Below are positions 1-44,756 of a stretch of 44,756 nt of DNA, piece by piece. The stretch covers positions 1-44,756 of the forward strand of contig JAQUNZ010000012.1 of NCBI GenBank assembly GCA_028717345.1. The letters run 5' to 3'. Each line of letters starts with the position of its first letter. Within the stretch, counting starts at the first letter, position 1. The translations under genes and the position numbers were made by a program. The DNA comes from Candidatus Methanoperedens sp. (lineage in GTDB: Archaea > Halobacteriota > Methanosarcinia > Methanosarcinales > Methanoperedenaceae). Below the pieces are notes generated by a model that made no database searches, had not been told where the DNA came from, and saw only the letters and a program-made list of their open reading frames with translations.

Positions 1-176
1 TTTGAATCTGCCTGTTTCTCCCCTTCCTGATGGCAGTAAATGCATTTCAAATTGCACTGTTTCGTTATTGATATTCGAAGACTTTTTATTACCCTGCCAT
101 AATTGTCAGAAAGAGTGTTATTCATGAAAGTTGTTTTCCCTGTATATTGATATCATGTTCCAGTATTAACCTTTTC
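1..176. other. window edge, no supported gene
   Basis: The first 176 bases lie downstream of the minus-strand rtcA gene. One forward frame is open from base 2 to a TGA at 125-127 and could be the tail of a gene starting outside the window, but the roughly 40 residues show no recognisable motif. I see no RNA gene or repeat here. Confidence 0.3.
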
Positions 177-1172
177 TCAAATAGACACACGGAATATTCC
201 AGTTTCAAGTTCATGAATATTGAATTTCACGTCCAGGAATTGTTCTGTGACCCATATGTTCGTCTTTGTATGAAGGGAGATGTTCCGTGTAGTGAAAGAA
301 CCGCCCCCGGCTAACGCCATATACGGAATTAACTGGTCTGCAAGATATTCATCAACTCCTGCTTGTGATTTTAATTCAGAAAGTATCACATCGGCAGCCA
401 GAATTCCAACCTTTTCAGCGGAAAAACCTGGTTTTCCAAGCGCACTTCCTCCCATATATCCGCACCAGAGCGTCAGCCCGCTTCCAGTTGAGGAGTCATC
501 TTTTGTCTCAATTGCGATTCTGGCATCAAATCCCTCCTGCTGCAGCAGCTTCCGGGCAGCAGAAGCCTGTCTTTGTGTGACGTGCAGAGGTAAACGTGAA
601 GAGTGTGATCTCCCCTGGATAACAGAACATGTATTGGCTTCAAACTCTGCCTGTTTTAATTTTGCCGGGGCGATAACAGCTTCCACACATCCATCGCCGC
701 ATGGATAATATCCCCTTCTAACAATGCTTATGTTGCCATCGTATCCCATCCTTGAAAGCGCAAAAAGAGTGACAAAGCGCATGTAATCTATCGTGGGCGA
801 CCAGGAAACGTCAGTCCCGCCTGAAATCTTCAGCCTGACCGCGGAAGGGGAATGCATGGCTATTGGCATAAGGCACTGGAGAATAAGTGTAATGCTTCCT
901 GCCGTGCCGATATTGATTTCATATTCGCCGCCTTTTATTTTACCGGGCATGAATGTCAGGTCGGTGGAATGAAGCGAACATCCTTTGACATGCCCATTAC
1001 ACAGGGCAGCGGCACTTTCCACAGCTTTAACATGCTGTGCCGAAAGCCCGGGCTTTGGTCTGTTCTTCCTGATATTATTTATTTCAACAGGTTCTCCTGT
1101 TACTGCAGAAAGCGCCACAGCAGTCCTTAATATCTGTCCCCCGCCTTCACCATAAGACCCGTCAAGCTTCAT
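177..1172 (-). CDS. rtcA: RNA 3'-terminal phosphate cyclase
   Basis: Converts RNA 3'-phosphate ends to 2',3'-cyclic phosphates through an adenylylated enzyme intermediate, in RNA repair or processing in the cytoplasm. The 331-residue protein has the family length. It begins with the family signature MKLDGSYGEGGGQILRTAVA and has the family block ADQLIPYMALAGGGSF near residues 280-295. The histidine in SLHTKTN (about residue 301) matches the adenylylated nucleophile of E. coli RtcA, so it is probably active. It is divergent from the DHH phosphoesterase gene across a structured intergenic region. No rtcB lies in the window. Identification is secure from motifs. Confidence 0.96.
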   Translation of the reverse strand: MKLDGSYGEGGGQILRTAVALSAVTGEPVEINNIRKNRPKPGLSAQHVKAVESAAALCNGHVKGCSLHSTDLTFMPGKIKGGEYEINIGTAGSITLILQCLMPIAMHSPSAVRLKISGGTDVSWSPTIDYMRFVTLFALSRMGYDGNISIVRRGYYPCGDGCVEAVIAPAKLKQAEFEANTCSVIQGRSHSSRLPLHVTQRQASAARKLLQQEGFDARIAIETKDDSSTGSGLTLWCGYMGGSALGKPGFSAEKVGILAADVILSELKSQAGVDEYLADQLIPYMALAGGGSFTTRNISLHTKTNIWVTEQFLDVKFNIHELETGIFRVSI

Positions 1173-1218
1173 AAATTACAATATAGTCGGGATGATTATT
1201 GAGGTTTTGTGAAAAGTA

Positions 1219-1279
1219 AACGAGCGGGTCGGGGAGTGGGAGTGGGGGTTAGTTAAAAAAGTTTGCCTACCCGCTCGTT
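1219..1279 (+). promoter_or_regulatory. inverted repeat plus G-quadruplex motif between rtcA and DHH gene
   Basis: AACGAGCGGGT (1219-1229) and ACCCGCTCGTT (1269-1279) form a perfect 11-bp inverted repeat. Four G-runs lie at 1226-1228, 1231-1234, 1238-1240 and 1244-1248 with 2-3 nt loops, a canonical G-quadruplex motif. The first G-run lies inside the left arm, so hairpin and quadruplex would exclude each other. It could act in the DHH 5' leader or as DNA between the divergent genes. Confidence 0.5.
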
Positions 1280-1339
1280 AATATGATTATTATCATCATA
1301 TTATATATAGTTTATTGCATGCCAATGTATTTTAAATAC

Positions 1340-2839
1340 ATGGTACCTAATATAAGGGATAAAGGAGGCTTTGCCATAGAGGAAAAATCATCTGAACTGA
1401 AACCCATAAAAGCAACTTATGCTGTACTGGGTAGCGGCGGCATAGGCCTTGCTCTTGCCAATGAACTCGAAACAAGAGATAAAAATATCATTCTTATAGA
1501 TAAGGATGCAGCAAAGGTGGATACATTAAAAGAGCAAAACCTCAATGCGCTGCAGGGTGATATAGGTGAGACAGATATTTTTGGTAAATTCGACCTTAAA
1601 TACCTCAAAGCCATTTTTATTATGAGCTCTGATATAAAAGCGAATAAAAGTGCTATTAATTATATAAAGAAAACAGCGCAAAATGTTCAGGTTGTTACAA
1701 GAGCAAATGATAACCAGCAAAAAGAAGAGCTGGAAGCAGAAGGAGCTGATCTTGTAGTCCTCCCGTCAAAACTTCCGCACAAGTCCATTGCCCTGGCAAT
1801 AGTCCAGTATATAGAGAAAAACACATCGGTAAAAATGGCAAGAGACCTGAAAAAATTGATCGCCTCGGTAGGGGACGGGAAGTTCGCTATCGTAGTCCAT
1901 AACAATCCTGATCCTGACGCGATCTCAAGCGCAATGGGTTTGAAAGAGATTGCAGCAAGCGTGAGTGTGAAAGCAGAGATCCATTACAAAGGAAGTATAG
2001 GTCATCATGAGAATAAAGCGTTCGTTAATCTTCTGGATATCGAATTAGACCAGTCAACAGACCTTAAGGTATCGGATTATAAGAAAATAGCCATGATCGA
2101 ATGCTCAACCCCTGGTACGAACAATATGCTCCCCCCGGACACGCAGGTCAGCATAGTAATAGACCACCACCAGGCAGAAATCGAAGAGGTAAGGGCTGAG
2201 TATGTGGATATAAGACCCAACATCGGCGCGACAGCAACCATTATGACAAAGTATCTTCAGGACCTCGATATACTGATCAATACAGAGCTTGCCACAGCTC
2301 TTTTATACGGAATCAAGGTGGATACTGACGATTTCCGCAGGAACACGGACCCTGCAGACCTGATAGCAGCGGCGTATCTTTCCCCGCTTGCGAACCACGA
2401 CATTCTGGGCAGGATAGAGACGCCAACAAGGTCGATAGAGGAAATAGAGATCCTGGGGGATGCTATCAAGAACAGGGAAATAAAGGGCAGCTACCTGCTC
2501 TCGAACGTAGGACCCATACACAACAGGGATGCCCTGGCGCAGGCGGCTGATTATTTACTTTCACTTGAAGGAATAACAACGACCATCGTTTTCGGGCTGG
2601 GAGAGGACCATATATACATCTCTGGAAGAAGCCGGGATGCCCGTATAAACATCGGAAAAGTAATGCAGGATGCTTTCGGCGCAGAAAAGGGCGGGGGTCA
2701 TGCGATGTTTGCAGGCGCACAGATACCTCTCGGGGTGCTTGGCGGGACTAAGGACAAGCAGACACTCATGAAACTTGCGGAAGAGGTCGTAGTAAAGCGG
2801 CTGCTTTCTGTGATAGGGATACAGAAAGAACCAAGTTGA
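1340..2839 (+). CDS. RCK_N (TrkA-N) / DHH-DHHA1 family phosphoesterase
   Basis: Predicted soluble phosphoesterase with an N-terminal Rossmann nucleotide-binding domain (VLGSGGIGLALANELE, then an acidic strand end LIDKD). It is followed by a DHH domain (VVHNNPDPDAISSAMG and IDHHQ) and a C-terminal DHHA1 domain with GGGH (EKGGGHAMFAG). Family members hydrolyse phosphodiesters, including c-di-AMP and short oligonucleotides. The RCK domain and the dacZ gene 10 kb away make c-di-AMP a reasonable but unproven substrate. The frame is open from 1283 with ATGs at 1283, 1319, 1325 and 1340. The only strong Shine-Dalgarno (AAAGGAGG, 1361-1368) instead sits 7 nt before an in-frame ATA at 1376, so the true start is uncertain. 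Confidence 0.88.
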   Translation: MVPNIRDKGGFAIEEKSSELKPIKATYAVLGSGGIGLALANELETRDKNIILIDKDAAKVDTLKEQNLNALQGDIGETDIFGKFDLKYLKAIFIMSSDIKANKSAINYIKKTAQNVQVVTRANDNQQKEELEAEGADLVVLPSKLPHKSIALAIVQYIEKNTSVKMARDLKKLIASVGDGKFAIVVHNNPDPDAISSAMGLKEIAASVSVKAEIHYKGSIGHHENKAFVNLLDIELDQSTDLKVSDYKKIAMIECSTPGTNNMLPPDTQVSIVIDHHQAEIEEVRAEYVDIRPNIGATATIMTKYLQDLDILINTELATALLYGIKVDTDDFRRNTDPADLIAAAYLSPLANHDILGRIETPTRSIEEIEILGDAIKNREIKGSYLLSNVGPIHNRDALAQAADYLLSLEGITTTIVFGLGEDHIYISGRSRDARINIGKVMQDAFGAEKGGGHAMFAGAQIPLGVLGGTKDKQTLMKLAEEVVVKRLLSVIGIQKEPS

Positions 2840-2875
2840 GGTTCATTTTGACACATCATAATGAAATCCTGAAAT

Positions 2876-3628
2876 TCAGGCTCTAAGATAACACTCTGTG
2901 TCTATGCGCTCAGGGTTGTTGGGATAGTGTCCTGAACCATAATTAACCAATATTTGGTCTATTTCCAGAACCCTAAAGCCTGACATCTTCGCGATTGTTT
3001 CAACAGCAATAATCGCTTTAACAGAATTATTTGAATCAAATCCAAATTCTCTTTTCAACGCCTTTGTAACTTGTCTATCTGGCTTTACAGTATCAACCCC
3101 AAAATTCATCCTTAAATGCTGGAACGTGGCGATGCCGATACCATGAATTTTCCCTAAAATATCACGCTTATGATCATTGAAATCAGCTTCTTGTGCCCAT
3201 TTATTCATAACCCGATAATCGTCCTGCATGTTCCATCTTTCTTTCAGATCGTTAATTGTTTTTAAAACATCCATTAAAATAGTATATTTGCACAAATCAT
3301 GTGGACCCCAGAAATTATAGAATTCTTCTTTGTTCTTCTCTTTGATGATTTTTTCCAAATCCGAAAATGAACTAAAATCCATTTTTTTCAATCTTTCTAT
3401 ATTTTTCTCAACATGTAGTGTGTAATTTCTATTGATTGATAAAATTACCCCAATCAGAGCTATCGCCGGTCTTTCTTTGGCACAGCCATAAGAGTTGGTT
3501 GAACCTGTTGCTGCTTCACCTATACTCTTACCTAGGTATTGATCATAAAGGTGAGAAGTTTTAGTAAGTGGTAACTGTCTAATTTCCTCAAGACGTTTCA
3601 ATATCTCTTCCTGTGTCTTATTAAACAT
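2876..3628 (-). CDS. HhH-GPD-like protein of unknown function
   Basis: A 250-residue soluble protein I cannot name. Near residues 160-195 it has a helix-hairpin-helix-like stretch, KIHGIGIATFQHLRMNFGVD, followed by TVKPDRQVTKAL. This resembles the HhH plus conserved-Asp region of the endonuclease III/AlkA (HhH-GPD) superfamily, where a Gly-rich hairpin is followed by an aspartate about 20 residues later. No iron-sulfur cysteine cluster follows. A GAGGGGG-type ribosome site precedes the ATG. It is a stand-alone gene, AT-richer than its neighbours, and may be an accessory DNA-binding or repair-like protein. The family assignment is by motif only. Confidence 0.6.
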   Translation of the reverse strand: MFNKTQEEILKRLEEIRQLPLTKTSHLYDQYLGKSIGEAATGSTNSYGCAKERPAIALIGVILSINRNYTLHVEKNIERLKKMDFSSFSDLEKIIKEKNKEEFYNFWGPHDLCKYTILMDVLKTINDLKERWNMQDDYRVMNKWAQEADFNDHKRDILGKIHGIGIATFQHLRMNFGVDTVKPDRQVTKALKREFGFDSNNSVKAIIAVETIAKMSGFRVLEIDQILVNYGSGHYPNNPERIDTECYLRA

Positions 3629-3747
3629 GTAACCCCCTCTTAATGCAATATTTTTCTATCCCGCCAATGAAGCAGGCAAATAGGTGCAAATGATGTTTAA
3701 GTTCAGCCTGTTGTAAAGCCATAAGTCTCAGTCCTGCATTCCTCGTA

Positions 3748-4119
3748 TTAAACTTTGATTTCGCCTCGATTTATTTTTTGAGATGTGGTATATGATTCGT
3801 AAATTGAAGTTATCCACATGATTGTAGCTGCAATTAATAATAATGTATTGCCATAGATAATTGCTATAATGGAAAATATTATCACACAAAACAGGATAAA
3901 TAGTCCAGTGCCGATTTGACCATTATAAATATGTCCCGCACCTGCTATAAAAAACGATAATATAGCTGCAATCCCTGGATTTTTAATCTGCGGTGATATC
4001 TGCACGGTTTGAGCTTGTACTGGGCTTAGCGCCTCAGATATCACTGCTTTTCCACAGGATGGACAGAACTTTATACCCTCTGAAATTTCTTTCCCGCAAG
4101 AACTACAATATTTAGCCAT
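3748..4119 (-). CDS. zinc-ribbon and TM2-like membrane protein
   Basis: A 123-residue protein with an N-terminal double CxxC zinc ribbon (CSSCGKEISEGIKFCPSCGK). After a linker come hydrophobic segments beginning GIAAILSFFIAGAGHIYNGQ, which resembles the TM2 domain layout (helix, Gly-rich turn with Tyr, helix), and then another hydrophobic stretch. It is probably an integral membrane protein with a cytoplasmic zinc ribbon; the role is unknown. It lies 17 nt downstream of the lipoprotein gene on the same strand, so the two may be cotranscribed. Confidence 0.75.
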   Translation of the reverse strand: MAKYCSSCGKEISEGIKFCPSCGKAVISEALSPVQAQTVQISPQIKNPGIAAILSFFIAGAGHIYNGQIGTGLFILFCVIIFSIIAIIYGNTLLLIAATIMWITSIYESYTTSQKINRGEIKV

Positions 4120-4136
4120 TGTTTCAGCCCCTTATT

Positions 4137-4709
4137 TTATTGTAACGCTTCTAACCTTTTCACTGCATCATTGGCTTTGCTTATGGAGTCACTTATTTTT
4201 GAATTATAAATGTTTATATTATTATTACCCATGCTTTTAGTAAGGGTATCTGCGCGATCAAGGTCTCCAGATTCTAAAGCTGTAATAACATTTTGATAAA
4301 TCGAAATCACATTTTGTTGCTCAGTTACCACTTTGACACGGTTGCTATGTGCTTCCCGGATATTAATCAGCATAATATCTGCATACGTCTTTGCATCGCC
4401 TTTTACTTTTACGGTACTTCCTGCGAAATCGGAGATGAGCGAATCTTCCTCTTCCAAGAGCCTTTGAGCACTTTCAAGATAACTGTTACTCCGCACAGCG
4501 CTCTGTCTAAGCACATTTAAATCTTCTGAATTTGTGTTAAGGCTGGATGCTGAATAATCTAAAGCTTGGACAATTTGCTCTTGTTTTGCAATGATTTTAT
4601 TCCAATTACCTATTACTGTTCCAACATCTCCATTATCTATGCAACCTGCAATTGCTGATATTAAGATGCTGACTACCAGAAGCGACGAAATTTGCATTAA
4701 TTTCTTCAT
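4137..4709 (-). CDS. predicted lipoprotein of unknown function
   Basis: A 190-residue protein starting with a Lys-rich n-region, a hydrophobic h-region and a lipobox-like AIAGC, so it is probably exported and lipid-anchored at the Cys near residue 22. The mature part is polar and mostly helical, with heptad-like stretches (QEQIVQALDYSASSL and QRLLEEEDSL) and no enzymatic motif. It is first in a probable two-gene unit with the zinc-ribbon membrane protein. Function unknown. Confidence 0.7.
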   Translation of the reverse strand: MKKLMQISSLLVVSILISAIAGCIDNGDVGTVIGNWNKIIAKQEQIVQALDYSASSLNTNSEDLNVLRQSAVRSNSYLESAQRLLEEEDSLISDFAGSTVKVKGDAKTYADIMLINIREAHSNRVKVVTEQQNVISIYQNVITALESGDLDRADTLTKSMGNNNINIYNSKISDSISKANDAVKRLEALQ

Positions 4710-4764
4710 AAAATCACATCATCATAGTTATGCTTATCATTATCCCATTTAAAGGTTTCTACCC

Positions 4765-4778
4765 GAATAAGTTTATTC
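4765..4778. promoter_or_regulatory. short inverted repeat upstream of AbrB-like gene
   Basis: GAATAA and TTATTC are separated by 2 nt, about 35 nt before the AbrB-like start codon and in the divergent region shared with the lipoprotein gene. It is a possible operator, since AbrB-like proteins often bind their own promoters. The repeat is short and could be chance. Confidence 0.25.
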
Positions 4779-4811
4779 TTGCGTATTTCCCACAAACAAA
4801 AAGGAATTTAA

Positions 4812-5000
4812 ATGGAGAAAAATACAAAAGAAATTATATTAGGCACAAGTAAAATCGATCCACGGTTTCGAGTAACTCTTATTCAACCTGTTCCTAAAAT
4901 GTTAAATGTAGAAGTTGGGGACTTGATAGTTTTTGTTCAAAATGAAAAAGGAGAAATCATAATAAAACCCTCATCGATTTCAAAGCTTAAGAGTCTCTAA
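4812..5000 (+). CDS. AbrB/MazE/SpoVT-type DNA-binding protein
   Basis: A 62-residue protein matching the swapped-hairpin AbrB layout: SKIDPRFRVTL, then VPKMLNVEVGDLIVFVQNEK, then EIIIKPS. Such proteins are dimeric transcription regulators or antitoxins. No toxin gene is adjacent (alaS follows at 5125), so a regulator is more likely than an antitoxin. An AGGA lies about 8 nt before the ATG. Confidence 0.75.
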   Translation: MEKNTKEIILGTSKIDPRFRVTLIQPVPKMLNVEVGDLIVFVQNEKGEIIIKPSSISKLKSL

Positions 5001-5124
5001 AACCTTAGACGTTTAACGTATTTTAAGAACGTTTATTTATCTTTAATTTCTTTGATACTGGCTTACGCTTATCATTTTTACACAACTATTATGTATATCC
5101 TTTACAATTACTACCCCAGATAGT

Positions 5125-8100
5125 ATGCTTGATGATGAGTATTCACTGGATTATTTCAAAGAGAATGGCTTCGTGCGAAAAACGTGCCCGAAGTGTAAAA
5201 CGAACTTCTGGACAAGAGATGCAGATACAGAGTTCTGCGGAGACCCGCCCTGCGTTTCATACTCATTCATCGGCGCGCCTGTATTCAAAAAAGAATATGA
5301 CATATCATCCATGCGCGAGGCATACCTGTCATTTTTCGAGAAGCACGGGCATACGCGGGTAGATCGCTACCCTGTCATTGCGCGCTGGCGCGACGATATT
5401 TACCTGACCATTGCTTCGATAGCTGATTTCCAGCCATTTGTGACATCGGGGCTAGTCCCCCCGCCCGCAAACCCGCTCACCATCTCGCAGCCCTGCATAC
5501 GGCTTGATGACCTTGACGCGGTGGGAAGAAGCGGCAGGCATCTCACCACATTCGAAATGATGGCTCACCACTGCTTTAATTCGCGCGGGAATGAGATATA
5601 CTGGAAGGACAGGACTGTGGAACTATGCGATACCCTTCTTGCTGACCTCGGATGCGATCTTAATGCTGTGACCTATAAGGAAAATCCATGGGCAGGCGGA
5701 GGCAACGCAGGTCCAAGCGTCGAGGTTATGGTTGGAGGTCTTGAGCTTGCCACTCTTGTATTCATGGACTTAAAACAGGTGAAGGGAGGCTCAATTGAGA
5801 TAAAAGGCGAGACATACGAGAAGATGGACAATTACATCGTGGATACGGGTTACGGTCTTGAGAGGTTCGTGTGGGCGTCCAAAGGCTCGCCTACGATATA
5901 CGATGCCGTGTTCCCGAAGATAGTTAATGAACTCATGGACCTTGCAGGCATCGAGCACTCGATAGATAATCCAGAATATGCCAGGATGTTCTCGCAGAAT
6001 GCGCGCTTTGCAGGCGTTATGGATATCAGCGGGCAGGCAAACCTGCTCCAGTTGAGGAAGAAGGTCGCGGATACCATTGGCACAACTGTTGAGAAACTCC
6101 AGAAGCTCATGGTGCCTGTGGAGACAGTATATGCCATCACTGACCATTCAAGATGCCTTGCGTTCATGCTGGGTGACGGCATCATCCCGTCCAACGTGAA
6201 GGCAGGCTACCTCGCAAGGCTTGTGCTTCGCCGGACGCTTCGCCTGATGAAAGAACTGGACATAAGGGAACCGCTTATCGAGATCATTGAGATGCAGATA
6301 AAGAACTTCCCCGAATACCCGGAGTTTCGGGAGCGCCTTGACACAATCAGGGAGATCGTGGCGCTTGAAGAGGAAAAATACGCTGATACCATAGAACGCG
6401 GTACAAAACTTGTGAAAAAGACGGCGCTTCATTTCAAGGATAAAAAGGAAAAAATGCCTCTTGGTGAATTGATCCAGCTTTACGACACTCACGGTATCCC
6501 GCCTGAGATCACAAAAGAGGTGGCAAAAGAGGCTGGTGTTGAGGTTGAGCTTCCTGATACGTTCTATTCTCTTGTGGCAAAGAAGCACAGCAAGGCGCAA
6601 GATGAGGAAACTGAGGGACTTTCGCTTGATCTTCCGCTCACGCGCAGGCTGTATTACGAGGATTCAGAACAGACAGAGTTTACGGCAAAAGTGCTCGAAG
6701 TTATTGAGAACAGGATAATCCTTGACCGAACATTGTTTTATCCTGAAGGCGGAGGTCAGCCTGCAGACCATGGTACTTTATCAATGGAGGATTATGTTGC
6801 GAATGTTGCTGATGTCCAGAATATGAATGGTGTCATAGTGCATGAGACTGATTCAGATATTGGATTTAAGAAAGGGGATACCGTGAAAGGGAGAATTGAT
6901 TGGGAGCGACGCCTTGCCCACATGAGGCATCACACTGCCACGCACATCGTGAACGAGTCTGCGAAATCAGTGCTTGGAAAACACATCTGGCAGACCGGCG
7001 CGCAGAAATCTACGGACAGGGCAAGGCTCGACCTCACACATTATAAGCGAATTACTGATGACGAGTTCAAAGAGATCGAACTGCTGGCGAACAGGGCAGT
7101 TATGAAGAACCAGCCGGTGCATATCGACTGGATGGACAGGATCGAGGCTGAAAAGAAATACGGGTTCGTGCTGTACCAGGGCGGCGTGCCTCCGGGAAGG
7201 GAGATACGCATCCTGCGCGTGGGAAGCGATGTGGAAGCATGCGGAGGGACGCATGTCTCGAATACAGGGCTTATCGGACCTATAAAGCTCATAAAGACAG
7301 AGAGGATACAGGACGGCGTGGAGCGTATCGAATTCTCTGCTGGCGAGGCTGCTGTGAAGAGGGTACAGGAGAGGGACGAACTGCTGAACAAGGCTTCTGA
7401 TGCGCTGCGTGTTTCGCCGGAGCACTTACCTGACACTGTCAACCGCTTCTTTGATGAATGGAAAGAATTGAAGAAAGAGAATGAGCGTCTTAAAGCTGAA
7501 CTTGCGGAAGTTAGGGTAAAGGCGATGATGGGTGATGCTGTTGAAATAAATGGCTTGAAGGTGCTTTCAACGAAGCTCCCGCATGCAGATGTAGAGGAGC
7601 TTATCAAGGCTGCCACGGAGTTCAGCAAGAACGATGAGGTAGTTGCAATTCTTGCAAGTGAATCTGGCGGCGTGAAAATAGTGGTGGCAGCAGGCGCGCG
7701 CGCACAGAAGATGGGCGTGAACGCTGGGGTGATGGTGCGCGAGTTGTCAAAGCTCGTGGGCGGAGGCGGAGGAGGGAAGCCGGGAATAGCGCAGGGTGGG
7801 GGGACTGATATAGCGAAAATCGATAAGATGCAGGCTAGAGGAGTAAATTGGTTGAAAGCAAAATACCAACCACGAGATTTTCACTCGCAACAGGATATAA
7901 TAGAGTTTGTAAGAAATTCAGAAGATTATAATCCCAGCAAAGAAAAGTTTAATCAAGCTGAAGTTCTTAATATTTTCAATACATCTCTACAAAAGACATG
8001 GCTGGTTTCAACTAATGAGAGGATGTATTGTATTTTAGATGATACTGCAGAAGCAAAACCACAATTAAGGTGGTCAATTCCGAAAAGGGATCTAATTGAT

Positions 8101-8265
8101 GGTAATAAAGTATCCATCGAGATTAAAACACGGGAATATAAGGAGAAAACTGGCTATGTTGATATTGGACCAAAACACCACGGTTGGCTATATAGTAAAA
8201 GATTATTTGATAAATTTGCCATTGAAGATAGTATCAAAAATATGATAACAAAAACTATGCTATAA
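5125..8265 (+). CDS. alaS: alanyl-tRNA synthetase with unusual C-terminal extension
   Basis: Charges tRNA-Ala with alanine. The archaeal-type N-terminus has a Cys-rich segment (CPKCKTNFW ... CGDPPC). The editing-domain metal motif is present as HHTATH (around residue 602) and CGGTH (residue 706), so mischarge editing should work. The oligomerisation/C-Ala region with GGGGGGKPGIAQGGG ends near residue 900. Archaeal AlaRS usually stops close to this point. Here the frame continues for about 143 residues from 7834, with AT-rich codons and a sequence that is not AlaRS-like (motifs KTWLVSTNERMYCILDD, RWSIPKRDL, YVDIGPKHHGWLYSKRLF). This looks like a fused extra domain. tRNA-Ala(GGC) lies 3.5 kb downstream. 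Confidence 0.95.
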   Translation: MLDDEYSLDYFKENGFVRKTCPKCKTNFWTRDADTEFCGDPPCVSYSFIGAPVFKKEYDISSMREAYLSFFEKHGHTRVDRYPVIARWRDDIYLTIASIADFQPFVTSGLVPPPANPLTISQPCIRLDDLDAVGRSGRHLTTFEMMAHHCFNSRGNEIYWKDRTVELCDTLLADLGCDLNAVTYKENPWAGGGNAGPSVEVMVGGLELATLVFMDLKQVKGGSIEIKGETYEKMDNYIVDTGYGLERFVWASKGSPTIYDAVFPKIVNELMDLAGIEHSIDNPEYARMFSQNARFAGVMDISGQANLLQLRKKVADTIGTTVEKLQKLMVPVETVYAITDHSRCLAFMLGDGIIPSNVKAGYLARLVLRRTLRLMKELDIREPLIEIIEMQIKNFPEYPEFRERLDTIREIVALEEEKYADTIERGTKLVKKTALHFKDKKEKMPLGELIQLYDTHGIPPEITKEVAKEAGVEVELPDTFYSLVAKKHSKAQDEETEGLSLDLPLTRRLYYEDSEQTEFTAKVLEVIENRIILDRTLFYPEGGGQPADHGTLSMEDYVANVADVQNMNGVIVHETDSDIGFKKGDTVKGRIDWERRLAHMRHHTATHIVNESAKSVLGKHIWQTGAQKSTDRARLDLTHYKRITDDEFKEIELLANRAVMKNQPVHIDWMDRIEAEKKYGFVLYQGGVPPGREIRILRVGSDVEACGGTHVSNTGLIGPIKLIKTERIQDGVERIEFSAGEAAVKRVQERDELLNKASDALRVSPEHLPDTVNRFFDEWKELKKENERLKAELAEVRVKAMMGDAVEINGLKVLSTKLPHADVEELIKAATEFSKNDEVVAILASESGGVKIVVAAGARAQKMGVNAGVMVRELSKLVGGGGGGKPGIAQGGGTDIAKIDKMQARGVNWLKAKYQPRDFHSQQDIIEFVRNSEDYNPSKEKFNQAEVLNIFNTSLQKTWLVSTNERMYCILDDTAEAKPQLRWSIPKRDLIDGNKVSIEIKTREYKEKTGYVDIGPKHHGWLYSKRLFDKFAIEDSIKNMITKTML

Positions 8266-8367
8266 TCGGCTAAAAAACATAAAAATACTTTCAACCCGCT
8301 TGGCAAGCCGTTATAAATCCCAAATGGCCATAATCTCCTAAAGGCAGAATATATAATAACATGAAAC

Positions 8368-8377
8368 ATATATAAAG
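8368..8377 (+). promoter_or_regulatory. putative TATA box of the 8.4-10.5 kb cassette
   Basis: CATATATAAA lies about 60 nt before the preferred ATG of the first cassette gene and follows the alaS stop. It is a good archaeal box A candidate, suggesting the cassette has its own promoter. Confidence 0.4.
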
Positions 8378-8433
8378 CCATAGAAATATGATTCCTATAA
8401 CCGAATACTTCAGTGGAATATGGTGAAAAACTC

Positions 8434-9474
8434 ATGCGTGAAATCAAGACTCTTGGCGACCTGAAAGAAAGATTGCAGGCAGGATTTGAAAATAACGAAG
8501 AATCCTTAGAGATATTCGGAAAAACATACTCAACCCAGCTTAAAGCATATCTTATAGAGAGTAATCTACCCTTAACAGACGTTGGTTGTCCTGAAGGGAA
8601 TTGGAGAAAACTTGACGATTCTGTCGGCTGGTATGGTAACATAGATGGAGACCTCTCAAATACATTATTCCTGGATTCGACAAGAGACCGTGTCTGGATA
8701 ATATACAGTCTCATGGATGCAACGGAATCAGACTTTTTTATGGGTAAATGGCTTGAGAGGAAAGGATTAGATAGATGCTGGTTATCCAGAAATCATCTCT
8801 TACACTGGGAAAAAAAGGAATCCTGGAGCCAGAGAGGTTTGGGTTTAAAGTTTTCTGATGGTCTTTCTCCTGATGAGGAAAATGCCGCTAATTTCAGTCT
8901 GAAAGCATACTATGGAGCAAACCGATTAATTAAAGGTCTGGACCGGGTTCTTAGCGAAGCAAGAGAGGAATTCGCCATCTACAGCGCAAGATGGCAGAAA
9001 AGAACCGAAGGTGAGGTTGTGCTATCTTCAGAGTGGTATAGCAATGGTAAAGCCACGATAAACAGGGCGCTGGATGTTGATGAGGCTTTGATCTCGGTTG
9101 CTGAGATGGCAAACCGCTATGCAGATTCCCTAAAAGAAGCCAACGAACTTCGTGAGAAGACCATGGGTGCTTTCGAACTGGATTTCAGCCAGGAGATCGA
9201 TCTTGATGCTTTTTCAAAGAAGGTGGCGACAGGAACGGGTGATATGAAGCTGTGGCTAGTTGAAACCGAATCCGAGGATGATTTCAAGAGATTCAGAGGC
9301 GTGGATTTGCATACGTGGGATCGCATTTTGATGGATGTTGGACCTGACTTTGCATATCTTACTGTTCCAGGCAAAGGATGCATCAATGCCGCGCCAAGAA
9401 TAGCGACCTTGCAGGGTGAAGATAATGCAGGAAAAACGTCCATTTACCATGACGGAGTGGAAGTATTTGCCTGA
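8434..9474 (+). CDS. uncharacterised protein, first gene of three-gene overlapping cassette
   Basis: I do not recognise this protein of about 346 residues. It is soluble, acidic and Trp-rich, with no signal peptide or membrane segment. Visible blocks are GNWRKLDDSVGWYGNIDGD, a central helical region (NRLIKGLDRVLSEAREEF and EMANRYADSLKEANELREK) and a C-terminal block around DLHTWDRILMDVGPDFAYLT. The frame is open from a GTG at 8413; ATG 8434 is preferred because GGTGA sits 8 nt upstream. It overlaps the next gene by about 50 nt, suggesting translational coupling. The context (between alaS and a tRNA gene, AT-rich) suggests accessory DNA. Confidence 0.72.
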   Translation: MREIKTLGDLKERLQAGFENNEESLEIFGKTYSTQLKAYLIESNLPLTDVGCPEGNWRKLDDSVGWYGNIDGDLSNTLFLDSTRDRVWIIYSLMDATESDFFMGKWLERKGLDRCWLSRNHLLHWEKKESWSQRGLGLKFSDGLSPDEENAANFSLKAYYGANRLIKGLDRVLSEAREEFAIYSARWQKRTEGEVVLSSEWYSNGKATINRALDVDEALISVAEMANRYADSLKEANELREKTMGAFELDFSQEIDLDAFSKKVATGTGDMKLWLVETESEDDFKRFRGVDLHTWDRILMDVGPDFAYLTVPGKGCINAAPRIATLQGEDNAGKTSIYHDGVEVFA

Positions 9475-10321
9475 AGCTGATTATCGAATTGCCCTATGGC
9501 GCAATACCATCCAACTGTTCCATGAAATCAAAAAGCCCAATTTCATAGGCCCTTTCAAAGCAGCAGGATTCAATTATGTGGTAGATCGACCACTTCTGAC
9601 AAAACAGGGTGAACAACGTCAACCTGATATAATAGCGAGTGGAGAAACTGGCTGGCTGGTGCTGGAAATAACCGCAAATCAAAAATCCAAGGAATCACAG
9701 CTTGATAAATACAAGACTATTGATCCACGTTATCTTGGTAATTATGGACTTTTTCCTCATGGAAGTTCCCCTGATATCATAAGCAGCCGATTTGATTTTG
9801 TGGATGACGGTTCCTTTTGTCAGATTTTCGTAAAGGATTTCTTTAACTTGAAAAATGAAGGACAAATAGAAAATCAACATCTAAAGACTGAACTAATCAA
9901 AGCGAAAGAAGCGAGATTAGATTTAAGAAAACTTCCAGAAATCCCGATCACTTTATTGCCAGAAATGAAAAACCAGCAGGAGATCCGTCGAGGTCTGATA
10001 GAAATAGTCATGCAACTGTTTGCGCCTAACTGTGTTGGAAAGACTCCTATTCAAATGGTAGATGAAGGATTGGAGAGACTAATTGACAAGATAGGAATTC
10101 CTGAAAAGCATGCTCTTATGGATAGAGTAAAGTACCAGATGAATATACTGATTGACAATCACCTTTCCGGTTACCTTGAATTCAAAGACAATACCTATAG
10201 GGCTACTGAAAAATTTAAACAGCATCACAAGACATTAGAATTTGTTGCATCGAGATTGAAAGAATGGGCTGGACCGAGCCCGCAAAAAACATTACAAGAT
10301 GAAAGATTCTATGAAAAATAA
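9425..10321 (+). CDS. possible PD-(D/E)XK-like protein, second cassette gene
   Basis: Uncharacterised protein of about 298 residues. Near residues 60-95 it has RQPDIIASGETGWLVLEIT, followed by QLDKYKTIDPRYL. This resembles the core of restriction-endonuclease-like folds: Pro-Asp, a strand, then Glu-x-basic, then Gln plus helix. Here the last core position is ExT rather than ExK, so catalysis is uncertain and the fold assignment is inference. A helical second half includes EGLERLIDKIGIPEKHALMD and YQMNILIDNHLSGYLEF, possibly winged-helix-like. Starts GTG 9416, ATG 9425 and ATG 9449 are all possible. It overlaps the upstream gene by about 50 nt and the downstream gene by 23 nt. Confidence 0.7.
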   Translation: MQEKRPFTMTEWKYLPEADYRIALWRNTIQLFHEIKKPNFIGPFKAAGFNYVVDRPLLTKQGEQRQPDIIASGETGWLVLEITANQKSKESQLDKYKTIDPRYLGNYGLFPHGSSPDIISSRFDFVDDGSFCQIFVKDFFNLKNEGQIENQHLKTELIKAKEARLDLRKLPEIPITLLPEMKNQQEIRRGLIEIVMQLFAPNCVGKTPIQMVDEGLERLIDKIGIPEKHALMDRVKYQMNILIDNHLSGYLEFKDNTYRATEKFKQHHKTLEFVASRLKEWAGPSPQKTLQDERFYEK

Positions 10322-10553
10322 TAATGAACCTGTAATTGACGGGTTTCACCGGCGACTTGCCGAATATAAGATGATGGATAAAACATTTCGAGATCGGTAT
10401 AAAATGGACTTTAATGAGTTCAAGAAAAAAAAGGTTGTAGAAAAATCCGGTCATTCATTTGATGTTGAAGAGGATTATTGTGATTGGGAACTCGCTCTTG
10501 ATGGGATTAAAACAATTACGGGTGAACTTAAGAAGATAGCAAAATATTCATGA
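10299..10553 (+). CDS. small antitoxin-like protein, third cassette gene
   Basis: An 84-residue soluble, highly charged protein with the layout MMDKTFRDRYKMDFNEF followed by EDYCDWELALDGI. From memory this resembles small archaeal proteins often found beside toxin-like genes, so an antitoxin or adaptor role is possible; that is unverified. It overlaps the preceding gene by 23 nt, which argues for one operon of three proteins. Its stop lies inside one arm of an inverted repeat (10550-10610), exactly where composition switches from AT-rich to GC-rich. Confidence 0.65.
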   Translation: MKDSMKNNNEPVIDGFHRRLAEYKMMDKTFRDRYKMDFNEFKKKKVVEKSGHSFDVEEDYCDWELALDGIKTITGELKKIAKYS

Positions 10554-11745
10554 TTACCTCTGGGCGCGGCGCCTGGCGCTTTATTTCAGCCTTGGCGCCG
10601 GGGTAATCATAATCTCACATTTGGTTTTCTCTTATTTTGGCTTCCTGCACACCGATGTGGACAGCGCCAGATACATGCTCAGCGCCCTGATTCAGAGCGA
10701 GGCTGCTATCGTGGCTCTTGTGGTGACGCTGAGCCTTGTGGCGGTGCAGCTTGCGGCGCAGTCGTATTCGGCGAGGGTGATCGAGGTGTTCAGGAGGGCG
10801 CCGGATTTGTGGATACTGATGGGGATTTACGGGATTGCGATTTTTTATGGGCTGGGTGTGCTGAAGCTGATTGAGAATCCGCTTGTGGGCAGGCTGTCGA
10901 ATCTTGAGGGGCATGTTTCGTTTGCTTATTATCTTGGTGTTTTTGCGTTTGTGGCGCTGGTGCCGTATATGTGGAATACTTTTGAGATGCTGAAACCTTC
11001 AACTGTAATTAATATTCTGGCAAATAAGATAACAAAGGAAAATATTAAAAAGACATTTGGTTTTAAAGGCTATAGTTACGTCGTTCATAAGACTATAGAA
11101 GAAAAATTTGAAAGGGATCCGCTTCAACCGATTATCGACATCGCACGCGGTTCATTGATGAAATATGATTATGAAACTGTAAAAATTGGATTGGCAGCAA
11201 TTAGCAAAAGGACAACGACTCTTTTCGAAAATGAGACTTCAAAGGATTCTTGGATGGGAAGAGAAGAAGATATAATATCTCTACATGTTTTTTCTCATTA
11301 TGAGGGGCTTGCAGAACTAGCAGCAAGCAAAAATAATGAAGATTCAACTCTGGCAGTAATATTTGTTCTTGAAAAAAATGGGATAACAGCGGCCAATAAA
11401 AAACTTAAAAATGCAACCACAAATGCAATTAGATCGCTTAAAAAAATTATAATATTTGCAGATGAACAAAAATTCAAAAAAGCTGAACTTAAAGCAAATG
11501 AATCTGTCCTAAAAATTTATGAAAAAGCAACTAAACAAGAACTCGAATTACCAAAAGATATATTGTTTCCGTTCAGAAAAAGTGGAAAAGGTATGGCTAA
11601 AGAAAATCACGAAGAACGCGAACAGCAAACCGTAGAATCACTTGAAAAATTAATAAAAATATCCGAAGTACAAGTTAAAACAACACAACAAGTAGTAGAA
11701 TATCTCGAGAAAATAGATAAAGCTCTCAGCAAGACCCAAAAGTAA
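10546..11745 (+). CDS. membrane protein with helical cytoplasmic tail (DUF2254-like), start unclear
   Basis: The N-terminal part has three or four hydrophobic segments (ALYFSLGAGVIIISHLVFS, AAIVALVVTLSLVAVQLAA, LWILMGIYGIAIFYGLGVL and SFAYYLGVFAFVALVPYMW), with the second resembling DUF2254 membrane proteins. From about base 10990 a long helical, Lys/Glu-rich tail follows. The first hydrophobic segment starts before the earliest usable codon (TTG 10621): the frame is open back to a TAG at 10537 without ATG, GTG or TTG. Either an ATT (10546) is used or the 5' end was lost when the AT-rich cassette joined. The gene is a compositional mosaic: GC-rich 10555-10990, AT-rich afterwards. Function unknown. 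Confidence 0.7.
   Translation: MHDYLWARRLALYFSLGAGVIIISHLVFSYFGFLHTDVDSARYMLSALIQSEAAIVALVVTLSLVAVQLAAQSYSARVIEVFRRAPDLWILMGIYGIAIFYGLGVLKLIENPLVGRLSNLEGHVSFAYYLGVFAFVALVPYMWNTFEMLKPSTVINILANKITKENIKKTFGFKGYSYVVHKTIEEKFERDPLQPIIDIARGSLMKYDYETVKIGLAAISKRTTTLFENETSKDSWMGREEDIISLHVFSHYEGLAELAASKNNEDSTLAVIFVLEKNGITAANKKLKNATTNAIRSLKKIIIFADEQKFKKAELKANESVLKIYEKATKQELELPKDILFPFRKSGKGMAKENHEEREQQTVESLEKLIKISEVQVKTTQQVVEYLEKIDKALSKTQK
10550..10610. repeat. inverted repeat at composition boundary
   Basis: ATGATTACC (10550-10558) pairs with GGTAATCAT (10602-10610), extendable by a U-G and a C-G pair. Inside, GGCGCC at 10568-10573 pairs with GGCGCC at 10594-10599. The structure covers the stop codon of the 84-residue gene and the first transmembrane codons of the next one. 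No T-tract follows, so it is not a typical terminator. Confidence 0.5.
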
Positions 11746-11751
11746 TCGATA

Positions 11752-11763
11752 CCTTTATCTAAA
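11752..11763 (+). promoter_or_regulatory. putative TATA box of tRNA-Ala
   Basis: The A/T-rich stretch CTTTATCTAAAT lies about 30-40 nt before the first base of the tRNA, where an archaeal box A is expected. Confidence 0.35.
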
Positions 11764-11790
11764 TTCGTGTACTATGCGAGTCATCCTGAT

Positions 11791-11862
11791 GGGCCGGTAG
11801 ATCAGGGGTAGATCGCTCCCTTGGCATGGGAGAGGCCTCGGGTTCAATTCCCGACCGGTCCA
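11791..11862 (+). tRNA. tRNA-Ala (anticodon GGC)
   Basis: The 72-nt sequence folds as a complete cloverleaf. The acceptor GGGCCGG pairs with CCGGTCC and gives the G3-U70 wobble that is the main identity element of tRNA-Ala. The D stem is GATC/GATC, the anticodon stem CTCCC/GGGAG with loop TTGGCAT (GGC at 34-36), the T stem TCGGG/CCCGA with loop TTCAATT, and the discriminator is A. CCA is not encoded. No intron. Confidence 0.97.
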
Positions 11863-11880
11863 TGAATAACAACAGCGACA

Positions 11881-11906
11881 ACTTTAATTTTATTTTTATT
11901 TTTTTA
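11881..11906 (+). terminator. T-rich terminator after tRNA-Ala
   Basis: Several runs of T broken by single A residues begin about 20 nt after the tRNA, the usual form of an archaeal intrinsic terminator. The same A/T stretch may hold promoter elements for dacZ. Confidence 0.4.
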
Positions 11907-11973
11907 ACGTTTAACCTTATATCATGTGACAGCATAAGCTGAAGTCCAAGGTTGAATAGCGAAGTGATTGAGA

Positions 11974-12738
11974 ATGTGGAGAAATCTCCTATCTGATGAA
12001 GGACGGAACATTGCAAAAAAAGCAGAAAGAGCGCATGAATCAGGCGATTTTAAGCTTGCAAGAGAGCTGTACCTTAAATCAATCGCAAAATTCAGGCAGG
12101 CATCTGATATTTCCGAAGATTTCAATGAAGTCAACATCCTTCGAAGCCTTATCAGTTATTATAACGAGCGCGTCCATTCGATCGAACAGGAACCAACCAT
12201 CGATCCTACCCCGGATGCGCGGGCTATCGCGCCAGCGAAGAAAGAAACTGCAAGTGTTGATCTATCAGAACTGCTAAGAGGAAGCGGGGTTCAACAGTTA
12301 GTATTTGAAGCAGTTCTTGAAATAGCCATGGAAATAAGCATTGAAGGGCGGGAAGGACATGCCATCGGAACTGCGTTCATAATAGGTGATTCAGCCAATG
12401 TCATGGCACGGTCAAGACAGCTTGTTCTGAACCCTTTCGATGGGCACAACAGGGAAAAAATGAAACTGACAGACCCTGAGATAAAGGATAACATAAAAGA
12501 ATTCGCGCAGCTTGATGGAGTTTTCGTAATCTCCGAGGACGGCGCTGTGGAAGCTGCTGGGCGTTATATCACAATAGATACCGGCAAGGTCAGATTACCC
12601 GGAGGGCTGGGAACAAGACATTCATCTGTCGCCGCCATAACTTCAGTAACAAACGCACTTGGTGTCGTGGTCTCCCAGAGCGGCGGTGTTATCAGGATTT
12701 TCAAGAATGGGAAGATAGCATTAAAAATAAAGCCCTGA
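11974..12738 (+). CDS. dacZ: diadenylate cyclase (archaeal DacZ type)
   Basis: Makes c-di-AMP from two ATP. The C-terminal DAC domain, about residues 100-250, carries both catalytic blocks: DGA (ISEDGAVEAAGRYI, near residue 191) and the RH block (GGLGTRHSSVAAIT, near residue 215, with Ser where bacterial enzymes have a second Arg). The N-terminal 75 residues are helical and MIT/TPR-like (ERAHESGDFKLARELYLKSI), and a flexible Pro/Ala linker follows. The frame is also open to a TTG at 11968. A DUF1015 gene follows after 66 nt on the same strand and is probably cotranscribed. In archaea c-di-AMP is linked to osmotic and K+ homeostasis. Confidence 0.9.
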   Translation: MWRNLLSDEGRNIAKKAERAHESGDFKLARELYLKSIAKFRQASDISEDFNEVNILRSLISYYNERVHSIEQEPTIDPTPDARAIAPAKKETASVDLSELLRGSGVQQLVFEAVLEIAMEISIEGREGHAIGTAFIIGDSANVMARSRQLVLNPFDGHNREKMKLTDPEIKDNIKEFAQLDGVFVISEDGAVEAAGRYITIDTGKVRLPGGLGTRHSSVAAITSVTNALGVVVSQSGGVIRIFKNGKIALKIKP

Positions 12739-12804
12739 ACTTCCTTATTCGAAACATTCATGTCATATATCGACCTTTGGATATCAAAATTCCAGGTATC
12801 ATAA

Positions 12805-14103
12805 ATGGTTGAAATAGCGCCCTTCAAAGCCACCATAATAAATCCGGAACTTGAGATAGAAAAGCTCGTCTGTCCGGTATATGATACCATAGATGCCGCT
12901 GCTTACCAGAGATTTGCACAGGAAAAGAACAACATCATCCACGTAACCTCACGAAGAAAGGGCATGGACAGGGATGAATTCATCGACCATGCAAAAAATA
13001 ACCTTGACAGGCTGGTTAGAACCGGGATACTTGTGGAAAGAGAAAACCCTGCTATTTACATCTACGGGATAATGTACACGCTATCCCCCGAGATCCTTGC
13101 CCAGCTTCCTGAAAAAGCAAGGAGAAAACAGTATTTCGCTTTCGGGCTTGTATGCCTTGTAAAAGCGGAAGAACTTGGGAAAGGGAATATAATGGGGCAT
13201 GAGAACATCTTTGAGATAAATACCAGAGAGCGGTACAGGTTGATGAAAGCTGCAATGATGAACTTCTCACCCATTGCAGTAGAGTACAGCATGCCTGACC
13301 ATGCTCTTAATAATCTCTTTGAGGAATACCTGGGATTTAAGCGCCCGCATTTTGTGCCTGGATCTGAAAAACCGCCTCTTGTGGATGTTTCATTAAATGG
13401 CAGCAGGCATCTTCTCTGGGAAGTTACTGACAAAAATCTCATTGATAAGATAATGAAGATAGTTTCGGGGTTGAATATCCTTATTCTTGACGGGCATCAT
13501 AGATATACAGCCTCCAATATGATGCGTGAAAAAGACGGCATTGAATATACTATGATGATGCTTATGGAAGGGGGCGACCGGGCGCTGCAGCTTCTTCCAT
13601 GGCACAGGGCTGTGCGGAATTTTAGCGCAGAATTTCTTTCGAAAAAGATAAATGAGAAGTTCTCGATCGATTGGGAAGGCAAAGCAGGAGAAGAATTCTA
13701 TTCAAATTTGCGGGAACGCAGCAGTGAATTCGATGTAAAACTTGGAATGTATGATGGTAGAAAATATCAAATCATCAGAGCTTATGAAAAAGAAGTTAAA
13801 GAGCTTTCAGAAAAACGGGGCGAGATCGTAGGGCTTGATCTTATTGTTCTTCATGACTGGCTCATAAATCCAGTGATAAGGGGAAAAACTGAAGAGGACG
13901 TATCGTTCAATGCCAGTCCGGCAGAGGCTGTGTCAAGGGTAGATAGCGGGGAATTCGATGTGGCTTTTCTCTTGAATCCTTTTTCTATAAAAGATGTTGA
14001 GAAAAAAGCTTTCGTGGAGAGAAAGAATTTTCCCCAGAAGTCAACCTTATTTCTTCCAAAGGTGGCAGAGGGCATTGTGATGAGAAAAATAGAAAGGGCA
14101 TAA
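12805..14103 (+). CDS. DUF1015 family protein
   Basis: A 432-residue soluble protein with the DUF1015 landmarks: N-terminal IAPFKATIINPE, then VCPVYDTID, and the central ILDGHHRYTASNMM, a ParB-like DGHHR motif that in related families binds nucleotide. The C-terminal part includes DLIVLHDWLINPVI and FDVAFLLNPF, usual for this family. The biochemical role is not established for most members; kinase-like chemistry is a family-level inference. It lies downstream of dacZ in the same direction and is convergent with mscL. Confidence 0.88.
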   Translation: MVEIAPFKATIINPELEIEKLVCPVYDTIDAAAYQRFAQEKNNIIHVTSRRKGMDRDEFIDHAKNNLDRLVRTGILVERENPAIYIYGIMYTLSPEILAQLPEKARRKQYFAFGLVCLVKAEELGKGNIMGHENIFEINTRERYRLMKAAMMNFSPIAVEYSMPDHALNNLFEEYLGFKRPHFVPGSEKPPLVDVSLNGSRHLLWEVTDKNLIDKIMKIVSGLNILILDGHHRYTASNMMREKDGIEYTMMMLMEGGDRALQLLPWHRAVRNFSAEFLSKKINEKFSIDWEGKAGEEFYSNLRERSSEFDVKLGMYDGRKYQIIRAYEKEVKELSEKRGEIVGLDLIVLHDWLINPVIRGKTEEDVSFNASPAEAVSRVDSGEFDVAFLLNPFSIKDVEKKAFVERKNFPQKSTLFLPKVAEGIVMRKIERA

Positions 14104-14151
14104 AAGCTGTTTTAAATAAAATGGGGTATTTTGATAACCCCGATCACAGAA

Positions 14152-14460
14152 TTATTTTTTATCTTTTACAATCGTCTTCACTATCATAAATATTACAAAA
14201 GCAATGATAATAAAGTCAATGAGCGCCCCGACAAAGTCACCTACCATGAATTTGATATTTGCAATAACCAGAGTCGCAGCCCTCCAATCACCGCCAGGTA
14301 TAAGTGCTCCGACAATAGGCATTATCAAGTCTGCCACAAGGGCGGATACAAGTTTCGTGACTGCTGCACCCATGACAAATGCTATAGCCAGCCCAATCAC
14401 ACCATACTTGTTCAAAAAATCCATGAACTGCTGCATAAAAGATTTCTTTTCTTCTGCCAT
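14152..14460 (-). CDS. mscL: large-conductance mechanosensitive channel
   Basis: A 102-residue channel subunit that opens under membrane tension to release solutes during hypo-osmotic shock. It has the diagnostic first helix and pore segment (YGVIGLAIAFVMGAAVTKLV, then DLIMPIVG) and a second membrane helix (DFIIIAFVIFMIVK). It is shorter than bacterial MscL because the C-terminal helical bundle is minimal. GGAGGT precedes the ATG, and a TATA-like sequence lies at the end of the upstream methyltransferase gene. The neighbouring dacZ fits an osmotic-stress theme. Confidence 0.95.
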   Translation of the reverse strand: MAEEKKSFMQQFMDFLNKYGVIGLAIAFVMGAAVTKLVSALVADLIMPIVGALIPGGDWRAATLVIANIKFMVGDFVGALIDFIIIAFVIFMIVKTIVKDKK

Positions 14461-14497
14461 TGAACTACCTCCAACAACAAATTATAAGGATTAATAT

Positions 14498-15160
14498 TTA
14501 TAGTTTACTTATAACATGAATATTCTGGATTTTTTTTAGAATAATAAAATTCTTATTGTCCCTGAATGTGATCTCAAATCCAAATTCTTTCGCTAACCAA
14601 TCAAACGTACTGCCTCCAAAAAAACATATGTGTGTTGGGTCGCTTGCATACCACCAGTTCTCAAAATCGCTGACAGTATCGTGCAGCGATGTCATTATCG
14701 CAAGGTAGCCCCCATGTTTGATCAGTTTGCATATCTTTTGCAGCTCTCCCCCGATATCCCTTAAGTGCTCGAAAACCTCAGTAGATATCACAAGGTCATA
14801 AGAACCTTCAGGGAAAACAGGGATGAAATAGGGATCGTATATATCGCAGGAAAAACCCACCCTCATCAATAGTTCAGCAAGAACAGGCGATGGTCCGCAT
14901 CCATAGTCCAGCACCGACCTGACCTCAGGGCAGTACTGATGCACAATGGCGATCTTTTCAAGGAACATACCCACATATCCCTCATTGGAAAGTGTGTTCC
15001 TGTGCATTTTATAGCGCGAAACTTCCTGGTCAGGCGATAGATGATGGCTTTCAGGAACAAATATCAGGTCGCATTGAGAGCAATGCAGGAATATGCGCTT
15101 TGCCGGTTTTACAAAATCAAGAGGAAATGCAGCGGCACTGCCGCAGAGAATGCATTTCAA
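14498..15160 (-). CDS. zinc-ribbon class I SAM-dependent methyltransferase
   Basis: A 220-residue protein. It starts with a four-cysteine zinc ribbon (CILCGSA ... CSQCDLIF) and continues into a Rossmann methyltransferase: motif I VLDYGCGPSPVLAELL, an acidic strand end IYDPYF, and YDLVISTEVFEHL, with the later LIKHGGYLAIMTSLH. The substrate is unknown; similar proteins modify sugars, lipids or small molecules. It is the penultimate gene of the minus-strand cluster running from priS to mscL and lies 6 nt after the PAC2 gene. Confidence 0.8.
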   Translation of the reverse strand: MKCILCGSAAAFPLDFVKPAKRIFLHCSQCDLIFVPESHHLSPDQEVSRYKMHRNTLSNEGYVGMFLEKIAIVHQYCPEVRSVLDYGCGPSPVLAELLMRVGFSCDIYDPYFIPVFPEGSYDLVISTEVFEHLRDIGGELQKICKLIKHGGYLAIMTSLHDTVSDFENWWYASDPTHICFFGGSTFDWLAKEFGFEITFRDNKNFIILKKIQNIHVISKL

Positions 15161-15166
15161 AGGGTT

Positions 15167-15928
15167 TCACCCTATATACCTCAGATCCTCATCTGATGAT
15201 ACAGGTGTCTTTCCCTCTTCCATTTCCCGAAGTTTTGCCACGATCTTTTCCATCTCAGCAGCCCGCTCTTCAAGCGCCGCCATATCCACATCTATCTCTA
15301 GGATCTTGCACAGCACTTTCAAAACAGCCTGGGCGCTTTTTGGATCGACAAGATAACCTGAAGTCACGCCCATCAGACATGCTGCTTCTATTCCCCGGAG
15401 CGCTCCAAGACCAAGCATCAATCCTGATGCCCCAACAATGCCGCCGCCAGGTTCGTTCGCCCTGAATTCCACACCGAATTCCTTGAGTTCCCGAACAAGC
15501 TCTATGTTATTTGCAGCACCAAGAACTGTGTCTGTCTCAACAAGCTGCCCCACGCCATACCCACCCAGCGCGTATAATCTCTTAACCTTGAATTCCTCAA
15601 CTATATCCAGGAACACGCCGCACAGCTCATAATGACCCTCGTTCGAGGTGCTCTGGTGGTCTCCGACCAATATTAACAGGTCGTGTTTGCCTTTTGTTTT
15701 ATAGGCATACAGTTCATTACTCACGAGCCTGACCGTGCCATCGTCCTCAACTATGACCTGGGGTGGAAAATGGGGTGAGAATATCTCCATTATTTTTTTT
15801 GCGCCTAGCTCCGCGACCATATGCTCTGCAACAAGCTTTCCGACATGCCCGACCCCTGGCAGCCCTTCAATAAGTATCGGGTCTTTGAGTCTGGGTTTTT
15901 TAGACCTTATAATGGTTGTTTTTATCAT
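15167..15928 (-). CDS. PAC2 / proteasome assembly chaperone family protein
   Basis: A protein of about 253 residues with the PAC2 family opening ILIEGLPGVGHVGKLVAEHM and later LYALGGYGV and GIEAACLMGVTSGYLVDPKS. Archaeal members are predicted ATP-grasp-associated or proteasome-assembly-like proteins, and no activity is proven for most. The C-terminus is a helical Glu/Lys-rich tail. A GTG at 15931 directly follows the nop10 stop, but the ATG at 15928 is the simpler start. The position next to nop10 and aIF2-alpha is a commonly conserved archaeal arrangement. Confidence 0.87.
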   Translation of the reverse strand: MIKTTIIRSKKPRLKDPILIEGLPGVGHVGKLVAEHMVAELGAKKIMEIFSPHFPPQVIVEDDGTVRLVSNELYAYKTKGKHDLLILVGDHQSTSNEGHYELCGVFLDIVEEFKVKRLYALGGYGVGQLVETDTVLGAANNIELVRELKEFGVEFRANEPGGGIVGASGLMLGLGALRGIEAACLMGVTSGYLVDPKSAQAVLKVLCKILEIDVDMAALEERAAEMEKIVAKLREMEEGKTPVSSDEDLRYIG

Positions 15929-15931
15929 CAC

Positions 15932-16084
15932 TTACCTCTGTTTGGCAATTCTTCTGTATTTCCCGTATCTATCCTCAAGAGAGAAACGTGCAGGCTGTGA
16001 ATATTTTGTGGTTCTACCGCACAAAGGACATATCTCTTTCAGAGTATATCTCCCGCAAGAACATCTTCTTATTTTGGATACCAT
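15932..16084 (-). CDS. nop10: ribosome biogenesis protein Nop10
   Basis: A 50-residue component of archaeal H/ACA ribonucleoproteins, which guide pseudouridylation together with Cbf5, Gar1 and L7Ae. The translation has the family zinc ribbon (CSCGRYTL ... CPLCGRTT) followed by the conserved SQPARFSLEDRYGKYRR. The length is typical. It sits between aIF2-alpha and the PAC2 gene, and its TAA abuts the PAC2 start. Confidence 0.95.
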   Translation of the reverse strand: MVSKIRRCSCGRYTLKEICPLCGRTTKYSQPARFSLEDRYGKYRRIAKQR

Positions 16085-16114
16085 AACATCCCAAGTATTC
16101 CAATTTTATTCTGA

Positions 16115-16909
16115 TCAGGCTTTTTCTTCCGTATGTCTGTGGAACTCACCTGTCCCACCTGCCTTTTCTATAATTTCAATGGCTGTATTTGCCGATTTTT
16201 TAAGAAAATTTTCGGCTTTCTTATAATCCGGAGCTACAACACGCAACCTGTATCTTGGCGCGCCGGTATATGTGATATCGATACTGAGCTCATCCCCGTT
16301 TATTTCAGAAGCGGCGTTCAGTGCCTTCTTTATATGTTCGATCCCGTCAGGCAATGGGCAGGTAAGGTCAATGTATCCAGCAATCTCGACCTGGGGTTTT
16401 TTAAGGTTCTCTTCAGCAACCTTTTTTACCATTTCGGCGAATTGCTTATCAACGCCAATGCTGGTCAGAAAAGAAGTCCCACTGACCCTTGATTTCTCAA
16501 AAACCGAATAAACACTGCCGAACTTTTCATAAAACAGTTTGATAAATCCATTCAGCTCTTCAGTGCCTGTTTTTGTACTGCCGGCGACGTACTGTATCCA
16601 TTTCTCAGCTTTCTGTTCGTTCTTCCACTGCTGTATCTTTTCACGGCGCTGGTGTTCATTAACATCTTTCAGCGAGAGGTCTATATGGTGTTTGCTTTCA
16701 TCAACGTAAAGAACTTTACAAACTATCTTCTGACCTTCCCTTACATGGTCTCTTATGTATTTGACCCATCCAGAGGCAACCTCTGAAATATGGATCAAGC
16801 CTTCTTTATTTCCGTATTCATCCAGTTCTACGAACGCACCGAAATCGGTGACCTTTTTAACAGAGCAAACAACAAGTTCATCCTCTTCAGGCCACCCACT
16901 TTTCTCCAT
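16115..16909 (-). CDS. eif2a: translation initiation factor aIF2 alpha subunit
   Basis: The alpha subunit of the factor that brings initiator tRNA to the small ribosomal subunit. Its 264 residues have the family length. The N-terminal S1 domain is clear (VCSVKKVTDFGAFVELDEYG, then GLIHISEVASGWVKYI), followed by the helical middle domain (IQQWKNEQKAEKWIQYVAG) and the alpha/beta C-terminal domain (APRYRLRVVAPDYKKAE). Its ATG overlaps the TAA of the S27e gene by one base, indicating translational coupling. Confidence 0.97.
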   Translation of the reverse strand: MEKSGWPEEDELVVCSVKKVTDFGAFVELDEYGNKEGLIHISEVASGWVKYIRDHVREGQKIVCKVLYVDESKHHIDLSLKDVNEHQRREKIQQWKNEQKAEKWIQYVAGSTKTGTEELNGFIKLFYEKFGSVYSVFEKSRVSGTSFLTSIGVDKQFAEMVKKVAEENLKKPQVEIAGYIDLTCPLPDGIEHIKKALNAASEINGDELSIDITYTGAPRYRLRVVAPDYKKAENFLKKSANTAIEIIEKAGGTGEFHRHTEEKA

Positions 16910-17082
16910 TACTCAAGAACCTCTATTATCTGCGTTTTTACGAACGCCTTTCCACCTGTAGGTTCAGAAAGTGTTCTTCCGCATACAAGGCAGGTGACGG
17001 GTTTACTTGCGCATCCGAAAATGACCTGCTCGTTCTGACAGTCATTGCATTTTACCTTCAAAAATCTGCTCTTTGGTTCCAT
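16909..17082 (-). CDS. rps27e: 30S ribosomal protein S27e
   Basis: A 57-residue zinc-ribbon ribosomal protein. The cysteine pattern is CNDC followed by CLVC, with the family sequence [20 protein letters not shown] and [14 protein letters not shown]. It is 2 nt from L44e upstream and overlaps the aIF2-alpha start by one base downstream. The order L44e, S27e, aIF2-alpha, Nop10 is a classical archaeal cluster. Confidence 0.96.
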
Positions 17083-17084
17083 GT

Positions 17085-17366
17085 TCAGCTCTCCACAAGT
17101 TCAAATTTTCCTGCCCTGAAGCATTTTCTGATATGTGCTTTCTTGCAGGTTGAACATCTGTACCTGAGGTTGATCCTCTTTGTTGGTTTGTCGCCGCCAG
17201 GCACTTTTGAGAATTTCCCTGAGTTGCCTATTCCTGTATGCCTGTACTTTTGCCGTGTTATCCTGGTTAACGTCGATGCCTGTCCTTTTTTTACTCTTTC
17301 CACTACATGCGGTGTATGAGCTTTGCAATAAGGACAGTATGTATTGAATTTCTTGGGTATTTTCAT
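17085..17366 (-). CDS. rpl44e: 50S ribosomal protein L44e
   Basis: A 93-residue ribosomal protein of the L44e (L36a) family. It starts [20 protein letters not shown] and has a second cysteine pair in [14 protein letters not shown], forming a zinc finger. The full family length is present. The start overlaps the end of the gins51 gene by 4 nt. Confidence 0.96.
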
Positions 17367-18019
17367 GATAATCGCCTTTTATCAGATATCTGGATAGCCG
17401 CATTGCGGTTTATTAATGCCTTGGCATTCACTGCCGATAGGACTGCAACATCTTCTTTTGCCAGTGTGTAGTTGCGCCCGTCGGCTCCAACAAATGTCGG
17501 TATATCTTTTAGCAGACGCACCACAATGTACTCTTTACTTATATCCTTTTTGCCTTCGGGAACTGTCTCTTTTGGCTCGGTTTCCTGGCTTACCAGTGGC
17601 TGCAATGGAACTGCCTGCTTTTCTTTTTTGATAAATATCCGGTCCATAAGTTCGCTGCGGTATCCGGTCATCAGTTGAAGGAGTTCATTATAGAATTCCC
17701 GCTCACCTGGTGTCATTGAGTCGATCTCTTTCTGTTCCTTGGGTTTTGATGATGAATGAAGGGAGGCAAGGTTGATGATCTTGGCTGTTCGCCTCTCCAC
17801 TATGTTCTCTATGGCTTTGCGGGAGGTCTTGAGTTCATCTTCAAGAATTGCATATTTTGTGCTGTATATGTCCTCGATCCTTCTTTTTTCTTCTTCAAGT
17901 TCGCGTATCTGCATAGCTACGGTTTCATAAAAGCCGCTCTCAAGCGGTACAAGTTTTGACCTTGTTTTTCGTTCATCCCTTAAAATATCGTTCAGTTTGA
18001 TTCGTGAGCTATCAGGCAT
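17363..18019 (-). CDS. gins51: GINS complex subunit (Gins51 type)
   Basis: A subunit of the archaeal GINS complex, which couples the MCM helicase and GAN/RecJ-like nuclease at the replication fork. The 218 residues show the helical A domain first (about residues 5-150, including [20 protein letters not shown]). A Pro/Glu linker follows, then a small C-terminal beta B domain ([18 protein letters not shown] ... [14 protein letters not shown]). A-then-B order is the Gins51 type. Direct coupling to priS (8-nt overlap) is the standard archaeal arrangement and supports the call. Confidence 0.88.
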
Positions 18020-19409
18020 ATTCAGCTGCTCCCCTGCACATGAGGTATATTCCGGCGTATTCAGGTACGGTATTGATGCCTTCCACGACTTTAATACTTT
18101 TTCCTTTCATCTCGACAAGGGCATTCTGGGGTTTTAGCGGTGGAATTACCTCTATCTGTATCTCCTTCTCGCTAAAAACCACTGCATCACTAAGGGGCTC
18201 GAATGTCTTGAATTCAGAAAGTGAAAGCGGGACAACACGCATCCCTGACCCGCCATGGAGCGAGGATGGCATTCGGATGAGACGCCTGATGTCGGCAGTG
18301 ACCGGTTCGTCCGTGTGGGCGCTGCCAAGGTTGATGCTATTATCTGCGATCGCCTTCTGGACTATCGCATCAAAAATATAAGAGTCACCAATGATGCCTT
18401 TATGTCCGATCATGTCCAGAGCTTCCGGGTTTTGTGCAATATCTTTCAGGTTATTAAGTTTTGACTTTGCTTCCGCTTTAAAATCCCAGAGATCGTTTTT
18501 TATTAAAACATCACGCACTAAACCAGAGGAGATGCGAAGTTCATTTGAGATCTTCTGGGAGCTAATTTTACGATTTTCATTTTTTATCTGTATGATTTTT
18601 TTTTCAACATCATCAGGTATTTCGGTATTAACACGGCTTAATTTATGATTCCTTATCAGATCCATTATTTCATTAATAGCATCTTGTTCATCTTTTGTTG
18701 AAATATCTGTTATATACTGGATTATATACCTGCTTATGCGTTTCCCCCATCCAAACCCCCCAGGTACGTCGTCAAAAGAACTGATCTTTCTCGATGATTC
18801 TAATTCTGGTTTTTTGAATTTCCCGGTATCCTGGACTGTGTGTTTCGCGGGTATGAATAAAAAATCAAGGGTCAATCCTGTCCCGCTTAAATAATCCACT
18901 ATCTCTCGCCTCTGTGCGCTCTCAAGCGTCTGCACCCTTTTATCATGCACATGGATGTGGTACCCGCGCCCGCCTGAGAACGCGACCCTGATACTCTCCT
19001 CGTCGAACCCGAAGTCCTCAAGCAGGAAATCAAGAAGCTTTCCGGTTTCAGCTTTCACATTTGCAAGCATTTCTGCATATGACCTGACCTTCTGGGGGAG
19101 GTGGTCTGCGTCAAGATCAAATATGAGGTCTGCACCTTCCCATTTTTTCTCCTTCATAGTTCCTGCGCCGGGGAACCGGTAATAAGCAGCAGAATGATAC
19201 ACATGCGCCGGAACCATGCCACGCAGGTATTCGATCGCCTCGCCTTCTGAAGAAAAAGCTTTGTGGCGGCGCATCACGACCTCTGGTAATTCGTCAAAAA
19301 AAATAAAACCCCATTCACGCCTTTTGAAATCATGGGGAAGAGGAGGTTCTATCGAATTATAATAATCCCCGAACCTTTTGCGAAGATAGCTCTTTGTCCT
19401 GAAGTTCAC
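18012..19409 (-). CDS. priS: DNA primase small (catalytic) subunit
   Basis: Catalytic subunit of the archaeal eukaryotic-type primase, which makes primers for replication. The catalytic acidic motif is ADLIFDLDADHL (Asp98 and Asp100). The nucleotide-binding SGGRGYHIHVHD begins at residue 145, and the late motif DIRRLIRMPSSLHGGSG is near 373-389. At 465 residues it is on the long side. An extra segment around residues 265-310 reads like a helix-turn-helix (QKISNELRISSGLVRDVLIK). It is the first gene of the long minus-strand information-processing cluster. PriL is not in the window. Confidence 0.94.
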   Translation of the reverse strand: MNFRTKSYLRKRFGDYYNSIEPPLPHDFKRREWGFIFFDELPEVVMRRHKAFSSEGEAIEYLRGMVPAHVYHSAAYYRFPGAGTMKEKKWEGADLIFDLDADHLPQKVRSYAEMLANVKAETGKLLDFLLEDFGFDEESIRVAFSGGRGYHIHVHDKRVQTLESAQRREIVDYLSGTGLTLDFLFIPAKHTVQDTGKFKKPELESSRKISSFDDVPGGFGWGKRISRYIIQYITDISTKDEQDAINEIMDLIRNHKLSRVNTEIPDDVEKKIIQIKNENRKISSQKISNELRISSGLVRDVLIKNDLWDFKAEAKSKLNNLKDIAQNPEALDMIGHKGIIGDSYIFDAIVQKAIADNSINLGSAHTDEPVTADIRRLIRMPSSLHGGSGMRVVPLSLSEFKTFEPLSDAVVFSEKEIQIEVIPPLKPQNALVEMKGKSIKVVEGINTVPEYAGIYLMCRGAAEYA

Positions 19410-19513
19410 GAGGTTTTATTGGCGTACAAGCTTAAAATCATATTTATTTTCTGTCTCGAATTATTCACAGAATGTTTTATATTTTAGAAAGTACTCTTAT
19501 CATTAGTGACGTT

Positions 19514-20101
19514 ATGAAAAGATCAAGATCAGTTATAGCTTTAATATTCATTGTAATGCTGATTATTTTATTTTCTTCGTATGCGGATGCTGCCCCCCCT
19601 TCGGTTTATAGGGTATGGGTAGATGATTATTACGGGTTCTATCAGGTGCGTAATATAGAGCCGGGCAATATCACTTTCAAATATGTGAACAATACACTCA
19701 ATATTAATGTCGGTGATAACGTCATATGGGAGAACCAGGCTTATGATAACAATGAACTTACCATCCTGAGCGAACAGAACCTCTGGGACAGTAAATACGG
19801 TTACCTGAAATATAATTACAGGTCTTTTAACTATACGTTCATGCAGCCTGGTAATTACCAGATATCCATTAAAGAGGAACCTCGCCTCCGTCATCTGACG
19901 ATCATTGTAGCTCCAGTTGAGACCCCGGTTGCCACAACTTTGCCCCCAACCCCGACCAAAACAGAGACACCTGCTCCAACTGCATCAGTCACACAGATAC
20001 CCCAGACAGCTACATCAGGATTCGATCTCTGGTATATTCTACTGGCATTTATTGTAGTTGTGGGATTAGTTGTATTCATATATTCTATAAAGAAGCAATA
20101 G
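19514..20101 (+). CDS. surface protein with cupredoxin-like domain and C-terminal membrane anchor
   Basis: Predicted exported protein of about 195 residues: signal peptide (SVIALIFIVMLIILFSSYADA), a beta-rich domain with the cupredoxin-like pattern LNINVGDNVIWENQ ... YTFMQPGNYQISI, a Thr/Pro-rich stalk (around residues 137-165) and a C-terminal membrane helix (WYILLAFIVVVGLVVFIYSI) ending in Lys. The domain has no Cys and lacks the expected His ligand after the WEN strand, so copper binding is unlikely. ATG 19514 gives a proper signal peptide; the frame is open 42 nt further upstream. Probably an S-layer-associated or envelope protein. Confidence 0.78.
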   Translation: MKRSRSVIALIFIVMLIILFSSYADAAPPSVYRVWVDDYYGFYQVRNIEPGNITFKYVNNTLNINVGDNVIWENQAYDNNELTILSEQNLWDSKYGYLKYNYRSFNYTFMQPGNYQISIKEEPRLRHLTIIVAPVETPVATTLPPTPTKTETPAPTASVTQIPQTATSGFDLWYILLAFIVVVGLVVFIYSIKKQ

Positions 20102-20123
20102 CAATATAAACCCGAAATAGCAT

Positions 20124-20345
20124 TTACGAGTCGTGTTTTTTTTTCGAAAAGCATTTATCCAGTTTATCCCTGTACGCTCCGGCAAGCACCTGCGCCTGCT
20201 CACAATCATACTGTGATTTCCAGTGCTTGCAGGCATTCAAATGGCGGTCATTTGCTTCTATGATAAAATTATTGCAGAGATGTGATAAGGGTTTCGCGGG
20301 GATATACAGATACTTTAAAAACCTCGCAGTAAATAAAGCACACAA
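20124..20345 (-). CDS. possible small Cys-containing protein
   Basis: A 73-codon frame whose C-terminal half (EANDRHLNACKHWKSQ ... YDCEQAQVLAGAYRDKLDKC) reads like a compact helical, cysteine-paired protein, while the N-terminal part, which overlaps the trm1 leader, does not. A shorter start near the RHLNAC region (TTG) is possible. The gap between the surface-protein gene and trm1 would otherwise be about 240 nt without content. It may be real, but coding is unproven. Confidence 0.4.
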   Translation of the reverse strand: MCALFTARFLKYLYIPAKPLSHLCNNFIIEANDRHLNACKHWKSQYDCEQAQVLAGAYRDKLDKCFSKKKHDS

Positions 20346-21487
20346 TGCTCACCCGGATAATCACCGAAGGAACTACAAAGGTCGAAGTCCCGATACCAGA
20401 CGAGACCTCAAGCTTCCCCCCCTCTTCAGCAGCAGTATTTTACAACCCTGCCATGCGTATGAACAGGGACATTGCAGTGGCTGCACTTGCATGTTTTTCA
20501 AAAAATAATCCTGAATATACCTACCTTGACGCACTTTCAGCCTCAGGCATTCGGGGGCTTCGGATAGCAAACGAGGTCGGTCTTTCCGCAACGATGAGCG
20601 ACTGGGAAGATACCTCCTTTGAACTGATAAAGAAAAACATTGAACTGAACAGCCTCAAGAACTGCACAGCGGTAAAAAGGAATGCCAATGTCGTGATGCT
20701 GGATGGCAGTTTCGATATCATCGACCTTGACCCTTTCGGAAGCCCGGCGCCATTCCTTGACGCTGCATGCTTTTCCACAAAGCGGCTGCTGTGCGTTACT
20801 GCCACTGACACGGCGCCCCTTTGCGGCGCTCATAAGAAAGCCGGCATCAGGAACTATGGCGCAGTCCCTCTGAAGACTGAATATTACCCTGAGATGGGTG
20901 TTCGCATCCTGATGGGCGCTGTCGCAAGGGCGCTTGCCAGGTATGATAAAGCCATGGCACCACTGCTCTCATACGCATCAGCGCATTACGTGAGAATATT
21001 TGTCTCCGTAAAAAAAAGCATCGTGGCAGCGGATGAATGCCTCAAAAGCATGGGCTTTCTTTACCACTGCTTTTCCTGCGGCGCACGTGGATGGAAATAC
21101 GGGCTTGCTGTCCACATGCCTGAGAAATGTCCTGTGTGCGGGCAGCAGACCTCCCTGGCAGGACCCCTGTGGCTTGGCAGGTTGCATGAAAGGGAGTTTT
21201 GCGGGCAGGTGCTGGATGAAGTGAAAAAGCGGGAGTTCAGAGGCGTTGAAAAGCTGATAACTTCTTGCAGGGATGAGCTTGATATACCGATGCACTACGA
21301 TTATCATAAGCTCTGCAAATGGCTTGGGATCACGGCAATGCCAACTGATGAACTGATATTTGCTCTTAAAGAGAAGGATTTTCAGGCATCACGCACTCAT
21401 TTTACAGGGATCTCGTTCAAGACTGATGCGGGGATGGAGGAATTAAAGGCGGTTGTGAGGGAGCTTGCGCAAAAAAGCCATTCGTAA
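20345..21487 (+). CDS. trm1: tRNA (guanine26-N2)-dimethyltransferase Trm1
   Basis: Methylates G26 of tRNAs using SAM. The 380-residue protein has the Trm1 opening TEGTTKVEVP, then AVFYNPAMRMNRDIAVAAL, the SAM site YLDALSASGIRGLRIANEV, the catalytic-type motif IIDLDPFGSPAPFLDAA, and the C-terminal zinc-binding cysteines (CFSCGARGW ... CPVCGQQT). Family length and order are complete, so it should be functional. The tRNA-Ala in this window has a G at position 26 and is a potential substrate. Confidence 0.96.
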   Translation: MLTRIITEGTTKVEVPIPDETSSFPPSSAAVFYNPAMRMNRDIAVAALACFSKNNPEYTYLDALSASGIRGLRIANEVGLSATMSDWEDTSFELIKKNIELNSLKNCTAVKRNANVVMLDGSFDIIDLDPFGSPAPFLDAACFSTKRLLCVTATDTAPLCGAHKKAGIRNYGAVPLKTEYYPEMGVRILMGAVARALARYDKAMAPLLSYASAHYVRIFVSVKKSIVAADECLKSMGFLYHCFSCGARGWKYGLAVHMPEKCPVCGQQTSLAGPLWLGRLHEREFCGQVLDEVKKREFRGVEKLITSCRDELDIPMHYDYHKLCKWLGITAMPTDELIFALKEKDFQASRTHFTGISFKTDAGMEELKAVVRELAQKSHS

Positions 21488-21505
21488 AAGTTTTTTGATA
21501 TAATA

Positions 21506-21549
21506 CCTCACATATAAGGCAAAATCTTAAATATTTGCCTCACATATAA
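21506..21549. repeat. paired 12-bp direct repeat with central dyad
   Basis: CCTCACATATAA occurs at 21506-21517 and again at 21538-21549, 32 bp apart. Between them AGGCAAA and TTTGCCT form a 7-bp inverted repeat. The structure lies between the converging ends of trm1 and the PIN gene and could be a termination or binding site. Confidence 0.4.
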
Positions 21550-21597
21550 AACATTATCGTTATGGAAAGGCTTCTTTCATGGTGAAAAGAAAACGTC

Positions 21598-22050
21598 TTA
21601 TTCCACTTTTGGTCTTATCTCAAACGGATTGTGCGTTTTTATCCATGCGACCTTCTTAAAGTCGCTGCATTTTTCTGTATATATTGAGAATACATTATTT
21701 TCCTTCATGGTTGCAGCCAGCAATGCATCCCAATAGTGAATACCGTACTTTTCATTTATATCGATCGCGGACATAACCGTCAGCGCATTGAAATTAAGGA
21801 TGTGCCATCCCCGGAAATTGATGATATATTCTATAAATTTTTTTGCAATTTCTTTTGTTATTGGTTTCTCTATTTTTTTTGTAACCACTACATAGAACTC
21901 CGAAAGGTTCTGGATTGATACAGCAAAATCCCTCTTTCCACTCCAGCAGTCTCCAACTAACGATTTGCAGATACTATGCTTTTCAGGCTCACTTTTATCA
22001 AATACATAAGTAAGCAAATTTGAGTCAATTAGTGCCAGATCATCGCTCAT
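21598..22050 (-). CDS. vapC: PIN-domain toxin (VapC-like)
   Basis: A predicted RNase of about 150 residues. PIN-domain acidic residues are visible in LALIDSNLLTYVFD, NLSEFYVVVTKK and HYWDALLAATM. The fourth position, usually Asp in a TED-like turn, reads IYTEKCSDF, so the exact fourth ligand is unclear. The start overlaps the end of the ribbon-helix-helix gene upstream, the standard antitoxin-toxin arrangement. VapC proteins cleave tRNA or rRNA when free of antitoxin. An ATG at 22059 is an alternative start. Confidence 0.85.
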   Translation of the reverse strand: MSDDLALIDSNLLTYVFDKSEPEKHSICKSLVGDCWSGKRDFAVSIQNLSEFYVVVTKKIEKPITKEIAKKFIEYIINFRGWHILNFNALTVMSAIDINEKYGIHYWDALLAATMKENNVFSIYTEKCSDFKKVAWIKTHNPFEIRPKVE

Positions 22051-22279
22051 ACAGTTCATACCTGTGTTTATATAGTCTCTTGCCGAAATCGAAATCCTGT
22101 TCTATGAGTTTCAAAGCATTCCGCGCGATTTTGTCCTGCTTTTTATCAGATATCCATTTTTGCAGAGCTTCTGTTAAGGCTCGCCCCAGGTCTCCCTTTT
22201 TTGTTCCATGAACGCTCTTAACGATGTCTCTGAACTCTTTCTCAACTTCATCTTTGATATTTATGGTGATGGTTCCCAT
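22040..22279 (-). CDS. vapB: ribbon-helix-helix antitoxin (VapB-like)
   Basis: A 79-residue protein with a beta-strand start (TITINIKDEVEKEFRDIV) followed by KKGDLGRALTEALQKWI, which matches a ribbon-helix-helix DNA-binding fold. The C-terminal half (LIEQDFDFGKRLYKHRYE) is the likely toxin-wrapping tail. It overlaps the PIN gene and is preceded by an inverted-repeat/tandem-repeat region that looks like an autoregulatory operator. Confidence 0.83.
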   Translation of the reverse strand: MGTITINIKDEVEKEFRDIVKSVHGTKKGDLGRALTEALQKWISDKKQDKIARNALKLIEQDFDFGKRLYKHRYELYER

Positions 22280-22284
22280 AAATT

Positions 22285-22330
22285 ACATTTAGATTTTTAA
22301 TGTATTTAAATGTTTTGTATTTCTAAATGT
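22285..22330 (-). promoter_or_regulatory. vapBC operator-like repeats
   Basis: ACATTTAGA (22285-22293) and TCTAAATGT (22322-22330) form a perfect 9-bp inverted repeat just upstream of the antitoxin start. On the minus strand, ACATTTAGAAATACA and ACATTTAAATACA also form an imperfect tandem repeat. Ribbon-helix-helix antitoxins bind such arrays, so autoregulation is likely. Confidence 0.5.
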
Positions 22331-22338
22331 ATTTTGCC

Positions 22339-23088
22339 TTAAAGCCCCATCTTGCGCACGATCTCTTCCACTCCTTTCATCGCCGCCGAATCCTCAGGCA
22401 GTTCTGCAAGCGGTCTTCCTTCAAGATCAAAGCTCGCAAGCACTTCATCAAATGGCACGATCCCGACAAGGTCCATATTTAACTCCTTTGCATACTCTTC
22501 AATGCGCGTGCGGTTCTCAGGCGTGACTTTGTTCGCGATCACATGCATCTTCCTGATGTTCAGGTTCAGCGACTTTGCAAGTTCCCGTATCCTCTCCGCG
22601 GTCTGCAACCCCCGCCGCGAGCCATCAGTCACCACCAGCAGTTCATCCACATCCCTGATAATGCGCCTTGATAGGTGCTCAAGCCCTGCCGCAGTATCTA
22701 TTATCGTCAGGTCGTAGTTCTTGAGTATCCTGTCCATTATCCCGCGCAGCAAATTGTTGGCAAAGCAGTAGCATCCCGACCCTTCGGGGCGTCCCATCAC
22801 AAGCAGATCGTAACGCGGCATCTCTGTCAGGACTTCATATACCTTTGACTCAAGCAGTGCCTCCTTATTTGTATCAGGCGCCATCTTATCGCGCTCCTGC
22901 AGCATGAACTCGCGCATGTCGCCGATGGTCTTACCGACCTTCACGCCAAGCACGTCGGGAAGGTTTGAGTCTGGGTCTGCATCGATAGCAAGGAGTGTTT
23001 TTTTGCCTGCTGTGAGGTGTTTTATCAGCATTCCTGCTACTGCTGTTTTCCCGGTGCCGCCTTTGCCTGTGATCGCAATTACTTTCAT
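22339..23088 (-). CDS. cooC: CooC-type ATPase, CO dehydrogenase maturation factor
   Basis: A 249-residue MinD/SIMIBI-class ATPase thought to help insert nickel into CO dehydrogenase or acetyl-CoA synthase. It has a deviant Walker A (ITGKGGTGKTAVAG), LLAIDADPDSNLP, the CooC-specific cysteine pair in GSGCYCFANNLLR (metal site at the dimer interface), and LTIIDTAAGLEHLSRR. It is downstream of cdhC on the same strand but separated by an integrase-like remnant, so it may have its own promoter. Identification is strong from motifs plus context. Confidence 0.9.
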   Translation of the reverse strand: MKVIAITGKGGTGKTAVAGMLIKHLTAGKKTLLAIDADPDSNLPDVLGVKVGKTIGDMREFMLQERDKMAPDTNKEALLESKVYEVLTEMPRYDLLVMGRPEGSGCYCFANNLLRGIMDRILKNYDLTIIDTAAGLEHLSRRIIRDVDELLVVTDGSRRGLQTAERIRELAKSLNLNIRKMHVIANKVTPENRTRIEEYAKELNMDLVGIVPFDEVLASFDLEGRPLAELPEDSAAMKGVEEIVRKMGL

Positions 23089-23184
23089 GGTTTTTACCAG
23101 ATAACTCTTTTGAGTATTTAAATTAAAATGAAATTAAAGCCTTGTAAGTAATTGATGGTGTAATATAATTTGACAAATTAACAT

Positions 23185-23490
23185 TCAACCAGCAGAACAT
23201 GACATGCCCGGGTTATCCGCAGGCATTTTAATATCAAGATGGCTTACCAGTTCTAATTTACCCGCCCATGTAAAAAACCGCTTTAGCTTGACTTTCGAAA
23301 TTTCAACTGTTCCGGTCAAACATTCGTTCTGCTTATCCATAATGTATCTATTCACATCGGTTTTATCCCACTTTTCAAGCGATTTGACCTTATCGATGTT
23401 CTTTAAAAATCTACTATAATCCTTTAGAGTTTTCTCTGCCGTGCCACTAATTTTTAGGTCATGGAGGAATTTATCGATATTATTAGCCAT
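23185..23490 (-). pseudogene. tyrosine recombinase fragment, N-terminal SAM-like domain only
   Basis: About 101 residues matching the core-binding (SAM-like) domain of tyrosine recombinases: NNIDKFLHDLKISGTAEKTL, then DYSRFLKNI and VEISKVKLKRFFTWAGKLEL. The frame stops soon after; the catalytic domain with the Arg-His-Arg-Tyr residues is absent, and none of the following 100 bases encodes it. It is therefore either a remnant of an integrated element or a small stand-alone DNA-binding protein. It sits between cdhC and cooC, genes that are usually adjacent. The frame is open to 23526; ATG 23490 is preferred. Confidence 0.7.
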
Positions 23491-23563
23491 GTTACTTAAT
23501 ATGTACTTACTAAGCAATAAAGTCACGGTCTAAAAAATTTAACAAATTTTGAACGGGTTCAGC

Positions 23564-24988
23564 TTATTTCTCCTTGCCCTTCAATACGATCCTGTCAATC
23601 GTGATCTTGGCATTCTTAAAAGTGATCTTAACACCCTCGCTGCCTCCGAACTGCATCTGCGGCATCGCAGGCATTCCAGGCGGCATCGACATGGTGGGTG
23701 CGGGAACTGACCATCCGGGTGCAGATGCAGCCAAACTCCCTGCTTCTTCAGGCGCCGCTTCGGCAGCAGTTTCTTCCTTCGTCCATCTTTGCGTCACAGG
23801 ATGCTGCTTCTTCTCAAGGAAATCGCGCAATGTCTTAAGATCGCTCGCGTCATCTTCAGTCGGGACTTTGTCAGCAAGCTCTGGCGGTATATCGGCTTTT
23901 ATCTTCTCTTTCAGGTTCTTGGGCATCCAAACCACGCGGTTCCATCCGCCGTCCGGTTGAATGAACTTGGGCGAGCGGAAATAGTTAACACCCACGCCAA
24001 GGAAACCGATTATCTGTTTGCCGCCGCCTGTTTGCCCTGCCATCGTAGAGAACGCAAGACCATTGGGCGCAGTACCCGCGTAGTCCCTGTCCACCCATCC
24101 GATGCCGTCCACTTCTGGTATGTAGAAACCGACAACTTCAAAGCATCCGCAGCTTGTGTGCGGGTAATCGAAGAAAGAATGTATCTTGATGCGCGAATAT
24201 TCCCCGCCAGACAGAGCCACAGCTTTCTCATTGACTCCTGAATATTCCCCGCCTTCCTTATCTATTATCTCGCCTTTCGGGATTGCGAACTGCGGACCCT
24301 CAGGATCGACCTTTGCAGCCGCGCGTCCGTCGAACCAGTTAATAGCGCCGCATAATGAGATCCTGTCCGGGGTTACAACGCATACGTTCGTAGGAGCAAA
24401 GCTCTGGCACAGCGTGCATCCGTAGAACACGTCAACATCCTCGTCATGGAGACCGCGCGTACGCGCATCCCTTGTTTCGTATATCTTAATGGCTTCTGCC
24501 CTCTGTTTTTCGACTTCTTCAGGATTTGTGATATACGTGGCTTCAATTTTCTCGATAAATGGCAGTTCGTTCCTGAAAAGCATCATCGTGGCTTTAGCAA
24601 TCTGCTCGAATGATTTGAGACCTTTCTTGATCGCATCCTTGTTGATCCGTACCCAGACATCATATCTCTGGTTCAGGTGCATGTAGCCCTGTATATAATT
24701 CTGGAAATCGTGATTGCGCCGCTCAACTATCGCCTCAAGGTCGGGCTCGACCAGTTTCCCGGCAATGCGGTATATCATTGCAAAAGGGTGGCGCGATCCT
24801 TCCTGCATTTCAGAGATGTCTGGTCCGATCAGTGAAAATTTTCCGTCCTTTATCTCATCTGATCCCGCAGCCCTTACAAGCTCAAATCCCCTGGACTTGG
24901 GACCTGCAAGTTCAACGAACATATCATCTTTTCGTACGCGTTCACCCTCGAACATGGGTGAGATTTCAAAGGGAAATTCATTTGCCAT
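23564..24988 (-). CDS. cdhC: acetyl-CoA synthase (CODH/ACS beta subunit)
   Basis: Forms or cleaves acetyl-CoA at the nickel-iron A cluster. The protein starts MANEFPFEISPMFEGERVRK, as in methanosarcinal CdhC. It carries the A-cluster cysteines in FYGCTLCQSFAPTNVC and TSCGCFEVVGF. The catalytic region is followed by a Pro/Met/Ala-rich linker (SMPPGMPAMPQMQF) and a short C-terminal beta segment. Archaeal CdhC lacks the N-terminal CODH-binding domain of bacterial AcsB, and the length here agrees. It lies 39 nt after cdhB. The frame extends to an ATG at 25015, but AGGAAG before 24988 favours the shorter start. Confidence 0.96.
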   Translation of the reverse strand: MANEFPFEISPMFEGERVRKDDMFVELAGPKSRGFELVRAAGSDEIKDGKFSLIGPDISEMQEGSRHPFAMIYRIAGKLVEPDLEAIVERRNHDFQNYIQGYMHLNQRYDVWVRINKDAIKKGLKSFEQIAKATMMLFRNELPFIEKIEATYITNPEEVEKQRAEAIKIYETRDARTRGLHDEDVDVFYGCTLCQSFAPTNVCVVTPDRISLCGAINWFDGRAAAKVDPEGPQFAIPKGEIIDKEGGEYSGVNEKAVALSGGEYSRIKIHSFFDYPHTSCGCFEVVGFYIPEVDGIGWVDRDYAGTAPNGLAFSTMAGQTGGGKQIIGFLGVGVNYFRSPKFIQPDGGWNRVVWMPKNLKEKIKADIPPELADKVPTEDDASDLKTLRDFLEKKQHPVTQRWTKEETAAEAAPEEAGSLAASAPGWSVPAPTMSMPPGMPAMPQMQFGGSEGVKITFKNAKITIDRIVLKGKEK

Positions 24989-25027
24989 ATTTTCTTCCTG
25001 GTCCCCGTATTTCATACGGGGATATAT

Positions 25028-25630
25028 CTATCTTTTTGGTAACTCCTTTATGACTTCATCAAGCGCTGCTAAGAACACATCGTCCTTGAGGTTCCCGAAT
25101 GACATATCTGCATTCGGGTGATAATATTTATCTATTGATATAACCTTGATATTCGAGAAATTCTTAAGTGCAGATATCGCCTGCGATGCGTAATAATACG
25201 TTATCCCGAAGAAAACGACAAGGTCGTATCCGCCTTTTCCATCAAGACCCTTCCACTCCGGGTCGCAAAGATACGAAGCCAGAGCGTGCAGATTCGCATA
25301 GTGGACATCAAGCCCTTTGTTGCCAAGGGATGTATAGGAGTTCCCGACCGCAGCTATCTGGATACCTGTTTTTCCTATCGCAACAGCCCTTGCGAGCACG
25401 TTCTTATCATGAACCTCAGAACCTACTATCAACAGGGGTCGTTTAGCCTTTGCAAGCATCTTTCCCGGCACTGCCGGCATGACAGCCTTTGCCATTTTTG
25501 GTCCGGGGATGTTTCCGGTGTCAAACGGTACTGCCGATCTGGTGGTGTCTATGACTTTTTCCGGAGCAGGTTTAACTTCCGCTTTTCCCGCAATCTTTTC
25601 TCTTTTAACTGCCTGAGCTTTCGTCGTCAT
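25028..25630 (-). CDS. cdhB: CODH/ACS epsilon subunit
   Basis: The small subunit of the alpha2-epsilon2 CO dehydrogenase component; known to associate with CdhA and possibly to bind a flavin or assist electron transfer. It has the family pattern: after a Lys/Ala-rich N-terminus, [20 protein letters not shown], then [14 protein letters not shown], then [20 protein letters not shown] and [21 protein letters not shown] 25630 overlaps the cdhA stop (ATGA), giving tight coupling. Confidence 0.94.
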
Positions 25631-27999
25631 TTCTTTGCCTCCTTGCACAGGCGTGGGACATTGGTAGGCTGGAACGAAACATCAACTTTTCGCAGCGGTC
25701 CCTCGGTAATCTTCTTCTTCTCCCAGTCTATCTTCCAACCCCTCTCCTCAAGCAGTTTCATGAGCTGCTCCCGCTTTGCCACAGGAAGGTCCTGTTCGCT
25801 TCTCACATATACATGCCAGTCTTCAGGCATCTTTTTGAGATATTTCTCGCTCAGTTCGATATAATGCGTGAGTTTGATAGCCCTTCCGAGGCTGTTATCA
25901 CTCGGTCTGAAACATAACTTTGCAAGAAGAGGCATCAGTTCCTCTTTTGTCTCCGCAGTGATCATAAGATGTTCAGGAGCAGGCTCAACATTAACAACAG
26001 AGCCGTCTCTTCCGTCAAGCACGTTCCAGTCCTCTTTCCTGTACGGCTTCCCGATAAATGCGCGCCTGTACTTGGTGCCGTGAGGTCCGGCGACCACAGG
26101 GATCCCAAGCCTGTTGCAGCCTGTGGCTATCGCAAAAGCCTTCTGTGAGTATGCACCCCATGCTATTCCTACTGCGCCAACGCGGTTAAGAACGTAATCT
26201 GCTATCTCTTCCCAGTTGCCTTTGGTCTTCCTGCCTGCGAAAATGGATGCGACCTTAATAGTCGTGGCGGCGATATGCGCATTTGATACGCATGAGCCTG
26301 TATTGAGCAGGTTTCCCTTGATGAACCTTCCTGGATAGCGCTCATAGAGCGTCTTTCCTTCCTTATCTTTGTACATCCCTATATCCATTGCAGCGCAACC
26401 TGATGAAATAATAATGTAACTGCGCTGGATCATCTCTTCAACAATATCATATACGTCTTTCGTGCCGTCAGGATAATTCCCGCAGCCTACAAAAGCAAGC
26501 ACGCCGGGAGTAGTGCCAAGTACAAGATTGCGCCCCTCCTCCCGTATCTCAGGATCGCCGATCTGTCCCCTGCCTATTCTCATTTTGCCCTTTTCTTCAC
26601 GGATCACGCGCTGCGCGGCTTTTTCTATGACATTAAGCACAGGGATGTCAACAGGACAGCTGTAATCGCATCTTCCGCAGCCCACGCATTTGTCATGGAG
26701 TATTTCAAACGGCACAAGATCGCCTCCTGCTGCTGCAGCCATCGCATCCCCAATCGGTAAACTCTGCGGGCAGTCGCGGGTGCACTGGAGGCACTTCGTG
26801 CATTTTGCCACAAGTTTCTTGAATTCTTCCTCATTCGGGAGTGCGGTTAACCCTTTTGCTTTCCTTATCGGCCCCATCTTCATCGCAAGCTTCGGGACAA
26901 GTTCTCCAACCTTTTCAAGATCAAGCAGCAGAGCGCCATCTTGTTTTCCGCTAACAAGGTCGTCTATTATCGCATCAACGCTGTCATTTGATCTGTCAGG
27001 CAAGCCGTATGTGATTTTTTCATTGGTTGCTATTACAGGTATGTGAAGTTTCTTTGCTTCCTTCAGGATGTCAGCGCGCACGCACTGCTCGTCAGTTACA
27101 AGCACATCCGGTATTCCTGATCGGATGTACTTGAGTTCCTTTGACATGGAACCTATGATCTTTGCGTTGCGGTTGTACCGGGTCATATCGTGAGCTGTAC
27201 AGCACAGCCCCGCTATCTCGATCTTATCGAACTGACCGTTCCTGTCCATGTTATCGAGTATGTATGCAGGCGCAGCGATATTATGTCCCACGCAAATAAC
27301 GACAGGCTTTTTGGGGTCGAGTATTCCCATTCCGATTTCTGCCATCGGGGTCTTCTCATCGGATTTAGGGAGACCCATGCAGGAAATCTGGATGATATCA
27401 GCCACTTCCATTCCCAGAAGGTCAAGCATACCAGCATGCAGCGCCTTGGACTCAAAGTCGCGGGAAGAACCTTCCTGTCCGGTGTTCGCGGCTGCCATAA
27501 GCTGTGTGAGCTGTTCTTCAATATAATCAAGCACAGGGAGAAAATCGCCAATGGTCTGCGGCTGGATGCCCATGATTGTCTCTGTGAGGGGGGCTTTCAG
27601 GTTGCTTGGTCCTACATCTATTAAATGGTCTTCTCCATATTTCTTAATAAGATAATGCAGGAGATGCCGCCCGTGAGCGCTGTGGCATGCTGCGCCCATT
27701 ACGCTGATCATCAACGCCTGCCTGGCAGATTGCCCTTCAAGGTCAATCCCGCATGCGCCTTCCTTATTGCCTGTCAGGTCGCACTTGCCATATGTACAAT
27801 AGTCGCAGATGTCACTCGTTGGGGTATAGACCGGGTTGTACCTGTCAAGGATGCGGTAGTCCCAGTTGCGAAGACTGATAACTTCTGGTCTTGGAGTGGG
27901 TCCTTCCACTGCCTGTTCCTGTTCTGCTCCGATCTTCCCAATGTTTATCTGGACGTTCTCCAGTCCTTCAATTACAAAACTTCCTTTTTTTACTATCAT
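25627..27999 (-). CDS. cdhA: CO dehydrogenase alpha subunit (CODH/ACS)
   Basis: A 790-residue nickel-iron CO dehydrogenase. N-terminal cysteines ([13 protein letters not shown] ... GACGID) fit the B/D-cluster region. Two ferredoxin-type motifs in the middle, [12 protein letters not shown] and [12 protein letters not shown], are characteristic of archaeal CdhA. C-cluster ligand candidates are in [34 protein letters not shown] and [10 protein letters not shown]. It is the first gene of cdhA-cdhB-cdhC. CGGAG precedes the ATG by 7 nt. The order matches methanosarcinal cdh operons, but cdhD and cdhE are not found here. Confidence 0.97.
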
Positions 28000-28192
28000 T
28001 TGATATCTCCGATGAAGACAGGTAATCTATAATATATCCTATCCTTCTCATATCTTGATGTACTGAAGCTGATAAAAACCTGCATTTCACCCCTAATTTG
28101 CATTAATGTACTTAAACGTTTTTGTATTTGTCATTATCGTCCATTATATTTAAAACCAAAGACTTAAATAAATACACTGCGACATTATTCAT
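28000..28192. promoter_or_regulatory. divergent promoter region of cdhA and the hydrolase gene
   Basis: A 193-nt A/T-rich gap between divergent genes. For the hydrolase, TTATATTTAAAA at 28144-28155 is a good TATA candidate about 40 nt before the ATG. For cdhA several weaker boxes are possible (for example the A/T-rich stretch at 28028-28040, or TTTAAGTAC near 28117-28125), so its leader length is unclear. Confidence 0.4.
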
Positions 28193-28720
28193 ATGAAGAA
28201 TGTGGTCATAGTGGTGGACATGATCAACGATTTTGTCACAGGAAAACTTGGGAGCCAGAGGGCGCAAAAGACAGTACCTTATATTGCAGCGCTTTTGAAA
28301 AAGGCAAGACAGCAGGGCGTGCCGATCATATATCTTTGCGATTCGCATACAACTGAAGATAAAGAGCTTGGCATCTGGGGAGAGCATGCTATGAAAGATT
28401 CAGCGGGGTCTGAAATAATACCTGAACTCAAGCCAGAAAAAAAAGATATCGTCATCGAAAAAAGATGGTACAGCGGGTTCGTGGACACCCAACTCCCGGT
28501 AATACTTAAAAAAATGGGAGCAGATACCCTGATCTTTGTTGGCGTGAGTACTGACATCTGCGTCCAGAACAATGTTGGTCATGCTTATTTTTCAGGTTAT
28601 CGAACAGTAGTTCCAGTGGACTGTACAGCGTCAATAGATGAAGCTGCGCAGGAACAGGCTATTAAATATATGAACAGTATCTATGGCACTGAGATAACAA
28701 CATCGGAAAAAGTGTTGTAA
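28193..28720 (+). CDS. isochorismatase-like cysteine hydrolase
   Basis: A 175-residue alpha/beta hydrolase of the isochorismatase/nicotinamidase superfamily. The catalytic Asp is in VVIVVDMINDFVTG (Asp9), the Lys in VIEKRWYSGF, and the nucleophilic Cys in VGVSTDICVQNNVGHAYFSG. All three are present, so it should be active. The substrate (nicotinamide or another amide) cannot be told from motifs; nicotinamidase is one option. rnhB follows 9 nt later in the same direction. Confidence 0.87.
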   Translation: MKNVVIVVDMINDFVTGKLGSQRAQKTVPYIAALLKKARQQGVPIIYLCDSHTTEDKELGIWGEHAMKDSAGSEIIPELKPEKKDIVIEKRWYSGFVDTQLPVILKKMGADTLIFVGVSTDICVQNNVGHAYFSGYRTVVPVDCTASIDEAAQEQAIKYMNSIYGTEITTSEKVL

Positions 28721-28729
28721 CCGTTTTAC

Positions 28730-29386
28730 ATGATCGCAGGCATAGACGAAGCGGGAAAAGGACCTGTTCTTGGTCCCATGTGCGTGGCAGGCTTACTGCT
28801 GGATGAAAATAAACTTGAAAGGATTGCCCGGCTTGGTGTAAAGGATTCAAAAAAGTTGACTCCAAAAAAGCGGGAAGTTCTTTCGGTTGATATTAAAAAG
28901 CTCGCTGATAAGATATTTATTCTTGAGGTAAGCCCGGGGCAGATAGATGAACTCAGGAAAGTGATGACTATGAACGAGATAATGGTACTGTGCTATGCAA
29001 GGGTTTTGGAGGAACTCAAGCCCGAAAGCGCCTTCGTGGATGCGGCTGACGTTATCGCAGAACGCTTCGGGGAGAACATAAAGAAAAAATATTCCGGCAT
29101 TTTGGATATCACTTCGGAACATAATGCTGATGAGAAATACCCCATTGTCTCTGCTGCTTCCATCCTTGCGAAAGTCAGAAGGGATGAACTGGTCAGGAAT
29201 TTAGAGAGAACGGTTGGTAAAGAGATTGGCAGCGGTTACCCGGCAGACCCGAAGACTGTCAGATTTCTGGAGAGTTGGGTAAAGGATCATGGAACGCTGC
29301 CCGATTTTGCCCGGAGTTCATGGGAAACCTCAAAGAACATTTTAGAGAAATCCAGGATGAGCCAGAGATCATTTGCTGATTATTGA
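28730..29386 (+). CDS. rnhB: ribonuclease HII
   Basis: Cleaves RNA in RNA-DNA hybrids and removes ribonucleotides from DNA. The opening MIAGIDEAGKGPVLGPM has the catalytic Asp6-Glu7 pair and the GKGP variant common in archaea. The remaining acidic residues are in AFVDAADVIAERF and the following helices, and PIVSAASILAKVRRDE is the usual family motif. The 218 residues are of family length. It probably shares a transcript with the upstream hydrolase. Confidence 0.96.
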   Translation: MIAGIDEAGKGPVLGPMCVAGLLLDENKLERIARLGVKDSKKLTPKKREVLSVDIKKLADKIFILEVSPGQIDELRKVMTMNEIMVLCYARVLEELKPESAFVDAADVIAERFGENIKKKYSGILDITSEHNADEKYPIVSAASILAKVRRDELVRNLERTVGKEIGSGYPADPKTVRFLESWVKDHGTLPDFARSSWETSKNILEKSRMSQRSFADY

Positions 29387-29456
29387 ATCACTATAAGTTT
29401 AATATACTAGCCTTGATAAGATCGGGGAAAAGCAGAACGTTGTGGAGGGAACGAAT

Positions 29457-30368
29457 TTGAAAAGATCAATAGTTTCAAAAGTGTATGTCGTTAAGACAGT
29501 TGACAGGGATTCGGGAATAAGGGAATTGATGAAGTTCATGGATGCTGGGAATCTTTCAGGTAAGAAAGCTGCCATCAAAGCCAATTACAACAGTGCAGAC
29601 CCGTTCCCGGCTTCCACGCATCCCGATACCCTGGGTGCCATTATTGATTTCCTGAAAGAGAAAGGAGCCGACATTGTGCTGGCTGAGAGAAGCGGCATGG
29701 GAAACACAAGAAAAGTTCTTGAAGAGACGGGAGTCATGGAAATGGCAGAAAAAAAGGGATTTGATGTTGTAGTGCTGGATGACCTCAAGAACGACTGGAA
29801 AAGGATAACACCGCAGGGAAGCCATTGGAAGAATGGATTCCTGTTTCCCGATGTATTCAGGGGGGCTGATGCTGTGGTGCAGACATGCTGCCTGAAAACA
29901 CACAGGTTCGGCGGGCATTTTACCATGTCTCTTAAGAACAGCGTGGGAATGGTGGCAAAATATGATCCGCAGGATGGTTACAATTATATGTCAGAGCTTC
30001 ACGGTTCCCGATACCAGAAGCAGATGATAGCCGAAATAAACGCGGCTTACGAACCCGTTTCTGTAATAATGGACGCGATCGAGGGTTTTTCAAAAGGTGG
30101 GCCTGATGCGGGGACGCTTATTTCACCGGGAATACTTCTTGCAAGCAGGGACAGGGTAGCTATGGATGCCGTGGGCGTGGCAGTGCTGCGGATATATGGA
30201 ACTACGGACGCGGTATCAAAAGGTGGGATTTTCAAGCAGGAGCAGATAAAAAGAGCTGCTGAACTTGGTATAGGAGCTTCGACTCCTGAAGATATAGAGA
30301 TAATAGCGGTCAATGAGGAAGCCGGGGATATCTGCAAAAAAATTGAGGAGAAACTCAGGCAAACCTGA
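29457..30368 (+). CDS. DUF362 domain protein
   Basis: A protein of about 303 residues in the DUF362 family: GKKAAIKANYNSADP near the N-terminus, then ADIVLAERSGMGNTRKVLEE, the cysteine in VVQTCCLKTHRFGGHFTMSL, LKNSVGMVAKYD, and VIMDAIEGFSKGGPDAG. There is no ferredoxin domain, so this is the short form. The molecular function of the family is not established. GGAGGG lies 7-8 nt before TTG 29457, which is therefore the preferred start over GTG 29442. The last 61 nt of the gene are repeated, with 5 differences, 5.77 kb away at 36079-36139. Confidence 0.85.
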   Translation: MKRSIVSKVYVVKTVDRDSGIRELMKFMDAGNLSGKKAAIKANYNSADPFPASTHPDTLGAIIDFLKEKGADIVLAERSGMGNTRKVLEETGVMEMAEKKGFDVVVLDDLKNDWKRITPQGSHWKNGFLFPDVFRGADAVVQTCCLKTHRFGGHFTMSLKNSVGMVAKYDPQDGYNYMSELHGSRYQKQMIAEINAAYEPVSVIMDAIEGFSKGGPDAGTLISPGILLASRDRVAMDAVGVAVLRIYGTTDAVSKGGIFKQEQIKRAAELGIGASTPEDIEIIAVNEEAGDICKKIEEKLRQT

Positions 30369-30369
30369 T
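30309..30369. repeat. left copy of a 61-bp duplication flanking the opp operon
   Basis: The final codons of the DUF362 gene. They match 36079-36139 at 56 of 61 positions by eye, and the last 30 are identical. The two copies are in the same orientation and enclose the whole transporter operon. Confidence 0.85.
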
Positions 30370-30395
30370 ATGGTCACACATATCAGTTGCTATTA

Positions 30396-31346
30396 TTAAT
30401 ACAGATGGCACATCACAAAGTGCCCCTTACAGATATCTTTTAATTCGGGCTCCTCTCTTTCGCATCTGTCAAACCTTCTCGGACAGCGGGGGTGGAACCT
30501 GCATCCTGATGGAGGATCTACTGGGGATGGGACTTCACCTTTAAGGATAATCCTGTCCTTCTTTCCCGGAAGCGCTGACAGGAGCGCCTCTGTGTATGGA
30601 TGCAGGGGGCTCCTGAATAGCTCTTTCTTATCAGCAAGTTCTACGATCTTTCCAAGGTACATGATAGCCACCCTGTCCGAGATGTACCTGATGACCCAGA
30701 GGTTGTGAGCTATGAACAGGTAGGAAAGCCCCAATTCTTTTTTCAGGTCAGCAAGAAGATTCAATATCTGCGCCTGAACAGACACGTCGAGCGCACTCAC
30801 AGGCTCATCAGCGACAATAAGCTTCGGATTGACAGCCAGCGCCCTCGCTATGCCTATCCTCTGCTGCTGCCCGCCGCTTAGTTCATGGGGATATCTTGCC
30901 ATGAGGTCCGGCTCAAGACCGACTTTGATCATCAGTTCCTTCACCCTCCTTTCTCGCTTTTTTTGATCGCCCATATCATGAATTATGAGCGCCTCCTCGA
31001 TAGAATTCCCCACAGTCATCCTTGGGTCAAGGCTGTTTTTTGGATCCTGAAAGACCATCTGGGCTTCCTTCCTCCACCATTTCATATCTTTTGCCTTGAT
31101 ATGGGTTATATCTTCACTACGGAATACAATGCTTCCGGAATCAGGTTCTTCAAGCCTGAGAATAGTCCTTCCAAGAGTGGATTTACCGCATCCCGATTCG
31201 CCAACAAGACCAAGCGTCTCACCTTCAGAAATTGAAAATGAAACACCGTCCACAGCCCTGACTTCACCTCTGCGTTTTGAAAAAATATATCCCTGCCTGA
31301 GAGGATGATATTTTTTCAGGTCTTTTATTTCGACAAGAGGCGTCAT
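30396..31346 (-). CDS. oppF: oligopeptide-type ABC transporter ATPase (OppF-like)
   Basis: A 316-residue ATPase of a peptide- or nickel-type importer. It has Walker A ([15 protein letters not shown]), signature [15 protein letters not shown], Walker B ([14 protein letters not shown]) and the C-terminal oligopeptide HPY-type extension with [15 protein letters not shown]. It is the last gene of the operon and abuts oppD by 0 nt. Such transporters use two different ATPases. Confidence 0.93.
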
Positions 31347-32324
31347 TCACCGACCTCCATAACGGAAACAGTACACATAATGCTCAGTTTCTATCTTGCT
31401 CGATCCAGGTCTCTCTGTCCTGCAAATATCCATCGCGCTGATGCACCTTGGATGAAATATGCATCCTTCAGGCAGGTCTATAAGATTGGGTATGGTGCCT
31501 GGGATGGAGGCAAGTTTTTCACTTTCAGACAGGAGACAGTCTATCAGCCCGCGCGTATATGGATGCAAAGGGTTTTTCAGAACATCATCCCTGCGTCCCT
31601 TTTCCATTATCCTGCCTCCATACATGACCGCGATACGGTCTGCAAGTTCTGAAACGACTCCCAGGTCATGCGTTATATAAATTATTGACATACTGAATTT
31701 TTTTCTAAGCTCCATGAACAGGTCAAGTATCTGCGCCTGTATCGTGAGATCAAGGGCTGTCGTGGGCTCGTCCGCAATAAGAACTGAAGGCTCGCAGGCA
31801 AGAGCCATCGCCACCATTACCCTCTGTTTCATCCCACCTGAGAACTGGTGCGGGTATTCATGGAACCGACGCTCAGGTTCAGGGATCTCAACTAGCCTGA
31901 GAAGTTCAATCGTCTGCGCTTTTGCTTCACTTTTTGCAAGGTTCCTGTGCGCGGTCATAGCCTCAGTTATCTGTTCACCAATTGTTAAAACGGGATTTAG
32001 CGAAGAATGCGGATCCTGGAATATCATGGCGATCCTGTTACCCCGGATTTTCTGCATTTCACTGATCGGAATATCAAGTAGATTTTTTTCTTCGAACATT
32101 ATCTTTCCTTCAACTATCCTGCCGGGAGGTTCAATGAGGCGCAGCAGGGATAGTGCCGTGACTGTCTTGCCAGAACCTGATTCTCCCACGATGCACAGAA
32201 TCTCACCTTTCCTCAGGTCAAAAGAGATATCATCTACCGCTTTTACAGTCCCATTTTTAGTAAAAAAATATGTTCGCAGACCGCTAACAGACAGTATAGC
32301 CTTATCACCATTTTCACTGTCCAT
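31347..32324 (-). CDS. oppD: oligopeptide-type ABC transporter ATPase (OppD-like)
   Basis: A 325-residue partner ATPase: Walker A (CIVGESGSGKTVTALSLL), signature FSGGMKQRVMVAMAL, Walker B (VLIADEPTTALDLT), and the oligo-HPY tail GCIFHPRCISAMDICR. It is immediately between oppC and oppF on the same strand and has the normal family length. Confidence 0.93.
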   Translation of the reverse strand: MDSENGDKAILSVSGLRTYFFTKNGTVKAVDDISFDLRKGEILCIVGESGSGKTVTALSLLRLIEPPGRIVEGKIMFEEKNLLDIPISEMQKIRGNRIAMIFQDPHSSLNPVLTIGEQITEAMTAHRNLAKSEAKAQTIELLRLVEIPEPERRFHEYPHQFSGGMKQRVMVAMALACEPSVLIADEPTTALDLTIQAQILDLFMELRKKFSMSIIYITHDLGVVSELADRIAVMYGGRIMEKGRRDDVLKNPLHPYTRGLIDCLLSESEKLASIPGTIPNLIDLPEGCIFHPRCISAMDICRTERPGSSKIETEHYVYCFRYGGR

Positions 32325-33227
32325 TCAATCCCCTCCGGGCTCAAAAGCCTCGCGCATCCCCTCGCCCATGAAATTAAATGCCAGAACCGTAAAAAAGAGC
32401 ATCATCCCAGGCTCCACAGCCACCCACCATGCAGTCTGGAGGCTTCCCTGCCCTGCATTGAGTATGTTCCCCCAGCTTGCAACCTGCGGATCTCCAAGCC
32501 CGATGAAACTAAGGGCAGCTTCAGCAAGTATCGCGCCCGGGATTGAGAGAGTGGCAAGCACGATTATTGAGCTCAGTGTGTTGGGCAGAAGGTGATAAAA
32601 GATGATACGCAGATGGCTTGCGCCAAGTGCTTTAGATGCCATTATGAACTCACGCGTGCGAAGGGACAGGGTTTCGCTCCTCACAAGCCGCGCAGTCCCT
32701 GTCCAACCTGTGAGACCGATAGCCATTATTATAAGGGTCAGGCTTGAGCCGAAAAGATATACGATAAGTATGAGCAGAAGCAGGAACGGGAAGGTCATGA
32801 AAATGTCCGTGGCTCTCATAAGTACACTGTCCATAGCACCGCCGAAATAGGCTGAGGTAATGCCTATCAGTGCGCCGATTATGATTGCGATCCCGGTCGC
32901 AAGCAGGCCCACGAGCAGGGAGACCCTTGCGCCTGATATGAGCATCGCAAGCATATCGCGCCCCATGCCGTCAGTGCCAAGGGGATGCTCCCATGTGCCG
33001 CGCTGCACCGTTGTAACAAAACCCCCGCTTGAGGCGTTGTATATTGATTGTTCCAGCGTGAAACCGGGAGGAGGAATATTCTTTTCATCGAAATTGACTT
33101 GAGTGGGGCTCACGGTAAAGAAGGGGCCTGATACAGCCAGAATTATCAGGAATATGATGAAGGCAAGCCCCGCCATCGCAGGTCTTTGCCTTTTCGTTCG
33201 TTCCCAGTAATATGCTGCCAGTCTCAT
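32325..33227 (-). CDS. oppC: oligopeptide-type ABC transporter permease (OppC-like)
   Basis: An inner-membrane permease. An N-terminal helix (AGLAFIIFLIILAVSGPFF) is followed by a large extracytoplasmic loop with EHPLGTDGMGRDMLAMLI, the typical OppC/DppC motif, and then five further helices. The coupling loop is RLVRSETLSLRTREFIMASK. ATG 33227 starts 5 nt after the oppB stop and is preferred; the frame also extends to 33281 overlapping oppB. Confidence 0.92.
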   Translation of the reverse strand: MRLAAYYWERTKRQRPAMAGLAFIIFLIILAVSGPFFTVSPTQVNFDEKNIPPPGFTLEQSIYNASSGGFVTTVQRGTWEHPLGTDGMGRDMLAMLISGARVSLLVGLLATGIAIIIGALIGITSAYFGGAMDSVLMRATDIFMTFPFLLLLILIVYLFGSSLTLIIMAIGLTGWTGTARLVRSETLSLRTREFIMASKALGASHLRIIFYHLLPNTLSSIIVLATLSIPGAILAEAALSFIGLGDPQVASWGNILNAGQGSLQTAWWVAVEPGMMLFFTVLAFNFMGEGMREAFEPGGD

Positions 33228-33231
33228 GGTC

Positions 33232-34197
33232 TCACTCGTATCTGATCCTCGGATCAAGGTAGATGTATGCGATATCTGCAAGCAGGTTGAATAGAAGGGT
33301 CACAAAAGCGCCGATAAGGGTGACAGCCATAACAACCGAATAATCGTCCGCGAACACAGCTTTCAGGGACATCCATCCCAGTCCGGGTATCCCGAAAATA
33401 ACTTCGGTGATGTACGCTCCCCCGAAAACGATGCCGCTCATATCCAGCATAATTATCGTAATAACAGGCAGCATGGCATTGCGGAACACATGCTTTCCTA
33501 TGACGGTGCGCTCAGGCAGACCTTTGGCTCTTGCTGTCCTGACAAAGTCCTTTCCCATGTTCTCAAGCATGGCGCTTCTCACATACCTGCTGTACCCTGC
33601 CACCATCCCTGTGCCCAGGGTGAACACTGGAAGTGTGAGCGCATGCAGGTTCTCAAGTGAGAGCATGGGGAGGCTCGTGTCATAATAAGTCTTGAACCAG
33701 CCGAATTTCACTGAGAATATGAGAATTAGCATTATGCCCAGCCAGAAATGAGGTATGGAAATGCCGGCGAAAGAGAAAAAAGCAGCAATATGGTCGGCGC
33801 GGGAGTTCTTTTTTACAGCCGTGAACATGCCGAGTGATATCCCCAGCACGATGGCGAAAATGGAGCTTAAGAGAACTAGCTGGAAGGAATATATCCAGTG
33901 GGTTTTTATTAATTCCATCACAGGCATGGATGTCCCGAATGACCACCCCCAGTCGCCCTGCAGGAGCGAGGCGATGTAATTGAAATACTGCTCGTGCAGC
34001 GGTTTATCTATCCCGTACCGCGATTCGATGGCTGCCACGACCGCAGTAACATTATGCCCTGCTCCAAGACTTGCTATGTATTTGTCAGCAGGTGAATTTG
34101 GACCAAGCCTCATCAGGAAAAAGGCTGCTGTCATCACGCCCCATGCGATGAGGACAGCATGGAGAAGCCTTTTTGCGATGTAGGTTCGGAGGGACAT
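33232..34197 (-). CDS. oppB: oligopeptide-type ABC transporter permease (OppB-like)
   Basis: A 321-residue permease with an N-terminal helix (AVLIAWGVMTAAFFLMRLGP), typical of DppB/OppB, followed by several transmembrane helices and the coupling-loop sequence YVRSAMLENMGKDFVRTARA. It lies 4 nt after the substrate-binding protein gene and pairs with OppC. Confidence 0.93.
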   Translation of the reverse strand: MSLRTYIAKRLLHAVLIAWGVMTAAFFLMRLGPNSPADKYIASLGAGHNVTAVVAAIESRYGIDKPLHEQYFNYIASLLQGDWGWSFGTSMPVMELIKTHWIYSFQLVLLSSIFAIVLGISLGMFTAVKKNSRADHIAAFFSFAGISIPHFWLGIMLILIFSVKFGWFKTYYDTSLPMLSLENLHALTLPVFTLGTGMVAGYSRYVRSAMLENMGKDFVRTARAKGLPERTVIGKHVFRNAMLPVITIIMLDMSGIVFGGAYITEVIFGIPGLGWMSLKAVFADDYSVVMAVTLIGAFVTLLFNLLADIAYIYLDPRIRYE

Positions 34198-34201
34198 GCA
34201 T

Positions 34202-35983
34202 TTACCCGAAATACCACTCCATGTAATTATAATTCATATTGATCCCCGGTTCTATCCCCTTAACATCCGCCTTAAAAGCAATATTGGCGGTTGGGAACGT
34301 GAAAAAGTCGATCGGCTGGTCTTCTGAGAGGATCTTTGACAGCTCTGCATAAACCTCTTTTCTCACATTCTTATCCAGCGCCTCCTTTGAACGTGCTTTC
34401 TTGAACAGGGCATCGACCCGCGGATTGGAATAACCGTAGATATTCAGCCCGCCGTCAGTGGCGAAAAATATCTCGCTTCCCGACGGCTGCAGTAAATCAA
34501 CAAAATGTCCCGCAAGGATCAGGTCCCAGGGTTCCTCGCTCACAGCCCGCGCGCCGTTGTTGTTCCTGGGCTGCTGGTCACTGCCGGGGACTTTGTTCAT
34601 GTAATACTTGCGCAATTCCGTCTCCCATGGGACAAGCTTGATATCGACTTCAATTCCTATGTCCCCGAGCTCCTGCTTTACAAGGAAGGCTGTTGACTCA
34701 GCTACCTTGCTGCCCGTGTTCGTTATGAGCTTCAATTTTATTTTGGCGCCGTTCTTATCAACCAGTTTTATCTCCCCGTTCTCCCTTACGCCGTATCCGG
34801 CATCGAGCAGCATCTCTTTTGCTTTGTTCTTGTTGTAAAGATCGCCAAGTCCGAGCTTCAGGAGCCCGGTATCGTCATACCAGGGGGATGTTTTCGGGAT
34901 AAAGCTGTAAGCAGGTTCGCCAAAACCAAGTCTTACCTGCTGGATGATCTTTTCCTTGCCTATTGCCATCGTGAGCGCCTGGCGCACTTTTTTATCCTTA
35001 AGACCTGCCCATCCGTTATCCCGCATATTGTACTGCATCATCTGATACTGGCTTGTGGGAACAGTGAAAACCTGTACTGACGGCATTTCCTTGAACTTCT
35101 TGACCTGCTCAGGCTCAAGACCCGTGGATGTGATATCCCCGGCTTCCATCGCGGCATGGCGCGCCTCTGATGTCCCAAATATCTTGATAATGTACTCATC
35201 AAAATATGGCTCGCCTTTAACCTTACCTCCGTAATAATCCGGGTTGTGCTCCATCACTATCTTATCGTTCCTTATCCATTCCTTATACCTGTAAGGGCCA
35301 AGATTGCCTGTGTAAGAGAGATCATTAAGTTCAGGCGCCTGAGTAAATGTCTTGACATCACCCTCATATTTTGATGCGATATGTTTCGGATAAACATTGA
35401 GGTCGGTCACCGTGTACAGGAACTCAGGATTCACGGTCTTGCGGTGAATGGTGAACGTGGTCTCATTATCAACCCCCGGCTCAATAAAAACGCTCTTTCC
35501 GTCCACCTCTTCCTTCCAATCCCCTGCATAGCTATATGCCATCCAGTCAGCGAACATGAGATTCTTCATGGTATAAACAAAATCTTCCGAAGTTACAGGT
35601 TTACCGCCGCTCCATTCAAGGTCATCCCGCAATGTTACGGTATAGGATAAACCATCATCAGATACCTCAATGTCTTTTTTCATCCAGCGCAGGATTGTAT
35701 TGAAATTATTATCATATGTCATTAAACCATCAAGAGTAAGCCCTATGTAACCAAATGAAGTGGCATCTGAGGCAAGCAGCCAGTTCAGCGTCTCAGCATC
35801 CCCGCCAGATGAGCCTTCGATGAACTTTCCGCTTTTTCCTGGCGCGCCTGTTAAATTTGTTGATTGATTTTGCTCTTTTGCCTCTCTTTCAAGACATCCA
35901 GATAGCCCTATTCCCGCGGACAGGAGCGCCGCCCTGCCGCACATGCCTACGAACCGCCGCCTGCTGAGTCTCCAGTTGTTTAT
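34202..35983 (-). CDS. oppA: Tat-exported lipoprotein, family 5 solute-binding protein of ABC transporter
   Basis: The substrate-binding component of the importer, family SBP_bac_5 (peptide/nickel). The earliest ATG is at 35944, but the frame is open upstream and gives NNWRLSRRRFVG before it. Together with AALLSAGIGLSGC this is a complete twin-arginine signal (SRRRFVG) ending in a lipobox. The only start in reach is an ATA (35981-35983) placed 7 nt after GGAGG. The mature protein has SBP_5 landmarks: DGLMTYDNNFNTILRWM, DDGLSYTVTLRDDLEWSGG, VRQALTMAIGKEKIIQQ. The ligand could be peptides or a metal complex; the motifs do not decide. Confidence 0.88.
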   Translation of the reverse strand: MNNWRLSRRRFVGMCGRAALLSAGIGLSGCLEREAKEQNQSTNLTGAPGKSGKFIEGSSGGDAETLNWLLASDATSFGYIGLTLDGLMTYDNNFNTILRWMKKDIEVSDDGLSYTVTLRDDLEWSGGKPVTSEDFVYTMKNLMFADWMAYSYAGDWKEEVDGKSVFIEPGVDNETTFTIHRKTVNPEFLYTVTDLNVYPKHIASKYEGDVKTFTQAPELNDLSYTGNLGPYRYKEWIRNDKIVMEHNPDYYGGKVKGEPYFDEYIIKIFGTSEARHAAMEAGDITSTGLEPEQVKKFKEMPSVQVFTVPTSQYQMMQYNMRDNGWAGLKDKKVRQALTMAIGKEKIIQQVRLGFGEPAYSFIPKTSPWYDDTGLLKLGLGDLYNKNKAKEMLLDAGYGVRENGEIKLVDKNGAKIKLKLITNTGSKVAESTAFLVKQELGDIGIEVDIKLVPWETELRKYYMNKVPGSDQQPRNNNGARAVSEEPWDLILAGHFVDLLQPSGSEIFFATDGGLNIYGYSNPRVDALFKKARSKEALDKNVRKEVYAELSKILSEDQPIDFFTFPTANIAFKADVKGIEPGINMNYNYMEWYFG

Positions 35984-36078
35984 ATAAATTCCTCCCGATC
36001 GCTATGATAGATATTATTCCATGAATGTGGGCATGGGGTAGATAAAACTCGCGGCATGGCGTAAAAAATCACATCTCA

Positions 36079-36138
36079 GTTAATGAAGAAGCAGGGGGTA
36101 TCTGCAAAGAAATTGAGGAGAAACTCAGGCAAACCTGA
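36079..36138 (+). pseudogene. relic of DUF362 gene 3' end
   Basis: This stretch reads VNEEAGGICKEIEEKLRQT followed by TGA, nearly identical to the C-terminus of the DUF362 protein at 29457-30368. Upstream of about 36079 the similarity fades and a stop lies at 36043-36045, so only the tail remains. It ends against the stop codon of the cyclophilin gene. It is the right-hand copy of a 61-bp direct repeat bracketing the opp operon. Confidence 0.85.
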
Positions 36139-36681
36139 TCATGTCTCTCCTATCGTCACCTTTAGCATCTTATCACCCTTTGTGATCTTTTCCACCACTT
36201 CCTGACCCTCTATGACCTGTCCGAAAATAGCATATTTCCCGTCAAGGAATTTTGCATCCTCAAGAACTATGTAGAACTGTGAGCTTGCACTGTTGGGGTC
36301 ATTAGAGCGCGCCATGGCTACAGCCCCCTTTTTATGAGTCAGGGCTGGAGCAATCTCAAGAGGTATGGTCTTTCCCGAACCGCCTGTGCCGTCTCCCTTC
36401 GGATCGCCGCCCTGTATCACGAATCCAGGCTCAACCCTGTGGAACGTCAGCCCGTCATAGAATCCTTTCTGCGCAAGTTCAATGAAATTCTTTGTGGTAA
36501 TGGGGGCTTCTTTTTCATAGAGTTCGAACTTGATAGTCCCTTTTTCAGTTTCAATGACAGCCACTCTGTTCTTTCCAGTTTCACCGGATGCAGAGGCGTC
36601 AGATTGCGGTTTGCTGCCTATGCATCCGAGGGTGATCGAAACAAGTATGATCAGTAATATCAAGATGTTTTTTATTTTCAT
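36139..36681 (-). CDS. lipoprotein peptidyl-prolyl isomerase (cyclophilin type)
   Basis: A 180-residue cyclophilin with an N-terminal signal and lipobox ([12 protein letters not shown]), so probably attached to the outer face of the membrane and assisting folding of exported proteins. Cyclophilin motifs are [53 protein letters not shown] and FGQVIEG. The catalytic Arg in FHRV is present. It is a small single-domain bacterial-like form. Confidence 0.94.
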
Positions 36682-36739
36682 AATATAACATTTTTACCCA
36701 AAAGTAATTAACCAATAATAAATGTTATGGAAAGGAGTA

Positions 36740-37966
36740 TTACCTTTCAGGCAGTATTTTCCGGTGTTCATCTATAATGAACCCGACAAAATCACTTACA
36801 TCCGACTCTCTTCCTTTCTCAAGAAGGTTGAAATATTCATATTTTCGTTCAGGGTCAAAAGCAAATATAGGGTATCCACTCTTTAGCAATATGAAAGAAT
36901 GAATAAGTCTTGCAGCTCTGCCATTACCATCTTTGAATGGGTGGATCGAAACAAACAGGAAGTGGAATATCGAACCAAGTATGAGGGGATGAATGTGGTT
37001 TTTGTTGAGATGATAAAAACTCATCAGGGAACTCATCAAGTATTCGATCTCTGAATTTGTCGAGGGTAATTTTAATTTAGAACCCACAATTCTTTTTGTT
37101 GATGTGGCAAAGAACATCCCTGCTTCTTTTATCAATCCGAACATCAGTATCTGATGAGTGGTTTTAATAAAGTCAATATGCAGGTCCGTATCTTTATACA
37201 CTTCTATAATTAGATCAAGGGCATCTTTCGTGTTTTTGATCTCGATTATTTCCTTAGGAGTGAGGTTGGTGGGAAGGTCATTAATGATGCGTTCAACATC
37301 TTCATTCGACGCCGTGTTCCCTTCTGTAACTGTTGAAGAATAAATGTGAAGTTTTATGAGTTTTTCCAAAATCTCTCTTGATCCTGTGATATCTCTATTG
37401 GCATCCATATTGGAGATAGGATATTTGAATTTGCTATGTATGTCTGGAACTGGCAGACCTTTCATTGTCAGATACCACAGCGTTAAATCGTTAACAAGGA
37501 ACTCAAAAATAATTGGTTTTTGCTGTATCCTACGAATGAACCGGCTATCGATGAGATTACTTATGAACTTCCTGATGGTTTTTGCAGACATTCTGGAATT
37601 TTTTATAAGTTCCTCATTGGTTATATTTTTAAATTTCAGAATATTAAGGATCAGGGTTTCTGTTTTGGGATTCAGGATATTATTGTAGTCTATCCCTTCT
37701 TTTTTGCACCAGAGAAGGAAAGAGAGGTGATTGATGAGTGAATCATTGTCCAGATTCAAAGCGTATATGTAACCTCTTGCAGCCGATATGGGTATTTTCA
37801 AAACAAGATCATTATCTATCAATTCCCGCAAATTCCTGTATAATATTTGTTTGTTCAGGTCTTCAAACAGGATGTTTCCCCGGAGGATTTTTTCAAGATC
37901 GTTGAATGTAATTGGGTCGTTGAAATGTAAATATATCAGTATATCATATTTGCCGGGTGTGGACAT
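36740..37966 (-). CDS. Fic family protein with winged-helix N-terminus
   Basis: A 408-residue predicted AMP-transferase (or other nucleotidyl modifier). The Fic motif HPFKDGNGR is intact at residues 342-350, including the catalytic His. An inhibitory-helix motif STVTEG at 211-216 (S/T-x-x-x-E-G) indicates the self-inhibited class with the inhibitory helix N-terminal to the Fic domain. Residues 1-70 (DPITFNDLEKILRGNILFED) and about 100-150 (TNEELIKNSRMSAKTIRKFI) look like winged helices, as expected for a DNA-binding Fic protein. An 18-bp inverted repeat surrounds its start codon and is a likely autoregulatory site. Confidence 0.92.
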   Translation of the reverse strand: MSTPGKYDILIYLHFNDPITFNDLEKILRGNILFEDLNKQILYRNLRELIDNDLVLKIPISAARGYIYALNLDNDSLINHLSFLLWCKKEGIDYNNILNPKTETLILNILKFKNITNEELIKNSRMSAKTIRKFISNLIDSRFIRRIQQKPIIFEFLVNDLTLWYLTMKGLPVPDIHSKFKYPISNMDANRDITGSREILEKLIKLHIYSSTVTEGNTASNEDVERIINDLPTNLTPKEIIEIKNTKDALDLIIEVYKDTDLHIDFIKTTHQILMFGLIKEAGMFFATSTKRIVGSKLKLPSTNSEIEYLMSSLMSFYHLNKNHIHPLILGSIFHFLFVSIHPFKDGNGRAARLIHSFILLKSGYPIFAFDPERKYEYFNLLEKGRESDVSDFVGFIIDEHRKILPER

Positions 37967-37994
37967 ATGTGGTAATTATGATATACTGATATAT
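37931..37994 (-). promoter_or_regulatory. 18-bp inverted repeat around fic start codon
   Basis: ATATATCAGTATATCATA (37931-37948, inside the coding region) and TATGATATACTGATATAT (37977-37994) are perfect reverse complements, 28 nt apart, with the ATG (37964-37966) between them. The distal arm overlaps a TATA-like TTTATATAT on the minus strand, so binding there would block transcription initiation. Confidence 0.65.
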
Positions 37995-38075
37995 AAAGTA
38001 AATACATTTTAGTTTATTAAAATTCCTTTTATGCGGTAAATAAGTAATACTTTGATAGAAAACGCATTTATTAAC

Positions 38076-38330
38076 TCACTTCTCCTCTTTCTTCTCTTCT
38101 TTTGCCATCTCCTGATCCATCTTGTAATCGTCGTAGCCCATCCATGCCACGATCAATCCTACGAACAGGAGGAAGAGACCGATTGAGCCCTCTATTAAAA
38201 CCAGAAGTTCATTCCAGAAACCCGCGAAATACCCTGGTATTCCGCTATACCATACTACTCCAGCTACCAATATTACTATTCCTATAAGCATTTTTAATAT
38301 ATTTCCAGCCGATGACATATTATCACCCAT
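38076..38330 (-). CDS. small membrane protein with two helices
   Basis: An 84-residue protein with two predicted transmembrane segments (MLIGIVILVAGVVWYSGIPG and IGLFLLFVGLIVAWMGYDD) and a very charged C-terminus ending in KEEKKEEK. I do not recognise the family. It is divergent from the DUF151 nuclease gene. Confidence 0.7.
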   Translation of the reverse strand: MGDNMSSAGNILKMLIGIVILVAGVVWYSGIPGYFAGFWNELLVLIEGSIGLFLLFVGLIVAWMGYDDYKMDQEMAKEEKKEEK

Positions 38331-38410
38331 CTTTAATTCATTTACTCTATATTAAGTTTTTTTATAATCCACAGGAAAACTTATTACCCCAATCATTAAT
38401 AGTAATTACA

Positions 38411-38866
38411 ATGAACGGAACAATCTCACAGGTTTCAATAAAAGGCGTATATCTCCTTGAAAAGAACAACGGTCCGGTTCCTCTTGTGCTTCTTGAAGAT
38501 GAAGCAAAACGTATCATGCCTATATATATTGGATTATCTGAAGCTATTTCAATAAATTCAGCTATAAATCACGAAATCCCGCCAAGACCAATGACACATG
38601 ACCTTTTCATATCTCTGCTTGAACAAACATGTTCCCAGGTAGATGATATTTTGATAGATGAACTAAAAGATGGGGTCTATTTTGCCAGATTGTGTATTTC
38701 TATGGATGGAAGGCAATTCGAGGTAGATGCAAGACCAAGCGACTGCATCGCGATAGCGCTTCGCTGCCGCGCGCCTATCCACGTCAGGGACAGCATAATC
38801 AGCGAAGTGGCGATCGATAAACAGGAGATAGAAGGGATCATGTCCCTTGAAAGCTATCTTTCGTGA
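38411..38866 (+). CDS. bifunctional nuclease family protein (DUF151)
   Basis: A protein of about 151 residues in the DUF151 family: ISQVSIKGVYLLEK, then LEDEAKRIMPIYIGLSEAIS and RPMTHDLFISLL, and the highly typical DARPSDCIAIALRCRAPIHV. Plant and bacterial homologues have DNase/RNase activity; the archaeal role is not known. ATG 38411 starts at the conserved N-terminus. xseA follows about 60 nt later in the same direction. Confidence 0.9.
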   Translation: MNGTISQVSIKGVYLLEKNNGPVPLVLLEDEAKRIMPIYIGLSEAISINSAINHEIPPRPMTHDLFISLLEQTCSQVDDILIDELKDGVYFARLCISMDGRQFEVDARPSDCIAIALRCRAPIHVRDSIISEVAIDKQEIEGIMSLESYLS

Positions 38867-38884
38867 ACCTAATAGTTTCACACC

Positions 38885-38904
38885 GCTATCGCAAAGCAGA
38901 TAGC
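38885..38904 (+). other. short hairpin between DUF151 gene and xseA
   Basis: GCTATC and GATAGC are separated by 8 nt. It could attenuate transcription into xseA or be incidental; no strong T-tract follows. Confidence 0.25.
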
Positions 38905-38927
38905 AGACAAAAGCTATTTTGAATAAT

Positions 38928-40145
38928 ATGTCAGGTGATCAAAAGGGTATCTATACAGTACATGAATTCACCCTTGCTGTAAAAGGAATACTTACAGGAG
39001 GGCAGTTCAATGACGTCTGGATACGGGGTGAGATATCAAATTTCAAGAACCATACATCAGGTCACCGGTATTTTACGCTCAAAGACAAAAACAGCTCCCT
39101 CCAATGCGTGATGTTCAAATGGCATGGACAAAACCTCAGGTTCGAACTGGAACACGGTATGAAAGTGCTTATTCTTGGAGACCTGGACGTTTATGAGCAA
39201 AGAGGTCAGTACCAGCTGAAAGTAAGAGCCATTAGACCTGATGGGATAGGAGAACTCTACAAGGCTTTCGAGCAATTGAAAAATAAACTGGCAATGGAAG
39301 GGCTGTTCTCTCCTGAACATAAGAAAGCTCTGCCGCGGTTCCCAAAAAAGATAGGTATCGCGACATCTGAAACCGGGGCTGTGCTTCATGATATCCTGAC
39401 TGTCCTTAAGAGAAGATACCCGGTTAGCGTATTGTTCATTCCTACAATGATGCAGGGAGAATCTGCCGCAGGAAGCATTGTTCATTCTATTGAACTTCTC
39501 AATCGAACTGATGTTGATCTGATGATCCTGGGAAGGGGGGGCGGCTCGCTGGAAGACCTGTGGGCGTTCAACGAAGAGATAGTTGCGCGGGCGATCTTTA
39601 ATTCAAAGCTTACGATCATATCAGCAGTAGGGCATGAGACCGATTTCACAATTGCTGATTTTGTGGCAGATATCCGCGCCCCCACGCCATCTGCTGCAGC
39701 TGAGATAGCAGTCCCTGACAGGCAGGAACTCTATAATCAGGTGATGAGGTTAAGGGAATTATTGATCGAAAGGCAGCGCCGTAATATCCACGACAGTTCT
39801 CTTCGAATTGATGAACTCAGAAGGTCAGTTGACCCTCGTTTATACAGGGAAAAGCTTTCTGATCATATGCAGTATCTCGATGACCTGGCGCAGCGTCAGG
39901 TTCTCAGTATAGAGAGATTGCTTGAAACAAGAACCTCGCAGTTCGGGGCATGCACAGGTAAACTTGATGCTGTAAGCCCGCTTCGGACTCTTTCGAGAGG
40001 TTACAGCATAGCAATAAAATACCCTGAAAAAACACTTGTTCAATGGATCAGCGAAGTGGAAAAGAACGATGTAATACAGATCCTTGTAAATGATGGAAAG
40101 ATCAAATGTTGTGTAAATGATAAAGAGGAATGCAAATGGAAATGA
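38928..40145 (+). CDS. xseA: exodeoxyribonuclease VII large subunit
   Basis: Catalytic subunit of the single-strand exonuclease VII, mostly a bacterial enzyme. It has the N-terminal OB domain (DVWIRGEISNFKNHTSGHRY, then YFTLKDKNSSLQCVMFK) and the catalytic core with IGIATSETGAVLHDIL, LMILGRGGGSLEDLWAFNEE, AVGHETDFTIADFVADIRAP and PTPSAAAE. A helical domain follows, and RTLSRGYSIAIK ends the protein. It is complete at about 405 residues. A TTG at 38919 is an alternative start. It overlaps xseB by about 10 nt. Confidence 0.96.
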   Translation: MSGDQKGIYTVHEFTLAVKGILTGGQFNDVWIRGEISNFKNHTSGHRYFTLKDKNSSLQCVMFKWHGQNLRFELEHGMKVLILGDLDVYEQRGQYQLKVRAIRPDGIGELYKAFEQLKNKLAMEGLFSPEHKKALPRFPKKIGIATSETGAVLHDILTVLKRRYPVSVLFIPTMMQGESAAGSIVHSIELLNRTDVDLMILGRGGGSLEDLWAFNEEIVARAIFNSKLTIISAVGHETDFTIADFVADIRAPTPSAAAEIAVPDRQELYNQVMRLRELLIERQRRNIHDSSLRIDELRRSVDPRLYREKLSDHMQYLDDLAQRQVLSIERLLETRTSQFGACTGKLDAVSPLRTLSRGYSIAIKYPEKTLVQWISEVEKNDVIQILVNDGKIKCCVNDKEECKWK

Positions 40146-40354
40146 ACTTTGAAGATAAGCTTTCAGAACTTGAAACGATCGTAGAGAAACTTGAGAAGGG
40201 GCAGCTTCCGCTTGAGGAGAGCCTTGAACTTTTTGAGCATGCGATAACTCTGTCAAGAGAATGCAATAACATGCTAAAAAGCGCAAAGCAAAAAGTGGAA
40301 AAATTAATAGAAGAAGATAACGATTTAAGATCTGAAGAAATGAGCCTTAACTGA
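40136..40354 (+). CDS. xseB: exodeoxyribonuclease VII small subunit
   Basis: A protein of about 72 residues forming the small helical subunit: MNFEDKLSELETIVEKLEKG, then LPLEESLELFEHAITLSREC. This matches the family signature closely. GAGG lies 7 nt before ATG 40136; ATG 40130 is also in frame. It is coupled to xseA by overlap and its end overlaps the end of trkA on the other strand by 8 nt. Confidence 0.95.
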   Translation: MEMNFEDKLSELETIVEKLEKGQLPLEESLELFEHAITLSRECNNMLKSAKQKVEKLIEEDNDLRSEEMSLN

Positions 40355-41675
40355 ACAGATCTTCAACAGCAGGAAGCGCTGAAGGCAATGTGAAGATAAC
40401 CACTTTGTCATCAGGAAGGATCATATGATTGCCTCCTGGTATGATCACCTCCACATTTCTCACAATTGCGCTTACAATTGCGCCGCGGGGGAATCGCACG
40501 TCCTTGAGTTTTTTATTTAATATCTTTGAGCCTTTTTTGGCAGTCAATTCAATGATCTTTCCCTTCTCTCCTTCAATAGGAACAAGAGATTCTATGCCGA
40601 TCCCCATGGTGAATTTCAAGACCTCGTTGACCGTAGCCTGGATTGGGCTGATAGCCACATCAACACCAACTATCTCGAACAACTCCGCATAATCAGGGCG
40701 ATCTGCCCTTGCAATTGCCTTTTTCGCCCCGAGCCTTTTTGCAAGAAGCGCGCATAACAGGTTCTTCTCATCGCTATTTGTGACTGATATGACCGCATCC
40801 ATAGAACCGATGTTTTCTTCTTTCATCAGGGAGATATCTGTTCCATCCCCATTAATAACAAGGACATTTGGAAGCACCTGAGCCAGTTCTTCGCATTTTT
40901 TCTTGTTTATTTCAATAACTGTCAATTTGAAATCTTTCTTATCAAGGAGTTTGATAAGATAATATCCTACTTTTCCTCCTCCCACCACAGCTATCTTTCC
41001 AGAGTTCTTCTTTGTTTCTTCGAACAGCTTTCTCGTACCATCTACGGCTTCAGGTTTCCCCACAAGCACTACCCTGTCATCCTTCTGGATGACGTCATCT
41101 CCATGCGGTATCATCAGTTTGGAACCCCTGAAGATCGCCGACATCAGACAGCATTCAGGGAGATTTGATTCTGAAAGTTTCTTTCCAACAAGCAGGTTCT
41201 GATCTCCTACCTTGAATTCCATCATTTTGATCTTCCCGCCAACAAAATCCTCCACATTTATAGCTTCAGGAATAGAGAGGATCTGGTTGATCTCTGAAGC
41301 AAGTGACAGCTCAGGACAGACCATTGCGTTCATCCCGATGGTTTGGCGTACAGATACCGGTCTGTCGATATAGTCTGGATTGCTGACGCGAGCGATGGTC
41401 TTAACTTTATCGTTCAGTATCTTTGAAGCCATGCAGGCTACAATATTAACCTCATCCACTCCTGTTACTGCAACTACAAGTTCTGACTTTTCAATATTCG
41501 CCTTTTTGAGCAGTTTAATGTCAGCCCCGTTCCCCTGAATGACCTGGACATCCAATTGCCTTGCCCTGTTGCAGACTCCTTCATCTTTCTCTATAATAAA
41601 TACATCATTATCCCTGCATAGCGTCTTTGCTACATGATATCCTACTTCGCCTGCACCAATAATTATTATCCGCAT
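40347..41675 (-). CDS. trkA: TrkA-type K+ uptake regulator with two RCK domains
   Basis: A 442-residue cytoplasmic ring subunit that binds NAD(H) or ATP and gates a Trk/Ktr potassium channel. It has two Rossmann RCK_N domains (IIIGAGEVGYHVAKTLC and IAVVGGGKVGYYLIKLL), each followed by an RCK_C domain (MMEFKVGDQNLLVGKKLSES; IELTAKKGSKILNKKLKDV). RCK_C domains are known c-di-AMP sensors in several systems, which connects to dacZ in this window. No trkH lies here; the channel subunit must be elsewhere. Confidence 0.95.
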   Translation of the reverse strand: MRIIIIGAGEVGYHVAKTLCRDNDVFIIEKDEGVCNRARQLDVQVIQGNGADIKLLKKANIEKSELVVAVTGVDEVNIVACMASKILNDKVKTIARVSNPDYIDRPVSVRQTIGMNAMVCPELSLASEINQILSIPEAINVEDFVGGKIKMMEFKVGDQNLLVGKKLSESNLPECCLMSAIFRGSKLMIPHGDDVIQKDDRVVLVGKPEAVDGTRKLFEETKKNSGKIAVVGGGKVGYYLIKLLDKKDFKLTVIEINKKKCEELAQVLPNVLVINGDGTDISLMKEENIGSMDAVISVTNSDEKNLLCALLAKRLGAKKAIARADRPDYAELFEIVGVDVAISPIQATVNEVLKFTMGIGIESLVPIEGEKGKIIELTAKKGSKILNKKLKDVRFPRGAIVSAIVRNVEVIIPGGNHMILPDDKVVIFTLPSALPAVEDLFS

Positions 41676-41713
41676 ATTGTCCAGTTTTTCGCCAGATCAA
41701 TTTAATTAATAAT

Positions 41714-41935
41714 TTAATCTTCCAGCAATTTCTTCCCCTTTATAAAACCAAATACCGATGCAGCGGCTATTATCAATACAATAATGATCAGGGCTATGCT
41801 TGATGTAGTAGTTCGTTCTAAATTATGCAGGATAAGACGGTAGAGAAGGTCAGCTGTCCATATGCCCACTATGAGTCCCATGAACCCGAATACAACTGCA
41901 TATCCAGAATTTTTAATTATGTCTGATATTGTCAT
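41714..41935 (-). CDS. small membrane protein with two helices
   Basis: A 73-residue protein with two hydrophobic segments (GYAVVFGFMGLIVGIWTADL and IALIIIVLIIAAASVFGFI) and a C-terminal KGKKLLED. I do not recognise the family. It lies 38 nt upstream of trkA on the same strand, so it may be cotranscribed and membrane-associated with K+ transport, but that is only inference. Confidence 0.7.
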   Translation of the reverse strand: MTISDIIKNSGYAVVFGFMGLIVGIWTADLLYRLILHNLERTTTSSIALIIIVLIIAAASVFGFIKGKKLLED

Positions 41936-41948
41936 AATATTGTATGGA

Positions 41949-42005
41949 TACAGTATTTTACTGTAATAAATATATCGAATATCAGGTCATAACTATATCG
42001 AATAT
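41949..42005. promoter_or_regulatory. palindrome and tandem repeats in aroD / small-membrane-gene promoter
   Basis: TACAGTA-TTT-TACTGTA (41949-41965) is a perfect 7-bp inverted repeat. TATATCGAATAT occurs at 41971-41982 and 41994-42005, 23 bp apart, about two helical turns. All lie between the divergent genes, where transcription factors would bind. Confidence 0.45.
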
Positions 42006-42047
42006 AGTGGCATAATCCTTATCATAACGCAGTATCATCTATCAAAC

Positions 42048-42722
42048 ATGGCGAAAATAGGCGGCGTAACGCTCAATAGGTCTATCGTGGCAGCAATAGG
42101 AGAGGCGCCATTTGACTCTGCGGAAAGGGCAAAAGAACTTGGCGCAGATATCCTGGAACTCAGGATAGACCTTCTGGACCCGGATGCGCATCTGGCACTT
42201 CAGGATATAAAGAATACAGGTCTGCCAGTCATTATTACAAACCGCATGAAGCAGGAAGGAGGGGCATGGAAGGGAAGCGAGGATGAGCGAATTCGGACAT
42301 TGATCTCCTTTCTGCCCATGGCTGATGCCGTAGATATTGAATTATGTGCTAAAGACAGGGACGCAGTGGTTAAAAAAGCCAGAGACGCCGGGAAAACGGT
42401 CATAATTTCGACACACGATTTTCAAAAAACACCTGGCAATGACGTCATGAAAAGAATTATCAATGATTCATTTGCCGCTGGCGCGGATATTGCAAAGCTT
42501 TCAGTGATGCCGAACTCACTTGCTGACGTGCTTCGTTTACTCGATGTCACACTTCATGCAAAAGGTGCGGTATGCACTATTGCAATGGGAGAAATAGGTA
42601 GGTATTCACGCGTGGTGGCCCCGGTTTACGGATCTGTCATGACCTACGGGTATGTGGAAAAAGCAACAGCTTCGGGGCAGTTGAGAGTCGATGAACTGAA
42701 GCAGATCCTGAACCTCATCTGA
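42048..42722 (+). CDS. aroD: type I 3-dehydroquinate dehydratase
   Basis: Third step of the shikimate pathway, forming 3-dehydroshikimate through a Schiff base. The 224 residues have the family landmarks: ADILELRIDLL (Glu/Arg), VIITNRMKQEGGAWKG, the catalytic His in VIISTHDFQKTP, the Schiff-base Lys in GADIAKLSVMPNS, and GRYSRVVAPVYGS near the end. No other shikimate gene is adjacent. It is convergent with the membrane-tethered regulator gene, 3 nt apart. Confidence 0.95.
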   Translation: MAKIGGVTLNRSIVAAIGEAPFDSAERAKELGADILELRIDLLDPDAHLALQDIKNTGLPVIITNRMKQEGGAWKGSEDERIRTLISFLPMADAVDIELCAKDRDAVVKKARDAGKTVIISTHDFQKTPGNDVMKRIINDSFAAGADIAKLSVMPNSLADVLRLLDVTLHAKGAVCTIAMGEIGRYSRVVAPVYGSVMTYGYVEKATASGQLRVDELKQILNLI

Positions 42723-42725
42723 TTT

Positions 42726-43673
42726 TTAAGTAAGTCTTATCAGGTTCTCGCGCCCTTTCTTTATTTTCTGTATGATCTTTTTTTCATGCAGAACGTTTAG
42801 CGCTGAACTCACAGTGGATTTTGGCAGATCGAGCTTCTTCGTGATATCTGACTGATATAATGAGCCTCCACCCTCTTTCAAAAGAGCCACTATCCTGTCC
42901 TCAAGAGCCACCATATCTGTGCCTGCTGAATATAATGTATCTTCAGCAGTTCCTTTTCTTTCTTCTTCTTCTGTTCTTTTTCCTTCAATGGATGGACCAT
43001 TTGTAGCATTTCTTTTCCTGCGAAATATCATGAAGAAAGCTACAGCGGCTGCAGCAGCTATCACAGCGACTGCATACGGCATCCATGAAAATAATGGTTT
43101 TAACAGAATCGTGGGTTCTCCGGAGTTAAATGAACGAAGTCCGTACCAGATCATTCCATCACGAACAAGGTCTGGCTGCGGAGTGACCATTTCTGCAGTA
43201 TATCCTGAGGGGTACCGGATGATCAGCGCATTATCTTTTGAAAGGTATAATCCACCTGCGAAAACATCGCCTATGTAGATGTTCTTATCCCTGTCAAGTT
43301 TTGCGAAATTCGTCCATGTGAAGGAATAGTGGACAACACCAAAGTTCCCTGTGGGGGCATTTTCGATACTTGCTTCGCCTGTGAAGCCTCCAGCCATCAT
43401 TTTCCTTGAAGTTGCGTTCGAGGCTGCAGAAACTGAATTTTGCATCAATTCCTTAAAATCCTTAAGATATACAGAATTTATCTGTCCTGAATAGTTCTTG
43501 AAAGCATCAGTATCAGCTTGAGTAAAAAGCTGTGTCCTGTACTCAACATTCCAGACAGCAGCGCCATCATCCTTTACATTGATCGTATAGGTTGTCCTGT
43601 ATTCGTTCGCCGCGCTTGCCGAAGAAATTAGCAGCAGGAATATGAGGGATATTATAGCCCTTTTCAACGCCAT
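42726..43673 (-). CDS. membrane-anchored winged-helix protein
   Basis: A protein of about 315 residues. A signal peptide (AIISLIFLLLISSASA) is followed by an extracytoplasmic beta-rich domain (residues ~20-195), a transmembrane helix (YAVAVIAAAAAVAFFMIF) with RRKR on the inner side, an acidic linker, and a C-terminal winged helix (LYQSDITKKLDLPKSTVSSA, then KKIIQKIKKGRENLI). The architecture suggests that an outside signal is transmitted to a cytoplasmic DNA-binding domain. Proteins like this are common in methanosarcinal archaea and largely uncharacterised. ATGs at 43679 and 43712 are also in frame. Confidence 0.8.
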   Translation of the reverse strand: MALKRAIISLIFLLLISSASAANEYRTTYTINVKDDGAAVWNVEYRTQLFTQADTDAFKNYSGQINSVYLKDFKELMQNSVSAASNATSRKMMAGGFTGEASIENAPTGNFGVVHYSFTWTNFAKLDRDKNIYIGDVFAGGLYLSKDNALIIRYPSGYTAEMVTPQPDLVRDGMIWYGLRSFNSGEPTILLKPLFSWMPYAVAVIAAAAAVAFFMIFRRKRNATNGPSIEGKRTEEEERKGTAEDTLYSAGTDMVALEDRIVALLKEGGGSLYQSDITKKLDLPKSTVSSALNVLHEKKIIQKIKKGRENLIRLT

Positions 43674-43758
43674 GTTCATGATATGTTTGTAATTTTTACT
43701 ATAAAAGCACATGGTCGAGTTAATAATTATATTTAATTTATATAAACATGTTCAACTG

Positions 43759-43796
43759 AAAAAATAAAAAGAAGATAGGTATGTTTTACCTATCTT
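43759..43796 (-). terminator. hairpin-plus-T-tract terminator
   Basis: AAGATAGGTA (43772-43781) and TACCTATCTT (43787-43796) form a perfect 10-bp stem with a 5-nt loop, overlapping the stop codon of the last gene. On the minus strand a T-rich run follows immediately (43759-43770). This is a textbook intrinsic terminator for the partial gene. Confidence 0.75.
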
Positions 43797-44756
43797 AGTT
43801 GTCATCCGCTCTGGAATTTCTCTTCTCTGGTTGTCCTCTGTTATCATCCAGTTTACCGTCTGTTGTCTCTACTTTTGGCGTATCTTCGATTTTCCTTCCA
43901 GATGTCTCTTTTATTTCCTTGACATCAACACCCAGCACGCTGAGGATGTTTTCTTTGGTCATAGCTGAAAGCTTTTCCTTGACGCCGTCAATTATGGCAT
44001 TATCCTCTGTTGTGTTAAGGAAGAACTGATATTCGAACTCGACTCTGGTGGTATTTCCTCCGACTTCGGCTTGCGCTTTTATTTTTTCTCTGAGGATTTT
44101 TGCAGTTGATGCGGTCAGGGTTCTGGTTGCTTCTCCAGTTACGTCTTCAACCTCGTCTTCATCTTTTATTTCATCCTCCTTCTCGCCCTCGCGTTCGATC
44201 TTTATCAGACCAGAAACATCGCTCCCAATAGCATTTACCCTCTCAAGGATATCTCCTGCTATATCATCGCTTGTAGTGCTGTTGGTAAGGAATTTCAATT
44301 CCACTTTGACATGAGTCTTGTTGTCTTCGACTTGAGCTTTGACACTTGTTTTCTCAAGTTCATCTGCATCATCTTCTATTTCAACATGTTTCAGCACTTT
44401 ACGACCCATTTTATCGGTCATGCGTTCAAGTTTGATACTGGTCTTTGAAGCGAACTTATTGAGGAGTATCTCGCTGTTATTGTGGGCTCTTATAAGTCCA
44501 CTATTATTGGGGTGAGATTCAATAAGTCCTTCCAGGACATATTCGTTTTTGGCGATCTTAGACTGTGCATTGATAAGTCCTTTATCCTTTTTTATTCTGG
44601 ATATGGACTCTTCAGCCTGTTCTGTTTCCTCCTGATACTGGTCTATTGCTGATTCTGCAGCTTTATTATTATTATTTTTAAGTGCTGCCTTTATCTCAGC
44701 AAGCCTGTGTCTTGCCTGTGAAACCTGTTTGCCAACTTTTTCACTGTCGTTGAACG
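43795..44756 (-). CDS. DUF5667-like coiled-coil protein, 5' end outside window
   Basis: The frame is open from 43795 to the window edge without a stop, so the start lies beyond base 44756. The N-terminal visible part is helical and repetitive (KQVSQARHRLAEIKAALKNN, EETEQAEESISRIKKDKG), resembling the DUF5667 region of archaeal surface proteins. Then come two similar segments predicted as beta/helix (KAQVEDNKTHVKVELKFLTN and KAQAEVGGNTTRVEFEYQFF), an internal repeat of about 100 residues. The C-terminus is acidic and disordered. It is probably exported, but the signal is not visible. A shorter ATG start at 44421 would drop the conserved helical half and is unlikely. Confidence 0.75.
   Translation of the reverse strand, partial: FNDSEKVGKQVSQARHRLAEIKAALKNNNNKAAESAIDQYQEETEQAEESISRIKKDKGLINAQSKIAKNEYVLEGLIESHPNNSGLIRAHNNSEILLNKFASKTSIKLERMTDKMGRKVLKHVEIEDDADELEKTSVKAQVEDNKTHVKVELKFLTNSTTSDDIAGDILERVNAIGSDVSGLIKIEREGEKEDEIKDEDEVEDVTGEATRTLTASTAKILREKIKAQAEVGGNTTRVEFEYQFFLNTTEDNAIIDGVKEKLSAMTKENILSVLGVDVKEIKETSGRKIEDTPKVETTDGKLDDNRGQPEKRNSRADDN

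Follow-up and report, generated by a model that had tools for sequence, protein, structure and literature searches.

Auxiliary PD-(D/E)XK nuclease effectors have been described for BREX and BR systems, and BrxHII helicases contain REase domains that are inactive and for which a role in sensing has been proposed (both PMC12839542). RexA, RdgC and the kinetochore proteins IML3/CHL4 belong to a single DNA-binding fold according to the RexA structure paper (PMC11077077), and some proteins of the RNase LS (RnlA) family carry a fused TBP-like domain (PMC3710099). Little is known about defence in anaerobic methanotrophs and methanogens. Here we analysed a 44,756-nucleotide stretch of Candidatus Methanoperedens sp. 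DNA (the window), in which two genes, w1 and w2, form a previously unnamed and undescribed module that probably has a defensive role. We found no paper on this pair in the open-licence literature, and its only library match is a phage-database cluster of unknown function, phrog_22469, which w1 matches across 291 residues (E 3.8e-13). The pair nevertheless spans several archaeal classes, a Methanocaldococcus jannaschii megaplasmid and bacteria.

Layout of the locus and the place of the third gene

The initial annotation had described three consecutive overlapping genes as one cassette. Three open reading frames do lie on the same strand downstream of alaS (Table 1), but only w1 and w2 constitute a unit, a conclusion that we consider close to certain; w3 is mostly unlinked from them elsewhere.

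Table 1 Features of the w1/w2 locus in the window
Feature	Coordinates	Strand	Description
Promoter region of the w1/w2 pair (putative)	8350-8376	+	TATA-like, AT-rich; TATATAATAA at 8350-8359, ATATATAAA at 8368-8376
w1	8434-9474	+	346 aa; probable nucleic-acid-binding subunit and partner of w2; its fold weakly resembles TBP and RexA
w2	9449-10321	+	290 aa; predicted PD-(D/E)XK fold with a helical, probably winged-helix C terminus; 26-nt overlap with w1
w3	10299-10553	+	84 aa; outside the w1/w2 module; predicted orphan, truncated at its N terminus, from a separate two-gene TA-like family

Candidate starts of w2 lie at 9416, 9425 and 9449. The overlaps first given for the three genes were about 50 and 23 nt; the second, between w2 and w3, stands, whereas the first is obtained only from the ATG at 9425. 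Homologues favour the ATG at 9449 (MTEWKYL..), which is a recurrent w2 start among them, and the resulting 26-nt overlap with w1 is found exactly in five other loci, including distant relatives (L058, L059, L060, L061 and L063). The TATA-like block upstream of w1 was rightly noticed: it is retained in one related genome (G007), largely in a second (G031) and in the remnant of the locus in a third (G012), and it would serve as the promoter of the pair. The three genes had also been called AT-rich, which fits w2 (38.5% G+C) and w3 (33.7%) but not w1 (44.1%), whose composition is close to that of the whole window (44.2%). The alaS gene itself carries a C-terminal extension of ~135 aa (7858-8262) past the ~911 residues that it has in common with relatives such as G012; the extension is also present in G031 and reached no Pfam or NCBIfam family at the cut-off.

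The position of the trio between alaS and a tRNA gene holds on the alaS side. On the other side, the trio and the tRNA-Ala gene (at 11790) are not immediate neighbours: a DUF2254 membrane-protein open reading frame (10621-11745) follows w3 and precedes the tRNA. This frame has no ATG: it extends back to a stop at 10537 within w3, with a TTG at 10621 as its sole start, and may therefore be 5'-truncated at the w3 junction. A DUF2254 gene also lies downstream of a pair on a Halobacterium plasmid. We take its presence as a coincidence rather than as a sign of a fourth member, because DUF2254 homologues are widespread (27 of 40 relatives), no other fetched locus yielded a tblastn match at E 1e-3, and the frame in the window lacks an ATG.

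The suggestion that all three genes act as one defence or toxin-antitoxin (TA) cassette can draw on the w2/w3 overlap, on the w2-tail/w3 junction, which is also present in G012, and on the dN/dS of w3 (0.16-0.21). Linkage in other genomes speaks against it: w3 was absent beside the other w1/w2 loci examined, and 21 of 60 relatives carry members of its family, some of them weak matches and most of them with no w1 or w2 alongside. Full-length homologues of w3 are ~20-25 residues longer at the N terminus, and several of them overlap or adjoin a different gene of 115 aa that is absent from the genome of the window; in one relative (G033) the two sit directly after alaS. By the refuting condition named in the initial annotation, a lack of linkage elsewhere, the trio is largely refuted, and we regard it as very improbable, whereas the w1/w2 pair survives the same comparison. 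As first noted, w3 looks antitoxin-like, but it belongs to another module and is a predicted truncated orphan of an unrelated TA-like two-gene family. For the same reason of linkage, w3 being separate from w2 in most genomes, we rejected w2 and w3 as a TA cassette.

Pairs of a w3 homologue and its 115-aa partner (L125:5556-6190; L029:1154-1809) were seen in ~10 of 60 relatives, with stop codons in several copies. The family was unmatched in Pfam and NCBIfam; we therefore do not claim a TumE-type toxin for the partner, and a DUF559 match of w3 (E 0.052) fell short of the cut-off and was not used.

Distribution, co-inheritance and decay of the pair

Side by side, w1 and w2 were found in 35 loci. 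They occur in Methanoperedens, ANME-2, ethane oxidisers, Methanophagales, Methanomicrobiales, Thermoplasmata and Methanosarcina, in other lineages of the phylum, haloarchaea among them, on the M. jannaschii megaplasmid and on a Halobacterium hubeiense plasmid; the bacterial pairs lie on two Bacillota plasmids (Lysinibacillus and Metabacillus). Protein trees of w1 and w2 from the 35 loci recover the same main groups, with several forks of the w2 tree unresolved. Both genes are under purifying selection, with a dN/dS of 0.08-0.11 for w1 and 0.17-0.24 for w2. One pair, on a 3-kb contig binned with Cloacimonadota (L053), clusters with archaea in the trees and is probably a mis-binned archaeal contig.

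The distribution is patchy: of the 393 species sampled from the phylum, 22 have w1 (one a weak partial match). In the Methanoperedens family the pair lies 3' of alaS (the window, L017 and L024), and in two ANME genomes it is flanked by carA and carB, names that were read from the sequences (L018, 2518-11617; L020, 1915-8441); there, w2 ends only a few bases upstream of carB. In G012 an internal deletion has fused the w1 promoter and first codons to the end of w2, leaving w3 in place, and a second, distant pair is found elsewhere in the genome (L022). Between alaS and this scar lies a 218-aa open reading frame (L124:648-1304) that appears cyclase-like by eye and was unmatched in Pfam and NCBIfam. 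Apparent transposase genes interrupt w2 in G312 (L088), and w1 stands alone, with w2 lost, in L047 and L093. The patchy spread, the deletion in G012, the split gene in G312 and the losses of w2 fit together as the behaviour of a module that is dispensable and was acquired by horizontal transfer. We set aside a viral origin despite the PHROG match of w1: no relative of w1 turned up, at the sensitivity used, in phage records searched with tblastn or in three scans of IMG/VR.

Two overlapping genes, patchily distributed and carried on plasmids, are also what a TA-like unit would look like, in which a toxic DNase, w2, is kept inactive by w1 and freed upon infection or gene loss. The loci in which w1 persists without an intact w2 (L047, L088 and L093) can be read both ways, as they fit the loss of a toxin but also show w1 enduring without the protein that it would restrain. 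More at odds with this explanation, w1 is large, is more conserved than w2 and has invariant polar residues, unlike a simple, fast-evolving antitoxin. We consider a TA-like unit unlikely.

Predicted structures of w1 and w2

Neither w1 nor w2 reached a Pfam, NCBIfam or PADLOC family, in line with the initial annotation, which could not name a system. The AlphaFold model of w1 (pLDDT 87.2, pTM 0.88) contains repeated strand-strand-long-helix units. Profile comparison detected no internal repeat. All of its Foldseek matches were weak, to TBP, RnlA, RexA (E 0.096) and CENP-N, the counterpart of CHL4, and none reached E 0.001 against the PDB. Membership of the TBP or RexA families was rejected, as profile comparison supports neither (hhalign probability 1-3% for TBP, with no match to Pfam PF00352, and 0.2% for RexA). 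In 42 homologues, 12 residues of w1 are invariant (K37, E42, D113, W116, G205, T208, Y229, D291, H293, C316, N318 and R322), so w1 probably has a role beyond the inhibition of w2. On the basis of its model, w1 is a probable nucleic-acid-binding partner.

The PD-(D/E)XK-like core ascribed to the middle protein is borne out by its AlphaFold model (pLDDT 89.9, pTM 0.84), by Foldseek and by the motif in distant relatives. The better Foldseek matches were mainly PD-(D/E)XK nucleases (probability up to 0.97, none with E < 0.001 in the PDB), including R2 endonuclease domains, AF1548, MGME1, the small subunit of R.BspD6I, Hjc, Can2/Card1 and McrBC. The motif first recognized as RQPDII..VLEIT is real, with P59 and D60 (numbering from the ATG at 9449) nearly invariant; in the model a strand starts at D60, a second strand runs to E73-x-T75 and a helix begins after K81. 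The C terminus is helical with a short beta hairpin, and is probably a winged-helix. We consider a PD-(D/E)XK fold for w2 highly likely from these predictions.

In several relatives of w2 the catalytic-type (D/E)xK motif is intact: PD..(D/E)CKS in haloarchaea, PD..ECKS in M. jannaschii and Methanosarcina, D..EIK in Lysinibacillus and PE..ECK in Metabacillus. The Halobacterium hubeiense pair WP_059058662.1/WP_059058665.1 is one with the canonical motif. The sister clade of the window has D[IL]S and nearly all of the clade of the window has E[IL]T, so that in the latter Thr occupies the position of the motif lysine and nuclease activity is not assured. K81 may be a replacement catalytic lysine, or the domain may be inactive. 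If inactive, w2 in this clade could serve as a sensing or binding fold, with the pair acting as a regulatory or accessory element in other systems; the inactive REase domains of BrxHII helicases, with their proposed sensing (PMC12839542), would be a parallel. Several observations make us doubt this reading, which we rate about as improbable as a TA-like unit: both acids and K81 are conserved (K81 nearly invariantly), w2 is under purifying selection, and many copies of the pair, including that of the window, stand alone.

Defence neighbourhoods and relation to known systems

The initial annotation had asked whether the three genes recur near defence genes. The trio as such is not conserved, but some w1/w2 pairs do adjoin such genes. 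PADLOC identified BrxF and BrxC beside w1 in L047, PglX and BrxC in L090, PglX, PglZ and BrxL in L102, and, on either side of the Methanoculleus pair (L049/L092), DruE-like, DrmMI and DrmD-like genes in a mixed Druantia/DISARM-like arrangement (L092:3776-18703). In L098, genes for DUF499, DUF1156 and a PLD-helicase lie directly upstream of the pair on the same strand, and PLD-helicase genes are also near the pair in L096, L100 and L057.

Defence genes were present in 6 of 15 pair regions compared with 1-2 of 14 controls drawn from the same set of genomes, a borderline enrichment (one-sided p 0.05-0.13). For three of the six positive regions the call depends on domain hits, since the PADLOC tally gives no member names. 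One control region (L123) was left out: it follows L102 immediately on the contig that they share and apparently continues the BREX island of L102. The pair of the window had no defence neighbour, and the lack of a PADLOC match for its w1 and w2 indicates that neither is a known BREX, DISARM or Druantia component.

Another possibility is a non-defence role in DNA repair, recombination or replicon maintenance. The fold relatives of w2 include Hjc, MGME1 and Bax1, those of w1 include RexA, itself likened to RdgC, several copies of the pair are plasmid-borne, and the copy in L063 adjoins the gene for the Hef repair nuclease. Such a role sits poorly with a pair that is rare, patchy and readily lost even inside one genus, and with the defence systems among some of its neighbours; we judge it a little less probable still than a TA-like unit or an inactive w2.

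Since some archaeal pairs lie beside known antiviral systems, w1/w2 is probably a system, not yet characterised, that acts against viruses or plasmids. We marginally favour a mobile two-component nuclease-fold module for defence, in which w1 would recognise some state of a nucleic acid and w2 would do the cutting; defence as the function of the pair is, in our judgement, about evenly balanced, and we have little confidence in any exact trigger or target. The overlap of the reading frames suggests that the two genes are probably translationally coupled and that their products probably act as a complex. Through its TBP/RexA-like domains w1 would bind nucleic acid, sensing invader DNA or a replication intermediate, and w2 would cut DNA, either that of the invader or that of the cell in abortive infection. 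The module could operate on its own against viruses or plasmids, or could assist adjacent BREX, DISARM or DUF499-type loci as an auxiliary effector. More tentatively, w1/w2 could represent a new two-component type of immunity, mainly archaeal but also on Bacillota plasmids, in which a TBP/RexA-fold sensor with a conserved DxHxxD / CxNxxxR signature would read a nucleic-acid state specific to the invader and permit a dedicated PD-(D/E)XK nuclease to act; in methanogens and anaerobic methanotrophs the active-site lysine of this nuclease would have moved to another position. We hold this to be possible, although doubtful.

If the pair is a defence system, annotation pipelines would gain a new, easily recognised two-gene unit. 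The w2 series also offers natural material for studying the loss or movement of the active-site lysine in PD-(D/E)XK proteins.

Among described systems, w1 resembles TBP-like domains (TBP and the N-terminal region of RnlA) in its strand-strand-long-helix units, in its weak Foldseek matches and in a GKxxx-type segment that aligns weakly, but the likeness is not significant by Pfam or profile. The weak matches to RexA and CENP-N recall the lambda RexA/RdgC fold of RexAB exclusion; profile comparison with RexA does not bear this out, and the partner of w1 is a nuclease-fold protein, not RexB. The auxiliary PD-(D/E)XK effectors of BREX and BR (DUF499) systems are similar in that some w1/w2 pairs adjoin such loci, and the DUF499/DUF1156/PLD-helicase neighbourhoods resemble type-2 BR systems in gene content (PMC12839542). 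The pair differs from these effectors in also standing alone, and a term search of that paper did not find it described. The core fold and motif position of w2 are those of PD-(D/E)XK nucleases such as restriction endonucleases, Hjc, MGME1 and Can2/Card1, and its distant relatives have PD..(D/E)xK, several of them also QxxxY. What sets w2 apart from these nucleases is the lack of a family-level match, the Thr in place of the motif Lys in the clade of the window and an obligate-looking partner in w1.
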